Assembly (NCBI GenBank): GCA_023091735.1
Contig: JALKBU010000105.1
Coordinates: 1-64,000, forward strand
Reading direction: 5' to 3'
Source: Trichomonas tenax
Lineage: Eukaryota > Parabasalia > Trichomonadida > Trichomonadidae
Length of the DNA: 64,000 nt
This document shows positions 1 through 64,000 of this stretch, piece after piece (position 1 is the stretch's first letter; every line of letters begins with the position of its first letter). Below the pieces are notes generated by a model, which was not told where the DNA came from, searched no databases, and worked only from the letters and a program-made list of their open reading frames with translations. The translations under genes were made by a program, and so were the position numbers.

Positions 1-360
1 GCTGCAAATCCAAATCCCATCAAATTCAATAACTTTCATGTGTATAATCGCCCTCAAATCAATTAATGAATTAGTTGCGTTTTTAATTTTAAGCGTATAA
101 GAAGCATTTGAATCAATAATACACATAGAAATATCATATGCTGCATAGTAGAGCATACATTTATGCTGGAAATCGTATATTTTTGGACGATTTGTAATGC
201 AAACAATGATTTGATAGATATATAGACTGTGCCACTTACACCACTGGATATACAACTATCAATATGTACATGAAAGTACTTTCAAATCGAAAAAATATTG
301 ATCAGATAAAAAGTTATGAAGGCCGCGGGACTACACCGCAGAAGGAAAATTTTTCCCCAC
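1..360 (+). repeat. ~390 bp dispersed repeat, copy 1 (cut by window edge)
   Basis: This block is repeated nearly base for base as an inverted copy at 2211-2605 and a direct copy at 3111-3497. The other copies extend about 30-40 bases past the point where this one meets the window edge, so it is probably cut by the window. Its inner end is a GC-rich stretch (GGCCGCGGGACTACACCGCAG, about 322-342) followed by AAAATTTTTCCCCAC. Copies 1 and 2 face each other across about 1.85 kb like long terminal inverted repeats. I see no recognisable protein in it. Confidence 0.93.
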
Positions 361-1434
361 ATTTTCTAGTAATTTTATTGTTTTTGATGTTTTGCTTCTG
401 TGCATTAATTTTCCATAGTCAATATAATCTATTTCAATCATTTATTTACCGTTTTACCAGTATAGTGAAGTTAATTCGAAATATTCAGGAAAAGGTACTT
501 AAACTCTCAACTTTATTTTATCACGGAAATTTCATTCAGTAAAGTTCTTACAGCAAATTATTAGATTTAATTATTCCGCATCATATTACTCTACAATACA
601 TCTAATAGTTATTGGGTAAGCAAAATTGTATAAAATGCCAATATAATAAAGTTTAATTTGATATTAAAAAACGATTAAGTTGTTTATGCCTCATAATGAT
701 AGGATAAGCTTCTTATACAAAAATATTGATATTTATCATCAAAAACATATACATAATTTTTCAATAATTTCAAAAAAATATTGGCACATACAATTTGCTA
801 ATGGTTTAAGTATATTGCTAGCACCCATTAGTAAGTAAACATATCTAAATGTGACTACAAGAAAACTGTTACAACTTGAGTTTTGAATTGAATCTCGAGA
901 TATATTATAGTATCTCGTTATTTTTCATACTGGCAATGATAGCTTGTACTGCTGTGAGCATATTCAACTATAAATATTTACATCTGGCCGTTTCTGATAT
1001 TTTCCAAAATTTTGAAAGTTAGATTAGTCAGAATTTAAACATATAACTGGCATTCGCATTAATTCTTATTTGCAGATAACTGATTTTCACTAAGACAACA
1101 AGACGCAAACAGTCGAAAAGCATGCATTTCTCTTTTTTGACAATTTGTTTGTAAATATATTACATGTCAGATTTCAACATTGCATCAAGACTCTGCAAAA
1201 AGACAACCTAGTTTAGACGTTGTGAAGGGAAATGCATTTTTGGGGTTCTTTTTAAGATTTCTCAATAAACAAATTGATTTTGACCGAGTATGGTGAGTTT
1301 TTGTTTGTTTTATGCAGAACTTTGATCTAATTTATCACGAACAAACCATAAGCGACGCTTCTAATGAGCTCGAAACACATGAAGATGCTTGTTCAGTAAT
1401 GATTCCTTGAATTTTAGAACTGGAATAGTTAGTA
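361..1434. other. Gene-free AT-rich spacer inside the inverted-repeat pair
   Basis: No convincing coding region is visible. A 92-codon frame starting in the repeat at 264 runs to 542, but past the repeat it is only low-complexity, hydrophobic AT-rich codons. The part near 1330-1530 may hold further decayed helicase-like coding on the minus strand in another frame; I cannot support more than that. Confidence 0.5.
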
Positions 1435-1872
1435 TTATAATATAATGGTCGAAAATTCATTTTTGCTCCTGAGTTCATTGAAAATATGTTCTGATTCGAC
1501 GCTTGATGGTATGAAAACGACAATATTGTCAAAGTCGTGTGCTAATGCTATTTCGTTTGACAATATTTTAATAATGCTGGCTCTGGAATAGCTGCTGCAT
1601 TCCACTGATATATCAAAACTACTATCATTGGATACAGCTTTTGTTTCTAATTCAGGTATATTCACTGACCTGGATGAAACTAGAACAAAAGGTAAATTAT
1701 AGTGCTTGAGAAATGAAACATAATTGCTGGTGTAATTAGAAAGATAATCTATTTCATTGAAGATGACACATGTTTGATCGAAATCTTTGCTTTGAAGATA
1801 GAAATTCAAAACTTCTTTTGTTTTAAGCATGTCCCTTCTATTGTGCGACCAGCGTGTGCGGGTGATGGATTT
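1435..1872 (-). pseudogene. Helicase-like (DEAH/SF2) coding remnant
   Basis: The minus-strand frame runs about 140 codons without a stop after leaving the minisatellite. Its layout resembles the middle of an SF2 DEAH-type helicase: a hydrophobic strand ending NEID (a possible degenerate motif II), then about 20 residues later a strand ending VSSRS (motif III-like position), and later VVFIPSSVESEHIFNEL, which resembles the motif IV strand of DEAH helicases. The N-terminal ATP-binding part (motif I) is missing and is replaced by the translated minisatellite. The frame stops at 1435, before motifs V and VI. This is most likely a decayed mobile-element or host helicase piece. The family call rests on pattern only. 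Confidence 0.35.
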
Positions 1873-2214
1873 GGAATTATTGAGTGAGTGGAAATATTGA
1901 GTGAGTGGAAATATTGAGTGAGTGGAAATATTGAGTGAGTGGAAATATTGAGTGAGTGGAATTATTGAGTGAGTGGAATTATTGAGTGGGTGGAAATATT
2001 GAGTGAGTGGAAATATTGAGTGAGTGGAAATATTGAGTGAGTGGAAATATTGAGTGGGTGGAAATATTGAGTGAGTGGAAATATTGAGTGAGTGGAAATA
2101 TTGAGTGGGTGGAAATATTGAGTGAGTGGAAATATCGAGTGAGTGGAAATATTGAGTGGGTGGAAATATTGAGTGAGTGGAAATATTGAGTGGGTGGAAA
2201 TATTGAGTGAGTGG
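1873..2214. repeat. 17 bp minisatellite, about 20 tandem units
   Basis: The unit is GGAAATATTGAGTGAGT with a few recurrent variants: GGAATTATT for GGAAATATT, GAGTGGGT for GAGTGAGT, and one ATCGAG. Because 17 is not divisible by 3, the minus strand cycles through all three frames. None of them contains a stop, so the array is open in every minus frame as a 17-residue, 51-base protein repeat rich in Thr, His, Ser, Phe and Pro. The array abuts inverted repeat copy 2. Confidence 0.95.
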
Positions 2215-2605
2215 GGAAAAATTTTTCCTTCTGTGGTGTAGTCCCGCGACCTTCATAACTTTTTATCTGATCAATATTTTTTCGATTTGAAAGTACTTTC
2301 ATGTACATATTGATAGTTGTCTATGCAGTGGTGTAAGTGGCACAGTCTATATATCTATCAAATCATTGTTTGCATTACAAATCGTCCAAAAATATACGAT
2401 TTCCAGCATAAATGTATGCTCTACTATGCAGCATATGATATTTTTATGTGTATTATTGATTCAAATGCTTCTTATACGCTTAAAATTAAAAACGCAACTA
2501 ATTCATTAATTGATTTGAGGGCGATTATACACATGAAAGTTATTGAATTTGATGGGATTTGGATTTGCAGCTGTAATAATGTAAAATTTTAGAATCTTAG
2601 ATTTG
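2211..2605 (-). repeat. ~390 bp dispersed repeat, copy 2 (inverted)
   Basis: This is the reverse complement of copies 1 and 3, with very few substitutions. It pairs as an inverted repeat with copy 1 (around the minisatellite and helicase remnant) and with copy 3 (around a ~505 bp spacer). The plus strand has an open frame of about 90 codons from the ATG at 2323 to 2592. The start codon is lost in copy 1 and in the partial copy, and the translation matches nothing I recognise, so I do not call it a gene. Confidence 0.95.
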
Positions 2606-2910
2606 GTTTTATTATTTATGAGGTTTTTCAATTGGAAAGTAAAAGCAGATCAAAATTTTGCTTTTGTTAGATATACAATTGCTAGCCTTGAATTATAGTT
2701 GAGATCGTGGTGATAAAAATATTATATCAAGGTAATATTTCATTAAAAAGACGTCAAAATTAATATTTTATAATATCTTTTAAAAATGAATAAAATTATA
2801 GACTTTGATCTTTATTCCAGAATATAATTCAGTAGAAATACAAGAAGAAAGAAGAAATATTAAATTTTTTTAGTTGTCATCATATTGATAACCTCAGGCT
2901 GTAATAATCT
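2606..2910. other. AT-rich spacer between repeat copies
   Basis: Unique-looking AT-rich sequence between copy 2 and the partial copy. I see no open frame, hairpin or motif. Confidence 0.5.
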
Positions 2911-3075
2911 ATTTTTCGATTTGAAAGTACCTTCATGAACTTATTGATAGTTGTCTATCCAGTGGTATAAGTGGCACAGTCTATATATCTATCAAATCAT
3001 TGTTTGCATTACAAATCGTCCAAAAATATACGATTTCCAGCATAAATATATGCATTAATATGCAGCGCTGAGGAA
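2911..3075 (-). repeat. Partial copy of the ~390 bp repeat
   Basis: About 160 bases match the central part of the repeat, from TTTCGATTTGAAAG to GCATTAATATGCAG, in the same orientation as copy 2. It carries more substitutions than the full copies, so it is probably older or a recombination fragment. Confidence 0.9.
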
Positions 3076-3110
3076 AGATGGTGTCTCAGTGCATAATTTT
3101 TTTTTCATTG

Positions 3111-3497
3111 CCAAATCTAAGATTCTAAAATTTTACATTATTACAGCTGCAAATCCAAATCCCATCAAATTCAATAACTTTCATGTGTATAATCGCCCTC
3201 AAATCAATTAATGAATTAGTTGCGTTTTTAATTTTAAGCGTATAAGAAGCATTTGAATCAATAATACACATAAAAATATCATATGCTGCATAGTAGAGCA
3301 TACATTTATGCTGGAAATCGTATATTTTTGGACGATTTGTAATGCAAACAATGATTTGATAGATATATAGACTGTGCCACTTACACCACTGCATAGACAA
3401 CTATCAATATGTACATGAAAGTACTTTCAAATCGAAAAAAATATTGATCAGATAAAAAGTTATGAAGGCCGCGGGACTACACCGCAGAAGGAAAAAT
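3111..3497 (+). repeat. ~390 bp dispersed repeat, copy 3
   Basis: A full-length direct copy that starts at AAATCTAAGATTCTAAAATT and ends at GCAGAAGGAAAA. It is nearly identical to copy 2 in inverted orientation. One extra A in the run near 3436 breaks the short frame that is open in copies 1 and 2. Confidence 0.95.
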
Positions 3498-4019
3498 ACT
3501 GCCGAAAATGTGGAAATTCTCGGTAATTTACAGCTCTTTTATCAAATTTTCTTCAAAATTTAGGATCTATACATGATATCATATCCATCAGAACTATAAA
3601 AATTAAAATTGAATGTAGCAAAAAGTGATTATTCTCCACATCTTTGCATCATTATTTAAAATATTTTTAGATAAAAATTAAATCATCAAAACGTGACAAG
3701 GCTTTCAAATTGAAAATAATTTAAATCTATAACTATTTTTGTATAGCTAAATATTACATTATCAAAACGTGATATAATTGAAATAAAGGTGATATTGTAA
3801 TCATTAATATGCTTTAAATATGCAATACAAAAATAAAGATTTAAGATTTCGAAACGTGACAAGTGATAGATGATAAAAGTAACAAATGATTACAATTGAG
3901 ATGTAAATGTCATTTTTCGGGATTTTCCGCTGTGTTCCTGATTTATACATAACCAAAGCGTCATAAATCGATAGAAAAACGAAATTCAAATATACGTTTT
4001 TTCGCAAAAAATAAAAATA
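3498..4019 (+). promoter_or_regulatory. Upstream region of the STPGR gene with three ACGTGA motifs
   Basis: This gene-free stretch contains three copies of a short motif: TCAAAACGTGACAAG at 3686-3700, ATCAAAACGTGATAT at 3761-3775 and TTCGAAACGTGACAAG at 3847-3862. All are in the same orientation and within 335 bases of the downstream start codon. A regulatory role is inferred from repetition and position only. Confidence 0.35.
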
Positions 4020-5246
4020 ATGTCTGGGCTTTATGCACGAGTGACGAGTTCTACTGTCAATCCAGGGCCCGGCTCATACAATCCGAAGCTAGGCACTACA
4101 AGTGACAAACCACGCGCGCCTGAATTTTCTCTTAAAGGAAGGCATGAATCATCCGAAAACGTCAATACTGCTCCATATCGCGATCTTCCTTCCTCCATCG
4201 GTTCTGGACCGAAAATATCCCTCGCGTCACGCCACGCGACGAGAGATGTTGAAAATACGCCAGGTCCGGGCTACGTTCCTCCAGCGTTAGGTGCAGACAC
4301 TCCAAAAGTGTCCATGTCGACAAGGCACGCTGAAGTACGCGATTCTAGACTCGATAATCCTGGTCCTGGCGCTTATGCTTATACACCAACGTTCGGCAAT
4401 GAAGCCCCAAAGGCATATATGCACGCAAGAACAGGTGACCCAATGGGCATAAACTCTATTTCTCCAGGTCCTGGTGCATATAACCCTGATTATTCGACTC
4501 AAAAGAAGAGAGCACCTTCTGCTTCGATGCACATCAGAACAAGCGAAAGATCGATCGAGACAACACCAGGTCCAGGCGATTACGCTATTGATCGTTCGCT
4601 TGGCGGCACAAAACCAACAATGCACGCGAGAACTGGCGATCCAATGGGTATCAACTCTATTTCACCAGGCCCAGGCGCTTACAATCCATCAGACTCTTCA
4701 AAGCCAAAGGCTCCATCATTCACAATGAAGGGACGCCACGAGTCTGTCGATCGTCCGAGCACGGCTCCATATCGCGATCTCCCATCATCAATCGGCCAGG
4801 GTCCAAAGATCTCTTTGGCTTCAAGACACTCAACACGTGATGTCGAGAACACACCAGGTCCTAACTATATCCCACCGGCACTCGGTGCTGATGCTCCAAA
4901 GGTTGCTATGTCATACAGACACGGTGAAGTCAGAGACTCAAGAGTCGACAATCCAGGACCAGGTGCCTACGGATACACGCCAGCTTTCGGCAACGAAGCT
5001 CCAAAGGCATATATGCACTCAAGAACAGGCGATCCAATGGGTATCAATTCTATTTCTCCAGGTCCAGGTGCTTACAGCCCTGATTATAACTCACAGAAGC
5101 CAAGAGCTCCTTCTTCCTCGATGCACATCAGGCCGAAGGATAGAACTGCCGATACAACACCAGGTTACACAGATCTTGGCTCCACACTCAAGGGTCCAGC
5201 CTTCACAATCGGCCTGAAGGAGAACCTCGGAATGATCCCTGTCTAA
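4020..5246 (+). CDS. STPGR/SHIPPO-repeat protein (ODF3/CIMAP-like), 408 aa
   Basis: The protein is built from Pro-Gly-rich repeats of the STPGR (SHIPPO) type: many TPGPG, SPGPGAY and NPGPGAY motifs spaced 25-40 residues, separated by short SxxxRH or MHxRT segments. Proteins of this family (ODF3/CIMAP) associate with microtubules of flagella and the cytoskeleton, so a flagellar or axostyle role is likely. Residues about 15-190 are duplicated as about 213-390, with the same order of blocks (APYRDLPSSIG, ENTPGP, PALGAD, DPMGINSISPGPGAY). The two halves use different synonymous codons, so the duplication is not recent. The GC content is clearly higher than in the flanks, as expected for an expressed gene. 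The start ATG follows an A-rich leader. Residues 391-408 form a non-repeat tail. Confidence 0.88.
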   Translation: MSGLYARVTSSTVNPGPGSYNPKLGTTSDKPRAPEFSLKGRHESSENVNTAPYRDLPSSIGSGPKISLASRHATRDVENTPGPGYVPPALGADTPKVSMSTRHAEVRDSRLDNPGPGAYAYTPTFGNEAPKAYMHARTGDPMGINSISPGPGAYNPDYSTQKKRAPSASMHIRTSERSIETTPGPGDYAIDRSLGGTKPTMHARTGDPMGINSISPGPGAYNPSDSSKPKAPSFTMKGRHESVDRPSTAPYRDLPSSIGQGPKISLASRHSTRDVENTPGPNYIPPALGADAPKVAMSYRHGEVRDSRVDNPGPGAYGYTPAFGNEAPKAYMHSRTGDPMGINSISPGPGAYSPDYNSQKPRAPSSSMHIRPKDRTADTTPGYTDLGSTLKGPAFTIGLKENLGMIPV

Positions 5247-5563
5247 GTATATTTCCAATCTTGTCTTTTGAATTTTACTTTATATTAAAAATTAATGTGA
5301 TACATAACTAAATTTTTATTAATTAATGCAGCTATATCATATAAATTCGATATTTATGGTGCTGAAGATGCCGCTCAATATGTAGGCCATTATTTCAATG
5401 CTTTAACCCAATAATATATGTTTTTAATTCAGTTGCCAAGTAAAATTGTTACATGACAAAAAATAACAAATGAATATTTACCTATGGTTATATTTGAAAA
5501 AGCGTGATATATAGTATGTAGTATCCAAATCAATAAGAAAATCAAATCCAAAAGGAAAAAAAT
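5247..5563. other. AT-rich spacer
   Basis: Short intergenic spacer. An AAAAGCGTGATATA sequence near 5499 resembles the ACGTGA motif found upstream of the previous gene. Nothing else is visible. Confidence 0.4.
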
Positions 5564-6091
5564 ATGACAATTTGTAAAGTTTATAAATATTCTACCATAG
5601 AAAAATCAAAAATGGAATTGCAGAAGATTCTCAACGACGATCAGACTGTTTTCTTCGACATTTTCCTCCCCAAAGTCGCCAAGGACAGTGATGAATACAA
5701 ACTATTGGAGGTTCTCTCGTATGGAACGTGGAAAGATTATAAAGCTTTAGAGCCGTCTTTGCCAGATGCATTAAAACTGAAGCCAGGTACAAACGGAGAG
5801 AGAAAGCTCAAAGGATTGACAATTCTTTCGCATTTTGCAAATAATACTATCGCAAGTTTCCAAACATTGAAGGAATTAATAGATGAAAAGGAAGACGATG
5901 ATCTTGAGAACATTGTGTTCTATATGCAGAAAATGCACCTCCTTCGTGTCCAAATTAGGCAAATCGAATCTGAAATAGAATGCTTGAGGTGCCCTTCACG
6001 CTGTATCCGTAATATACCTGAGGATATCGACAAGGTAATTTCAAGCATTAATGCATTCAAGCAAAAGGTTAGCGATGTTACTACTAATTAA
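5564..6091 (+). CDS. PCI-type protein, CSN7/eIF3m-like, 175 aa
   Basis: Residues about 45-105 resemble the PCI region of COP9 signalosome subunit 7 and the related eIF3m: a hydrophobic LLEVLSYGTWKDY helix, then a segment ending RKLKGLTILSHFA, which matches the CSN7-type KLKHLTIVSLA signature. A charged helix and a region beginning PEDIDKVISSI follow, where CSN7 has its winged helix and C-terminal helix. CSN7 normally helps hold the deneddylase complex together. The protein is shorter (175 aa) than typical CSN7 (about 220-270 aa), and the winged-helix part is hard to see. An alternative start is the second Met (5612), which removes a poorly conserved N-terminus. The stop overlaps TAAATAAA. It could also be another PCI protein. 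Confidence 0.6.
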   Translation: MTICKVYKYSTIEKSKMELQKILNDDQTVFFDIFLPKVAKDSDEYKLLEVLSYGTWKDYKALEPSLPDALKLKPGTNGERKLKGLTILSHFANNTIASFQTLKELIDEKEDDDLENIVFYMQKMHLLRVQIRQIESEIECLRCPSRCIRNIPEDIDKVISSINAFKQKVSDVTTN

Positions 6092-6433
6092 ATAAAATTA
6101 TTGATTTGGATCTTTAGAAATGCACCAATCCTCTATGTATAGCTATATTTTCAATATTATGTCATAATATCATTTTTAACATTTTTTTGAAATACGGAAA
6201 TCCTAGAATGACTATTTTTGAGCTAATTTCTATAACAAACTCAAAAAGTTTGACATAATTTCAAAAAGCCATAAGATAATTATGAAATTAATCAAATTTG
6301 AAAATATGTTGCATTTTGAAGACTATAAGTTAAAAATCTAGCAAGAAAAGATTCTAATTGTGCGTTAAGAATATAAATAACTTAAACTTTTTAATTATAT
6401 ATTATAAAGTATTAGAAACATGTATAAGTTTTT
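6092..6433. other. AT-rich spacer between convergent genes
   Basis: This is the 3' intergenic space between the convergent PCI-protein and AP-1 sigma genes. I see no coding, repeat or structured element. Confidence 0.5.
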
Positions 6434-6895
6434 TTAAAGATCGCATATCTTATCACCCTCGGTTTCTTCAATGAATCTGTGTTGATTGACTAAACTATCA
6501 ATTGTATTTTTCACTGATGTTTCGAAAACTTCGCCGCCGAGGATCATTTCATCGAGCAGCATATATACATAGTAAAAACTAAATATGATATCGATTTCGC
6601 AAGCGTTTCCAAAGAACTGATCCAAAGCTTCGACGAAGAATTGGATGAGGTCGAGAACGAAAATTTCATTGTCTGAAGCATCCGCAGCGAAAAGAAAGTA
6701 GAGGGATGCGTAGCGTGTGTATACGATTTTACTGTCTCTCCATTCAACGAATTGACAGTGATTCTGTGGTCTGCGAAGAACGAGGCGTGTTACTTCCTTT
6801 GTGATTGCATTTTTCTCTTTCTGGCTGATGGCAGAGTACCACTTAGAGATGCGGACTTTGCCGGCTTTGTTGAACATGAGGACGAACTGGATCAT
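6434..6895 (-). CDS. AP-1 complex sigma (small) subunit, 153 aa
   Basis: This full-length clathrin-adaptor small chain begins MIQFVLMFNKAGKVRISKW, matching the first strands of the sigma longin fold. EWRDSKIVYTRYASLYF carries the small-chain signature with Thr at the usual Lys/Arg position. DNEIFVLDLIQFFVEALD, FGNACEIDIIF and LDEMILGGEVFETS follow. The last motif is typical of AP-1 (and AP-2) sigma rather than AP-3. AP-1 acts at the trans-Golgi and endosomes in cargo sorting with clathrin; a clathrin light chain gene lies at 37138. The length equals that of the family (about 150-160 aa). The ATG at 6895 is the natural start, since the fold begins at residue 1. Assignment to AP-1 over AP-2 is likely but not certain. 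Confidence 0.88.
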   Translation of the reverse strand: MIQFVLMFNKAGKVRISKWYSAISQKEKNAITKEVTRLVLRRPQNHCQFVEWRDSKIVYTRYASLYFLFAADASDNEIFVLDLIQFFVEALDQFFGNACEIDIIFSFYYVYMLLDEMILGGEVFETSVKNTIDSLVNQHRFIEETEGDKICDL

Positions 6896-7686
6896 TTGAA
6901 AAAATAATCGACGAACAGTTTGACACTTTCACAGAAATCATATAAAAGCGGCTGATTTAGCAATATTTAGTTTTTGCATTTAATGTTGTATACGAATGCA
7001 TCAAGAAAATACAAAAATGGAAAATTTGTTTTGATGAACTTTAACATATAGCTATATGAACATTGCTATAATTATTTCTATGACTTATATATTATATATT
7101 TAAGCTCTGTTTTAGATAATAAATGAATATCTCATCAAATCTCATATATGATTATAACTGATGGTGTAACATGTCTACACAGTGAGGACATTATTATCTC
7201 AATGTGATTTTGTCAATCACTTACAAATTCAAATCTTTCTCAATTCATTTTGAAAAAGAAATGAGCATTTGATCTCAACTATCTTTCCATTATATTAAGC
7301 ACATGAGACTAATTATTTTCTGAAGTTGATGCAGATTATCATTATGATATTAAGATTTTTTGTTGAATATTGTGTTTGAGAAAACTTGTAAATAACAATA
7401 TGTTACACATGAAAATTTATATCAATCCACATGTTGTTGTATAGCTTTTCTCTTGTAATCGAAAATATTTTCTCATTCGAATTAAAATCGACGTGTGAAT
7501 ATCACAAACATAGTCTAAAAGCTAAAAGCATTTTAATTACAAAACAAATTATCCTGGAAATAACTTTTGTTAATCAAAAAATTCAAATTAATACACAATG
7601 ATAGTTAATATTTCAAAAAATCAAACCTCTCATTAATATATAAGCGATTTTAAAGCAGTAGAAATTTGATCATAAATAATTAAAAT
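6896..7686. other. AT-rich intergenic region
   Basis: About 790 bases upstream of the AP-1 sigma gene and downstream of the proteasome gene. No open frame, repeat or hairpin stands out. Confidence 0.5.
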
Positions 7687-8397
7687 TTAATTTGCCTCCG
7701 CTCTTGGTGGAAAAGCATCTTCTGGGACCTTCTGTGGGTGACCGTGGCTCTCTTCACAAACCCAACTCATTTCAATCTCCCATTTCTTAAACTGAGTTTC
7801 GTGTAAATTCTTGATGATTCTTTCTACTTCTGGAACAGCCTCACGAACTGTCTTAGAGTTCCAATCTGATTTCTGAAGCTCGGCGCGTGCTAAGTTGCTA
7901 TTTTTACCGAAGCATGTAGCGAAGTAGCCGTAAAACTGGCCACTTGGCTCTAAAGCGTAAAGTGCGTTATCCTCATAGCTAGCGAAAATTGTTGTGCATC
8001 CGAACGGGCGGTAGCCAGAGAAAGCTGTGTGTTGGTGAACATTTATTGAAATGCGGTTGACGAGTTCTGGGATTGTCAATTTAATTCCGAATTGTCGTGA
8101 GTAACTTTCTGCCTCTTCTCTCGCGATGCTAACGATTGAGTAGCAATCTGGGCGATGTCCGATTGTTACGCAAGCAATGGTGTCGTTAATCCAGAAAATT
8201 CTTGGGTTTGTGCCCGGTGTCAAAAGAGAGGATGTTAAATTCTTCTCTGCTGCGAGCAAGATTCCATCTTTGCATTTAACGCCAAGAGCGAGAGTGTCCT
8301 TCTCGACAGCCTTCGTCGCGTACTCGACTTGGAAAAGGCGGCCATCTGGTGAGAACGTAATTGCGTTAAAATCGTATCCGCTTCCGGCACCAGACAT
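7687..8397 (-). CDS. 20S proteasome alpha-type subunit (alpha-7/PSMA3-like), 236 aa
   Basis: The N-terminus GSGYDFNAITFSPDGRLFQ, followed by VEYATKAVE, is the proteasome alpha signature (residues about 6-32), which gates and assembles the alpha ring. KCKDGILLAAEK, a RxFGCTTIFASY segment and LEPSGQFYGYFATCFGKN match the alpha-subunit core. The GYD start, the SW(V/I)xE motif near the C-terminus and an overall length close to 250 point to alpha-7 (PSMA3, yeast Pre10). Alpha subunits are non-catalytic, so no catalytic Thr is expected. The usual acidic tail is short here. The sequence ACGTGACAATCTAAA lies directly before the ATG on the coding strand. Confidence 0.9.
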   Translation of the reverse strand: MSGAGSGYDFNAITFSPDGRLFQVEYATKAVEKDTLALGVKCKDGILLAAEKNLTSSLLTPGTNPRIFWINDTIACVTIGHRPDCYSIVSIAREEAESYSRQFGIKLTIPELVNRISINVHQHTAFSGYRPFGCTTIFASYEDNALYALEPSGQFYGYFATCFGKNSNLARAELQKSDWNSKTVREAVPEVERIIKNLHETQFKKWEIEMSWVCEESHGHPQKVPEDAFPPRAEAN

Positions 8398-9052
8398 TTT
8401 AGATTGTCACGTTTCTTGAAATTCATTATGACCAATTATTGCAGCTTCGATTTTATTCTGGATTTAGATATAAATTTTGATTTTCTATAATTTTTGTCGC
8501 TATAATTTATGATAATTCTTGATATTTTGGCAAGATATTTAACATAATTATATTTTTATTTATTATTTATATTTACTTACTCATATTCTATAATTTTTAT
8601 CATTAAAATTTATGTTAATTTTTGAAATTTTGGCAAGATATTGTTAAATTTAATAATTTTATTTAATAAATGTGCATAACTTTTTATGTTATTTCACTTT
8701 TGCCAATAAACATTGTTATGATTTTTTAATACATTTTTATCAAATTTTGAATTTTCGTTTTTGAGCCATTTCCTCATTAAGTTATTTTATAACATTTCAT
8801 TTTATGCATTTTATAAATCTGCAAAAGTTCAATTAAAGAATATTTATAAATTTATTTTGTAACAAGCATAAAGCAATCTGAATTGAGCACAATAGCTTTG
8901 TGTTCTTAGAGTAATATGGTTTTGTATAATAGATTTGTTGTTATATCAATGAATGAAAAATTATCTAAATATATCGAGAAAATTATTGAGAATTAGTGTG
9001 TATATTGAAAAATAACATTTACATACAAAAATAAATACATATTATCTATATA
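8398..9052. other. AT-rich intergenic region with a repeated phrase
   Basis: Head-to-tail spacer of 655 bases. Two similar stretches (about 8480-8545 and 8590-8650) share TATAATTTTT, TTGATATTTTGGCAAGATATT/TTGAAATTTTGGCAAGATATT and ATTTATTT, so there is a local degenerate duplication of about 65 bases. No coding is visible. Confidence 0.5.
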
Positions 9053-12000
9053 TCATACAAAAACAGATTTGACTCTCTTCGACATTTCGCTCTTTGAGAC
9101 AACAGCTGATCTCCTTGGTGCCTTAGCTGTCACTGGTCTCACGAAGTTTGGTCTCTTTGTGTTCAGCTGTGGAGGAGGCAAAACATTGATTTGCATATCA
9201 CTTGGTAAATGATCGAGTTGATCGAGCATCTTTTCGATGTTCTTCTTCATTTGTGCATTTTGCGTTTTAAGCTGTTGATTCTCGGCAACAATTTCATCGT
9301 ATGTTGGTGACTTCTTTTCGGACCAATCTCTCTGTGAAAGAGATGTTTGTGCACCCATATTGTTCAAAATTCTCGAACGAGCGATTCTCGTTCTAGAAAT
9401 TGCTGTTCTCACTCTTTGTGATTGACGAATTGGTTTTCTAACATTGTCATCTATTTCAGCTTCGAGCTGTGCATTTTCTTGTTCAAGATTGTTAAGAGTT
9501 TCTTGCGCTTTCCAAAGTTTAGAGAGCAAATTTCCAACATTTTCATTTCCAATGGAGTTCTCGATTTCTCTAATTTTAGCGTTCAATTCGACAATTCTGT
9601 TTGCGTTTGTTGCTTTCCATTGCACCATTTGGATGTTTGTGGACTTCTCAGACTCCAGTGAGTTCTTTACACTCTCTATGTTATATTCGTCTTCAGATAA
9701 TCTCTTTTGAGCAGCTTTAAGTTGATCTTCCATTTCTTCGCCGTGAGTTTCGTATTGCAATCGATTTGACCACAAACTAGCGTTGACAAGACGTCTATCA
9801 TCTTTAGCCATCTGCACTTTCTTCATGTAAGAACGCTCCAAAGCGATTTTGCCCATTGTTCTTAAGATTCTTAATATTTTAACTTTTGTTATCATACTTT
9901 GGTTCTTTGCTTTGATTGACTCCAAAATTTTCTGATTTTCCTTTGGAGATGGTGATGATGCTCTTTCACCATTTGATTCGAGACTGTGTGGTTGTTGAAG
10001 AATGTTGAGAATGCATTGATATGTTTTTCTCTTCCTTGTCACAAATTTCGATTTTTCGTGCTCGATTTCAACATTCAAATCTTTAACTAAACCGTTGAAT
10101 TCTTTCCTTATTTCACCTGCAATTTCATTGTTTGTTGCATCCATCGTGTGGAGGATTTCATGCTTCTTTTGTTCAAGCTTATTCAACTCGAAAATCTTAT
10201 CTTGATAAATTGCTCCGATTGATGCAGCAACTTCTGCTCTATAGAGTTGTTTAGTTCTGTCCATGATAATTGTTGATGAATTGAGATTGTTCTTGATCTT
10301 AAGGAGCTGCAATATTGCTGATAAGTTATATTGCTTCCATGTATAAACTTCATCGTGAACACTTGCGTTAATGAACGTTTGTAATGATTCACTGAACTTA
10401 AACAAACCTTCTTCAATCTTCTTGTGATCGAGAATTATCTTACGCTCTTTGTCTTCTTTAACAGGAGATTTTGTTGATTTAATTGCATCAGTAACAATTT
10501 TTGATAGAGAAGTCAAAAGAACTCCTGTTGAATAATCCATTTCTTCTTCGAATTGAGTGTTTGCGCCTTGTGGAGTAATGATATAAGGCTCTTTTGATGC
10601 TTCTTCTGAGTTCTGAAGTTTGATTCCAAGTGATGAAGGTTTCATTGATAACAAATCTTTGTTCTTCGCATTGAGAGAATCCAAAACTGAAATGGTCATT
10701 TTCTCTAAAGCTCTCGATTGCTGTTGAGAGATATTGTTCTCGATTTGGTCACTTAAAATCTCAATAGCGGCCTTTGTGAATCTGTATTGTTGAGCAGGAG
10801 TAACAACTTTCTCAGGAGTATCTCCTGGCGCTGTAATCTTCTTCAGGGCTTCTTTCATGATATTCTCTGTCCAATATCCATTGCCTTTGATATACTGTGA
10901 TTGCGTTATCTTTGCTACTGCCGTTATAGGACTAAGATTTTCATATTCTGCGTGATCGAGAACTTGGAAATAAGCTAACTTCAAATGAACCATCGAAATA
11001 TAAAGGTGCGCAAAGTCTGTCATTGGTGTAACCATTTGGAATGAATCAATGTAGTTTCCGTTTCTCATTGGCTTCAAAGCAGCATCAATGAATTGTTCAA
11101 TTGAAGAAACTTGAGAAGAAAACTGTTTTCGTTCATCATGTTGCATCTTGTAGGCGAATTCAAGCTGCCATCTTGGAATATATCTTCTTGAGCTGTTTGT
11201 ATCTGAAGGAAGTTCTTCGAGAAGATTGAGAATGATTTCTTTGAGAACACCGCCATATTGGAGTTCTTTTTGTCCTGAAGGAATGAAATCTTTCTGAATT
11301 CCTCCAGTTATATCACTTTTCATGGAAGTGAAACAGGATTCATAACCATTCAATAATGCCATATGAATTACCTTAAGGAACAGGTTTACTTTGTCTCTCA
11401 TGTATTCAGCGAGTGTATCAACTTCTCTTGCATTCGGCATTCTCGAGAATTCATTGGAAAGCTTCTGGAAAACAGGTGTTTCAACAAGCAATTGATGATT
11501 TGAAATCGACTCAAACACAACAGTAAGTTTCTGATCGAGTGTTGCCATGTATCTCGTGTACGAAATAATGCGTAATCTTGAGATAACATAGGATAAAAGG
11601 AACTTAAGAATGATCGCTTGTCTTGCGTAAGTGACGCCATTAACCATCTCGAAAACTTCCGTCCATAAAGGAACGTAGAAGAAATTCTCAAATCTTCCTG
11701 CTTCGTTAACGAATTGTTGTCCATCTATTGGTCCAAGAGCAAATGTATCAACGAATGAATTTGTCAGCAACATTCTTCTTTCTATCGCACAAACTTTGGC
11801 AATTTCAATTCTGTATAAGAAAGAAGAAAATGTTTCGATCATTTCTGATTGATAGATTCCTCTGAGTTCCTGAGTGTTTCTGGACTTTGTTGTTGCTTCT
11901 AGATTGTTTCTAACGCTGACTTTAACATTCCTGATATTAAGCATCACCTCATTTCTGTTTTGTTTCACTCTTCTGTAAGTTTTAACTGTTTCTTGTGAAT

Positions 12001-14557
12001 CAAAGAATACAATTGTTGCAGCAAATCTCTTGTTATAGATTCTTGCTTCGTTTTCAATGATATCATTTGCAACTTCTGTTCCTGTGACAAAGAATGTGTT
12101 TTCTGCAACGTTATCCAATGAAAACAGATCAACAATTTGCTGTGTATCGAGGAAGAAGTCATTGAATCTAACAGCAGTCTCCAATATCATATTTTGATTG
12201 CGTTGTGAACGGAAAACTTCGTCGACATTGGTTAGATGTCCAGAAAACAGGAAATCTTTGATCGTTGTTAATGATGAAAAGTCCAATGTTACAGGAGAAA
12301 ACTCATTACTTGCAAATTCGACAATATCTTCTTGTATCGAATCCTTTTGGTTCGCAAGACGCTGATTAACAAATGGCGATAAATTAACAGCAACATCAGC
12401 TGTCGAAAACTTCTTGCATTGAGCTAAATAAGCACTCTGTAATTCAACAGTCAACAAGATTTCATCTTGGAGATTCCAAACATAGTTCAAAAGTCTCCTG
12501 ACGCTCAATAAGAATCTCAATTTACGGCTATCGTTCATTCCTGTCATCATTGAGTCGATTACTTTAATGTCATTGACGTATGCACTCGTGAAGAGTGAAT
12601 TAACAGCGTCAGAGAACATGAAAGGTATTTTGTAAGGCAAATGATCGAACGGGAATCTTCCGTTGTTTGGCATTTGCGTTATCATGTCAATCACTTCGTT
12701 CCAGATTGAAACTTCCATATGAGAATAGAATTTATCTGATTTAGCGTCGATTGCCTCTAAAAATTCAGGAACAAGTTTTGAAACAATGTCGAAAAGATTT
12801 CCGATCAAAGACAAATTCTCGTAAACTTCGAATGGAGAAACGGGAGTTCCACCTTCACACAAAGGCTGAAGATGTTCTTGATCGATAAGATATGGACGAT
12901 CGAAAATCGGAATTGGTTCTGCAATTCTTGATGAAAATTGGCGCTCGTGAATGATTTGCATGTTGATAAGTTTCCTTGTTGCAATCGCTTGAAGTTCTAT
13001 TGTTTGTGTGAGAAGTTTGAAAGAATATTCATAAGAATTGAACAAAGCAACATCAAAAACTGGATTTTGGTTGATTGTTGTGTGTATTTGATTGATAATT
13101 TTCTCATCATTCTTGTGTGAAAGAATTTCGAATAATGTTTCAACGAGATGATACTTTGCAATGTTTAAATCAACAATGCACGTCAAAATACGTTCAACTG
13201 TTGATTCTCTGTCGATGATTTTTTGATCGTTCTTTTCCAATTTTGACAAAAAGTTTCCAACTAATCTCGATAACTTAGAAGCTTGTTCAGAGCATATTTT
13301 GTCTGTAGACGAAAAGATAAATAATCCTTCTTCGTCATAAACTTCGATATTGTCCTTAAATTTCTCTGACTTTTGTGTTTTGATTTCTGTTGTTGGATTA
13401 CTTAAATAATATCGAACATATTGGAAATAGTTTGTGTAATGAACGAAAGCTTCCCACAGATAACGCAGTCTCATCCATCTGAGTTCCATCCATGTGTAAA
13501 TCTTTGTCAATGAAAGCTGTATCTTTCGCTTTGGTTGCAAAGATTGACCGATAAATGTTGGATAAAAAGATGATTGTTCTCGAATATTGGAAAGGATTTG
13601 ATCTGCGCGAATAGTTGGAATGGAAGCAATGAGGTTGCTTATTGTATGATCTTCGGGAATTTGAGATAAAAGCGAATTATAAATTAAATTATGATGAGAA
13701 TTATAAACTGTTGGAACCGGAATGTCTATATTCTTTCGTGGTATTTCGTTGACTTGGAATTTGCGGAAATATGAGTTAAAAGTCTTTTCGCAGTGATACA
13801 TGAAACTTTGTGAATCGTCTGCATCAATGTCTTGATTTATTCCAAAGAATGATGCGAATTTGTGTAGATCAGCGTCGAGTTGATCTTCTTTGTAAATGAA
13901 CATTGGTATGGAATTTGTATTTCTGTCTGTTATAATGATATTCATGCAAGTCTCGGAGAATCTTTGAATTACTTGTCTTCTTTTGTTTATAGGGAACAAT
14001 TCAACTGATTTAAGCGCGTATTTGAGTATTCCTTGCCTTGATCTTTGATCGAATAAAGTGTAAATTTCATTTCTCAAATCGTTATAATTGAATGATGTAA
14101 ATGTTGACGGTCTAAGTCTCGAAAGGATATCGTTGCGAGCTAAATTGTACTTCGAAACCTCTTCAACGACCAATGAAAGTTGTGGAATAACGCCTTCGAG
14201 GCATTCCATCTTATTAAACCTGTCTGTAATGATTTTGTATTTGTCATCGACGCGTTTTATCTCTTTTGTGTAGAATTTATTCAACTCTGAAGCAACATCA
14301 GTCGGCAAATCTATCGAAGAACTAAGTCTATCGAGTGTTTTCTGTGAGAAGGAGTACGGCACTGGGATTTCTATGTTCTTTTTCAGGTTATCGATTGTGG
14401 ATAACTTCGCCTCGTGGAGATTTATGAATTGAGGAATTTCAGTGACGGCATTGCGAGAACAGGCGATTTCAACCGGAGTCATCGATTCGACTTTTGACAT
14501 AAATTCGCGTTTGAACTTACTCTGCAGCTTTTCTATATAGAAATCGCCATCCTCCAT
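9053..14557 (-). CDS. Large alpha-helical/coiled-coil protein, 1834 aa
   Basis: An uninterrupted 5.5 kb gene. The first ~1350 residues are alpha-helical without obvious coiled coil or catalytic motif. From about residue 1430 onward there are heptad-rich segments (about 1440-1500, 1590-1690, 1735-1765), followed by a basic Pro/Arg/Ser-rich tail (TAKAPRRSAVV). An N-terminal helical body with a C-terminal coiled coil and basic tail is common among axonemal and cytoskeletal proteins, and a ciliary role is a reasonable guess. I do not recognise the family. TTTACATGTCAT lies 36 bases upstream (14593-14604), and a second copy of that motif lies at 14666-14681. Codon use is uniform, with no sign of frameshift. 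Confidence 0.85.
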   Translation of the reverse strand: MEDGDFYIEKLQSKFKREFMSKVESMTPVEIACSRNAVTEIPQFINLHEAKLSTIDNLKKNIEIPVPYSFSQKTLDRLSSSIDLPTDVASELNKFYTKEIKRVDDKYKIITDRFNKMECLEGVIPQLSLVVEEVSKYNLARNDILSRLRPSTFTSFNYNDLRNEIYTLFDQRSRQGILKYALKSVELFPINKRRQVIQRFSETCMNIIITDRNTNSIPMFIYKEDQLDADLHKFASFFGINQDIDADDSQSFMYHCEKTFNSYFRKFQVNEIPRKNIDIPVPTVYNSHHNLIYNSLLSQIPEDHTISNLIASIPTIRADQILSNIREQSSFYPTFIGQSLQPKRKIQLSLTKIYTWMELRWMRLRYLWEAFVHYTNYFQYVRYYLSNPTTEIKTQKSEKFKDNIEVYDEEGLFIFSSTDKICSEQASKLSRLVGNFLSKLEKNDQKIIDRESTVERILTCIVDLNIAKYHLVETLFEILSHKNDEKIINQIHTTINQNPVFDVALFNSYEYSFKLLTQTIELQAIATRKLINMQIIHERQFSSRIAEPIPIFDRPYLIDQEHLQPLCEGGTPVSPFEVYENLSLIGNLFDIVSKLVPEFLEAIDAKSDKFYSHMEVSIWNEVIDMITQMPNNGRFPFDHLPYKIPFMFSDAVNSLFTSAYVNDIKVIDSMMTGMNDSRKLRFLLSVRRLLNYVWNLQDEILLTVELQSAYLAQCKKFSTADVAVNLSPFVNQRLANQKDSIQEDIVEFASNEFSPVTLDFSSLTTIKDFLFSGHLTNVDEVFRSQRNQNMILETAVRFNDFFLDTQQIVDLFSLDNVAENTFFVTGTEVANDIIENEARIYNKRFAATIVFFDSQETVKTYRRVKQNRNEVMLNIRNVKVSVRNNLEATTKSRNTQELRGIYQSEMIETFSSFLYRIEIAKVCAIERRMLLTNSFVDTFALGPIDGQQFVNEAGRFENFFYVPLWTEVFEMVNGVTYARQAIILKFLLSYVISRLRIISYTRYMATLDQKLTVVFESISNHQLLVETPVFQKLSNEFSRMPNAREVDTLAEYMRDKVNLFLKVIHMALLNGYESCFTSMKSDITGGIQKDFIPSGQKELQYGGVLKEIILNLLEELPSDTNSSRRYIPRWQLEFAYKMQHDERKQFSSQVSSIEQFIDAALKPMRNGNYIDSFQMVTPMTDFAHLYISMVHLKLAYFQVLDHAEYENLSPITAVAKITQSQYIKGNGYWTENIMKEALKKITAPGDTPEKVVTPAQQYRFTKAAIEILSDQIENNISQQQSRALEKMTISVLDSLNAKNKDLLSMKPSSLGIKLQNSEEASKEPYIITPQGANTQFEEEMDYSTGVLLTSLSKIVTDAIKSTKSPVKEDKERKIILDHKKIEEGLFKFSESLQTFINASVHDEVYTWKQYNLSAILQLLKIKNNLNSSTIIMDRTKQLYRAEVAASIGAIYQDKIFELNKLEQKKHEILHTMDATNNEIAGEIRKEFNGLVKDLNVEIEHEKSKFVTRKRKTYQCILNILQQPHSLESNGERASSPSPKENQKILESIKAKNQSMITKVKILRILRTMGKIALERSYMKKVQMAKDDRRLVNASLWSNRLQYETHGEEMEDQLKAAQKRLSEDEYNIESVKNSLESEKSTNIQMVQWKATNANRIVELNAKIREIENSIGNENVGNLLSKLWKAQETLNNLEQENAQLEAEIDDNVRKPIRQSQRVRTAISRTRIARSRILNNMGAQTSLSQRDWSEKKSPTYDEIVAENQQLKTQNAQMKKNIEKMLDQLDHLPSDMQINVLPPPQLNTKRPNFVRPVTAKAPRRSAVVSKSEMSKRVKSVFV

Positions 14558-15095
14558 TAAAATCTTTTAAAAAACGAACTTTATTGATATTTCTTTACAT
14601 GTCATAAATCCACTTTACATTTCAAAAATATTGACTTGTCAAAAAAATACATGACAAAACAATAATTTTGACATGTAAATTGTCAAAAATAATTTTATTC
14701 TTGATTTTCGATTACAAAAGTTGGTATTGGGAGCTTTTCTAATATTAAAATTCTATGAAATGAGAAGATTTATCAAATGGCAATTTGTGTATATCATTAA
14801 TAATGATTCATAAATGAAATTGATTTTTGATCTTTGTTTGATTTGTTCAATTTGTTTCTAACGCAGTTGATTTTATATTTTATCGGCTTTGTTATGCTCT
14901 CATACCCAATAAATTGTATTGCTTCTATTTATCTTCAAAATGAAAAACAAATCAGGTTCATGAGTGATATTGTGTTTAAATCTATTGATTGAATGAAGTG
15001 TGGTTTGTGCTATAAAATCGCAAGTAAATATAAATAATTTTAAATAACTCGTAAAATAAATAAATCAATAAAATAATAAAAATACATATAACTAA
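14558..15095 (-). promoter_or_regulatory. Spacer with two ACATGT motifs upstream of the 1834-aa gene
   Basis: On the coding (minus) strand ATGACATGTAAA lies at 14604-14593 and AATTTACATGTCAAAA at 14681-14666: two copies of the same core in opposite orientation within 125 bases of the start. The rest of the spacer down to the TOR stop codon is plain AT-rich sequence. The regulatory role is inferred from recurrence elsewhere in the window. Confidence 0.4.
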
Positions 15096-18000
15096 TTAGA
15101 GCCATGGATACCAACCTCTGAACATTCTTGCGAGGTTCTTTTCATCGGTCGCTGCCTCCACAAGGGATGCCACCTGTTGCTTGACGCCGCGAGCGTCATT
15201 AATCTTCTCCTTAATTCTCTTCATTGTCTCTATTTCTGGTCTCTCGCCAGCATCTGTTCTTGCCATCAGCCACTGGAGCAGTGGGTCATAGATGAATGCT
15301 TCGAGCAAAGCCATGATCTGAACGCCATTCTCTCTGACGATTGTGAGCATACTCTCGCATGCCTTTGTGAACTCTCCGTCCAAGCCATTAACACCTAAAG
15401 CATTGACAAGAGAACGAGTCAACCTGAATGGAACTCTCTCCTGGAACTTCTCACGGCGACTGGCAACTTCGAAGCAGTCACCGAAGTCGATGTGAACGAG
15501 CTTAGCAGTTGTGTCGTGAAGCATAATGTTTGCAGGGTGTCTGTCGCCCAAACCGAGGATGAAACCGGCCATTGATGTTGAAGCGAGGCTTTCTGTGAAC
15601 AAAGCGCGTCTTTTGAGCCAATGGCTGGAGTCTGAGCTGTGGTTGAACATTGCGTTCTTGAGTTCGTCACCAGGAGTGATAGAAGTACCGATATGGAACA
15701 ATCTGACGAGTTCTTCTACATCCATCTGTGCGCTCTGGCGATCGAAGTCTGGGCATTCTCTGACAATTGCATCGTACTCAGCAAGCGGTGGAACGTCACG
15801 CGGTTCTCTGTACTTGGAAATGACAAGAGCCAACGTCTGGCAATTGTTGACCCAACCGATGAGACCGACTTTGTTTGTGATTGGAATAACTTTGTATAAT
15901 GTGATACGAAGTCTTCTTGGTCTATCTGGAGCTCTCTCGATAGCTGAGTTGATGAAATCGAACAACTGCATGATTCTCTCATCAAGTCTTGTGTCTTCGT
16001 TGGCCTTAAGCAAGAAGTCGATGCTGTTGCCATCATTGGAAAGCAATGTGACACGTCTTGGACGCTGCTTTGATTCGACAACAATCAATGTCTTGTCGAA
16101 GCTGTGGATTGTCTTGTCATAGTGTCCTGGGACAACAGTGTCTGAGCCCTTCAATGTTGACAAGAATGGAGAAACTTCGTTGAGTGGAATTGCCTTAACC
16201 CTAGAAACTATGACTCTGATCTTCTTGAGAACTGGAACATAGATGCTCCATGCTCTGTTGTAAGCGTCTTCATCGTTCTCGTTGAGGAATGCATCGAGGA
16301 GTGAACGAGCTTGCAAAAGAACGCTTCCAAACTGCGCAGCAAAGCTGACTTCGAACATTGTTTCCGGTGGCTTCTCTATGATGTAATGCAATGGAAGGAG
16401 GATGTTTGCTACCTTTACGTGATCATGCATTTTTGATGTTTCTTCAAGGGCTTGTGTCCAAATCTCGAACCAGCTTGTGCCGATTCTGATGAGTTCGTAT
16501 GTCAAGTTCAAGATGTTTGTGACCACAGTCGGATATATGCTCTTGAGAACTGATATAAGTTCGCTTGACTGCGCCTGTTTCTCTGTCTCCTTCGATCTGT
16601 ATTGAACAATCAGAGCGTACAACGCCTGGTTGGGATATTCCTTGCCGATCTTTGTGACCAAGTCCTCCATGATCTGTCTGAGGCCGCCGGCAGCACCAAG
16701 TCTGGCGATGATCTGTGGAAGCAAGTCGATCCAAACACTCGTTGGGATCCTTGGAATGAACTTGCGGAATGAGTTGAGGACCTTTGTGTGGCCGCGTTGG
16801 AACAGCAATGTTGCGATGTGCTGAATGTATTGAGAAGCTTGGACTGGTGCAAGCTTGAATGCTGACAAGTTTGCTTCTATGGCTCTCTCGAGGAATACTT
16901 CGTTGTCTCTCTGTCCTTCGAACAACTGGAAGCAAACTTTTGCATATAGCAATAATGTGTTGGCATCGTCCCTGAATGGAATTGTGGACTTCTTGAGGAT
17001 TTCTTCTGCCTGCTTGAGGTCGTTATCTTCGAGGTACCATTCGCCGAGTTTGCGCTGCCATGAGTCTGTTAATGGTGAATTTGGTGATAGATTGATAAGT
17101 TGGTGAAGTGTAGCGCAGCTCTTTGGATGGTTTTCTTCGTACCTGATGACTTCCGACATTGTGTACTTAAGTTCTATGTCGTTCTGGTTCAAGATGTGGC
17201 CTAAAGCCAAATCGCGGATCTGGCGATTCTTGTCGTTGGCTGTGTAATGGATGAACTTAACCCAGAACGGCTGCATGTTTTCAGGTGATAAAATGAATGA
17301 CTGGACTCTCAACATTTCGAGCATATGAAGTGGCGAATCGTGTAATTGCTCGAACTTGAACATCCACGACTTTGTGTATGAATCTTCGAATGAAGGATCG
17401 AAAGCATGCTGCGATCTGTGGATTAATATCTTTGTGACGTTGAGGAGCTCCGAAAGGATGCAATAATCTGCGAAGTGAGAGTAAGCACGCTCATAATCGT
17501 TTGCAATGAGTGAAGTGATCTTTAGCGCACGCGATGAAAGCATTGGCTCGATGATCTTTTGTGCTCCAATGTAGTCCTGATCCAAGACTGCCTTGAAAGC
17601 GAAATAGAAGAGTGTTGACTCGTTTGGAGCATCAAGCTTAGCAATGGCCTCCTTGAGAGCGTCATCGTTGAACATGTGAAGAGCGGCAACAGCTTTGTAA
17701 TATGCATTATCACTCTTCAATGCCATAACTTCGAGATCCTGGAATCTGTTGAGTCCCATCAAACATTTCATCTGTCCTTCAGTGATATCTGTTCCTCTCT
17801 CTCCGTTAGCGAGTCTTCTCTCGAATGAGTTAAGCGCATCCTCCCAGAAACCAAGGTGAATGGCGACATTGTCGTGTAATTCGGGAGCATCGAACTTCCT
17901 TAGTGCGGCATTCGCAGCTGATGGGAATCCGAGCATCTGATAAAGGAGAACGAGATTCTCGACGTTATCTGATGGATTCATATCATACAATGATTCTGTG

Positions 18001-21000
18001 TATCTCAGTGCCTGCTGAAGAAGTCCGGCTCTCATTGCACGATTTGCTAAGACGCTTGTTGCAATGTCAACTTTGTAACCAGCAATGTCTAAGAAGTCAA
18101 CAGTGCTGAGAGCGTTCTTCAAGATACAGTCTGGAACATCCTTTGCTGCAATGATGTTTGTCAAGGCAGTAATGAGATCTGGATCATTGGATGTTGCAAT
18201 AGAAGCAGCGAATGAGATTGGGAATAAAAGAGATCTGACGTTTGCATTATGCTCTGACAATGTTCCGCAAGCAGATGAAGAACGCAATGGAGACGAAAGA
18301 ATGATTGCTTGGACGACTTCATCGGCCCAGTGAGACCATTCTGCAGCATCCCACTCTTTGTTTGGAATCCTGAAGTTTGATGGACGGACATATGTGAATT
18401 TCTCGAGAGCAGCTGCTGAAGAACATCTTGAGATCTTTGCATCCCTTGTTGTTGTCTTATATGAATCTGTAATGAACTGTGGAAGCTCAACACCACTTGT
18501 GATAGAGCGCATGATGATATCCATGTATGAGTTGTTGGAAAGATTAAAAACAGGAACGATTTCTGGTAAGAAAAGAATGAATTCGTTTCTTTGTCTTGCA
18601 GCCAAAAGAACCAACAAATCAATTGCCTTGGCTTGGAGAGCTTTGTTCTGCGTGCACACGATAATGAGTGTTCTGATGACTTCTGATACATATCTCTCAG
18701 TGCCAACCTCGTTCAAAATAGTCAATAACTTAGTAATAACTTGCTCTGAGAGGAATGTATCATTGAAGTTAACTTCAAGCCAATTAAGGATTGATGGAAC
18801 TAATATATAATCGACTTCCTTCATCATTGAGCCCATAGAGATATAAATGGAGAAAACATCATCAGCAGCCTTTGCTGGTAAAAGAGGGAGTGAACGCAAA
18901 ATGACGTTTGTAATTCTGACCAAATATGGTGACAAAAGTTCTGAGATTCTGAACGACATCCACTGGAGAGCTCTCAAGATGAGACCGCTTTCAAGTTTAC
19001 CCCATGTTGCGCACACGAGATCGATGAGCGGAGGAATAATTGGAGCGAATTTGTTTCCAAGGATTGTGATGAAAACGCTCAAGTTGTGCAATATAATGGA
19101 AACTGTCGCTGAGTTATCTGTTTCTGTAATAATTGTCTTGAGAACGTTCGCAAGGAAGTCCTCGAACCGTGGGTTAAGTATTCTGTGGCTCTTGAGAACG
19201 AGAAGAAGAGAATCAATTGCCTTTGGATGCAAAGCAACCAAAGAAGAATCTGTCAAAACATTCAATACAATGCCGAATGATGTATTCGCTGACAATGAGC
19301 TCAGAACTGGCATTGAAGCAATGGCATTGGATGGATATGGAACTGGCTGAATTGCGAATGCCTGTGTGCTTTCTGTTGACCATGTGAGCATTTCTTGTTT
19401 AGAAATGATCGCGATTTCAGTCAAAGCTTCCATTAATTTGTTTCTTGTTTCTTTATCTTCAACACCTTCAGCCAACGAGATTAATTTCATAATAACGTTG
19501 TTGTACTTGTTTCGCATGTCCTTGCGAAGACTGGAGTTTCTCAATGTCGCAATGAGAAGATCCAAAACGGCTGAAAGACGGTTGTTTGTTGAGTGCAATG
19601 TCAAAGATTGAGAAATGTGTGTGACGATCTGTGGAAGAACTGAATCGATTTCCTGCTTATCGGCGACAAGTTTGGAGAGTAATCTGAGTGATGAAGAGCT
19701 CTGCTTGTTTGATTTGAGGACTAAATCCATCAAGAATGAACGGAATGGAATTAAAGCCTTCGGGATGCATTCTGCAGCATTAAGAAGGTTGTTGATTGTT
19801 CTCTTATCAAGTTTCTCGGAGTTGTTGAGATTTCTAACGAGTTCTGATATGAATGATGTGATTGCTTCCTGTGTGTTTGCGATTTTAGAAAGCTTCTCCA
19901 AGGCAACTCTGCGAATTGTTGAATTTGCATCGTGAAGAAGAGCGAACAATGGCTGAATAAGCGGAGTATCTGTTTGGCTCGCGAGTAAACGAGATAAAGC
20001 AGAAACTCTAAGTTCTGGTGATGGTTCAGCAGCAACAAATGCAACAATTCTCTGTTTGATTTCTGGGAATATTCTCTGTTGAGATAAGAAGAATTTTAAT
20101 GTCTGTTCACGAATCCTAACATCGTTGCTCTTCAATGCTTTGGAATATTGCATCAAAACTTCTATTTCGACTTCATCTCTTCTAAATTCGAAGTTTGCAA
20201 GTGCGCGAAGTGAATGCTTCAGTTTAATAGGATCTGTGCTTGTGAGAAGGATCATGTTGAGGTTTTGGATGATTGCTGCGTGTATTGCCGGTGATTCTTT
20301 CGGATATCTGTTGCAGAACTCTCCTAAACCGCTGCAAACGATTTTCGAAAATAGATGATTGCTCAATGACGACTTAAGTTTGAGATATCCCTCAGACTTC
20401 GGTGTAGCGACAGAAAGATATCCGTAAACGATGTTTTTGTCGTTAATATGTTTTGATAATATCGTTGTTATTCTTTCTAATTGTTTTCCGTACTGTGTCC
20501 TCGAATTAGAGTCTAATTGGAAGCAGATGTCACCGAAATATTTATAGATTGACCTTGGAAGTTGCACAGTACCTTCGAATAAAGTGCAATAAATGTCGAG
20601 AACCGCGTTCATGTGGCGGGGTGTGAAAGACTTCGGTGAGCAGAAGTAAACGAGCGATATTAATGCGAACCCTCCTAAAGTATCCGTCGTCAGGGTATAA
20701 GAGATTCTGTTTATTGGAGGTTCAACGAAAGTGAAGAAACTTAATGCATCGCTGCTCTTTTGGAGGCAATTAGCAATGGATATTACGTAGCCTTCTTCGA
20801 GAGGGACTGTTTTATTTGTGAAAGATTTCATGATTTGCTTGAAAATGAGCATTGAGTGGTTCACGTACTCTGTCTGTGATATATTGAAGAAAGATGTTAA
20901 TGTGTGTGACGCTGCTTTTTGTACGCATTTATCCGTTTCGTGGAGAGCACGAAGCAGAAGACTTTGTGTTGCCTGGAAATTCGAATTTAAACACGACGGA

Positions 21001-21539
21001 AATCTTCGGATGAAAATATCGAGAAGATATAATGACGACATTTGTGTTTCGGATTTTTTGACGAAGTACCATTTCCAAATCAAATCACGTAAAGGCTGAA
21101 GTGTCAAATGAAGCGACGCACCGAGAGGATTCGTCATCCAGACAAGCAATTGGTCTAAAAGCTGCCAGACATAAATATTTGACGAAGGTTGTATTAAAGC
21201 GATATCTTTAACAATTCTCGATGCAACGCCTCCTTTGTTGCCTAAATCTATCTCTGCCAACGCATTCATGATGATTAAGAAGACTAATGTGTTTTCTTGC
21301 AATTTCGAAAACGAAAGAGAGATAAACAGCTCTTGGAGGTACGCATTTCCTTCATTCATTTGCTGCCAGTACCTGAACTGACCGTAAATAAATGATTGGA
21401 ATGTTTTTATTGCTGAATAATACGAATATGAGTGAATATTGTCGACATTATCGAATATATTTTTGATGTAGCGTTCGAGCTTGGAAGTTTCTTGACTGGG
21501 AAGGCCATAGGAAACTCCAAAAAACGCCGGTGGCTGCAT
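15096..21539 (-). CDS. TOR: TOR-type PIKK serine/threonine kinase, 2147 aa
   Basis: The order of domains is that of TOR: HEAT-like helical repeats (about 1-1050), FAT domain (about 1150-1650), FRB (about 1690-1795), PI3K-type kinase (about 1800-2110) and FATC (about 2115-2147). VPGxYD just before the kinase, KQRPRRVTLL, the ATP lysine in FLLKANED (about K1845), GLGDRHPANIM (catalytic D about 1999, N about 2004), HIDFGDCFE (metal D about 2018) and REKFQERVPFRLTR are all present. The HxDFGDCFEVA and FRLTRxLxNA strings are specific to TOR among PIKKs. FATC ends GWYPWL where human mTOR ends GWCPFW. At 2147 aa it is shorter than animal or yeast TOR (about 2470-2550). In the FRB the Trp equivalent to mTOR W2101 is kept, but other rapamycin contacts differ. 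TOR normally controls growth in response to nutrients. The ATG at 21539 is the only sensible start. Confidence 0.93.
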   Translation of the reverse strand: MQPPAFFGVSYGLPSQETSKLERYIKNIFDNVDNIHSYSYYSAIKTFQSFIYGQFRYWQQMNEGNAYLQELFISLSFSKLQENTLVFLIIMNALAEIDLGNKGGVASRIVKDIALIQPSSNIYVWQLLDQLLVWMTNPLGASLHLTLQPLRDLIWKWYFVKKSETQMSSLYLLDIFIRRFPSCLNSNFQATQSLLLRALHETDKCVQKAASHTLTSFFNISQTEYVNHSMLIFKQIMKSFTNKTVPLEEGYVISIANCLQKSSDALSFFTFVEPPINRISYTLTTDTLGGFALISLVYFCSPKSFTPRHMNAVLDIYCTLFEGTVQLPRSIYKYFGDICFQLDSNSRTQYGKQLERITTILSKHINDKNIVYGYLSVATPKSEGYLKLKSSLSNHLFSKIVCSGLGEFCNRYPKESPAIHAAIIQNLNMILLTSTDPIKLKHSLRALANFEFRRDEVEIEVLMQYSKALKSNDVRIREQTLKFFLSQQRIFPEIKQRIVAFVAAEPSPELRVSALSRLLASQTDTPLIQPLFALLHDANSTIRRVALEKLSKIANTQEAITSFISELVRNLNNSEKLDKRTINNLLNAAECIPKALIPFRSFLMDLVLKSNKQSSSSLRLLSKLVADKQEIDSVLPQIVTHISQSLTLHSTNNRLSAVLDLLIATLRNSSLRKDMRNKYNNVIMKLISLAEGVEDKETRNKLMEALTEIAIISKQEMLTWSTESTQAFAIQPVPYPSNAIASMPVLSSLSANTSFGIVLNVLTDSSLVALHPKAIDSLLLVLKSHRILNPRFEDFLANVLKTIITETDNSATVSIILHNLSVFITILGNKFAPIIPPLIDLVCATWGKLESGLILRALQWMSFRISELLSPYLVRITNVILRSLPLLPAKAADDVFSIYISMGSMMKEVDYILVPSILNWLEVNFNDTFLSEQVITKLLTILNEVGTERYVSEVIRTLIIVCTQNKALQAKAIDLLVLLAARQRNEFILFLPEIVPVFNLSNNSYMDIIMRSITSGVELPQFITDSYKTTTRDAKISRCSSAAALEKFTYVRPSNFRIPNKEWDAAEWSHWADEVVQAIILSSPLRSSSACGTLSEHNANVRSLLFPISFAASIATSNDPDLITALTNIIAAKDVPDCILKNALSTVDFLDIAGYKVDIATSVLANRAMRAGLLQQALRYTESLYDMNPSDNVENLVLLYQMLGFPSAANAALRKFDAPELHDNVAIHLGFWEDALNSFERRLANGERGTDITEGQMKCLMGLNRFQDLEVMALKSDNAYYKAVAALHMFNDDALKEAIAKLDAPNESTLFYFAFKAVLDQDYIGAQKIIEPMLSSRALKITSLIANDYERAYSHFADYCILSELLNVTKILIHRSQHAFDPSFEDSYTKSWMFKFEQLHDSPLHMLEMLRVQSFILSPENMQPFWVKFIHYTANDKNRQIRDLALGHILNQNDIELKYTMSEVIRYEENHPKSCATLHQLINLSPNSPLTDSWQRKLGEWYLEDNDLKQAEEILKKSTIPFRDDANTLLLYAKVCFQLFEGQRDNEVFLERAIEANLSAFKLAPVQASQYIQHIATLLFQRGHTKVLNSFRKFIPRIPTSVWIDLLPQIIARLGAAGGLRQIMEDLVTKIGKEYPNQALYALIVQYRSKETEKQAQSSELISVLKSIYPTVVTNILNLTYELIRIGTSWFEIWTQALEETSKMHDHVKVANILLPLHYIIEKPPETMFEVSFAAQFGSVLLQARSLLDAFLNENDEDAYNRAWSIYVPVLKKIRVIVSRVKAIPLNEVSPFLSTLKGSDTVVPGHYDKTIHSFDKTLIVVESKQRPRRVTLLSNDGNSIDFLLKANEDTRLDERIMQLFDFINSAIERAPDRPRRLRITLYKVIPITNKVGLIGWVNNCQTLALVISKYREPRDVPPLAEYDAIVRECPDFDRQSAQMDVEELVRLFHIGTSITPGDELKNAMFNHSSDSSHWLKRRALFTESLASTSMAGFILGLGDRHPANIMLHDTTAKLVHIDFGDCFEVASRREKFQERVPFRLTRSLVNALGVNGLDGEFTKACESMLTIVRENGVQIMALLEAFIYDPLLQWLMARTDAGERPEIETMKRIKEKINDARGVKQQVASLVEAATDEKNLARMFRGWYPWL

Positions 21540-22686
21540 ATTCGATTTTTATATAAAAGATTTTAAAAAATTTACAAAATAATCGAAAGCTCTCAATTTT
21601 TTATTTTTTATAAATTTATTTTCGAAATTTTTATTTCATTTTTAGGGGTTTTATTATATGAAGATACCATTTTTCAATTTATTTTTCGTTTTTGTTTCAT
21701 ATCACTTGATAAGAATTTTAAAACTCCTATTTTTATCGATTTTTAGTATCCACAAACTCTGTAAACGCTGTTTTTATCCTTAAAATTGATCAAAAAAGTA
21801 ATTATTTGTTTTGATTTGATGCTGTATTATAATATCATATGCAGATTATATTTATCTGAAAATTTTTGATTTTTGACTATTTTTTGCATAGAAAAAAAAT
21901 AATATGTTATTTTTCTCAATTGTAGAACGATGGATATCGATATTTTTGATAAAGAAATTAAAATATCAATTTGTCCAAATGATATCACAATCGAATGAAG
22001 ATATTGTGTAAACATGGTGGATAATTGCTGTACATTAGAAAATTTGTCGGAAAGCTGTAATTTGATTGATAAAGAATCCTATAATTCCGAAATATTTCCT
22101 CTGAATCACAATAATTTTATGTTTACTTTTGGTTTTGGATGTTTGCAACAATGCCAATACAACACTGGAATAAGTCGATTCGAAGAGTCACAATTTGTTG
22201 TCAATCTTCTGTAATATTTTATGAAATGGATAAAATAATATAATCTTCTATTTATTGATTGTGTTCTAATACATTCATTAATTTATATTGTTTTACTAAT
22301 AGTTGAATGCTCACTTTTATGTTATTTCCACAATTCAAAATGAAAATATCATCAAGAAATTCAATAAAATTAATGTTACATATCAATATAATTATGCAAT
22401 TATATGAATGCAATATCAGCAAATAGCTCAGATTCGCAAAATATCAGTCGATATAATGATTTGGTTATAAACGCTTCATTGACATAAACATAAAATTAAT
22501 TCATTGATTGAAACTGTTTTACATAGAGAAAATTACATTTTTACATATAATGATAAATTAATTATATTACTTATTGGCATGATGTTGGCAACAACCAAAC
22601 TGAGTAGTTCATGATATAAAAAGTAATGAATTTTATTATGATATCATTGAAATACAAAAATATATAAAAACACTTTATTTGCAAAT
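21540..22686. other. 1.1 kb AT-rich intergenic region
   Basis: This region holds no gene I can support. A 66-codon ATG frame on the plus strand (22014-22214) is open, but it has no recognisable features and biased, AT-driven codons. T-rich tracts dominate the part next to the TOR start. Confidence 0.5.
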
Positions 22687-23865
22687 TTAAACAACATCTA
22701 TGAATTCACTTAACATTGATCCAAACTCAGAAAGAGTGCTATCAGATGATTGCTGGAGTTCATTAATTTGTTCTGTCCTTGTTTTCAAAATTTCATGTAA
22801 TTCTAAGAGATCGTTATCATTATCGCATGCAGCCAATAAAGAAAGAATTGCTGGAACAATTGTTGACAACAGTTCCTGATCATCTAAGAATCTAGCAAAG
22901 ACCTTCATCATCTCTGTGAGCTCAAATGATGTGTGAAGATGATACTTAAATAATAGTCCCAAAGCTAATCTTTGATAATTATACTGGAACTCGTTGAGAA
23001 CATATTTAAATGCTTTTAAAACTTCTTCTTTTGTATTCTCTATGAATCCCTCCATATGAGTTGCAATCAATTTAAACCCTTCACATGATGAATCATCAAG
23101 AACACTTTTGAGAACCTGCATATATATTTCTTCTATTGGAAAATTCGAAAAATGAATGAATCTGTAAGCATGTTCTCTAAGATCAGGCTCACAATTGTTA
23201 ACAGTTTCGATGATATATGTAGAAATGTCTGCAGGAATTTCATAAGTAAGTTGAAATGAAGATAAATTTGATAAAACATTAAAAGCTGATTTAGGATTTC
23301 CTAAGCACTTATTTCTGAAACAGTCAAAGCACCAGCCTATTATTGCTGCTGCTTCTGACTCCTGTGGCTCCCATTTTGTTATTTGGCAGAAAAACTCTGA
23401 TAAATCGATCACATCACCCAATTTTATGAAATACTCTGATATAATTTCTGAAGAATATATGTATAAAAAGATTTTGTCTGAACATTTGATTTGCGAAGCT
23501 AAAAAATCGAAACCAATTTGAGCCAATTCAGGTGGCGCGAGTTGCAATGCCTGTAAAATCCAGTTTGTAACATTTTCGTAGACGCAAGGCTTATTTCGAT
23601 AAAGTTTTGAATTTGAAATTTCTAATAAAACTTTTCCTGCGATCATTCTTTGGTCTACTGGTGTTGAGTTGGTGGCGTATATCGTTAAAAGTTTGTCTAA
23701 TGCACTGAGTTTCTGTTTTTTATTCATATGTTGAAAACCAGACACAATTATGTGCGCTGAATCCTGAGTTAAAGGGGGCATTAAGGCGTGATTTGCTTCA
23801 GTGATTTTGAGCGTCACGAGTGGACTGCCCCAATTATACGTTTCTTCGTAATAATCTTCTATCAT
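22687..23865 (-). CDS. Hypothetical ARM/HEAT-like alpha-helical protein, 392 aa
   Basis: The protein is almost entirely alpha-helical, with hydrophobic helices of 15-20 residues separated by short loops, for example around ILQALQLAPPELAQIGFDFL and LLFKYHLHTSFELTEMMKVF. This resembles an armadillo- or HEAT-like solenoid. It has no signal peptide, membrane segment or catalytic motif. I do not recognise a named family; divergent ARM-like proteins are common in parabasalids. On the coding strand TTTGACGTGTAAAC lies about 25 bases upstream of the start (23888-23901), a variant of the recurrent TTGACAYGTAAA motif. Confidence 0.8.
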   Translation of the reverse strand: MIEDYYEETYNWGSPLVTLKITEANHALMPPLTQDSAHIIVSGFQHMNKKQKLSALDKLLTIYATNSTPVDQRMIAGKVLLEISNSKLYRNKPCVYENVTNWILQALQLAPPELAQIGFDFLASQIKCSDKIFLYIYSSEIISEYFIKLGDVIDLSEFFCQITKWEPQESEAAAIIGWCFDCFRNKCLGNPKSAFNVLSNLSSFQLTYEIPADISTYIIETVNNCEPDLREHAYRFIHFSNFPIEEIYMQVLKSVLDDSSCEGFKLIATHMEGFIENTKEEVLKAFKYVLNEFQYNYQRLALGLLFKYHLHTSFELTEMMKVFARFLDDQELLSTIVPAILSLLAACDNDNDLLELHEILKTRTEQINELQQSSDSTLSEFGSMLSEFIDVV

Positions 23866-24368
23866 TATGATTTATGACATAACTTAGTTTACACGTCAAA
23901 CAAAAGGTGTCATATATATTCTTGAGATTTGAGAATGCACATTATAAATTGATATATTGAGATTTGAGAATGCGCATTTTTGATGTTCTTCTCTTTATTT
24001 ATTAGGTTTTTTCTCTTAGATTATCAAATCAAAACTTTGAAAATATGAATGAGTATGGAATATTAACTGAAGGAACGCCCAAAGATCAGTTATATTGCCA
24101 GAAGGAGCTGAGTTTGGGTTTTACATAATACAGTACTTACCGTTAATAATTTTTACATAATAAATTATTATTAAAATCATTATCCTCATCATGTTAGTCT
24201 TCAAAGCGTTGTTATTTTGATTTCAACTTGCTTTTAAAGATAGTTATTTATATGTAAGAAATAAAATCATAGATATTTATAAATGATAAAAAAAATAATA
24301 AATATTTTTAACTCATTCATTGAGTTAAGAAATAAGTCTTTGATTTGCTGGAGGCAAATTACATTAGC
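23866..24368. other. AT-rich spacer with a short repeated phrase
   Basis: The phrase GAGATTTGAGAATGC(A/G)CAT occurs twice (about 23924-23942 and 23959-23977), a direct repeat about 35 bases apart. Otherwise it is plain intergenic sequence between two minus-strand genes. Confidence 0.5.
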
Positions 24369-25327
24369 TTGTTGATGAATCGTATGTCATAAATTCTGTT
24401 TCTTCTGTGAATTCTTCATCTTTGGAACATATGTCTTGTAATATGCAGTCTGAAGGGGAGGATACGTTTCATGAATCTCTGGAATATCTTCTCCTCGAAT
24501 AATAACATTCTGTGAATCTGCATATTGTCCATCCCATGTACTATGTGGTGTCTTTGAAGGGTTTTCTATTGATGTCATCATTGGTGAAGGTAAAGGAGAA
24601 TGCAGAGGAATGATTCTGTTATCGAAAATAGCTTCATAATCAGCAGAACCTTCTGCTTCTTCGAACTCGATTCGTAAATTGCTTGCTTTACCTGTTTCAA
24701 CCACACCCATTAAGGAATACACCCCCATTGTTGCCTCGGCTATTGATCCAGGACTGAGAGTCAATGCATCATAATAGTTGACTGAATATTGAAATTCTTT
24801 TCTTAGTGCATTAATAATTGTAAAATGAGCCGATTTATGAAAGAAATTCAGGTACATTGTGGCAGACCTTGTGATTCCTGTATTTCGTAGGGTTTCTTCA
24901 AGATCTCGAAGAAATATGGCTTTATTGAATATAAGATTTTTCCACCGCATAAAAGTGCAGATGCCATTCCTGTGCGAATAAATACTACTTTTGTGACTGC
25001 TGGCTTGATAAATAACCAAATTTCCATATTATCTGTTTCTGGTCCAAATATTCGATGTATTTCATCGGGATTTACAAGTGTAAAAGCTGCAGTGTCCCAG
25101 GACTGTGGTTCTTCAACAGTCCCGTAATGATATTTAATCTGGTCTCCTTCAGATAGCCCAAAAGGAACCATATACGATTGAACAGAAAACAAACCCGAAT
25201 ACTGGAATATGCAGCCTGTTTCTGAGTCACACATCTGATTAGTGATGGTGCCGTCCCCTGTGATGGATATGAATTGAACGGAAGAAGAAAAGAAAGCAAA
25301 GAAACATAACATTAGAATTTTCAACAT
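24369..25327 (-). pseudogene. Secreted/surface protein gene with two frameshifts
   Basis: The frame begins at the ATG at 25327 with a clear signal peptide (MLKILMLCFFAFFSSSVQF) and runs 159 codons to 24848. The coding character then moves to another frame that is open to 24387: the switch falls near LLCGGKILYSI, about 24920. Close to its end a further shift opens the acidic tail KDEEFTEETEF, ending at a TAA at 24369-24371. Read across both shifts, the protein would be about 315 residues, an extracellular N-terminal part with a Pro/Ser-rich and acidic C-terminal tail. No transmembrane segment is visible. I do not recognise the family. Two single-base errors in the sequence could also explain it. 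Confidence 0.6.
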
Positions 25328-25336
25328 TGTTTTTGA

Positions 25337-25490
25337 TGCTCAGAAGGTTTACAACAAACTAATCATGAATGGAGTCTGAGATGAGAATTTTGTTGAGATC
25401 CGCAAATTGCTAGAAGATCATGATGTTAATTCTGATGAGATGAAATATCACATCAAGAAAAAGAAGCAAAAATACTTCTCTAAGAAATAA
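25337..25490 (+). pseudogene. Short coding remnant with an internal stop
   Basis: A plus-strand frame of about 50 codons reads as a charged helical peptide (around VYNKLIMNG, then ENFVEIRKLLEDHDVNSDE, then a Lys-rich end) with one internal TGA and a final TAA at 25488-25490. Composition and periodicity look coding, and there is no start codon. It is probably the decayed 3' end of a gene lost from this site. This is a weak call. Confidence 0.3.
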
Positions 25491-25563
25491 TCAAACAGGG
25501 CAATAAGATAAATGAGGGCTTCTTAAGAAACAGTACCATATTTCAATAGAGATCTAAAAATCG

Positions 25564-25755
25564 TTACTTTTTGATAGATGACAAAGACCAACTCGTGTAA
25601 GAATCAGTAACGAACTCTGATTCATCGGAGAATTCTTCTTCATTAAGGAGAGAGTCGTTACCTTTGTATTTCAGTTTTCGATATGATCTCACTATATTAA
25701 TGATAGTTAAAATCAAAACAATAAGAACAATGATAGATCCTGATGATAAAGACAT
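25564..25755 (-). CDS. Small single-pass membrane protein or tail fragment, 63 aa
   Basis: The frame begins with ATG and has one strong hydrophobic segment (residues about 8-24, IIVLIVLILTIINIV), a basic stop-transfer (RSYRKLKYK) and an acidic tail EEEFSDESEFVTDSY. That tail resembles the frameshifted tail of the neighbouring gene (DEEFTEETEFMT at about 24380-24410), so the two are probably related. It may be the surviving 3' end of a larger surface-protein gene rather than a complete small gene. Confidence 0.5.
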   Translation of the reverse strand: MSLSSGSIIVLIVLILTIINIVRSYRKLKYKGNDSLLNEEEFSDESEFVTDSYTSWSLSSIKK

Positions 25756-26451
25756 GTCTTTATCGATTTAGATATTGCACAAAATATTAATATATATTCT
25801 GGGAAAAACGATTATCCGCATTGTCCTCTCAATAATTGAGAGTATTTTTGGCCGCGGACCCTTAATTTTCCGCTGTTCTCATTTTTCTATTGTGGCATGT
25901 TTCTTTTCCGATTGACTGAGATTAGTTATAATTGCGGTCGTATACACTGTACAGAGTCAATTTTTCTCAATATATCGTAATCTTTACTGCTGTATGTCAT
26001 CCATAGAGCTACTGTATTGATTTTGCATGAATATGACCGAAGAGTCTAATATAAAGTTGAACTTCGATTTAAATTTACAGTGAAATTGAATTATACTCAT
26101 TTTTCATGTGTCAGCATCATGTGCCTAGTAGATTTGGATAGTTTTTGAAAACCTATTTCTTTGTTTTTGAAACAAACGGGACTCAACAAGGAAAAAGTGA
26201 AAAACACTTTTAATAAAATTCTCTTGATTTTTATTAATACTGCGATTTTTTAAATTTTAAAGTGGTTTTTTGGAGATAATAAATGGATGGATTGATCCAG
26301 TAATAGTATGTGAAACCATTTCACGTGTTTATTCAACGATTCATTAATAATTTGGAAGATATTATAAAAATATTTTATCCGTTATATAAAATAGAACATT
26401 TTTAAACATGGAATTTTAAAGAAATACAGATAGATAGTACAAATATAATGA
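25756..26451. other. Intergenic region with a small perfect hairpin
   Basis: CTCTCAATAATTGAGAG (about 25825-25841) is a perfect hairpin with 7-base arms. A GC-rich patch, GGCCGCGGACCC, follows at about 25851. No gene is visible. Confidence 0.5.
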
Positions 26452-27435
26452 TCACTTTCTTGAGGCCATTGATGTTCTCGCTCTTGGTTTTGGAATATCT
26501 TTCCAAGTTCGATTGATAGACCTCGTTTTAGGCCGTGACTCTGCCTGAATCGTTTTTTCTTTACGTTGTGATTCTGGGGCATATTGTTCCTTTAATTGTT
26601 CTGCTTCCGTTGGTTCTCCGTGAAGAGCGAGAATTGCCTGGTTCATTGTCTCTATCTGATCGAGAAGAACTTGCGCTGTGAGTTTCTTTCTCAACTCTGC
26701 AAAATCTTTATTTCTTTTCACTTCTTCATTCTCCAAAACCGCGTCTAATCGCTGATAACAGAGAGATTCCATCGGGCTCGGGAGCCTTCCACGTGCTTGT
26801 CTCGCTCTCGCTGCTTCAGATTGCTTGGCGCTGAATTCAGAGAATTGCTTGTCCATTTTAGCGCGTAATTCATTGTAGAACTTCTGAAAAGCCATTCTAT
26901 CACTCTTAACCATGCTTGATGAAGTGTATTCGTCGGATTTAACCAATTCTGCAATTTCTTTCTTGTTTTTCTCGATATTATCGATACCTGTGAAGATAGC
27001 GATACGTAAATCTTCGATTTCAGCATTATAAAATGCGCGTTCTTTCTGTAAAGTCGCTAATAAACCCGGATGTTGCTGTTCTTTCGCTTCAGCAATAGCA
27101 GCATCGAATTTATCGATTTCAGCCTGTAAGCTAACAATCTGTTGTCTCAATCTTGCATTTTCTTCAGTATTTTTAGAATCATCTCCGAGAGCGGACGCTA
27201 GAGTTACAGTATAGCCTTCTCTCTTAGCTAACTCTGCCTGAACCTTCTCGAACTCCTGTTTTTCCTGGTCCAGTTCTATTTTGAGTCGATAGAATTTTAA
27301 TTTTGCTGCTCGATATTCGTTATCCAAAAATTCAGGCTCTTTGTGAATGTCATCACCACGGAAATATATCGTTTGCGCTTTGTATGTGCCGCGTGGATAC
27401 ATTAACGCAGTAATCGGCCTTGTACCAGTATTCAT
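26452..27435 (-). CDS. Coiled-coil protein, 327 aa
   Basis: After a short N-terminal segment (TRPITALMYPRGTYKAQ) the protein is almost entirely coiled coil: about residues 35-75, 90-165 and 180-270, rich in Glu, Lys, Gln and Ala with heptad spacing. The C-terminus is basic with Pro, Arg and Ser (KPRARTSMASRK). Such proteins are common in trichomonad axonemes and the pelta-axostyle; the exact family is not recognisable. On the coding strand CTGCCATGTAAATTG lies about 70-80 bases upstream (27502-27516), a variant of the recurrent motif. Confidence 0.85.
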   Translation of the reverse strand: MNTGTRPITALMYPRGTYKAQTIYFRGDDIHKEPEFLDNEYRAAKLKFYRLKIELDQEKQEFEKVQAELAKREGYTVTLASALGDDSKNTEENARLRQQIVSLQAEIDKFDAAIAEAKEQQHPGLLATLQKERAFYNAEIEDLRIAIFTGIDNIEKNKKEIAELVKSDEYTSSSMVKSDRMAFQKFYNELRAKMDKQFSEFSAKQSEAARARQARGRLPSPMESLCYQRLDAVLENEEVKRNKDFAELRKKLTAQVLLDQIETMNQAILALHGEPTEAEQLKEQYAPESQRKEKTIQAESRPKTRSINRTWKDIPKPRARTSMASRK

Positions 27436-28049
27436 TATTTTTATCTTTGCGTTAACGTGTTATTTTGTAAATCTTTCAATTTATCATTCTTAATTTTTGA
27501 CAATTTACATGGCAGAATATTTTTCCTTTCTTTATTCACTTCTCCATATAACATTTCATTATTTTAGCTTTGATATTATAAAATACATACTGATGTGTAT
27601 CTCTGTTTATAACATCTTGCTTTGAAAACGAAATTGAATATTTTCATAATATTGTTTTTTTTTTGGATAATTTGATAGATTGATTATTTTATAACTCATC
27701 TAATATAACATTTTGGTTGAGCAACAAGTTCTTAAATTTAATTATTTTTCATTCATATTTCAAATATAAGTTGTAATAATGGCGACAATATGCTAAATAC
27801 ATCACTAGTTATAGAGAGAATAATATCAAAGTTCCATGTCAAATTATCAAAAATAAATATTTGATATGTTTAAATAACCAAGAGGATTTTCTTATCCTTC
27901 TTTAGCTTTTCCAACCACAACAGTTGCCAAATTCTTTGAATGTTAATGAATATTGAAAATCTAAATAAGTATTTTGATTAAAAACGAAGGTGGAGAGTTA
28001 AATAACTTACAATTTTACAAATAATATATTATCAAAAAAAACAATATTA
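27436..28049. other. AT-rich intergenic region
   Basis: Between the broken RhoGEF and the coiled-coil gene. Apart from the motif near 27502-27516 I see only AT-rich sequence with T and A tracts. Confidence 0.5.
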
Positions 28050-29212
28050 TTACAATTCATTCAATAACTTTGCTCTGCTTTGGTATTTTTGAGGTGACTT
28101 ATACATAGAAGTGCGATCACCGATAATTATTTGCATATGGTTAATACCATTTGATGTTTGATCTTTTATACGCTTCGAAATTCTCTTCTTTTGTTTCTTC
28201 ACGAAGTTGATGAAACTATCACGATCTTTCGGGCGTCTTCAAGAGCAAGTTGTGGACATGTGTGTCAGCCCTTAATAAGCAAGCTCTGTCTGCGAGACTT
28301 ATGATTGTTGTTGCTTGGAACTTAACTGATGTAATTGGGAAAGATGAGTAGTAAGCTTTTGTTGCATGCTTGCCTTTAGCCTTTTGCACTAACAAAATTA
28401 TATCATTGAAAATATAAGCTCTGCCTTTTCCTTGTTCTCTTCCTGTGTTTGGATCAATGAAAGAAAACTTGTACTGAGTGAGATACTTTCGTCCAGCTCT
28501 GACTATCTGATAGTAATATGGCGCATTTGTTACTGTTTCTCATATTCATTGTTGTTCCTAATGATATGAGCTTTTCTAAGACTTCTTGGTAAACTTTGTG
28601 CTCTTTTTCGAGATTGGCCGGGAAATACTTCAAAATTCTTTCGAATAAGCATCTATAACCAGCAACTCTCTGCAGCGGCAATATCAAGAAATCTTCAATC
28701 GAGCAGCATTTCGCAAGTGGGTTATAAACACAACTCGTTGCAAATTGTTTAAACTGTTTGTGCTTACGAAGTTTATCCAATATGCCGTCTGAGTTCTCGT
28801 TAGTCTGTAAGTATGCTCTATAAAGCGATTGCATGCGTGGCTGGATCTCGAGCAATTCACTTGCAAGGTAAACATACATCTCTGTTGGTGTGAATGGATT
28901 CTTGATGTATGGGAGGATCTTATCCATAACCTTGAGTATTCCTGTTTCATGTATTTCGCGAATTTGACCCAAATTACCAAAAAGAGAAGCTAAAGTCTTT
29001 GCATCAATGAGTGGTTGCTTGGAGTTTATCGACTGGTCCAATGGTCTATAGTAGATTTCCTCGCAAGCATTAAGTCCTTCAACTAAATTTCTTTCTGTCT
29101 GTATCAATTCCATGAAAATGGACCCCCTTTTCGAGTCCTTTGCTTCTCATATCGCGTTGACACGTGGCATTACAAATGCTGTGATTATCCTAAGAGCACG
29201 AGACTCTTTCAT
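28050..29212 (-). pseudogene. Broken RhoGEF (DH-PH) gene
   Basis: The DH domain is clear from 29113 down to about 28550: ELIQTERNLVEGLNACEE (helix 1), PRMQSLYRAYL, and ILPLQRVAGYRCLFERIL, the conserved DH core. The PH domain follows in a second frame (NAPYYYQIVRAGRKYLTQY, RAYIFNDIILLVQKAKGK), and its last helix is in a third frame (DRDSFINFVKKQKKRIS). The likely original start is the ATG at 29212, in frame with the DH domain but separated from it by an in-frame TGA about 24 codons before its first helix. There is thus one stop and two frameshifts (near 28545 and 28230). The protein would have activated Rho/Rac GTPases. Three independent lesions make decay likelier than sequencing error. Confidence 0.82.
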
Positions 29213-30508
29213 TGACATGAGAAATTTTGACTTTTTAGCACGTTAAAAATTATTAAAAAAATAAATCGTTGTTTGATATGGAATATAAATGCGAACATAA
29301 AACAATATAATTTTGTCACTTTTAGTTCTGTATTGGCACTTTTGATACGTATTCAAATTCGTTTTGTTTACTTTCATCAAATTATTACTTTCATGACTAA
29401 TTACAGTTCTTTTGAATAATTATTCGATTCTTCTCAATTTTAAAATTTTCATATTCTTATCATATATATAAATCTTTCGGTTATTATATTTCTTCTCAAA
29501 AACTCAATTATTTTTTTTAGAAACATTTTTATGAAATATATCAATAAAATGAAAATACAGCAAAATATATAATTAACTTCGTTTTTGGCGGTTGTACAAA
29601 TTGAAAACTGTTGCTCAAACTAATTTAAAATAATTATTTTTACACTTTTCTCAGCCATCTCTCGTTTTTATATCTTTTTCAAATTTTCTTTCATTTCGAT
29701 GATCTGCATCCAATAAATAGCCTATACCTATAATAATTTCGACTTTTTAAAATTTGCTATTATGGTATTGATATTGATATAATATATATTATGTAAAAGT
29801 TTTCTAACGATTATATTTTGTATGTAAAATAATCGTAACACAATTTGACTTTAACATAGATCTCCTTTTATTCTACTAATGGAGATTTCTTTTATCAATT
29901 TTTCGTCAAAAAATTCGACATGGAGTTCCTTCAACCTTTGTGATTGGCGACATCGGACATATGTAGGGCCTTTCCAATACCAGAAAAATGGACTTTGCAA
30001 TTGTTTCAAGATCTTAGCACGGAAAAAAATAAATTGGTTATAATCACAATTAAAGTATAGACATTGTCTTGCGGATGCCTGAACTAAGCCATTGATGCGC
30101 TTTAACGTATTAACAGCTACGAGACAAATTAAGAAATGCAATTTTAGAATTAATTTAAGATTATTGCTTTTAGGCCTTTTGCTAATAGGTAATGAAGTGG
30201 AATCCTATAATAATGCTACATCCCATGACTTTAAACTTCAATTTTGTTTATATAAATTTATCAAAATATAATTTCATTGTATTACACTATTAGCTTTTAA
30301 AACTATATTACAATACTCACTGCCTATCAGTTTCAATGACACAAATGTCGGTAATATTATTTTAATTATTTTGATATTAACTAATTGTCTGATTTAGAGC
30401 TTTGTAAAGGAGCATATGTCTTATGAGATGCATAGTAAATTAACCATATAACTAATAAGTTTTTAATTAACAAATAAACAAAGTAAACAATAATAAAACA
30501 CAACAATC
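29213..30508. other. 1.3 kb AT-rich region, possible coding trace
   Basis: The only long frame is on the minus strand, about 30205 down to 29851: roughly 115 codons with no ATG, aromatic and basic, containing SPFFWYWKGPTYVRC. It matches nothing I recognise and may be the remains of a gene. The rest is AT-rich spacer with long T tracts. Confidence 0.35.
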
Positions 30509-31474
30509 TTAGTTCTTTTCAGAAGCCATCTGCTCAAGAGCAGGGACCAGCTGCGGGAGAATTGTTGCAGGTGTTGATGATCCTAAGCATATAAAAGGCT
30601 CTGGATTTTGATTCATTGTCCTGGAATACAGGAACGACCTCTTCTGGACTTTCGATATATCCTTCACCTCTGTATATCCAGTTGGCGCAGCAGTATAAAA
30701 TTTATATTTTCCTTCTGCGAGTCTGATAAATAAGTCATAGGCGGCACTGTTCTTTTTTGGATCTATCAATCGTAAAACAACGTCTGGCTCACTATAGAAC
30801 GTAATTCCAAAAACTTCCATAACAGAGAAGATTGAACAGCGTGATAGGAAGTCTCTGGCGTGTGCTATTCTATTCTCAGAGATAGCGTATACCTTTATCG
30901 CACCAATCGCAGCTAAATCTGAACATGACCTTATCCAATTCCAAGGTTTTGTTATTTTCGTGGCAATTTTCGATAACCCTTTCAGCTTTGTCTGAATTGT
31001 ACGTTTTCCGACGTTGTCAATGCCTGTTATAACAATATCAAGTTGAGATTTATCTGTTTGATAGTTTTCTAAGAACTCTATGAGCGGATCGATGGATTGC
31101 TCCGCACACAGAGCGAATGTTTTAGCGATATTGCTGAAAACATGGAACCAAGATATAACAGATTCCCTTGGCGCCAAATCGATTTTATTTATTACGAAGA
31201 GTAAGTGATCTCCGAGTAAGTTATCATAGGGTGCGTAGTGCCCAGTGAAAGGATTTCGAGCGTCTAAAACGAGAATAACGAAATCTGCATTTTTGAAATT
31301 TTTTAGATTATCGATGTAATTTTTGAATTCGACTTTTTCCATTGTTTCAGCAATTCGCCGAGCTTTGTCAGTCTTGTCTGTCGCCTTCCCTTTCTTCTTG
31401 CTGTAGTTCTTCTCGGAAAACATTGAATGTACAGTTTTTTCCCGCCAAAATTTCAATGGTTTATTATAGGTCAT
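30509..31474 (-). CDS. Degenerate circularly permuted GTPase (YlqF/Lsg1/nucleostemin class), 321 aa
   Basis: The motif order is permuted, as in YlqF, Lsg1, Nug1 and nucleostemin: VLDARNPFTGHY (residues 70-80) and NKIDL (G4, 96-100) come first, and a P-loop-like GIDNVGKR (151-158) follows. These proteins assist ribosome assembly. The P-loop has Arg where Ser/Thr should bind magnesium, and I cannot find the G3 DxPG motif that normally follows about 40 residues later, so nucleotide hydrolysis is doubtful. The N-terminus is basic (KKKGKATDK), as in nucleolar members. The frame itself is intact with good codon use, so it is probably a functional but divergent protein. Confidence 0.75.
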   Translation of the reverse strand: MTYNKPLKFWREKTVHSMFSEKNYSKKKGKATDKTDKARRIAETMEKVEFKNYIDNLKNFKNADFVILVLDARNPFTGHYAPYDNLLGDHLLFVINKIDLAPRESVISWFHVFSNIAKTFALCAEQSIDPLIEFLENYQTDKSQLDIVITGIDNVGKRTIQTKLKGLSKIATKITKPWNWIRSCSDLAAIGAIKVYAISENRIAHARDFLSRCSIFSVMEVFGITFYSEPDVVLRLIDPKKNSAAYDLFIRLAEGKYKFYTAAPTGYTEVKDISKVQKRSFLYSRTMNQNPEPFICLGSSTPATILPQLVPALEQMASEKN

Positions 31475-32039
31475 ATCAATTTTTTATGACCCTTGATTTC
31501 TTTACATTTTTGGATAATTTATGGCATGTATATTCCAAGTACCACAAATTTTAAGATTTTGATGTCAAAATTTTGTTTTGATATGTCTTCCAATCTAATT
31601 TACTATCGTGGGTATACTTTCCATGGTATAGGCATGCTGATTTTAAAAGATTTTTAGATAATTTTAATGGTATTATTTTGCTCAATATTGAACATATTTG
31701 ACTCAATTTAAACTTTACCAATGGACTAAATTGCAGTTAAATATTTTATACTTTTGTTATTTTAGACTAACAATAATAATAACTAATTTTGGCAATATTT
31801 TTATAATTTTGACTCACGCATACTATCTAAACAGCATATTCACAATCAGTGGTTTATAGTCTTATAGATATATTAAAAAATCATCTTTTAATATGTATGA
31901 ATTTAAATATTGTTCTTAAGGCAATCATACAAAACATTTATGCTTACCAATGTAATGAGACAAGGGGTTAAACTCTTTCCTAAATCGAGAAAAACTTGAT
32001 CTTAATATAATCAAACGTTTTGTTTTAAGTCATTCAAAC
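31475..32039. other. AT-rich intergenic region
   Basis: I see no gene, repeat or structure in this stretch. Confidence 0.5.
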
Positions 32040-32330
32040 ATGAATCACTTGGACTGCTCTAGGATTGAACAAAGATTGGATCATCTGGGAATGCATTAGC
32101 TTTGCATTATGAAGCTTGAAGTTTAGCTGTTAAGTCCATAAGAAAGCATTCTTGGCCCTCAAACATTGCTTCAGCTAAATCAGTTAATTGAATTTGTTCT
32201 TGGTACTCATATGCTCTTTCTTAACTTGAAGATTCTCAGCGCACTCAGCCGACTCCTTCTTTTATCTCCAAAATGAGTCTTAAGATTGCTCTTCAACTGT
32301 CTCTCTACAATTTTGGTCCGGTGACAAAAT
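32040..32330 (-). pseudogene. Decayed coiled-coil protein fragment
   Basis: The minus strand reads as fragments of one helical protein in shifting frames: VERQLKSNLKTHFGDK, then ESAECAENLQVKK, then ERAYEYQEQIQLTDLAEAM and a segment ending LTAKLQAS before a stop, with more coding-like sequence beyond it (NAFPDDPIFVQS). The GC content is higher than in the flanks. At least two frameshifts and two stops are present. Confidence 0.4.
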
Positions 32331-32567
32331 ATTTATACAAAAAATGTCATCCCTAGTTTAAAATATTTTAGACCCTGAATTTACCATTGACAAAATATCA
32401 ATTACAGCAATGAAATCATGTAAATATTTTTGGGAATATTATGCCTATAATAGAGAAGCACTGGAATGATGCAATACCATCCTACAATTTCGAGATAAGA
32501 TGCGATGAAATATCTCGATTTTCAACATTTTAAACAAACAATAAATAGAATATTTACAAAACAATAT

Positions 32568-33782
32568 CTAATATAAAAAGTTTGGAAACAGCCTTGTTGC
32601 AGGGTCATCGGGCTCGAATTCGACAGGTGTGACATTTGTTAGTGATGTTGGTCCCCAGAGAGTGATGTAATAGTCTACACCAGATGTAGCGAGTTGGAAT
32701 GATTGTTGATGGACAGCAACGATGTTTGTATTTCCTTTATGATTGCGTTCAATACCGAAATCTCCTCCAACAACAGATCCTGTGTCTGGATCGTATATGT
32801 AGACTTTTCCGTCATCACTTCCGGATATAACATAATCTCCGAGCCAATTGATGTATTTATCTGTCTGTATGGATTTGTGTTTAGTTAAGTTAATTGCTTC
32901 TTTTGTTTCTAAATCGATCACATGACCGCATCCGAATCTGCATGTGACGGCAATTCGTGACCCTGTGGAGTCATATATTGCTCCAGTTACTGGAACATTG
33001 CGCGCATATTCTTGTTGCATAGAGAGTTTTATAGTTTTTGTTGTATTTCTCAAATCAACGATTCTAACACTGCTGTCACCACAGCCTGTACAAATAGTAT
33101 GATTATCGAATGGATGAACGGAAAGCGAGTAAAGAGGAGCAGTAAAACTCGACATTAAAGTTCTTTGATCGCTAATTGGCTTCTGGATTGGACCTCCGCC
33201 TGCTCCTTGCGGCTGTAGGTTCTTCTTGTATAAGTTATCGATTAGGAATGGATATGCATCGTATTGATAGTCTGCATCTGTTAATAAAGGTTTCGTTTCA
33301 GAAATTCCGTTGTAATCGATTCTTGTATCAAATAACCTGAGTGTTCCATCGTATGATGTTGTCAAAAACGTCGTGAAATCGATCGGCTGAACAGCAGTTA
33401 ACTTTTGAACAATGTGTGCAATGTATTTCGTTGTTGTTGATGTTCCATTGTTGTTAATTTTCGTGACACATATATCAGCATCATTGGATCCTGAAACAAA
33501 TGTGTCGTTTGTTAAGAAAGAAGCGCCAAAAACATTTGTAAAATGCGGTCTGGTACGAACAATCGGTTCTTTCGTTGTTCTCCCGGGCTCCCACATCCAA
33601 ACACTTCCATCATCACATCCAGTTAACAGTCTTTTGCCCGGATTATCGAATTGGCACGTATTTATACAGCCTTTGTGGCCTTGGAGCTGCGCAATGGACT
33701 TAAATCCGAAAGCCAAAGCTTTGCTTTTCATAAAATCGTTGATAAATTCTTCTCTATCATATAAATATGAAGAAAGATGCAT
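32568..33782 (-). CDS. WD40-repeat protein, DCAF5/6/8-like, 404 aa
   Basis: The first WD repeat, LQGHKGCINTCQFDNPGKRLLTGCDDGSVWMWEP, and the following segment HFTNVFGASFL match the start of DCAF5/DCAF6/DCAF8 proteins, substrate receptors of CUL4-DDB1 ubiquitin ligases. Further blades include LTTSYDGTLRLFDTR, ICTGCGDSSVRIVDLR and VISGSDDGKVYIYDPDTG. The two xDxR strings are DWD-box-like but lack the Trp (FDTR, VDLR). The frame can be extended upstream to 33857, but that extension is translated from the promoter motifs and the edge of the foreign island, so I choose the Met at 33782. The C-terminus PDDPATRLFPNFL is intact. Confidence 0.8.
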   Translation of the reverse strand: MHLSSYLYDREEFINDFMKSKALAFGFKSIAQLQGHKGCINTCQFDNPGKRLLTGCDDGSVWMWEPGRTTKEPIVRTRPHFTNVFGASFLTNDTFVSGSNDADICVTKINNNGTSTTTKYIAHIVQKLTAVQPIDFTTFLTTSYDGTLRLFDTRIDYNGISETKPLLTDADYQYDAYPFLIDNLYKKNLQPQGAGGGPIQKPISDQRTLMSSFTAPLYSLSVHPFDNHTICTGCGDSSVRIVDLRNTTKTIKLSMQQEYARNVPVTGAIYDSTGSRIAVTCRFGCGHVIDLETKEAINLTKHKSIQTDKYINWLGDYVISGSDDGKVYIYDPDTGSVVGGDFGIERNHKGNTNIVAVHQQSFQLATSGVDYYITLWGPTSLTNVTPVEFEPDDPATRLFPNFLY

Positions 33783-33838
33783 TTTTATGATTTTAACATG
33801 TAAATTCAAGTATTTGACATGTAAAACATGCATTTGAC
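33783..33838 (-). promoter_or_regulatory. Two ACATGTAAA motifs before the WD40 gene
   Basis: TTAACATGTAAAT (33793-33805) and TTGACATGTAAAA (33813-33825) are written on the plus strand, within 45 bases of the WD40 start. They are copies of the motif that recurs in this window. The foreign island begins immediately next to them (about 33838), so the island appears to have inserted into this promoter. Confidence 0.45.
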
Positions 33839-34218
33839 AATTTTGTTGATTTCCCATATTCTTTAAAATGTTTTCTAATACTTAATGACTTCCAGTTATT
33901 AAAACATACACTATAAATTTTATCTTTATCTTTACATCTTTCATCATTTCCAATATATTTATATTTTAATTTAGTTTTAACATTTAAGTATTCATCAGCA
34001 TTTAATACCTCACAATCTTCATTTTGGAACATCATTTTAATATTCTGGGTTATAATTTCTTCTATTCATTCTTTTTCCGCTTTTTGTTGGAACTTTACGG
34101 ATGCAATAAATGGAAACACCATTTTCTTTTGGATTTTCAACAATTTTTATTTCATCTTCATCACATTTATGGGGTCTTTCACCTTTATTCCATCTATGCC
34201 ACGTAATAGAAAATACTC

Positions 34219-34246
34219 GGCTCATTGAGCCTGGACCCGAAGGGTC
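34219..34246. repeat. Double-hairpin insert 1
   Basis: Two perfect 5 bp-stem hairpins stand side by side: GGCTC-ATT-GAGCC (34219-34231) and GACCC-GAA-GGGTC (34234-34246). They are inside the coding frame and are much more GC-rich than the surrounding gene. Confidence 0.8.
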
Positions 34247-34353
34247 TTTACCTTTACATCTATAAATTAGTTCACTTTCACATCCTTTATATTCATTTAT
34301 TAATTCACAACCTTCATTTTTAAATTGTTCTTTAATCCATTCAGGATTTAAAC

Positions 34354-34382
34354 GGCGCCTCGCGCCTGAGGAACGAAGTTCC
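34354..34382. repeat. Double-hairpin insert 2
   Basis: GGCGC-CTC-GCGCC (34354-34366) and GGAAC-GAA-GTTCC (34370-34382), again two 13-base perfect hairpins with three-base loops in tandem, in frame in the same gene. Confidence 0.8.
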
Positions 34383-34467
34383 GAACCACGACCTGAGCGA
34401 ATTGAAATCTCTGAGTTGCTTATATCTGTTTTAATAGGTGTTGAATCATTTTTTATTACATTTTCTT

Positions 34468-34496
34468 GACTCGAAGAGTCTGAACCCTTCCGGTTC
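34468..34496. repeat. Double-hairpin insert 3
   Basis: GACTC-GAA-GAGTC (34468-34480) and GAACC-CTTCC-GGTTC (34482-34496). The stems are again 5 bp. The GAA loop (TTC on the other strand) recurs in all three inserts although the stem sequences differ. Confidence 0.8.
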
Positions 34497-34724
34497 TTAG
34501 ATTTAATTAAAAAATCGTATTCATTTAATTGTTTAATACCCCATTTCTTCATAAGCTCAGGCGAAACGATTGCCATATATATATAGATTATTTCATCCAA
34601 ATAAAAAAATTAAATTATTTTAAAAATTAACTTAAAAAATAGTTGCTCGGAATTACAATATAAATATATATGTTGGAATACATCCTCTATATTTAGAATG
34701 GCAAGTAACCCCCTCTCTATACTA

Positions 34725-34814
34725 CTAATCTCCCTCATCAAAATCATTCATAATTTTTGATAATTCTTGACGTGTAAACCCTAAAGACCTTAGATCAAAT
34801 GTTTTATTTTTCAT
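34725..34814 (-). CDS. 29-residue mini-ORF in the virus-like island
   Basis: ATG at 34814 to TAG at 34725-34727. The peptide (start MKNKTFDLRSLGFTRQELS) has a helix-turn-like look (GFTRQELSKI). It is supported mainly by its upstream block, which is like those of the two neighbouring island genes. It may be a real small gene or a truncated one. Confidence 0.4.
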   Translation of the reverse strand: MKNKTFDLRSLGFTRQELSKIMNDFDEGD

Positions 34815-34905
34815 TTATAGAGAAATTAAAAAAATAAAAATAATATTTAACATTAAGTTTTTAAATCGTAAGAGTAAAACGTAGTTTTTCCTATATTTCC
34901 AGAAT

Positions 34906-35262
34906 CTACGCAAAAATGCAATCAATTGGTATACTTGGCTCAAAAAATTTTGTTGATTTACCATATTCTTTAAAATGTTTTCTAATACCTAATGAATGCC
35001 AATTGTTATATGAAATTAAATAAATTTTATCTTTGTCTTTACATCTTTCATCATTCCCAATATATTTATAACAAATTATTGATTTAGAGTTTTCATATTC
35101 TTCGGCATTCAATACCTCACAATCTTCTTTAATAAATATATGCTTTATGTAATCAGGATTTATCATTCTATAATATTGTTTATCTTTAAATCTTAAAATA
35201 TAAACAGGTACTCCGTCATCAATAACTCTTTCATCTATTTTATCACTTTTTATATTCGACAT
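34906..35262 (-). CDS. Single-domain virus-like protein, 118 aa
   Basis: ATG at 35262. The C-terminal two thirds (residues about 40-110: HIFIKEDCEVLNAEEYE, YKYIGNDERCKDKDKIY, NNWHSLGIRKHFKEYGKSTK) is the same domain as the second domain of the broken gene at 33793-34576, close to identical at the protein level and about 190 bases long at the DNA level. Cys, Trp and basic residues suggest nucleic-acid or metal binding. Its composition is very AT-rich, unlike host genes here. The product is unknown. Confidence 0.65.
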   Translation of the reverse strand: MSNIKSDKIDERVIDDGVPVYILRFKDKQYYRMINPDYIKHIFIKEDCEVLNAEEYENSKSIICYKYIGNDERCKDKDKIYLISYNNWHSLGIRKHFKEYGKSTKFFEPSIPIDCIFA

Positions 35263-35340
35263 TGTCCGCTGTTTATGTAAGAAATAAAAATTAAATAATA
35301 AAAAAATTAACTTAGTTTTTTCTCCACTATATATATATTA
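35263..35340 (-). promoter_or_regulatory. T-rich upstream block shared by island genes
   Basis: On the coding strand, AAGTTAATTTTTTTATTATTT and similar T-rich sequence stands 20-50 bases before the ATG. Very similar blocks precede the genes starting at 34576 (TAAGTTAATTTTTAAAATAA) and 34814 (AACTTAATGTTAAATATTAT). Host genes in this window do not have it. Confidence 0.45.
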
Positions 35341-35514
35341 GTTATTATCCCCACTATATATAATTACAAAAAGTGACATAAGACCCCCTTACATATACTA
35401 CTTCCTTTTGTAAATGTTTCCAGTCAAAGTTAACTTTTCATGTTTGTTTGTTTCAGCTTTATAGACTGTATACATTCCAAAAATCGACAGAACCGATTTT
35501 TTTTATTTTTTTGG

Positions 35515-36093
35515 ATGGAGCCTCCACAACAGACGCCACAAACGCGTATTGTTTTTATCGGCGACTCAGGCGTCGGAAAGACATCACTTATCTTCTTCGC
35601 TAAGAATAAAGTAGCCGAAGTCAATGCTATTTCAACTATTGCATGTGGAATTACGAGATTTGAGGAAGATGTTGACGGAAAGAAAATCAAATTCCAATAC
35701 TGGGATACTGCCGGACAAGACACATTTAGAAATATCGTTCCAATGTATTTTAAAGGTGCTGATGCTGCAATATTAGTTTATTCAGTTGCAGATATAGACT
35801 CTTTCCATCATTTAAACGACTGGCTGGGCCTATTTATTGAGTCTACAAGACCTGATATTCCTGTTTTAGTTGTTGCTAATAAAATTGATATTGAAGAACG
35901 GCGTGTTGATGATGATGAAGGGCGAAAATGGGCTGTGGAAAGAGGATACCAGTTAATTTTCTCTTCTGCTCTGACTGGACAAAACGTGGAAATGATTACA
36001 GACTATGTTACACATAATTTCTGCATTCCATCTATCAATGGAGAGAAACCAAAGTTGGTTTCTAAAGAAGAGCCCAAATCCGATTGTTGTTAA
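35515..36093 (+). CDS. Rab-family small GTPase, 192 aa
   Basis: All G motifs are present: P-loop GDSGVGKT (residues 16-23), effector-loop Thr (about 41), WDTAGQ (63-68), NKID (122-125) and SSAL (150-153). YFKGADAAILVYSVAD and the double-Cys end (SDCC, 191-192) for geranylgeranylation are Rab features. Rabs direct vesicle traffic on membranes. The open frame starts earlier (35440), but those codons are T-rich leader; the Met at 35515 places the P-loop at the usual distance. The stop TGTTAAAT contains TAAA. The exact Rab subfamily is uncertain; parabasalids have many divergent Rabs. Confidence 0.9.
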   Translation: MEPPQQTPQTRIVFIGDSGVGKTSLIFFAKNKVAEVNAISTIACGITRFEEDVDGKKIKFQYWDTAGQDTFRNIVPMYFKGADAAILVYSVADIDSFHHLNDWLGLFIESTRPDIPVLVVANKIDIEERRVDDDEGRKWAVERGYQLIFSSALTGQNVEMITDYVTHNFCIPSINGEKPKLVSKEEPKSDCC

Positions 36094-37137
36094 ATATAGA
36101 TTAAATACGTTTGTGTTTCTAATTTGTTCTATTTCAACGCCTATGCTATATACAGCCATAGTATCATAAACATCACATTGATGGAATCAGATTCCAAAAT
36201 ATATATTATAAAATAAATATATTTTTCAACCTATATCAAGCTAATTTATGTACAGCGTATGACATAGGAATGCTGTTTTTATAGAGTAAAATATTTGTTA
36301 TGCAATAAAAATTACGTTTTTCGAAATATATCTTCATTATTGTTGTTAGAGCTCTAACACATATATTAAACATACAATAGAGTCAATATCTATAACATAA
36401 ATTAGGAATTTTATAATATTTTTCATTATGGCAACAAATATAATTCATGAATAATTCATTAAGCGTAACTGTATACAGTAATTTAGGTATAAATATCTCA
36501 TTTACAAAGTAATTAATGGTGGTTTCGCGATCAATAAAATATGCAAAAATATGATCTAGTTAGTTTGAATCGAAAGCTAGATCACCAACGTAGCATAGAG
36601 TACTAACTGCTTTATGATTCGCTATACTTAGTGTGTCATGTCGTAGATAATATGGTTGTCATCTTTGAATCCTTTCGTCGAAAAACTGAAATTCCGCAGC
36701 CCCAAGGCAAGAGCCTCATGCGGGTGGATATTATTACAATATCGACGCTTGGCATAATTATTCCTTTATGCGAACAATCATACTTTTTGCCTTATATAAA
36801 ATTTTTCTGACACATAATAGAATAAAAAAAATATGTGCCACATAAATTCTTATAAAAATTGTACTATATTTAAGCTCTTAATGAATTGGTTAATCCAAAA
36901 ATAAAGCAAAATAGTTTTGCTTTATATATTTTTTGACACGTAAATTATGGCATATTTGAAGAAAAATAAAAAACATTTTGAAGTAAAAAATCCGATATTT
37001 AGCGAGAAAGTGGATATAAAGAAGCGTTTAAAAAATAAAAAATTCACATTGTTAAAATTGTTTTTTATTCACAGAAAGTGAACGGTTGCACTCAAAATTC
37101 GATAAAGTCTGTTTGCAGTTTTGGAGGCCATTTACAA
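36094..37137. other. 1 kb intergenic region with candidate structured RNA and promoter motif
   Basis: Three things stand out. A more GC-balanced stretch at about 36570-36765 contains a compact hairpin (see the ncRNA candidate). TTTTGACACGTAAATTA at about 36930-36946 is a copy of the recurrent motif, about 200 bases before the clathrin light chain start. The last 60 bases are T/A-rich leader. Confidence 0.45.
36690..36728 (+). ncRNA. Candidate structured RNA element
   Basis: CCGCA...TGCGG closes a hairpin with an inner GGC-AAGA-GCC stem-loop (about 36693-36723), within a stretch of balanced composition that has no coding potential in an otherwise very AT-rich spacer. Strand and boundaries are unknown. 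I could not match it to U1-U6, RNase P, SRP or a tRNA. Confidence 0.25.
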
Positions 37138-37665
37138 ATGGAATCTATGCTGAATGACAATAACAGTGACGACCTTTTTGGTGGCGGCTCTGCACCAGCC
37201 GGCAGCAATGATGGTGTCGCACAGCCAGAAAATCAAGAAGAATTAATCGGACAACCAGAAAACCAAGAAATCATCGAAAATCAACAACAAGACAACGAAG
37301 AGGACATTTACGCTGCCTACAACGAACCAGCTGCTGAACCAGAAAAAATCTCTGCACTTATCGAGTGGCAGGAAAAGAAGAATGTCGAAATCTCAGAATT
37401 AGACAACAAAGAACAGGAAGATATACAGATCTTGAGGCAGAAGGCAAACGATGATTTAACAGCACATTATAAAAAGCTTGAAGAAGCTCAGGAAAAGCGT
37501 AAGAATCATAACAAGGAGGTAGACGAGAACACAATCGCTTCTCTCCACGAACACCACGATAACAAGTGGGAGAGTGTTGTTAGCTATATCGATTTTAATC
37601 GCTCTGATTTACATACTAAGGATGTTTCCAGAATGAAGGGACTCCTTCTCCAGTTAAAGCACTAA
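37138..37665 (+). CDS. Clathrin light chain, 175 aa
   Basis: The N-terminal region is acidic and Gln/Asn-rich with DDLFGGG (residues about 11-17). The central helix from ISALIEWQEKKNVEISELD through a Lys/Glu/Gln-rich coiled coil (about 65-130) is the heavy-chain-binding region. The C-terminus has WESVVSYIDFN and DVSRMKGLLLQL, the conserved light-chain end. The protein regulates clathrin assembly on coated vesicles. The open frame extends upstream to a GTG at 37078, but the first ATG with light-chain character is at 37138. Confidence 0.88.
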   Translation: MESMLNDNNSDDLFGGGSAPAGSNDGVAQPENQEELIGQPENQEIIENQQQDNEEDIYAAYNEPAAEPEKISALIEWQEKKNVEISELDNKEQEDIQILRQKANDDLTAHYKKLEEAQEKRKNHNKEVDENTIASLHEHHDNKWESVVSYIDFNRSDLHTKDVSRMKGLLLQLKH

Positions 37666-37871
37666 CTTTTTATCTTATATATCCTAAACAAGCCAGGTTC
37701 TTTTCAACCTTTTTTTTTCAGATTTGATCTGGCATAAAAGATTATTTCTTTTTATAATTGGCCGATTCGCGAACAATCTTTTTAAGCATCACTCCAATAC
37801 TCAACAATACTAAAGCTTTGGGTTATAAAAACAAAACTAAACAAATTTAAGAAATAAAATACAAAAATATA

Positions 37872-38198
37872 TCAGTTTGGTATTACTGTTTGCTTGGATG
37901 ATAACGAGAACTGGTCATTTCCTGATAGGATGAGGGTTCGTAATTTTGATCTTAATTTTTTGTTATCTTTCATTTCGTTTGCCATATCTAAAAACATTTC
38001 CAACTTTTTGACTTTCTTCATCCTCTGTGTGTACGCATCAATTAGATCCAGTTTCAGCAAAGTTTCGGCATACGATAGTTTATTTTCTTTCTGTTTAATG
38101 TCTTTTATTTCAAGTAGCATCTCGGCTTCATCTGCCGTCAGACTTTTGTAGTAGGAACTGGATATAATGTTGTTGACTCTGTTCCATATCTCGCTCAT
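37872..38198 (-). CDS. Hypothetical helical protein, 108 aa
   Basis: A small intact frame starting MSEIWNRVNNIISS, predicted all-alpha with charged amphipathic helices (SYAETLLKLDLIDAYTQRMKKVKKLEMFLDMAN). It has no signal peptide or membrane segment. I do not recognise it; the size and helix pattern would fit a small subunit of a coiled-coil complex. Coding support is the regular amphipathic pattern and ATG start. Confidence 0.6.
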   Translation of the reverse strand: MSEIWNRVNNIISSSYYKSLTADEAEMLLEIKDIKQKENKLSYAETLLKLDLIDAYTQRMKKVKKLEMFLDMANEMKDNKKLRSKLRTLILSGNDQFSLSSKQTVIPN

Positions 38199-38770
38199 TA
38201 TTCTAAACTTCCTAATTTCTTAAAACAGGGTCTAGACCCTTAAATATTTTAATTAGGGTCAATATACAACCCCTGTTATAATATAAAAAGGGGTTTGCAT
38301 TTGAGTCATCTGTATTTCTCGAAAAAGTGACATGCTTACATATCAAAAATATCGTGTAAACAACAAAAATTTGACAAGTAAAATTATTTATTCCAATTTA
38401 TAAGAAAGTTTAAACTTTCCTTCATTTTTTCCTTCCACATTTCTACTACCTCATCTCGATTGCTGTAGATTCTTTGCTGAGAATGGAAGTAATTGATTGA
38501 TTGCAGAAGGTATCTGCTGAGAATTGAGGTCATTGATTGGCTATAAAGTGGGACATGAAACACTATTTTTTAAAAAAAATAGGGGGAATATCTGTTTGAA
38601 TTCAAATCATCAATTTTGCTAATTTGGGGTCTAAGACCCTGTATAAAATATAAAATAAGAGGAGAAATACATTGAAATTTAAAATAGGGATTTGTAAAAC
38701 ATTCAATTACTAAAATGGGTGTTGTCCAAGAGCTATCAAAATTTAAAACGGCTACATTTTAGAATTCGTG
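38199..38770. other. Divergent promoter region with palindromes
   Basis: This lies between a minus-strand and a plus-strand gene. AGGGTCTAGACCCT (38227-38240) is a perfect 14-base palindrome, and GGGTCTAAGACCC (about 38626-38638) is a near copy. AAAAGTGACA (38323-38332) and TTTGACAAGTAAA (about 38370-38382) are copies of motifs seen at other genes. Two ~28-base direct repeats (TTGCTGAGAATGGAAGTAATTG and CTGCTGAGAATTGAGGTCATTG) lie at about 38473 and 38515. Confidence 0.5.
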
Positions 38771-41700
38771 ATGAGTGGACAAAATGGACAGCGGAGCGTG
38801 GCAGAAAATTTAAGTAGTCGCCTTCGCTCAAGCGCTGATTGCGAAATTTTGAGGAATAAATGGAAAAAATTGACGAAGCTGAAGAAACATAAAAAATTCG
38901 TCAAAGCAGCATACGACATCTTAGATTTATCGCAGAAATACATCGAATTTTATAATCATACTAAAAGGTATGCGTTCAAAAAATGGAAGCTTCATTTCAA
39001 ATGGAGAGTTTTTTCGCGCAAACTCACATTAATACATAAGAAACAGGAAATTATACAGCATTTACACACTACTGCGCCATTTATTTGGTTTTCATTCACA
39101 CAAAAATTAATCAGAGCACAAAAATTATCGCAATACATCATAGCACTGCAAGAAAAGCAACTTTTCGATACTTCCACTTCATTTTTCATATCGTGGAAGG
39201 ACTCTGTTCAAGAATCAAAATTGCGACATCAACATCTTCGAGAAAAATGGATAGAAATAGTCAAACTACTGATAAAAGAGTTCATCAAAGCTGATGTAGC
39301 TCAGTTACAGAAGAAAGAAGAACTTCGAGATATTTGGTGTTATTTCCAATCAGAAATACTCCACAGAGCGACAATTGACGAAATATCGAGACAGAAGGTT
39401 CATTTGGACTCATTACGAAACTGGCAATTTTTCTCATCACGACTTAAAATTAGAAGAATCAAAACAGAGTATGAGTGCTTCGTTTACCATCAGAATCTTC
39501 TCGCAACGTGGCAGCACATTGTATCTCAGTATGTTATACAGACAAAAAGCTCCGAATTCACTGCAGAGAGAGAAAGATTGAGTTCAGCATTGCGAATATT
39601 CGATCTCGCATCAATGATCATCAAAAAGCGTGATATCGATTCTCTCAAGGAAAGCAAGTGCAAACTGGACAAAATGAGAGACCAGAAATGCTTAATTCTC
39701 GCTTTCAGGCGATGGAAGATCAATTCAAGGATTTCTAATTTGACAAATGCAACAACACGCAAAACATTCAAAAACTCACTTCAAGTATATTTCAGGAAGA
39801 CAGCAGATTCATGTGCGAAGAAGATACAAAGGACATTCAGGATATTCAACGAGAAGAACAAAAGCAAGATTGGATTCCTTCAGAAATTCTTCTCTTCTTG
39901 GTTCGTTTTCACATTCAAAGGTCCAAAGAAGATGGTCGAAGTTCCTGAATTTGATATCAATCTAAACAATGATTTGTCAGATTTATTCACTACTGATATC
40001 ACTATCAGTCCTCCGCAGTGCACCTTCGATAGCGTCAGGACAATGGTTTCTTTCAGGAAACTTCTCCGTGAGAGAGAACATTTGAAACTTTTTCCTTTCG
40101 AATATTTATCAATCACAGATCCAGAAGCTAAATTCATGCCAATCTTCTTCGATGTTCCAAGAGAATGTTATGACAAACTAACAAGTACTGTTCCTGTTGA
40201 AGTTGGCCAAATATTCGCGAAAACAGTCCAAAACTTCGACATCACATTTCAAACTAAGTTCGATGATATTCCTGACGATGATAAACACGAAGGATATGAT
40301 TTGATGGACGGTTTCTTCCAAGCGATTTCACATTCAGAGTTTGGAGAAACAACATCCTTCTTATCTGATGACACCAGCGCAGATAATTCTATCTTGATTC
40401 CTCATAAACTAGGAAAGGAAGCATCAAAGAATGATGAAAGTTTAAAGAATGAAGGAAATTCCAAAATCGAAGGATCATCACAGATCATCGAAGGAAGCTC
40501 GAAGGCAGATGACATATTCATGTTTTCACCAGTCAACACAGACATCATCTTTGAAAGCAATCAAAACATTCTTGACATCAAGAACATCGATGAATTTCCA
40601 TTTAAGAACGCTTCACAAGCAGATGAAGAATCGACAAAACAAGCTCCTGCAATGTTATTTGTTTTCTACGATTTCCTCTCTGTTGTTCCAGGAATTGTTA
40701 ATTCAATCGTTTCTTCGCAAATCGATCAAATTGATAAAAACATAACAATCCTTGATGAACTTAAAAATGTTTCTGAATATTTATCATCAGATGAAGAAGA
40801 ATTGCCAAAAATTGAAGAAGAGAAAGAATCTCAAAAAGTTGATGAAGAGCACAAAAATATTGAAGAGAAGCCAGAAATTGTTGAGGAATCACCAAAATCA
40901 GATGAATCGGAAGAAAACATAGGACTCAATCATAGGAACATCACACTCGATATCACTCTTGATACATTCATGGATAATGATGCATTAACGATAGAAAGGA
41001 AACGTGATGAATCATCATCAACAGACTCTGAGCCATTTATATTCGAAAAACAGCATGATTTGCCAATCAAATCATCGAATCATAAGAAAAATGCAGAAAT
41101 GCAGACAGTTGATGAAACAAGTTTCTTCACACAGACGCTCGATGAAACAAACAAAGACAAATTCATATTCGCAATCGACGAAACTCTCATCAATCGAGAT
41201 AAGATTTCAGTAAACATCGATTGTGAAGAAATTGAACTTTCACTAATGACAGCAATGATATCAGTTGTTAATGATAACATTTCTCAACACTTAGATCAGT
41301 TGTCTATTCAAGGAATCAACGATCAAGAAAACGATTTTTATTCAGAATCACAATCAAATTCACTAACAGACACTGTTGATGCAGAATCACTGTCGCAGCA
41401 ACCGGAGTCTCGTGATAATATGATCAGAGTTCCTGAGCTGAGTCCGTTTCCAACACCAAGACCAAAAAAGGATGATTTCGCTGTTTCGCAGCCTTCGAAG
41501 ATGACAGAAGACGTTAAGGAAGAAGAATTCGTGACACCGATCTCAGTCAGAGAGATGAAATCGACAGTCGATGACAGTTTCAATGAATTCCTCGGCAATG
41601 TCAACAACACACAAAAGGCATCTCTTGAGATCACACAAAACAGCGTTCTCGACATTCCGAAGTCGTCAGATACATCGACATTAGAAGTGACATCAACGAA

Positions 41701-42592
41701 CGACGAAGTGAACAAAAATGTTATTTCATCATCGATCAGAGATAATTCAAGAACAGATGACATCACAAATTCACATTCATACGAATATACTTCCAATGAT
41801 AATGAATTCCCATCAACATATAATGAAACTGATCCAAAAATCGAATTCGATTTCCTTGGTGATGAGTTAAATAACGTCTTCAATGATGCAATTTCGTCTG
41901 CGATGAGTGTTTCAGTTCCAATGATTCAGTATTTCAATATTAATGAAAAAATGAGTGTTAGAATTTCAGAAAATATCTTCGAGTTCGATGATATCATCAA
42001 AGATGCAATTGCTGCATCTTTTAATATTTCCGTCGATTTTAGATTCTCTTCAATCGAAACATTTGAGAAGAAAAGCATTGCTTATGATAATAGCAAAAAT
42101 AATGTTAATAAGAGGAAGATAATCAAAGTGATATCGAGTGACTCAGCAACGATCGAATCAGAGAACATGAAGAAGAGTTCAGAATACATATCGGACTTCG
42201 AAGTCATTGAACTTCCTCGACATTTCGATGTTGGTCTTATCGAAGCTCTCGAAGACGGAATCAAAAAAGCTTTCTCTCTTTCCCTCCCATTCGAAATTCA
42301 TATTGACAATGACGAAACCAAATCTGAAAACAAAGCAGTTATAAAATCGAAATCAAAATCACAGAAAGTATATTTTGATTCATTGTCATTGAAATTCTTA
42401 GAAAAAGGATTCAAATCTGTAATCGAAGATTCTGTGTCAAATGTTGTCGATTTGAGCAAAAACGATTTAGCACACAACATGTTCATTTCGAATAACAAAA
42501 ATAATTTCTCAAATATCAATAATCTGCTTGCAAAAGGATTCAATGGAGTTCTGAATGATGCAACAATGTCAATATTCATGAATTCGTTTTAG
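38771..42592 (+). CDS. SFI1-like centrin-binding protein with C-terminal repeats, 1273 aa
   Basis: Residues 1-390 are basic helices with recurring LxxxWxxF or FxxW patterns about 25-45 residues apart (LRNWQFFSSRL, LLATWQHIV, LAFRRWKIN), as in SFI1-type centrin-binding proteins. An IQ-like helix is at about 345 (AKKIQRTFRIF). Residues about 540-1000 are acidic and Ser/Thr-rich. From about 1029 to the end a motif recurs five times (e.g. LNNVFNDAISSAMSVSV, DIIKDAIAASFNISV, LIEALEDGIKKAFSLSL). SFI1 proteins organise centrin fibres at centrosomes and basal bodies, so a basal body or rootlet role is likely. The ATG at 38771 directly follows a GTG. The frame is intact. Confidence 0.7.
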   Translation: MSGQNGQRSVAENLSSRLRSSADCEILRNKWKKLTKLKKHKKFVKAAYDILDLSQKYIEFYNHTKRYAFKKWKLHFKWRVFSRKLTLIHKKQEIIQHLHTTAPFIWFSFTQKLIRAQKLSQYIIALQEKQLFDTSTSFFISWKDSVQESKLRHQHLREKWIEIVKLLIKEFIKADVAQLQKKEELRDIWCYFQSEILHRATIDEISRQKVHLDSLRNWQFFSSRLKIRRIKTEYECFVYHQNLLATWQHIVSQYVIQTKSSEFTAERERLSSALRIFDLASMIIKKRDIDSLKESKCKLDKMRDQKCLILAFRRWKINSRISNLTNATTRKTFKNSLQVYFRKTADSCAKKIQRTFRIFNEKNKSKIGFLQKFFSSWFVFTFKGPKKMVEVPEFDINLNNDLSDLFTTDITISPPQCTFDSVRTMVSFRKLLREREHLKLFPFEYLSITDPEAKFMPIFFDVPRECYDKLTSTVPVEVGQIFAKTVQNFDITFQTKFDDIPDDDKHEGYDLMDGFFQAISHSEFGETTSFLSDDTSADNSILIPHKLGKEASKNDESLKNEGNSKIEGSSQIIEGSSKADDIFMFSPVNTDIIFESNQNILDIKNIDEFPFKNASQADEESTKQAPAMLFVFYDFLSVVPGIVNSIVSSQIDQIDKNITILDELKNVSEYLSSDEEELPKIEEEKESQKVDEEHKNIEEKPEIVEESPKSDESEENIGLNHRNITLDITLDTFMDNDALTIERKRDESSSTDSEPFIFEKQHDLPIKSSNHKKNAEMQTVDETSFFTQTLDETNKDKFIFAIDETLINRDKISVNIDCEEIELSLMTAMISVVNDNISQHLDQLSIQGINDQENDFYSESQSNSLTDTVDAESLSQQPESRDNMIRVPELSPFPTPRPKKDDFAVSQPSKMTEDVKEEEFVTPISVREMKSTVDDSFNEFLGNVNNTQKASLEITQNSVLDIPKSSDTSTLEVTSTNDEVNKNVISSSIRDNSRTDDITNSHSYEYTSNDNEFPSTYNETDPKIEFDFLGDELNNVFNDAISSAMSVSVPMIQYFNINEKMSVRISENIFEFDDIIKDAIAASFNISVDFRFSSIETFEKKSIAYDNSKNNVNKRKIIKVISSDSATIESENMKKSSEYISDFEVIELPRHFDVGLIEALEDGIKKAFSLSLPFEIHIDNDETKSENKAVIKSKSKSQKVYFDSLSLKFLEKGFKSVIEDSVSNVVDLSKNDLAHNMFISNNKNNFSNINNLLAKGFNGVLNDATMSIFMNSF

Positions 42593-42710
42593 TTTTCTTT
42601 TCCATCAAAAATAACAAATTCGTCTGTTTGATTACTTTTCTTTTATTGTTTTTATTGTTTGATAAATATATTTTTCTTTTTATATTAAATAAAATTTTGT
42701 TAGATATAAT

Positions 42711-43746
42711 TCAAAAGAAGAAAAAGAGGAATAAATCAAAATGTGCTGAGATGAGAAATGCGATATGATAATTTTTGAGATATGTTTTGTTTCGAACTTC
42801 TTTAGATAAATATAAAATAGGGAACTCTGCATCACAAGCGTATGATGAGAAGTGTGACAGAAGATTTGAATATGATGATGAATATGTGAATCCGTATGAA
42901 GGACTATAATAATTATCACCTTTTGCATCATTAATGTAGCAGTATTCAACAATCATACTGCCACTATTTCTCCAAAATTTATATCCATGACCAGTGTTTC
43001 CTTGAAAGCTGCAGTTACAAATAACTGTGGAGAGAGAATCAGAGCGTATTATAGCAGTAGCAGAATCACCTTTGTTATCGAAGAAGTTGCAATATTCGAT
43101 TCGGAATGCAATATTTGGATTGCCTATGACCCATCCTTCATAAATATAACAGTCGATTTTCTCTGTGTTATTACAAAATGTGGAATGAGAAATAGATGAT
43201 GAAATAGAAACAGATTCAATATTAAAAAGATTTCGGCCATAAACATTTGCATGTGACACGTTGATGGAGCTGATGTTTGTGTTGCCGATGATGTGAACGT
43301 TGTGCTTGCCAAGGCCGCTGTCGTCGCCTGAATAGCAAATAGAGGAATCAATAAGATTGATCTTGTATGATTGCGATGCTTCAATCTTGCAGTAGACACC
43401 TTCGTCATTTAGTGATGATACTTTCGATCGATAGCTGCAGACACGCTGTTGTGAGAATTGGCCGCTGTTAGAAAAAAAAACAGAGCCGCCACTCTCGGAA
43501 CAAGAGCACTTTGAAAACGTTGTGTCTTCGATAAGGAGCATCGTTGATTCAGAGCTCGTACTGAATTTAACTGAACTGTTAACTTCGTTTGAAAATAGGC
43601 AATGGCTGACGTAATACTTATTTGCTAGACTGCGAACAACAGGTTTTGTCTCATGAACAATGACGTCATTCGGTTTTGTGCCGTGATAGAAGTCGTCCCA
43701 AGAAAGAGAGAAAGAACGCAGACTTAATATTATGAAGAAAAATCAT
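42711..43746 (-). pseudogene. Beta-helix surface protein (chlamydial Pmp-like), frameshifted in signal peptide
   Basis: The body is a parallel beta-helix-type protein, rich in Ser, Asn and Cys, with recurrent CxFxxN-type turns (CNFFDNKGDSAT, CSFQGNTGHGYKF). Trichomonads have many such secreted or membrane proteins annotated as chlamydial polymorphic membrane protein-like. Coding runs back without a stop from the Met at 43541 to a hydrophobic leader (FFIILSLRSFSLSW). The only fitting start, the ATG at 43746, is one base out of frame: the T run after it has five T where four would join it to the leader. No C-terminal membrane anchor is visible; the frame ends in a Phe-rich stretch. It could be a sequencing error, a dead gene or a switching tract. 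Confidence 0.7.
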
Positions 43747-43987
43747 AAAAAAACATCAATAAAAAGTGATAATGTCATTTTTCTTCTGAAAATAAAAAAT
43801 ATCGATAATACGATTATTTTCAATTCAAAATAATTCAATGATTCGATATTGCCAGTTTTAGCGCATTTTTCGTCAAATCTTCGTTACACAGATGATGTGC
43901 AAGAATAAAATTCTTTAAATAACATAACAAAACATAACAAAAATATAAAACGCAAAAATAGTATTAAATAAGTGGTCATCAATGAAA

Positions 43988-45175
43988 TCAATGCCTTAAA
44001 ACGGATCTTATCTTCGGTGCCTGGGAGTGATACATTGTCTTCGGTTTGACGATCTTTTGCTTTGGAACGAAAGCAGGTGTCGTTGGTGATGAGCTCGGAG
44101 ATGTTGAATATCGATGCCCTTTATGAACAATATTATCAATAGCTCTCGGAGGAAGTCTTCCTTTGCGAGAGCTTTCGTTGATGGGAGGCATGTTCTTCGC
44201 TTCTTGGTGTGTTAATATGTCTTCAAGCTCTTTCTCTGTGTATGTCTTAGACATGCATTTCCTGACACGGAATTCAACATTGAGTTTAGACATCTCTCTG
44301 TTGAAAAAGATGTCCAATGCTTTCAAAGAGACGACCTGCGGCTGAAGAGGAGGAGGAATAGTTTCATCGGCGTTTGCGAACCACGAACTTGCAAGGATTT
44401 CATCACACGTGGGGCGCTTTTCTTCATCGATATTCATCATCGAAGAAATTAAATCTCTGAGCTCGTCTGATATATATGAAGGGATTGTGTATTCAGCTCT
44501 GCTGATCTGTTCGAAAAGCTCTGACTCTATTTTCTTCGTCCAAGGAAGCTGTCCAGTGACTGTTGCGAAAAATATGACTCCAAGGCCCCAAATATCATTC
44601 TTGAAGCCATCATATGGTTTTCCTGCTATACAGTTTGGCGATGCGTAGCAAGGAGAGCCGCATGTCGTTGACAAAAGCTGATTTTGAAGAACATATCGCG
44701 AAAAACCGAAGTCTGAGATTTTTGGGCGATTATTCTCATCGAGAAGGATGTTCTCCGGCTTTAAGTCCCTGTGAACAACTTTTAAATCGTGTATATACTT
44801 GAGAGATTCGACAATTGGTTTCATATACATTTTCGCTTCGTTTTCTGCTAAAAACTTGTTCTGAATGATGAACTTGAATAGTTCTCCGTTCGGGCAAAGT
44901 TCCAAAACGACATAAAAAAATGTATTATCAGCCATAATGTCGAATAATTGCGCTATATTGGGGTGCCTCATCTGCTGAAGGACCCTTGTTTCCAGTTCGA
45001 AGCGTTCTTCCGCTTTATCTTTACTTAATAATGTTTTTTTAATAATTTTACAAGCGAATTGCTGTTTTGTTGAGTTGTGTATCGCAAGTTTGACGACAGA
45101 GAACGCGCCATGGCCAAGAGTTTGCTTAAATGTATAAAAACCAATACTAGAAGGAATCTTTGGATCCTCAGACAT
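43988..45175 (-). CDS. CAMK-like serine/threonine protein kinase, 395 aa
   Basis: The kinase domain is complete: GHGAFSVV (residues 21-28), ACK (Lys43), HRDLKPEN (135-142), DFG (155-157) and DIWGLGVI. The sequence type (LGHGAFSVVKLA, HPNIAQLFDI, TCGSPCYASP) is that of the CAMKL families abundant in trichomonads. The APE motif reads SPN (179-181), lacking the usual Glu. A low-complexity, basic Ser/Pro-rich tail (about 320-395) follows. It is probably active, since every catalytic residue is present. The substrate is unknown. Confidence 0.9.
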   Translation of the reverse strand: MSEDPKIPSSIGFYTFKQTLGHGAFSVVKLAIHNSTKQQFACKIIKKTLLSKDKAEERFELETRVLQQMRHPNIAQLFDIMADNTFFYVVLELCPNGELFKFIIQNKFLAENEAKMYMKPIVESLKYIHDLKVVHRDLKPENILLDENNRPKISDFGFSRYVLQNQLLSTTCGSPCYASPNCIAGKPYDGFKNDIWGLGVIFFATVTGQLPWTKKIESELFEQISRAEYTIPSYISDELRDLISSMMNIDEEKRPTCDEILASSWFANADETIPPPLQPQVVSLKALDIFFNREMSKLNVEFRVRKCMSKTYTEKELEDILTHQEAKNMPPINESSRKGRLPPRAIDNIVHKGHRYSTSPSSSPTTPAFVPKQKIVKPKTMYHSQAPKIRSVLRH

Positions 45176-46914
45176 TTATGTTTTTTATATTTTTTTGTTT
45201 TGTAATTTTGAGTTTTTTGATAAGAAAATCTGACGAGTGTCAAAAATCCGCCATCACCTTCTTTTTCTCATATCTCACATTATAATTAATTTCACACATT
45301 TTAATCTCTATGAACACATACTATACTTTATCTATATAGTATTACATGTTTGAAATCATATCATTTCTTAAATGGTTCTTGATGTTTTTGCTATGAAAGT
45401 ATGTGACGTCAAAAGATTTGAAAAATGACTGTTTTCTATTTGTTAATTGATTTTTATTATCTAGGTAATGTGTAACCGATAGATATTTGTTTTTCAATCA
45501 AAAATAAATTTTCAAAAATCTGAATTGGGTTATATGCCATTTCCATTAAGATTTAGGATGCCTACAAAGTTTCGATTCATTTAGCAACAGATAATACGGA
45601 ATTAAAACATTATCGAAATTACAACAAAATTAAATCTGGAAATGTGATAAAAATAAGGATATAACAGAGTAATATTTGTTCTGTTGGATCTATTCTTCGC
45701 ATCTTATGGTGGCCTTTGATCAATTTTTTTATTGCTCAACATTTTTATTGTATTTCAGTAGTATTCTCGCTAGATTTGGTTTCGAAATTCTCCATTAAAT
45801 CTATATTATCAATGCTATTGGTTGTTCATTACCGTGAACTCAAAAAGAATTTCGTGTTAATTGGCTGATTGACTTTACAAACCGATGTCTATATGGACAC
45901 CGTTGAAGTAACGCCTTGCTTTGTTAAAAATTGTATTCCAAAGAAAAGTGAATCTCAGCATCAGGTATTCACTACACATCATTAAGCATCAATCAACACT
46001 TGAATAACACAGCTCACTTCAATCTGTCACAATATCATCAAAACACATTCAATTCTAAAGATGATCTCTCATCTATTGTGGACAATTATTGCAATCGAAG
46101 ACCTCTTGAATTACAACAGTATTGCAACAGAGTTTTCATTATGCGTGAAAAGTTGGAAAATGCAAAACTATTCCTAGAACATATCATTTCAAAACTCATT
46201 TCAATATTTGTGTTGAAGCATGTAGCAAAGGATATATAATAGAGTATTCGTTACCAATATGGGTTCCTTAAATTTCATTGAATTTTGTTAATAAATCATT
46301 AAATAAATCCAATGAAATCATAATATTGGCTCATTGTAATGCATAACTTTGGTGAACACCTTTAATCTGTTGCACATGCGATTATTTTAGGTTGATAAGT
46401 TCTAAACACATAAAATTATTATCTCAGAAAAGATAAATTCAAAAAAAAAATAAAGGTTTAAAGTGGTAGTCATTATGAATTTTCAGAATTTAGATTATAG
46501 AACTGATTTACAACATTATCATCGTGAGTTCGACAACTTGACAAATCATTGAAAAAGATTTTGACGAAACACGATTGATGACGCCTTGCTATATGGAAAA
46601 TGACACTCTACACTGTGTAGAAACAAAAAATATGAGCCAAGCACTAATTTCAAAGAGAAATCAATATCAGAAAGATATTTTTTTTGAGACGAATGCATAC
46701 ATTTGCCGACAGAAATAAATGAATTTGGATTTTGTTAATGCTCGTGAATGCACGAATTTTGAACTTCTCAGATGACAACAATACAAAAATTCAAAGTGTG
46801 AACTAATAAACACAAAATACAATTTTATCAAAACAAGAGAAATATAACAAAGAAATTATCCAATGTTAAGATTGGATAAAAATATTAAGCGAGAAAAGGT
46901 AACATGACAATAGA
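45176..46914. other. 1.7 kb intergenic region with coding traces
   Basis: I cannot support a gene here. Two plus-strand stretches look like worn coding: about 45887-45984 (VYMDTVEVTPCFVKNCIPKK) and about 46571-46722 (LMTPCYMENDTLHCVETKNM), which share a TPC(F/Y) phrase and end at stops. A 79-codon frame at 46000-46239 begins at TTG and is not convincing. Confidence 0.35.
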
Positions 46915-47250
46915 TCAGTAGAGCTTTTTGAATAGCAGTATGCCAGAGTCATCACTTTCCGTGTTTATCATTTTGTTTTTAAATCTTGATCCAGGAAGTC
47001 CGAAATAATATATTCTTCCCTGCTCATAGCGTGTAAATATCTTTCTGTTGCCATGCAATCCCCTCTTCATCGTAATAAATGATTTCCAAATCCATCCCCG
47101 AAATTGCTCATTTGTCATTATTATAGCTGCGATGCCTCCAACCATCACCACGATCATCAGAAGTGACGATATTTGGGAGGCAAAGCGAATCCGCGGTGTT
47201 GAAAATGGTTTTGGTTGTCTATTTCGTCCCAATCCAAAAACATATTTCAT
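46915..47250 (-). CDS. Small single-pass membrane protein, 111 aa
   Basis: The short basic N-terminus is followed by one strong membrane helix (residues about 28-47, ISSLLMIVVMVGGIAAIIM), then a basic luminal or cytosolic segment (RGWIWKSFITMKRGLHGNRK). The ATG start is well placed and the frame is intact. The function is unknown. Confidence 0.6.
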   Translation of the reverse strand: MKYVFGLGRNRQPKPFSTPRIRFASQISSLLMIVVMVGGIAAIIMTNEQFRGWIWKSFITMKRGLHGNRKIFTRYEQGRIYYFGLPGSRFKNKMINTESDDSGILLFKKLY

Positions 47251-48066
47251 TTTTTTACTTTCTTATTTTTTAGTGATATTGTAAACCATTGAATTTTTCG
47301 TTATCATTTAAATTTTTGTCATCGGTTCTTTCATTTTTTATTGATGGCCAAAATTTGAAAATTTGATATTTATATATCATGTATATCACTGTTTTTTTTT
47401 AATAAATTTTGATTTATATTATGCTCAAAATAATCATCGAGAAAACTTATTGGTTTATTGGTATATTAGGATATTTTTTGTGGAAATAGATTCAGCATAT
47501 AGTGGGAGAGACATTTATGTGTGAAATAACATCGATCATTTATATGAGGATTCACTTTTTGACGGCTTTAATTAAAGCAGAACTATCTCAGAAATTTTAT
47601 AAATTGGCAGATTGCAAAACAAATAAAAAGGAGATACAATTTATAATTTTATTTTTGAATTTGTTTTCTGAACTAAAACGTTTGATTTTGAATCGATAAA
47701 TATCGTTTATTGGACAATTTATTCACACAGTCTAAATCTGGTTTTCTTTATAAGGTTGGGTCCTAAGGCACTAGAAAACCTATTTTTGTTTATTTTGGAG
47801 CGAAAAGACTATTTTAGGATTCACATACCTAAAAATAAGATAGAACACAATTTCACTCTTAATTTTAACTCTTTATAACGCATTCGATTCATATCTTTCC
47901 TCAAATTGTCAAAAACTCAATTTTTTGAAAAAAAAAATCAAATCAAGCTCAAAAATTCAGTTTATACCTATTTCAATATCACAACATATTCAAACCAAAA
48001 TAATAGAATATTCAATATCAAGGATAGAACACAAACTTTATAAAATCAAATAAAATTAAATTAAAT
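47251..48066. other. AT-rich intergenic region
   Basis: I see only AT-rich sequence. A 65-codon plus frame (47502-47699) starts with GTG and is not supported. Confidence 0.5.
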
Positions 48067-49590
48067 TTAGCGCGTCGCTGAGCAGTGGACCCATAGCATT
48101 CCCTGTCTTACAGCTAAGAACTCATCTCTTAAAGCTTCATCAATCATTAGAGGAGTTTTTGTTTCTGTGTCTGATTTCAAGCGATTTAAGTTTCCATTAG
48201 GGGCATATACAATGAGTATAGTTCGTTTCGGAATGTTATGCAACAAGTCTTCTAATATTTTGTTATATTTTTGCATTTCTTCTAGTTCAACATTTTTATC
48301 TTGTTTTCTGGGATCTATATCTGATAATCCATAGAAATGAACAACGTTGAAATCATAATTTTGAATATTTTTGAATAATTCTGAATAACATTCGTCATCT
48401 GACGATGTTTCTGCGATTTTAAGTGATGCATTTGGCTTGAAATTGATATTCTTCTTCCATCCGGTATAAAATATCGGTCCATGTTTACGAATTAACTCAG
48501 ATATTAAATCCGGTAATTGATTTTGGACTTTCTCTAATTCTTTAGGATCAATAAGTAGATATCTAACTAATTCCATTGCTGCTTTCGCATCTTCAATGGA
48601 ATTGTGTCCATTTTGTGAATTCTTGCGGAATGGTTTCTTTATAAACTTATTGTATAGTAGAATCAATGATGGCTTTTTGATGTAATTGGTTTCAGAAAGA
48701 TATAACAATGCTGTATCAATACATCTCAAATGTATTAATTTTAATGCTCTTAAATCGTTTTCAAGCGAATGACCAACTATAATAGTCTGCTTTGACGCGC
48801 ATTTTGCTAATATTTGCAGCGCATCTTCAGGTGGTGTTGTGATTTGTGATAAAGTTTCTTCTGTGATGCCAGAAAACTGTGTTCTATAATCTATAACTTC
48901 ATTTTTAGGCTTAAAAAATTGATCGATCAATGTATTTCCATTCTCATTCGTTGCAGATAATCGAGCTAATTCACTTCCACGTTTAGTTTCAATCATTTCG
49001 CAATCAATTGCAATAATTTTATGCGCATTCTCTGTTTCCTCAGGTAACTCGTGAAAATCGGCCAATTCGCTTTCTTGCAAGATTTGAATATTATATAATT
49101 TGCATTTTGGATTTTCTGGGATTTCCATGCCTTCCAAGTGCATCGGATACCCATTATCTAGTAAATCGTACTGTGTTGCGAGCATTTCTTCGTAATTTGG
49201 ATATTTTTTCAACGTTTTCTTAACTTTTTGATGTCCTAGAACTGATTGAATACCAGAAACTATATATCCTTCGCTGTCTTTTGCTTGTACGAATACTGGA
49301 AATTTGTTCTTTGCTAAATTCACGAAATTAGAAAGTTGATCTTTGTACTGGTTGAATCTTGTTAAGTCTAATCCATCGAAAACTGCTAAAATAACCCTTT
49401 CACACAAGCTGGAGTGTCTTATGTCCAACCATTTCGGCGGCGTCGAAATATCGAAAATTGCTTTGATAATTTCTTGTATACACTTAGGATCCACAGTCTT
49501 AAAATATTTTTGGTTGAGATTTGCGACAACATCCAACTGCGCATCAGGGAAAATATCAAAATATGTAAGATTCTCTTTCTTACATTTCAT
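48067..49590 (-). CDS. REXO1/REXO5-type RNA 3'-5' exonuclease, 507 aa
   Basis: The DEDDh exonuclease motifs are present: IAIDCEM (Asp196, Glu198), GHSLENDLRALKL (Asp279) and HNSIEDAKAAMEL (His329, Asp334). These spacings match REXO1/REXO5 (yeast Rex1) enzymes, which trim the 3' ends of nuclear RNAs. FSGITEETL is the usual interior signature. The N-terminal ~190 residues are unusual for the family and may hold a divergent domain (FPVFVQAKDSEGYIVSG). A C-terminal part (about 400-507) is also present. Confidence 0.85.
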   Translation of the reverse strand: MKCKKENLTYFDIFPDAQLDVVANLNQKYFKTVDPKCIQEIIKAIFDISTPPKWLDIRHSSLCERVILAVFDGLDLTRFNQYKDQLSNFVNLAKNKFPVFVQAKDSEGYIVSGIQSVLGHQKVKKTLKKYPNYEEMLATQYDLLDNGYPMHLEGMEIPENPKCKLYNIQILQESELADFHELPEETENAHKIIAIDCEMIETKRGSELARLSATNENGNTLIDQFFKPKNEVIDYRTQFSGITEETLSQITTPPEDALQILAKCASKQTIIVGHSLENDLRALKLIHLRCIDTALLYLSETNYIKKPSLILLYNKFIKKPFRKNSQNGHNSIEDAKAAMELVRYLLIDPKELEKVQNQLPDLISELIRKHGPIFYTGWKKNINFKPNASLKIAETSSDDECYSELFKNIQNYDFNVVHFYGLSDIDPRKQDKNVELEEMQKYNKILEDLLHNIPKRTILIVYAPNGNLNRLKSDTETKTPLMIDEALRDEFLAVRQGMLWVHCSATR

Positions 49591-49646
49591 TAAAAAAATA
49601 TGAAGGAGACTTATATATAAATAGTAAAAAAATAGTTTAGATATTG

Positions 49647-51335
49647 TTACTTCTTCGTTTCTGGTGGAGCTTCGACGTTGTAAGTTTTCTGATAGTTGGA
49701 TAACAAAGCAGAATCGTTGCTATCTGTGTTCCTTGTTCTAACGCAATTCCTGTACATCTCGCAGAGTTCATCATATAACTTCTCGCGGAGATTGTCGGCG
49801 TTCTCAGGGAGCTCGCCAAACAAAACGAAAACTGTCTCCATGAAAGAGCGCATCACTGTTCTCACGTGATAATAAAGTGCGAACATTAAGAAGAACGATC
49901 TGCCCATGACGATGCCGCTGATTGGGAATGATGTAACTAATGGCTCTGTTAAGAACCAGAGAGCAAGAGCGAGGTTGAACTGCTTGAAAATGAGCTGTGT
50001 GTCATACTTGTATGCTTCATCAAGTAAGTTGGCACCTCTTGTGCAGCAAACTTCTGCATATCTTCTGGCAGCTTCTTCGTACTCTATACCATAGCATGCA
50101 GAGTAAACGAGAGCTCTTCTGCTTGGATTTCCGAGCTTCTTCATCATAGGCTTAGCAATGGCTGTAGCAATCTTGATGACGAATCTCGCGACGCTCTGGT
50201 GCAAGTTAGCAAAGCTCTTGTACTTCAAGCCATAGTCAGCAGTCATTGGAACTGGATCAAATCTTGCAGCAGCATGAATGAACTCTGTAAGCGGGAGTAA
50301 ATAACTCAACTTGCAAGCAACACCGAAGTTGTCGTAGAAAGCGCGTCTTAAAGCATGGAACAAATCCTTTTCGCTTGGTGAAACACCAGTGAAGAAGATT
50401 TTAGCACTAAGATATGCGGAAACCATGTAGAAACAGTTTCCTAATACACAGACAATGTTGTAGAAGGACAAAACGAGGTAGAATTGAAGAAGAGTGTAAG
50501 ATTTTGACCAATTTGCTGCTGATGTGTAAATTGTGAAGACTGTGATGATAGAAAGGAAGACAATGGCAGAGCCAATGACAATCATGAAGATTGGCTTCAT
50601 TATAACGTTATGATTGATGAGATTGAGCATTGATGCATCGAATTCATATCTTCCGCGTGTAATAGCGTAGAATGCGTATCCAACGCATACAGTAATAAAG
50701 AAGAACAAGAATAGCCATGCCCAGTTATATTTAGCCTGAATTAAGTAGAAAACGAAGTGAACAACAAATGTAACGAAAATTCCGTATTTAACCGATAACT
50801 TTAGAAGGAATTGTTCGCCGATTAAGTATGAAATTGTTAAAAGAACAGCAAGAAATGCATAAAAAATAAGAAGCGACATATTTGAAATGAATTGACGATT
50901 CCAGCAACAGCAGTTGAATATAAACAGAATGAACAAGTTAACTAAGAAAGGAATGGCCCAGAATGGTGAATTAAGTTGTTTCACTTGTCTAGAAGTCTCC
51001 TGAAAGTTTCTTAATGATTCAGGTGTATTCCAGAATCCAACGTATTTCGTTGGATCATTGGTAATTGTTGTCCAGTTAATTGGATCTGTTGGATAAATTG
51101 AATCTCCGTAAAACGAGTATTCTGTCCTCGTCATGTTGACAGGTAGCGTAGAATCAGCACTGTATGTATTTCCATTGCTCGGTGGTACCTCTTGCGTGTA
51201 AATTCCCTGATCAGCAACAACTTCAACTTGCGCTGTCTCATAAGGACTAATGCTCTGTGGGCTCTGGTTCGTGGCGTCGGCGATTTCTGTTGGTGGAACA
51301 TAGTTTGATGGTAAATTGTTTTCTTCTTCAGTCAT
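49647..51335 (-). CDS. Choline-transporter-like (CTL/SLC44/PNS1) membrane protein, 562 aa
   Basis: A Pro/Ser/Asn-rich cytosolic N-terminus of about 120 residues is followed by about nine to ten membrane helices (from FWAIPFLVNLFILFIFNCCC, residues about 123-145) and a charged C-terminal tail. The long hydrophilic loop between helices with FYDNFGVACKLSYLLPLTEF and the later NPSRRALVYSACYG region matches the CTL family architecture. The family exchanges choline or other cations across membranes. The exact family is inferred from topology and these segments; the second half is divergent. Confidence 0.65.
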   Translation of the reverse strand: MTEEENNLPSNYVPPTEIADATNQSPQSISPYETAQVEVVADQGIYTQEVPPSNGNTYSADSTLPVNMTRTEYSFYGDSIYPTDPINWTTITNDPTKYVGFWNTPESLRNFQETSRQVKQLNSPFWAIPFLVNLFILFIFNCCCWNRQFISNMSLLIFYAFLAVLLTISYLIGEQFLLKLSVKYGIFVTFVVHFVFYLIQAKYNWAWLFLFFFITVCVGYAFYAITRGRYEFDASMLNLINHNVIMKPIFMIVIGSAIVFLSIITVFTIYTSAANWSKSYTLLQFYLVLSFYNIVCVLGNCFYMVSAYLSAKIFFTGVSPSEKDLFHALRRAFYDNFGVACKLSYLLPLTEFIHAAARFDPVPMTADYGLKYKSFANLHQSVARFVIKIATAIAKPMMKKLGNPSRRALVYSACYGIEYEEAARRYAEVCCTRGANLLDEAYKYDTQLIFKQFNLALALWFLTEPLVTSFPISGIVMGRSFFLMFALYYHVRTVMRSFMETVFVLFGELPENADNLREKLYDELCEMYRNCVRTRNTDSNDSALLSNYQKTYNVEAPPETKK

Positions 51336-51522
51336 TGTTAAAAAAACTAATGGAAAAGTGACAAATATTCCAAAAATTGAATGGCATTCAATTTTCTTTT
51401 TCTGAAATGTGATCTAAAACTTTTTCCATCAAAACTCAATGAATCCAGCCACAAATATCAATGCATATGTATACCTGTCAAATCTGCGCAATATTGAATA
51501 CTTTACGCATTTTTGGCTCCAC
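51336..51522. other. Upstream region of the CTL gene
   Basis: AAAAGTGACA (51354-51363, plus strand) stands 19 bases before the CTL start, one of six exact copies of this 10-mer in the window. No other structure is visible. Confidence 0.4.
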
Positions 51523-52544
51523 TTTTTTCTCGTTGACCTTTTTGAGTTTTGCGATTTTTAACGAGTAAACCCCCTTCCTGGACGAATCTGATGAAACATT
51601 TACGTGCTTTTTGGGGTGCTGATTCTAGTGATGCAATCTGTTTCATGATCTTAGCAAGATATTACTTAATCATGAAATGATTACTAACAGAAACCCATTA
51701 CAAATCATTAATGGGCTTCTGTTATGAATCTCTTTGATGATTATAACAAATACATCTCACTATTATAGCGTTCGCTCGCTTATTTTTGCTAGAGTTCCCC
51801 TAGAAAAATCAAAAAATAGAAAAGAAAAAATACACTACGTACGCGAGTCAAACGGCATTCCATTGCCCATACATCGAGCATACCTAAAGTTATGCTACCT
51901 CAAGTTCACATAAATTTTGCTCATTGGTAACATTACATACCAAATTTTCGACTTTACATGACAAATATCCGATAATAAGTGTCAAAAATAGTGACTTTCG
52001 TTATTTTACATGTCACAATTCGCTGAAATCTCATTGAGGCATTGAGATCCTCAAGTTAAATAGACAAGCAAATGCTATAAACATACTCAGAACCCCTGAA
52101 AAGCGCCAATTTCTTATTAAAATAAATGGAAATACTAAATAAGTTAAATTATTGCTTTTTTAAAAAATATTAAAGCAGAGTCTCATATTCTTAAAATAAT
52201 AATCTATAATCACACTGTTTATGAATGTATTAATTATAATTGATTTTGTTAATATATTTATAAATTCTGCGATTTAATATAGGCTACATCTATATTATTA
52301 ACATGCAGTTATACCTACAATAGATAAGAGAAGATAAGAGCTTCCATCATTTTCCAATACAAGATAGTGTTTGTTTAAGCAAAATCATATTGGATTAGCG
52401 GTTTGGTCTTTGTTTGCAGAGATATTATTGATACCACTGTAAACAGAACCCAAGAAAGGCACGTAAATGTTTTATCAGATCTGATCTATAGGGGGGTCAC
52501 TCGTTAAAAATCGCAAAACTCAAAAGAGCAAACGAGATAAAAAA
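51523..52544. mobile_element. Non-coding element with ~100 bp inverted terminal repeats
   Basis: The left arm (51523-51621) and right arm (52444-52544) are about 100 bases long and inverted to each other. Shared strings, read on one strand, include TTTTGAGTTTTGCGATTTTT followed by AACGAGT, then ACCCCC, then ATCTGAT.AAACATTTACGTGC. The 820 bases between hold no open frame, so it looks like a non-autonomous, MITE-like transposon. The outer ends are fuzzy and I see no clear target-site duplication. ACATGT motifs lie inside (about 51949-51964 and 52005-52016). A small hairpin (AACAGAA...TTCTGTT, 51687-51725) is also inside. Confidence 0.55.
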
Positions 52545-53586
52545 TTCAATGCGCAAAAACCATCGAGGGGAACCTTAAACAAAATAAAAATTTACTCATT
52601 TTTTGCATTTTTTGATGTTTTTCACAAAATTTTTCTGTAAAATCCCATGGTTTATTAGTAAGATATGAGCGATATTAGTAAACCTTTATAAATACAGCAA
52701 AATCTCTGCAGATATAGGTTTGACCAAAAGGGGAGTCACTTTTATTGTGCAACATTCAATTTTCTATGATTGTGCAAAACTGTGCAAAGCGATTTCTACG
52801 AATTTTAAAGCGTGCAATTATGATTCTAATAACCTAAAGAATTTGCGTAAGTGCCTTTTATAGCAAAGCGCATTGAAAATAATCAAAATATGAAATTCAT
52901 ATTTTAAAAATTTGACTTCATCGAAATGAAAACATTGGAACCCCTTTTCTGATGATAGTCTGATATAGTCAACGCACCAAAATGTTTGCACATACCAATT
53001 TTTCCACACATAATTTAATATCATACTCAAACACATAGTAAGATGACGTTTCAAATACGGCCAAAGGTAATATGATATAACCAGCTTTAAAAAATTGTAA
53101 GTTTTTAAAGTTAAAATAAAGTTTTAATAAATTTCGATAATTTTCTACTGTAAAAAGAAAAAAATTATGCGTCACATGACTCTAATCACCTAATAAATCC
53201 CATGAAAGAGAGTAAAGAATGGATTTAGTCGCATTTGAAGGAAAATATTACTGATGATATTGAAATGATGGTGAAATGGTGCAGGATGATTGCAGTGAGA
53301 ACACTTTAACACCCTGCTCCTTTTGGCCTGTTAGCATGCCATTCGATAAAGCTCAGAGTTTTGCTCAGCAATATTGCCCATTTTGTCACTTTTTATGAGG
53401 ATTTGACAGCTATCTGCATACGTTTATAAAGACTCTGTTTGCATAGATAATAGTTCTCAAAAATTATGAAAGCAGTTCCGGTGATGAGAAAAAAATTGAA
53501 ATAAGTTGGATATCATCGACTTTTTGTCAAACGATAATGAGATCCTTATTCTATGAATATTCATAAATTAATTTCACTTGAGATAG
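52545..53586. other. Gene-free stretch after the inverted-repeat element
   Basis: AT-rich sequence with no supportable gene. AAGGGGAGTCACTTTTATTG near 52729-52748 resembles the GGGGGGTCACTCGTT of the element arm, which suggests fragments of related elements. Confidence 0.4.
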
Positions 53587-54543
53587 AGTGTCCGGAAAAA
53601 CCTGTCGAGAGTAGGGCAAAGTTGTCGAGATAGCCGTTTAAAAAATTTTGAGGTTTTTATTGCCGTTTAGAATTTCATCATTTCCATCACTGTCCAATAC
53701 CATGTTGCTCCAGGGAAAGATGCAGCGCGCACAAAATGTTAGAGAGCGAAAGGGCTCAAGTGGTAGGTGTTTACTGAGGGACCAACACATGAAAATCCAA
53801 TGGAAACACCAGATCTGATTCCACAAAAGGATGAAACTCTTGTGAGAATACAAGAAGCAAGTTGCAGGATTGAATTTACTTGCATTGAGCTTAAGTTACT
53901 TTCTTAGCATTGTTGGGGCAAGAACTCGGAATGCAAAACAAGAAAGAATGAATGAATAGTTTGTGCACCAAGCAACGAAGAAATAGATGGGTCGATTGAT
54001 TCATGCATGATTTCATTCGACCATAAACACGAATCTCATAATCATGAGAATGATTTTTACGATATTTCACAAAGAACACCCGACATGCATGCAGAAACAC
54101 AAGAAAAAGCATCCTTTCATTACAACATTGAAGAAATAGCTCGCTTTTAAAAACGATTCTGAAACATTTCGATATTGAACGATTTCTAGCATTATTCTTA
54201 CATCCTAGTCCATACAGTTTATGAAATACTACGTTTTAGCGTACGAATTTCAAACATTCCGTTTATTTTTGCTACAAGTCAGATAATCTCAACATTTTTT
54301 TTTATTTTTTATAGCTCTTACAGATTAGAAGGATCACATAGCTGATTGTAATGCTATCTGAACCGTGAAAGACGAAATCTAAAAAAAAATTATATAATAT
54401 TTTTATCAAAATAGCATTATTTTGACTTCCAATCAACTAAACAGTATCAGCCTAAGATGGAGTGTTATTAGGCTATGTTTTCATTTCTTTATTCCTTTTC
54501 TCGACAACTTTAGGCACGGACCGACAGATTGGTCCTCCCTCTC
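53587..54543. mobile_element. Candidate element with short inverted ends (TCGACAACTTT)
   Basis: AAAGTTGTCGAGA (53618-53630) and TCTCGACAACTTT (54499-54511) are exact inverted copies. The similarity continues outward for about 30 bases (CCTGTCGAGAGTAGGGC against TCTGTCGGTCCGTGCC reversed). Ends with TCGACAAC or TCGANAA type repeats occur in Tc1/pogo-like transposons, but that is only a resemblance. The inside has worn coding-like frames but no recognisable transposase. Confidence 0.3.
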
Positions 54544-54667
54544 TAAATGAATTCCAGTGCTTTTTAATTCTGCACTACGTTAAGCTTCATGGGGTGCATT
54601 TCCTGAATAAAACAAAATAGATATTGTGATGTTAAATAAGAAAATATTCAAAACATTTTATAAAAAA

Positions 54668-55948
54668 TTAATCAGTTTTGACTGATTTGAAGCCGTTTGT
54701 TCTTCTGTGGTGATAAAGGAAGAACAAACCATAAATTCCAAGTTCAATAAGTGCTACTTTTTTCAGTATTTCGATGACAATTTCATTCTTTGGTGGTTCC
54801 AATCCTAAAGCTGATTCAAGACCGCATTTGCCAATAGATATACCTGTGACAGCCTCTATCATCTCTGTTCTTATTTTTTCCATAGAAAGCACAGTTTCTG
54901 TTCTAATAATATGAATTCTGTTATTTAACTCAGACCAAAGTTCTTCGATAGACTCTCTTGTAGCATTGAGATTCTCTGCAGCCTGCTCGATCTTATCCTG
55001 CGCCGTGTTGAGAGGTAACTCTAATTTATTGCGAATAATCCTTTCAAGAGCGCCCGATGTGATTGAATTGTCAGATCGATTATAGAGCTCAAGGATCATT
55101 TCTATTGCATCTTTGAGCATAATATCTGTTCCTGTGACGTTTTCCAGTTCTTTGAGTTGTGATAAATAAAAAATTGTTTTTGGCATTTTAGATCTTCTGC
55201 GAAGTTTCTTTTGCTGTCTTTCATAGTATCGGGAATAGATTACTTTTCTGTTATGTGATTCGATTTTTGGATCAAATATTTCCTGTATTGGGTTATTCGT
55301 GAATGTTTGCAAAGAATGAAGCAAAATCGCATTTCCACTTGTATTTGTATTGCGAGAGTTCAGCGAAATATATCCGCGTGGCAGCGCTGTAGGGAATGCG
55401 AATGAGAAAACAGTATCATATTGGCCATTTATCGATGTATTCGTTGATGAAAATGTGAATGTGTTATTGTATTTGCTAATTAAGAGGTAAAGCTTTCTGG
55501 ACTGTTCTGGAAATTTAATTCGACCTATTTCTAAGTAGTTGTGGAGAGATTTGTCTGTTCCATCGTTTGCGAAAATACTGACAGGGAAAGTTCCATTTTC
55601 GTCGGTGACACTTGTGTCAATCCATATGGAAAATCCTTTGCTGTCATCGTTTTCTGATTGACATACTTGGTCAGAATAATAAAAATAAAATCCTGAACCA
55701 CAATTGACATTTTGGATCGTTAACTCAAAATATATCATCCAGTCATCAAACAGGGTTGGAACACGATGACAAACTGTTCCTAACTCGTTTGCTGCACCTG
55801 AAGATAATTGAATATACGATTTTTTGTTGAGTGCTGTGCCCAAAAGTGTCCAGTTTCCGATTTCACTGAGATCAGTAAATTCGAAGATGGGCTTTAGAGA
55901 ATAACTTTCCAAATAACTGAACGAAAAAATAGAGAAGAGGAAAAACAT
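54668..55948 (-). CDS. L-type lectin (ERGIC-53/VIP36-like), 426 aa
   Basis: An N-terminal signal peptide (MFFLFSIFSFSYLESYS) is followed by a legume-like lectin domain (about 18-215) with FTDLSEIGNWTLLGTA, FELTIQNVNCGSGFYFYYS and ALPRGYISLNSRN. The segment GFSIWIDTSVTDENG matches the part of L-type lectins that contributes metal- and sugar-binding loops. A coiled region (about 250-370) and a C-terminal membrane helix (about 398-415, LIELGIYGLFFLYHH) follow, ending with a cytosolic HHRRTNGFKSVKTD. Members act as cargo receptors between ER and Golgi. The tail has no KKxx or clear FF export signal. AAAAGTGACA stands directly before the ATG on the coding strand. Confidence 0.8.
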   Translation of the reverse strand: MFFLFSIFSFSYLESYSLKPIFEFTDLSEIGNWTLLGTALNKKSYIQLSSGAANELGTVCHRVPTLFDDWMIYFELTIQNVNCGSGFYFYYSDQVCQSENDDSKGFSIWIDTSVTDENGTFPVSIFANDGTDKSLHNYLEIGRIKFPEQSRKLYLLISKYNNTFTFSSTNTSINGQYDTVFSFAFPTALPRGYISLNSRNTNTSGNAILLHSLQTFTNNPIQEIFDPKIESHNRKVIYSRYYERQQKKLRRRSKMPKTIFYLSQLKELENVTGTDIMLKDAIEMILELYNRSDNSITSGALERIIRNKLELPLNTAQDKIEQAAENLNATRESIEELWSELNNRIHIIRTETVLSMEKIRTEMIEAVTGISIGKCGLESALGLEPPKNEIVIEILKKVALIELGIYGLFFLYHHRRTNGFKSVKTD

Positions 55949-56143
55949 TGTCACTTTTTATTTATGGTGTTACTTTTGGGGGCCTTACAACTTGCCATGT
56001 AAAATGTCAGATGTCAAAAGACGATAACGCATTTTTATCAGACACTCTTGTTGATTATCTCCAAAAGGTAAAAGAAAATAATGTTTGTTTTAAAAGTTAC
56101 TATAAAAGATATATTTATATATACAAACAAAAAATAAATAAAT

Positions 56144-59098
56144 CTAGTCCCATGAAAACATTCCTGTGGGGATTTCATCTGTAGGAGAAACTTCGCATTT
56201 TTCTCTTCTTTGGAATTTCGATGAAATGTCAACATCCAAAGAAGATGCAATAATGATTCTATATTTCGGCGGGAATGCTGAAGAAGAGTTAATCAATACC
56301 GTTCGAGACTTTTGGAGTCTTAATGTAAAATACATCCACCCAACAATATCAATCAACTGTTCAAGAGTTTCTTCTGGTGTTTCTTTGTTGACTGATTCAA
56401 GCATTCCACTTAGAAACTTTGTGGCCATTTCAAGGGATCCTTCGAGTCTCATGAATGTTGGGATAACATGAGACATTAATCTCCTTAGTCTTGATGGATC
56501 TCCGTTGATTATTTCTTTGGATGATGAAACAATTTTCATGAAAACTGCAAGAGGAGAAAGGATAAAGAATGATGTGATTGCTGCTTGTGTGAAAGCGGAA
56601 TCTGGGCAATTGAACACATTAAGGAAGTACCTGTAAGCCATGTCATCAGAAAGGCTGCAGGCAATTTCCGTGCTGCATTTGATGCAGTTGATTCTATCGG
56701 GCCAATAAGCGAGTAAATCTTTAACTGGAGAAATGAGTTCATCGACTTCATTTCCTGTTCTGATCAAAATGAATGAGCAAATACCAATTGCTTTCATGAT
56801 TTCATACGTATTGCGATATTCACCGCTTGATTGGAAGTCATCAACGATCTTTGAATTCATTGAATTCGCCATTGACATTATTATTGTTTTAGCACGATCT
56901 GGTCCTTGAGGTAGTGGAATTCCAATGTTTAAGCCTTCAAAGATTGATGCAAAAGCGACACAAGAACGCTGTGTGAGATGCTTCGAGACATTTGGTAAAA
57001 CTCTGGATAGCCAATGAAGAGGCATTTGATCTCTTTGTAAAGCTGGAGTTATAACTTGCAACAAACGCAAAGCTTGATCTTCGAAACCAATGCGAATCAA
57101 TGATTCAAGAAGCACTTGAGCTATTGGAAGATGAAGCATTGGTGCTGAGACATAAAATGCTTCAAGAGTAGAGCTATTTCCTTCATAAGTGGCTCCAAAC
57201 ATTTCACACGCGTAGTCAATGGCCGCATTTGCAATATTGGAGTGTTGTATCAATGACGAAGAAGCAACAACTCTCAGTAGCAAACCTCCGTTTGTTCCTG
57301 CAAGTCTCAGTTGATTAATAAGCTCTGTTGGTGTTGGATTGTTAAAAACGGATGAAATCAATTGAACAATCTTTGAGCTCAAAGGTGATTCTGATTTGGC
57401 TGAATTCACACCTGATATAACTAATGGGAATCCGTCACAGATGAATGGAAGCTTCTGTACGAGTGCTGATCTAATGCTCAATAATTTCTCGCTTTCATCG
57501 CCTCTATTGCAGTGATTCTCTGACTCTATAGAATGAATGAAATCTAAGAGAATGCATATATCAGTGCACTTCAAAAGATGTTCTTCAATACCATTCTTGA
57601 GAATCGGAGGACCTGATTTCAAGAAATTGGAAATGAATAGTCTAACAGGAGGAGTTACTTCTTTTTCGTTGATAACTTGTAAACAAAATGAGATGATTAA
57701 TGAAGTGTCTGCATAATTATAGAAATCAGCCATAGTATAAGATAAAGCACCGCGAATGATAATGTCTCCATTCTGTGGCTCTGCCTTTGCAAGATCATAG
57801 AACCGAAGAATGATTTGATCTCCGAGAGAAGGCAAAACAATTGCTAAAACATTCTTGAAGAAAAGCGATAATTTATAAGTGAACATTCCTGAAGTGAAAC
57901 ACTCAATGAAGGTTCTTTGGAAACTAAGTGTAATGCAGCTGAGAAGTTGAGAACTCAACGCTGATATAACTGGAGGAGTTACTTCGCCAATGTTCGCGTA
58001 GTGAATCAATGTTTTCATTTTATCATAAATTGCAGCACCTGATATATGAATCATTGTAATTAGTTCGCTTTCTTGTGGATTTTCACTGATGTTTTCGGCT
58101 GAGAACTGTATGTTTAAGAAGTAAACAAGCAAAATTCGAGGAATTTGAGCAATCAAATCATTCAAAGAATTGTCATTAGAATAATCAACCATTGGATAGT
58201 TCTTGGCAATGATTTTTTCTGCTTCTTCAATTGAACAGTTTCCTGTAGCAAGTTCTTGAGGTAATAATAAATTAAATAAATAAAATACTTGTGGAATGTG
58301 ATTAGCAATAGCTAACAAGCAGAATGGTGATAAAAACGGTCTGGATCTGAGGTAATCACATATTGATTGTCCATCAATGTATTTTGCCATTACAAATGAG
58401 TGAATATATAAAAATATTATCGAAAATGAATGTAATAGCTGGTAATGTGTTGCCGATCGTGAATAATTCAGTTCCCTAATGATAAAAATTAGTGCTTGCG
58501 TTAAAATCATTTTCGCATTTTGATGTTTCAAGAATCTTTTAAAGGCTGCAACGGGATATTTTCCTAATATCATTCTTTTGAAGTGTTGCAACAAGTAATC
58601 TTGATAGCTATTGTTAGATTCGTATGTGAAAAGCAAATTTGGCATTTTCGATATAACTAAGTCATCATCTGTTCCTGTAATCGAAGGATATCTGTAAATG
58701 AAGTAGTTTGAATAGAATGAAATAATGCTATTGTATAATTGTGTGATTCGTTTTTCGTAAGAATCGTTTCCTTGTGAGACAAAGAGCCCAAAATATTTGA
58801 AAGTCGATCCAATATCTGCTAATCCAGACAACATCAAAACTGGAGGCAATTTGTCCAAGATTTGATTCATTGTAAAATATGCGATTTGTTGTTTTTTCAA
58901 AAACGAGTGATCATTGACTTCTACTAGTGCACATGTCATCCATGAGCATATATAATCGTAACAAGGAATCAAAGATTCGGTTGTTGATTCTCCAATTAAG
59001 TCAAAAATTGTTTTCAAGTTAGTCTCAGCACCATCTAAGCCCCTTATAATGATTTGTAACAGTCTGTTGCCTTTAGGGACTTCAGGCCTCGCTAACAT
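56144..59098 (-). CDS. Large alpha-helical solenoid protein, 984 aa
   Basis: The whole protein is made of alternating amphipathic helices, consistent with HEAT- or ARM-like repeats. No catalytic residues, coiled coil or membrane segment are seen. The helices at VAAFKRFLKHQNAKMILTQAL, LFISNFLKSGPPILKNGIEE and AITSFFILSPLAVFMKIV are typical. I do not recognise a named family; a transport-receptor or Mediator-type helical protein are alternatives. AAAAGTGACA (59122-59131) lies just upstream. The frame is intact over 2.95 kb. Confidence 0.8.
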   Translation of the reverse strand: MLARPEVPKGNRLLQIIIRGLDGAETNLKTIFDLIGESTTESLIPCYDYICSWMTCALVEVNDHSFLKKQQIAYFTMNQILDKLPPVLMLSGLADIGSTFKYFGLFVSQGNDSYEKRITQLYNSIISFYSNYFIYRYPSITGTDDDLVISKMPNLLFTYESNNSYQDYLLQHFKRMILGKYPVAAFKRFLKHQNAKMILTQALIFIIRELNYSRSATHYQLLHSFSIIFLYIHSFVMAKYIDGQSICDYLRSRPFLSPFCLLAIANHIPQVFYLFNLLLPQELATGNCSIEEAEKIIAKNYPMVDYSNDNSLNDLIAQIPRILLVYFLNIQFSAENISENPQESELITMIHISGAAIYDKMKTLIHYANIGEVTPPVISALSSQLLSCITLSFQRTFIECFTSGMFTYKLSLFFKNVLAIVLPSLGDQIILRFYDLAKAEPQNGDIIIRGALSYTMADFYNYADTSLIISFCLQVINEKEVTPPVRLFISNFLKSGPPILKNGIEEHLLKCTDICILLDFIHSIESENHCNRGDESEKLLSIRSALVQKLPFICDGFPLVISGVNSAKSESPLSSKIVQLISSVFNNPTPTELINQLRLAGTNGGLLLRVVASSSLIQHSNIANAAIDYACEMFGATYEGNSSTLEAFYVSAPMLHLPIAQVLLESLIRIGFEDQALRLLQVITPALQRDQMPLHWLSRVLPNVSKHLTQRSCVAFASIFEGLNIGIPLPQGPDRAKTIIMSMANSMNSKIVDDFQSSGEYRNTYEIMKAIGICSFILIRTGNEVDELISPVKDLLAYWPDRINCIKCSTEIACSLSDDMAYRYFLNVFNCPDSAFTQAAITSFFILSPLAVFMKIVSSSKEIINGDPSRLRRLMSHVIPTFMRLEGSLEMATKFLSGMLESVNKETPEETLEQLIDIVGWMYFTLRLQKSRTVLINSSSAFPPKYRIIIASSLDVDISSKFQRREKCEVSPTDEIPTGMFSWD

Positions 59099-59303
59099 TT
59101 AAAATTTAAAAGTGATTCTATAAAAGTGACAAATTCAAAAAGTGTCTTTTTTGAACTTCATCAAAAAACATGTTTTGATGCATTCATTTCCATTTTTTCA
59201 ATTGTGTTCTTAAAGTCTGTTAAAAATAAGATGTAAATAATAAACAAAACAGAATTAACAAAATATTTACATAAATATATCTATTATATCAAACAAAACA
59301 ATA

Positions 59304-60518
59304 TTAGTTGGGGTTCGAGAGTTCGCTGATACCTTCCTGTGACGTAGTTTTCGGTATTTCCTTTCCATCGTCAGCAACTGAAGAAAGAGAGAACATCGAT
59401 TTAGAACTAGTAGCAGGATGAAATAGGACTGTTGATTGCGCCTTCCTTCTGTTGTTAACGTGAAGCGTCGAAGGGATAGAGCGCACTATCTGGCAAGCAG
59501 GAAGTTTCGATGAAGAAGTGATCTTAATATGTTTTAACAAAGATCCTTTCTCAAGGTTCGCGTTTTCACGAGGAATAGGCGTGATTGGCGGTAAAGAGAA
59601 AGTCTGGATGTTGCCATCATTGGCGATGAAGACAAGGCCACAGCGGTTGTTGACATCTATGTCATAAGCTGAAGATGAGAAAATCGTGAGTCCTTTGTCA
59701 CCGAAGAAGGGCTCAATTCCAAGCTTAACACATTGGTGTGCGCGCAGAATCTTCGTGAAGTTGAAGCGTTTCAAGAAATCGTCGATTGCTAAATGACCAA
59801 ATAAAGCGCCATCGCCTCTTGCGGATTCTTCGAACCACATTGTGTTCTCGTTCGGATCTGACCATAATATATCCTTCAGAATTTGAGAATCGCAAAAACT
59901 GATTGGTCTTTTCGCACTCGATATCTGATTCAAGTCTCTCAAGGTGGAGGAGATTCCTCCATGGACGCAGAATATCGTGCCATTGATAGTGGCAGCGAAT
60001 GGCAAACAATCGAAAACTTTATTGAATTTTTCCCAAAGAGTTTCAACACCATATATATCGAGAACTTGTGAATTAAAGCCGTACATATCGTTGATATTCC
60101 TAAACTCGTGATTTCCGCGAATCATAAATATATTTGATGGGAATATAATGGTTAAACAGAACAGAAGCATGATGACTTCAACGGAATATGGCCCTCTATC
60201 AACATAATCGCCAAGGAATAGGAATTTGGTCTTCGGAGGAAGGTCTGCTAAAACTAATATTCTAATTAAATCGTAAATATTGCCATGTAAATCACCGACA
60301 ACGTATATAGGCGTTGTCAGTTCCATGATTGAAGGCTGATTTAAATAATAAGGTTTCACGTAATCGCATAAAGTTTCGCATTCTTCAGCAGTGAATGTTG
60401 GGATGGGAATGGAGATTCCTATCTGACCGACGTTAGCCGGCTTCTGCTGCAGACAAGTCGTGAAGTAAAAATAAAGCTTTTTAGCAAAAGCAATCGCGTT
60501 TGGATCTCCAACAGACAT
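59304..60518 (-). CDS. PPP-family serine/threonine phosphatase, 404 aa
   Basis: The core motifs are GDLHGN (residues 75-80, usually GDxHG), GDYVDRG (103-109) and RGNHE (134-138), with HGG at about 188-190 and RAHQ later. These bind the two metals and phosphate, so it should be active. PPP enzymes are numerous and divergent in trichomonads; the catalytic core is PP1-like. The C-terminus (about 320-404) is basic and Ser-rich with no recognisable domain. The ORF could be opened further upstream (60548) with TTG, but the Met at 60518 is the first ATG. Confidence 0.9.
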   Translation of the reverse strand: MSVGDPNAIAFAKKLYFYFTTCLQQKPANVGQIGISIPIPTFTAEECETLCDYVKPYYLNQPSIMELTTPIYVVGDLHGNIYDLIRILVLADLPPKTKFLFLGDYVDRGPYSVEVIMLLFCLTIIFPSNIFMIRGNHEFRNINDMYGFNSQVLDIYGVETLWEKFNKVFDCLPFAATINGTIFCVHGGISSTLRDLNQISSAKRPISFCDSQILKDILWSDPNENTMWFEESARGDGALFGHLAIDDFLKRFNFTKILRAHQCVKLGIEPFFGDKGLTIFSSSAYDIDVNNRCGLVFIANDGNIQTFSLPPITPIPRENANLEKGSLLKHIKITSSSKLPACQIVRSIPSTLHVNNRRKAQSTVLFHPATSSKSMFSLSSVADDGKEIPKTTSQEGISELSNPN

Positions 60519-61230
60519 TTTTAGATTTTGATCCCTGAAAAAATTCAAAAACTGTGATAATTGGATACACCATAGAGTGTGTTTTTAGTTTATGTGAAAA
60601 AGGTTTTTATTGGTGAATTATTTTGGGGCAATAAAAGTTAATATGTTGACGAATAGAAAAATTTTTCAATTGATATTTCTGGTTTGATTCAAATAATTAA
60701 TAAGAAAATTTGTCAAAGTTGGCAATTGTTCCTTCATCCATTTCTTTAGATTTTAATTTTCATTAAAGAAAAAATTCTAAAAATTAAATTTAAAAAATGA
60801 AAACATCAAAATATTGTATAATTTTACGTTTTCTTCAAAAGATAACTAGTGAAAAACATTCCATTTTATGTATTTTTTTATATTTCTTAAGTTTGAATTT
60901 TTCTCGAAAATTTTTTGAGAACCGATGTTTACATTACTGAATTTCATAATTTTGACATGTAAAATTTTCTAAAAATCTTTATCTTAGATTTTGATTTATT
61001 TGGATGTTTAGTGTTATAAATGAATTTCGATTTTGCCATGTAAATATTTAAATGACACGTAAATATTAAAATGACATGTAAATAACCCGGCACTTCATTT
61101 GTAAAGAGTATTAGGTGTAAAAAGTCACATACATGCGATGTATGACTATGCGGAAGTTTGCGTGTTCAATGGAAGCGAAATTACGCAAAAAACGTATTTC
61201 TCTCAGAAAATAAATCGTTACATTTAAAGA
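60519..61230 (+). promoter_or_regulatory. Divergent promoter region with four ACAYGTAAA motifs
   Basis: TTTGACATGTAAAA (about 60951-60964), TTGCCATGTAAATA (about 61033-61046), ATGACACGTAAATA (about 61052-61065) and ATGACATGTAAATA (about 61071-61084) stand in the same orientation, the last three about 19 bases apart and 150-200 bases before the adenylate kinase start. This is the densest set of the recurrent motif in the window. The rest is T-rich. Confidence 0.5.
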
Positions 61231-61887
61231 ATGTCGACTAAAGACTTTATCTTCGTTCTCGGTGGTCCAGGCTCCGGAAAAGGCACACAGTCACTCGTCA
61301 TCGCCAAGGAGTACGGCCTCGGCTATCTCTCTACAGGTGACCTTCTCCGCGAGACAATCAAGAAACTCGAGAATCCACCAAAGGACATGAGCAAGGAAGA
61401 GCTCAAGAAGATCCAGGAACTCGCCGACATCATGAAGAACGGTGGATTAGTCGACGACAAGACAGTTATCGACCTTATCAAGAATAAGATGAATTCTTCT
61501 AAGGAAGAGCATTGGTTCATCGATGGCTTCCCACGTAAGATGTCACAGTGCGAGGCATTCGCTGCTGAACTTGGCGAGCCAGTTACATGCGTCTATCTTA
61601 ACGTTCCAGAGGATGTTCTCATTGACCGCCTCTTGAACCGCGGCAAGACATCAGGACGTGCTGATGATAACGAAGACGCCATCAAGAAGAGACTGAAGAC
61701 ATACATCGAGGAGTCTCAGCCAGTTATCGAGCATTACAAGGGCAAGGGCAAGGTTGCTGAGATCGATGGTAACCGCTCTGTCGAGAAGGTCCATGAGAGC
61801 TTCGTTGAGGCTATCAAGAAGCATTGGCAGCTCAAGAATGTTGTTGAAGAGGGAATTAAGAATTCCAAGTGCTGCCTTCTCATCTAA
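61231..61887 (+). CDS. Adenylate kinase/UMP-CMP-kinase family, CaaX-like tail, 218 aa
   Basis: The Walker A loop is GGPGSGKGTQ (residues 11-20), followed by STGDLLR (34-40), IDGFPR (97-102) and a short-lid motif NRGKTSGRADDN (136-147), which mark the short AK1/UMP-CMP-kinase type. Such enzymes equilibrate adenine or pyrimidine nucleotides with ATP. There is an insertion of about 15 residues in the NMP-binding part (about 46-61). After the normal end a tail of about 20 residues ends CCLLI, i.e. CLLI at the extreme C-terminus, a possible prenylation site. Codon use is highly biased, as in an abundantly expressed gene. The stop is in TAAAA. Confidence 0.9.
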   Translation: MSTKDFIFVLGGPGSGKGTQSLVIAKEYGLGYLSTGDLLRETIKKLENPPKDMSKEELKKIQELADIMKNGGLVDDKTVIDLIKNKMNSSKEEHWFIDGFPRKMSQCEAFAAELGEPVTCVYLNVPEDVLIDRLLNRGKTSGRADDNEDAIKKRLKTYIEESQPVIEHYKGKGKVAEIDGNRSVEKVHESFVEAIKKHWQLKNVVEEGIKNSKCCLLI

Positions 61888-61962
61888 AATTATGCTTTTC
61901 TCTACGACTAATGATAATATTTATTTACACGCATTTAATTAAAGACATAATAAATTAAAAAG

Positions 61963-63096
61963 TTATTTGTCTCTGAAAATGACAGGTGTTGGTGGCTCAT
62001 AGTATTTCTGTCTCTTGAAGGCAATAAAGACAATGCCAGCAAAGAGAGCAAGAAGAATTAAGCCAATATAGTGTGGATTGACTTGAAAGAAGTACAACAT
62101 AGCCTTAACGAATCCCATGTGCAAATCGTAGATACCTGGGAAGCATTCTAATGTATGATTATTTTCAAAAGGAATTGGAGTATGAAGAATCACATTGTAC
62201 TCACAATCTCTCAACTGAAGATACCTAGTTGAGAAAGTTCCTGCTGGTGTTCTGACGCGTAAGTCATTATTTCTAACATCAAATGAACATTTCTCGAACA
62301 TTGTAATAGAAGTGTCCTCAGTGATCATGAATGGATCATAGGTCGAATTGTAGAAGTGCAAATGGAGAAATTTGCAGAAAATGAAGAAATGAAGTGTTCC
62401 TGAACGTGGAGCGAAGTGATGGAAACAATTCATGAACATAAGAGTTTCATCGACTGTTGCTTTTCCATATCTCTCTAAGGCATAGCCACCAACGTTTTGA
62501 ATTAAGTTGAGATATCTGTAATATCCTTGATAAGGGTAATTAAAAGATAAACCGGCGGTTCCAGCTTTCACTTGATTGAAGGATGCGTTCACACCAGACA
62601 TAACTTGTCTGCCATCGTTGATAGTAAATATTTCGCGAAATTCTGCTTTGCGGATTTTATTCATTTCTACATTTCTTATTCCACAATAGAATATCGCAGA
62701 TTCGTTGCATGAAACGTATTTCGTTGCGTTTAAGAGCAAAACTTGATATGAAACTGCCGCTGAACAAAATGAAAAGCACGATTTGGATATTGCGCTGTGG
62801 TTGCAAGATGAAATGTAGATTGCACCACCATCCAAATCAGAGCTACAGCGAATAAATGATGTGGTCTCAAGCAAAAATTGGGTTAATTGGCAAGTACATG
62901 AAATGGCGGCTCCTGAATCTTGTGAAGATATGTTTTCGAACTTAGAATTTTTAATTGAAATTGCTTCTTTGCAATCAATTTGATAATGTTGCTTAAAATT
63001 CATCTGATCGAAGTCAGCTTGCGATATGTGAATTTCATTCGATATGTAGTGATGATTCATCAACGATTTAAGGCCAAAAAAGAAATAAGAAATCAT
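61963..63096 (-). CDS. Beta-helix surface membrane protein (Pmp-like), 377 aa
   Basis: The extracellular part has the composition and recurrent turns of parabasalid Pmp-like beta-helix proteins (KNSKFENISSQDSGAAISC, CSSDLDGGAIYISSCN). A membrane helix lies near the end (about 343-364, YIGLILLALFAGIVFIAFK) with a short cytosolic tail KRQKYYEPPTPVIFRDK. The N-terminus is only weakly hydrophobic (ISYFFFG), so the signal peptide may be short or degenerate. Cysteines are frequent. TTTTGACACGTAAATTT lies about 35 bases upstream (63129-63145). It is convergent with the adenylate kinase gene, 75 bases apart. Confidence 0.75.
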   Translation of the reverse strand: MISYFFFGLKSLMNHHYISNEIHISQADFDQMNFKQHYQIDCKEAISIKNSKFENISSQDSGAAISCTCQLTQFLLETTSFIRCSSDLDGGAIYISSCNHSAISKSCFSFCSAAVSYQVLLLNATKYVSCNESAIFYCGIRNVEMNKIRKAEFREIFTINDGRQVMSGVNASFNQVKAGTAGLSFNYPYQGYYRYLNLIQNVGGYALERYGKATVDETLMFMNCFHHFAPRSGTLHFFIFCKFLHLHFYNSTYDPFMITEDTSITMFEKCSFDVRNNDLRVRTPAGTFSTRYLQLRDCEYNVILHTPIPFENNHTLECFPGIYDLHMGFVKAMLYFFQVNPHYIGLILLALFAGIVFIAFKRQKYYEPPTPVIFRDK

Positions 63097-63853
63097 TGCA
63101 ATTTTTTAGCTAAAAAATATTATTTAACTTTTGACACGTAAATTTCATTCTGCCAGATTTTTACAAGTCCTTCATTTTTATGAATTCCATATGAGCCTGC
63201 ATTCGAATGCCTGAAGGCGAACGATGTACGTACTTTCAGAGAAGCATTTGCTTATTTTTCTCCATTTGATTGAATGATTAATTTCGGAAGATCGAAGCAC
63301 ATAGATGATGCTTCTTTCAGAGCATACCTATGTGGATAGGAATATTCTGTGTATATTAAATTTTCACTGAGTTTTCCAAAGAAATACACACTTCAACAGC
63401 ATTCATGCTCTACTTACTTAGCATAAGGCAGCCAATCCAATACCTCCATATCTGTCATTGATATAAGACTAATTTTATGCTGATATGACACATTTTTAAG
63501 TTTTATTATTTGATTAAATATGTTTTTCTCGAGTATGAAAAGTGATGATTTTAACTATATATGAAACCAGAATCATTAAACACCAATGGGAAGAATAATA
63601 GTATAGCATCAATAGGACCATTTAATATCATATTGCCTATGATATTATGTTCATAATAGCACTTTTCACATCAAATTTAATATCGATGAAATAAAATGAC
63701 GCATTTTTTGAAAAATATTAATGAATAGCTATCAAATACCTAATACAGATCACAGTTAAAATTTGGCGGGTTTGGTGACCGTTATTTCTTTTTACTTTAC
63801 TGATAAGTAAACGGTCACCTAATTTGATATAAAAGTGACAAATTTTAGTGAAA
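63097..63853 (+). promoter_or_regulatory. Upstream region of the Myb-like gene with a palindrome
   Basis: GGTGACCGTT (63774-63783) and AACGGTCACC (63810-63819) are perfect 10-base inverted copies, 26 bases apart, ending 34 bases before the Myb-like start. The left arm read on the minus strand contains TAACGG, the animal Myb core type YAACKG. AAAAGTGACA (63831-63840) lies 13 bases before the ATG. A TTTGGCGGG string lies at about 63762-63770. The stretch from 63150 to about 63750 shows nothing else. Confidence 0.45.
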
Positions 63854-64000
63854 ATGCATCGTGGAACGCAGCAGCTTTCATCACACGCGCCCACACGTGC
63901 CCGCACTCGCGTCTCCAGCAAGACCTCTCAGACATCGTGGACCGAAGTTGAGGATAATCTTCTTTCCAAGCTCATGGACGAAGAACCCAGCATTCCACCG
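63854..64000 (+). CDS. Myb/SANT-domain protein (start only)
   Basis: The frame is open from the ATG to the window end (49 codons). A basic Ser/Thr/Arg-rich leader of about 30 residues is followed by SWTEVEDNLLSKLMDE, the start of a Myb repeat (first Trp, acidic residues, LL). Trichomonads have many R2R3-type Myb regulators. The gene is cut by the window, so the number of repeats is unknown. Confidence 0.75.
   Translation, partial: MHRGTQQLSSHAPTRARTRVSSKTSQTSWTEVEDNLLSKLMDEEPSIPP

Follow-up and report, generated by a model that had tools for sequence, protein, structure and literature searches.

Paired GC-rich hairpins inserted in genes of Trichomonas tenax are probably copies of nuclear micro-mobile elements

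One gene in the 64-kb stretch of Trichomonas tenax DNA analyzed here (referred to as the window) contains three closely spaced pairs of short hairpins, which raises the question of whether such pairs reflect codon usage, a functional structure, or an element that inserts into coding DNA. The six hairpins described in a sequence-only reading of the window were all located, at positions 34219-34231 and 34234-34246, 34354-34366 and 34370-34382, and 34468-34480 and 34482-34496, and they lie, as claimed, inside a single minus-strand open reading frame (ORF; 34037-34576). We refer to each pair as a double hairpin (DH) and number the sites in coding order. On the coding (minus) strand, the DH at site 1 (34468 to 34496) is GAACC-ggaag-GGTTC-A-GACTC-ttc-GAGTC, that at site 2 (34354 to 34382) is GGAAC-ttc-GTTCC-TCA-GGCGC-gag-GCGCC, and that at site 3 (34219 to 34246) is GACCC-ttc-GGGTC-CA-GGCTC-aat-GAGCC. 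The claimed size of about 28 bases fits the DH proper (28 to 29 nt) but not the inserted stretches, which, measured against DH-free paralogues, comprise the DH plus 1 to 4 bases (i.e., 30 bp at site 1 [L002 1731-1760], 33 bp at site 2, and 30 bp at site 3). The excess over the DH is 2 nt at site 3 and 4 nt at site 2 relative to an empty paralogue; at site 1, it is 1 nt in paralogue L025 relative to its own empty homologue. One arm pair at site 1 is broken in the window copy and intact in L025.

Under a strict rule (perfect 5-bp stems with at least three G/C per stem, loops of 3 to 5 nt, and a gap of at most 3 nt), the window contains no DH outside this gene and no hairpin pair beyond these three. 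One hundred dinucleotide-preserving shuffles of the window gave a mean of 0.06 pairs (maximum, 2), and 2,000 shuffles of the gene stretch alone gave a mean of 0.001. A mere coincidence of Ser, Gly, and Arg codons was ruled out by these shuffles together with the reversed-pattern controls and the empty sites described below.

The host gene (34037 to 34576, minus strand; 179 amino acids from its ATG in an open frame of 190 codons) is a member of a multicopy family for which neither Pfam nor PHROGs gave a match. Two family members had at least 154 and at least 150 matches in the 53.4-Mb genome (1,528 contigs; the window is C77:1-64000); these counts are lower bounds (150 of 262 candidates were scored for one member and 150 of 251 for the other). 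Some copies are represented by more than one partial match. Of the 20 best matches that follow the window copy, 14 have a longer open frame. In an alignment with paralogues, the window copy shows a small deletion close to its 3' end, and the family-like frame seems to go on past the end of the gene in ORF 33793-34035. The structure of the family protein was predicted with low confidence (mean pLDDT, 46) and was given no weight. The ORF list, the DH scan, and the family matches together identified a second, tandem member without a DH (34906 to 35262, minus strand). The neighbors of the host gene are a WD40-repeat-like gene on one side and a Rab-like gene on the other (both named by eye from their translations), and the window also encodes a TOR-type kinase (PF00454, FRB) and a clathrin light chain. 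The genes around this DH copy are cellular and nuclear in type. A proteasome subunit encoded in the window has its nearest named counterparts in Histomonas (63%) and Tritrichomonas (59%), with metagenome proteins reaching 84%, so that the genome is probably that of a parabasalid.

The sequence-only reading had proposed comparing homologous genes for presence or absence at the three sites. All three were found empty in paralogues, with joined flanks that were 94 to 96% identical. Sites 1 and 3 were each occupied in nine other fetched copies and empty in others. No other fetched locus carried a DH at the exact place of site 2; contig C714 contains a DH nearly identical to the one at site 2, with a similar left flank. 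Among the rows listed from the paralogue alignment, at least the gaps of 30 and 27 bp coincided with hairpin pairs. Throughout the fetched loci, a structure-based list contained 63 distinct DH at 46 sites, although a few single sites may have been divided in two; the 63 include L073:7182, which comes from a control sample and is probably due to chance, and perhaps L047:1272 likewise. A homologue without the DH was found for 44 of the 63, with flanks at least 85% identical in 41 of these and at least three matches poor (70 to 80% identity), while the remaining 19 had no empty-site homologue. Many of these comparisons involve paralogues, among which insertions can be copied or erased by gene conversion.

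A list of indels compiled without regard to structure from the first 68 loci agreed with this picture. Among 185 distinct insertions, 64 were GC-rich and at least 18 bp long, with lengths of 30 bp (n = 26), 33 bp (n = 8), 24 bp (n = 8), 27 bp (n = 7), 21 bp (n = 3), and other values (n = 12). An automatic rule detected a hairpin pair in 40 of these 64 (and none in the other 24) versus 2 of the 121 remaining indels.

Over the 46 sites, the typical DH consists of two 5-bp stems with 3-nt loops separated by a spacer of 1 to 4 nt (24 sites have 2 nt, 10 have 3 nt, 8 have 1 nt, and 4 have 4 nt), and single insertions mostly measure 21 to 33 bp. The stem vocabulary is limited: GGCTC occurs at 17 and GGCGC at 9 of the 46 sites, which together hold 34 distinct stem sequences. 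Seven stem pairs were found again at two to four sites, although one of them, GACC/GAGCC, may represent a single site. The observation that the stems differ while the architecture recurs extends beyond this gene, since DH of the same form with other stems are present in unrelated genes on other contigs.

A genome scan had also been proposed, and scans of this genome with selected hairpin patterns did find many paired hairpins. The GGCTC hairpin matched 73 and 72 times on the two strands (control, 6 and 5), the GGCGC hairpin 46 and 46 times, and the GAACCC hairpin 48 and 46 times (0 for the reversed pattern in both cases). A general double pattern gave 146 matches per strand versus 68 for its reversed form; its first 50 listed places included 18 perfect double palindromes and 4 with one mismatch. 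Among the matches listed, a partner hairpin stood on one side at 54 of 63 GGCTC places and at 40 of 55 GGCGC places. Of 37 GGCGC hairpins visible from both sides, 31 had one partner, none had two, and 6 had none, at a chance rate of about 5% per flank; the corresponding 37 GGCTC hairpins, scored by a looser rule without a chance rate, included 32 with one partner, 1 with two, and 4 with none. The unit is two hairpins.

Some copies form dispersed classes of their own. The class GAACCC-nnn-GGGTTC-CC-GGCGC-nnn-GCGCC occurs on contigs C1469, C1498, C1200, C597, and others; on C1469 and on C1498, about 2 kb of sequence contains several copies. None of three sampled copies (L049, L061, and L067) is located in an ORF of 90 codons. 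A variant with the spacer CTGC is present in near-identical copies on C18, C97, C108, and C897, which possibly belong to a longer repeat bearing one DH.

A second context for DH was found on contigs C96 and C479, in what we take to be Maverick/Polinton-like elements, judging from their gene content and from the Mavericks known in Trichomonas. A 7-kb stretch of C96 holds six DH (0.01 in shuffles). An ORF there with two DH has no Pfam match and is 61 to 71% identical to T. vaginalis proteins described as "integrase core domain containing," and the same stretch encodes a tail-fibre-like protein (Gp10_C) that carries no DH. On C479, a DH with one mismatch lies inside a type-B DNA polymerase fragment (PF03175). 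Positions 2819 to 4570 of L074 encode a phage-like tail-fibre protein (Gp10_C; PHROGs tail families) in a parabasalid Polinton-like element.

Among the GGCTC matches listed, 42 of 63 places lie within 6 kb of a family place or a polymerase/integrase place (201 and 97 places, respectively, together covering at most 5.4% of the genome). Another 18 of the listed places are more than 10 kb from any such place, some of them in nameless ORFs. We considered whether DH are Polinton cargo only and rejected the idea: only 9 of the 201 family places are within 6 kb of a Polinton-like polymerase or integrase, so that most of the family is not carried by Polintons, and both contexts carry DH. Five 8-kb interior samples contained no DH by the strict rule and, by a relaxed rule (loops of 3 to 4 nt only, which recovers two of the three window DH), a single one that lies in a piece of 42% G+C and is probably due to chance. 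No relatives of the integrase (two queries), the family, or the polymerase were found in IMG/VR viral contigs, and none in prokaryotic genome contigs. DH-pattern matches in four viral contigs were taken as chance (59 to 71% G+C; 0 to 2 other pairs each). Of 214 fetched proteins, only 1 (P0002) showed any of the DH-like peptide patterns in a short list.

The C96 integrase provides a clean case of insertion. A 30-bp DH adds 10 residues to it and is absent from that place in C395, C12, C1153, C302, C1471, and C1183; the residues are likewise missing from the metagenome protein P0103, and no DH-like peptide was seen at this place in T. vaginalis proteins, whose alignment is loose. When insertions were compared with empty homologues, the bases beyond the DH mostly numbered 1, 2, or 4 by class. 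In all 14 sites of the spacer-3/4 class, the four bases to the left and the four to the right were equal at 36 of 56 positions, versus 8 to 19 of 56 at eight shifted offsets (right-flank permutation, P = 0.013). Clear 4-bp duplications are ATAC/ATAC in L078 and GTTC/GTTC in L013; at window site 2, comparison with the empty paralogue points to a presumed 4-bp target duplication whose left copy (AAAC; 34350 to 34353) and right copy (GAAC; 34383 to 34386) share three of four bases. On this sequence evidence, DH insertion appears to duplicate 1 to 4 bp of target. The 1- to 2-base repeats (A, AA, and TT) are weaker evidence, as they could arise by chance in AT-rich flanks. Cut-and-paste MITEs are marked by a target duplication of fixed length and by conserved terminal inverted repeats; the DH have imperfect 4-bp repeats in the spacer-3/4 class, repeats of 1 to 2 bp elsewhere, and ends whose sequences are not conserved, and an apparent duplication length that differs by class (1, 2, or 4 bp) is unusual for one transposase. 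Finally, in L011 and L017, one DH is nested within another.

The claim that the insertions keep the reading frame was borne out. When only ORFs of 90 codons or more were considered, 31 copies had a close empty site, and 29 of these insertions are multiples of 3. The exceptions are L007 (29 bp) and L019 (26 bp), the latter length probably being an alignment slip, given that L012 at the same site has 1 base beyond 29. Of 10 insertions located outside ORFs of this length, 6 also have a length divisible by 3, but L005, L025, and L078, which belong to these 6, sit in shortened family genes, leaving few truly noncoding cases on which the contrast depends. The occurrence of copies outside ORFs also means that insertion into coding DNA, which had been proposed, is real but not coding specific. 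Since the length is not tied to codons (the other insertions outside ORFs measure 29, 31, 32, and 32 bp), purifying selection probably filters insertions for frame. In ORFs, 33 DH are in sense orientation, 3 are antisense, and 10 are undefined, a bias that may reflect filtering by stop codons in antisense frames. Different reading frames of a DH yield different peptides, and translation presumably reads through the DH.

Once inserted, the hairpin at site 1 decays. Across ten copies, 14 of 110 pair cells are broken and 1 is compensated; changes affect 16 of 220 stem positions (7.3%), 57 of 620 flank positions (9.2%), and 32% of loop positions, and there is no visible selection on the fold at this site. 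Loops also flip as a block between TTC and GAA (3 of 10 copies at site 1, 2 of 10 at site 3, and L012 versus L019 at another site), which suggests inversion between the arms, as would be expected if a palindrome underwent strand switching or cruciform processing.

The conjecture of a tiny, structure-defined mobile or templated element largely holds, given the empty sites and the DH of the same architecture elsewhere. On balance, we consider it quite probable that the DH of the window are copies of nuclear, structure-defined micro-mobile elements that insert in AT-rich DNA. The recurrence of stem pairs at different sites, the empty sites, the apparent target duplications, and the nesting all argue for mobile or copied elements, and the copies seen today would then descend from mobile copies. 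The main rival is de novo templated synthesis, in which a mobile parent plays no part and every DH arises anew during replication or break repair, through fold-back synthesis or template switching by the polymerase of the Polinton-like elements or by host repair enzymes. Such a process would account for the many distinct stem sequences despite perfect pairing in many copies, and the block inversion of loops does suggest strand-switch-like events at palindromes; furthermore, no enzyme for DH movement was found. We nevertheless judge it unlikely, as the stem vocabulary is limited, with certain stem pairs found at as many as four sites, no GC-rich arm that could serve as a template is visible by eye in the empty sites listed, and the strict two-hairpin form is unexpected from random fold-back.

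Selection for a function offers another explanation. The shared architecture and the predominance of sense copies in ORFs might be expected of RNA or DNA structures, such as terminators or regulatory stem-loops, or of selected peptide linkers. DH are missing from close paralogues, however, the stems at site 1 change about as often as the flanks, with a single compensated pair against the 14 broken ones, and the peptides differ by frame; Rfam gave no match in the window or in L074. We regard a functional origin as very improbable, and more improbable still is the idea that DH are skipped by ribosomes in the manner of byps or removed from RNA as mini-introns. Byps are hairpin in nature. In Magnusiomyces capitatus mitochondria, they are many short inserts in coding genes, at 81 positions, that are skipped in translation (PMC5009743). 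Byps disrupt the frame, whereas the DH mostly keep it, a property of nearly all ORF copies that neither skipping nor splicing requires.

If the DH are mobile elements, their life cycle would be as follows. The element would be two adjacent GC-rich hairpins, usually with 5- to 6-bp stems and 3-nt loops and joined by 1 to 4 nt, that inserts into AT-rich DNA with a 1- to 4-bp target duplication and accumulates both within Maverick/Polinton-like elements and within a multicopy gene family. The machinery may recognize the folded single strand, perhaps as DNA or RNA, which would explain why stems vary while their pairing is kept. In genes, mainly frame-keeping insertions would survive, adding linkers of 7 to 11 residues in which Gly, Ser, Pro, or Arg is often abundant; thereafter the hairpin would decay without sign of function, and the loop between its arms could invert. 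A candidate source of the enzyme is an IS481EU-type DDE element. The IS481EU DNA transposons of parabasalids belong to the DDE type, and some of their families make duplications of 4 bp (PMC10045372). They differ from DH in encoding a transposase and having defined ends, and are a conceivable source.

In form, the DH are closest to the double-hairpin elements (DHE) of fungal mitochondria and, in effect, to the Rickettsia palindromic elements (RPE); byps, sponge hairpin elements, REPs, and the coding palindromes of nematomorphs are looser likenesses. Mitochondrial double-hairpin elements have reportedly been the subject of an Allomyces paper as well. To our knowledge, parabasalids have no mitochondrial genome, and we know of no enzyme for paired-hairpin mobile elements, which are a puzzle of organelle genomes. 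DHE are known from the mitochondrial genomes of chytrids, Schizosaccharomyces octosporus, and S. osmophilus. Those of the fission yeasts lie in intergenic regions and rRNA genes, and DHE are described as potentially mobile, with numbers that differ between relatives (PMC10085805). DH are likewise two adjacent short GC-rich hairpins that are present or absent between related sequences, but they reside in parabasalid nuclear DNA (the window, with its kinase and clathrin genes, being an example), in protein-coding frames, and in Polinton-like elements. RPE are palindromic and inserted in frame in ORFs (PMC10969869); DH share the in-frame insertion, whereas RPE are about 150 bp long, bacterial, and marked by a conserved peptide. 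DH thus differ from DHE in lying outside mitochondrial DNA and from RPE in their size and their varied peptides. REP elements are palindromes of 20 to 40 bp, some of them in genes, and are hypothesized to be moved by the RAYT transposase, which would recognize single-stranded REP DNA (PMC3733652). DH differ in lacking a GTAG tag, none being seen by eye in the 8-base flanks of one copy per site (46 sites), and the genome gave no match to the Y1 (HUH) transposase (PF01797), which was matched in 6 of 14 control genomes.

Our search of the open-licence literature turned up no description of comparable elements, either nuclear or within Polintons. With somewhat more doubt than conviction, we suggest that the DH may constitute a new class of nuclear mobile DNA, about 30 bp long and defined by its fold, that is copied between Polintons and host families by a machinery recognizing paired hairpins and acts as a source of in-frame insertions. 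They would then possibly be the smallest known mobile DNA, a steady supplier of in-frame protein insertions, and a eukaryotic nuclear counterpart to the in-frame palindromic insertions of Rickettsia. Many copies, empty sites, and virus-like carriers in a nuclear protist genome would make the mode of movement testable.

As for other features of the window, it showed no enrichment of a trichomonad initiator-like motif. An ORF at positions 1435 to 2256 contains many STHSIFPPTQYFHSLN-type repeats, and another, at 4020 to 5246, lies in a GC-richer stretch and is built of PGPGAYNP-type motifs in repeated copies.
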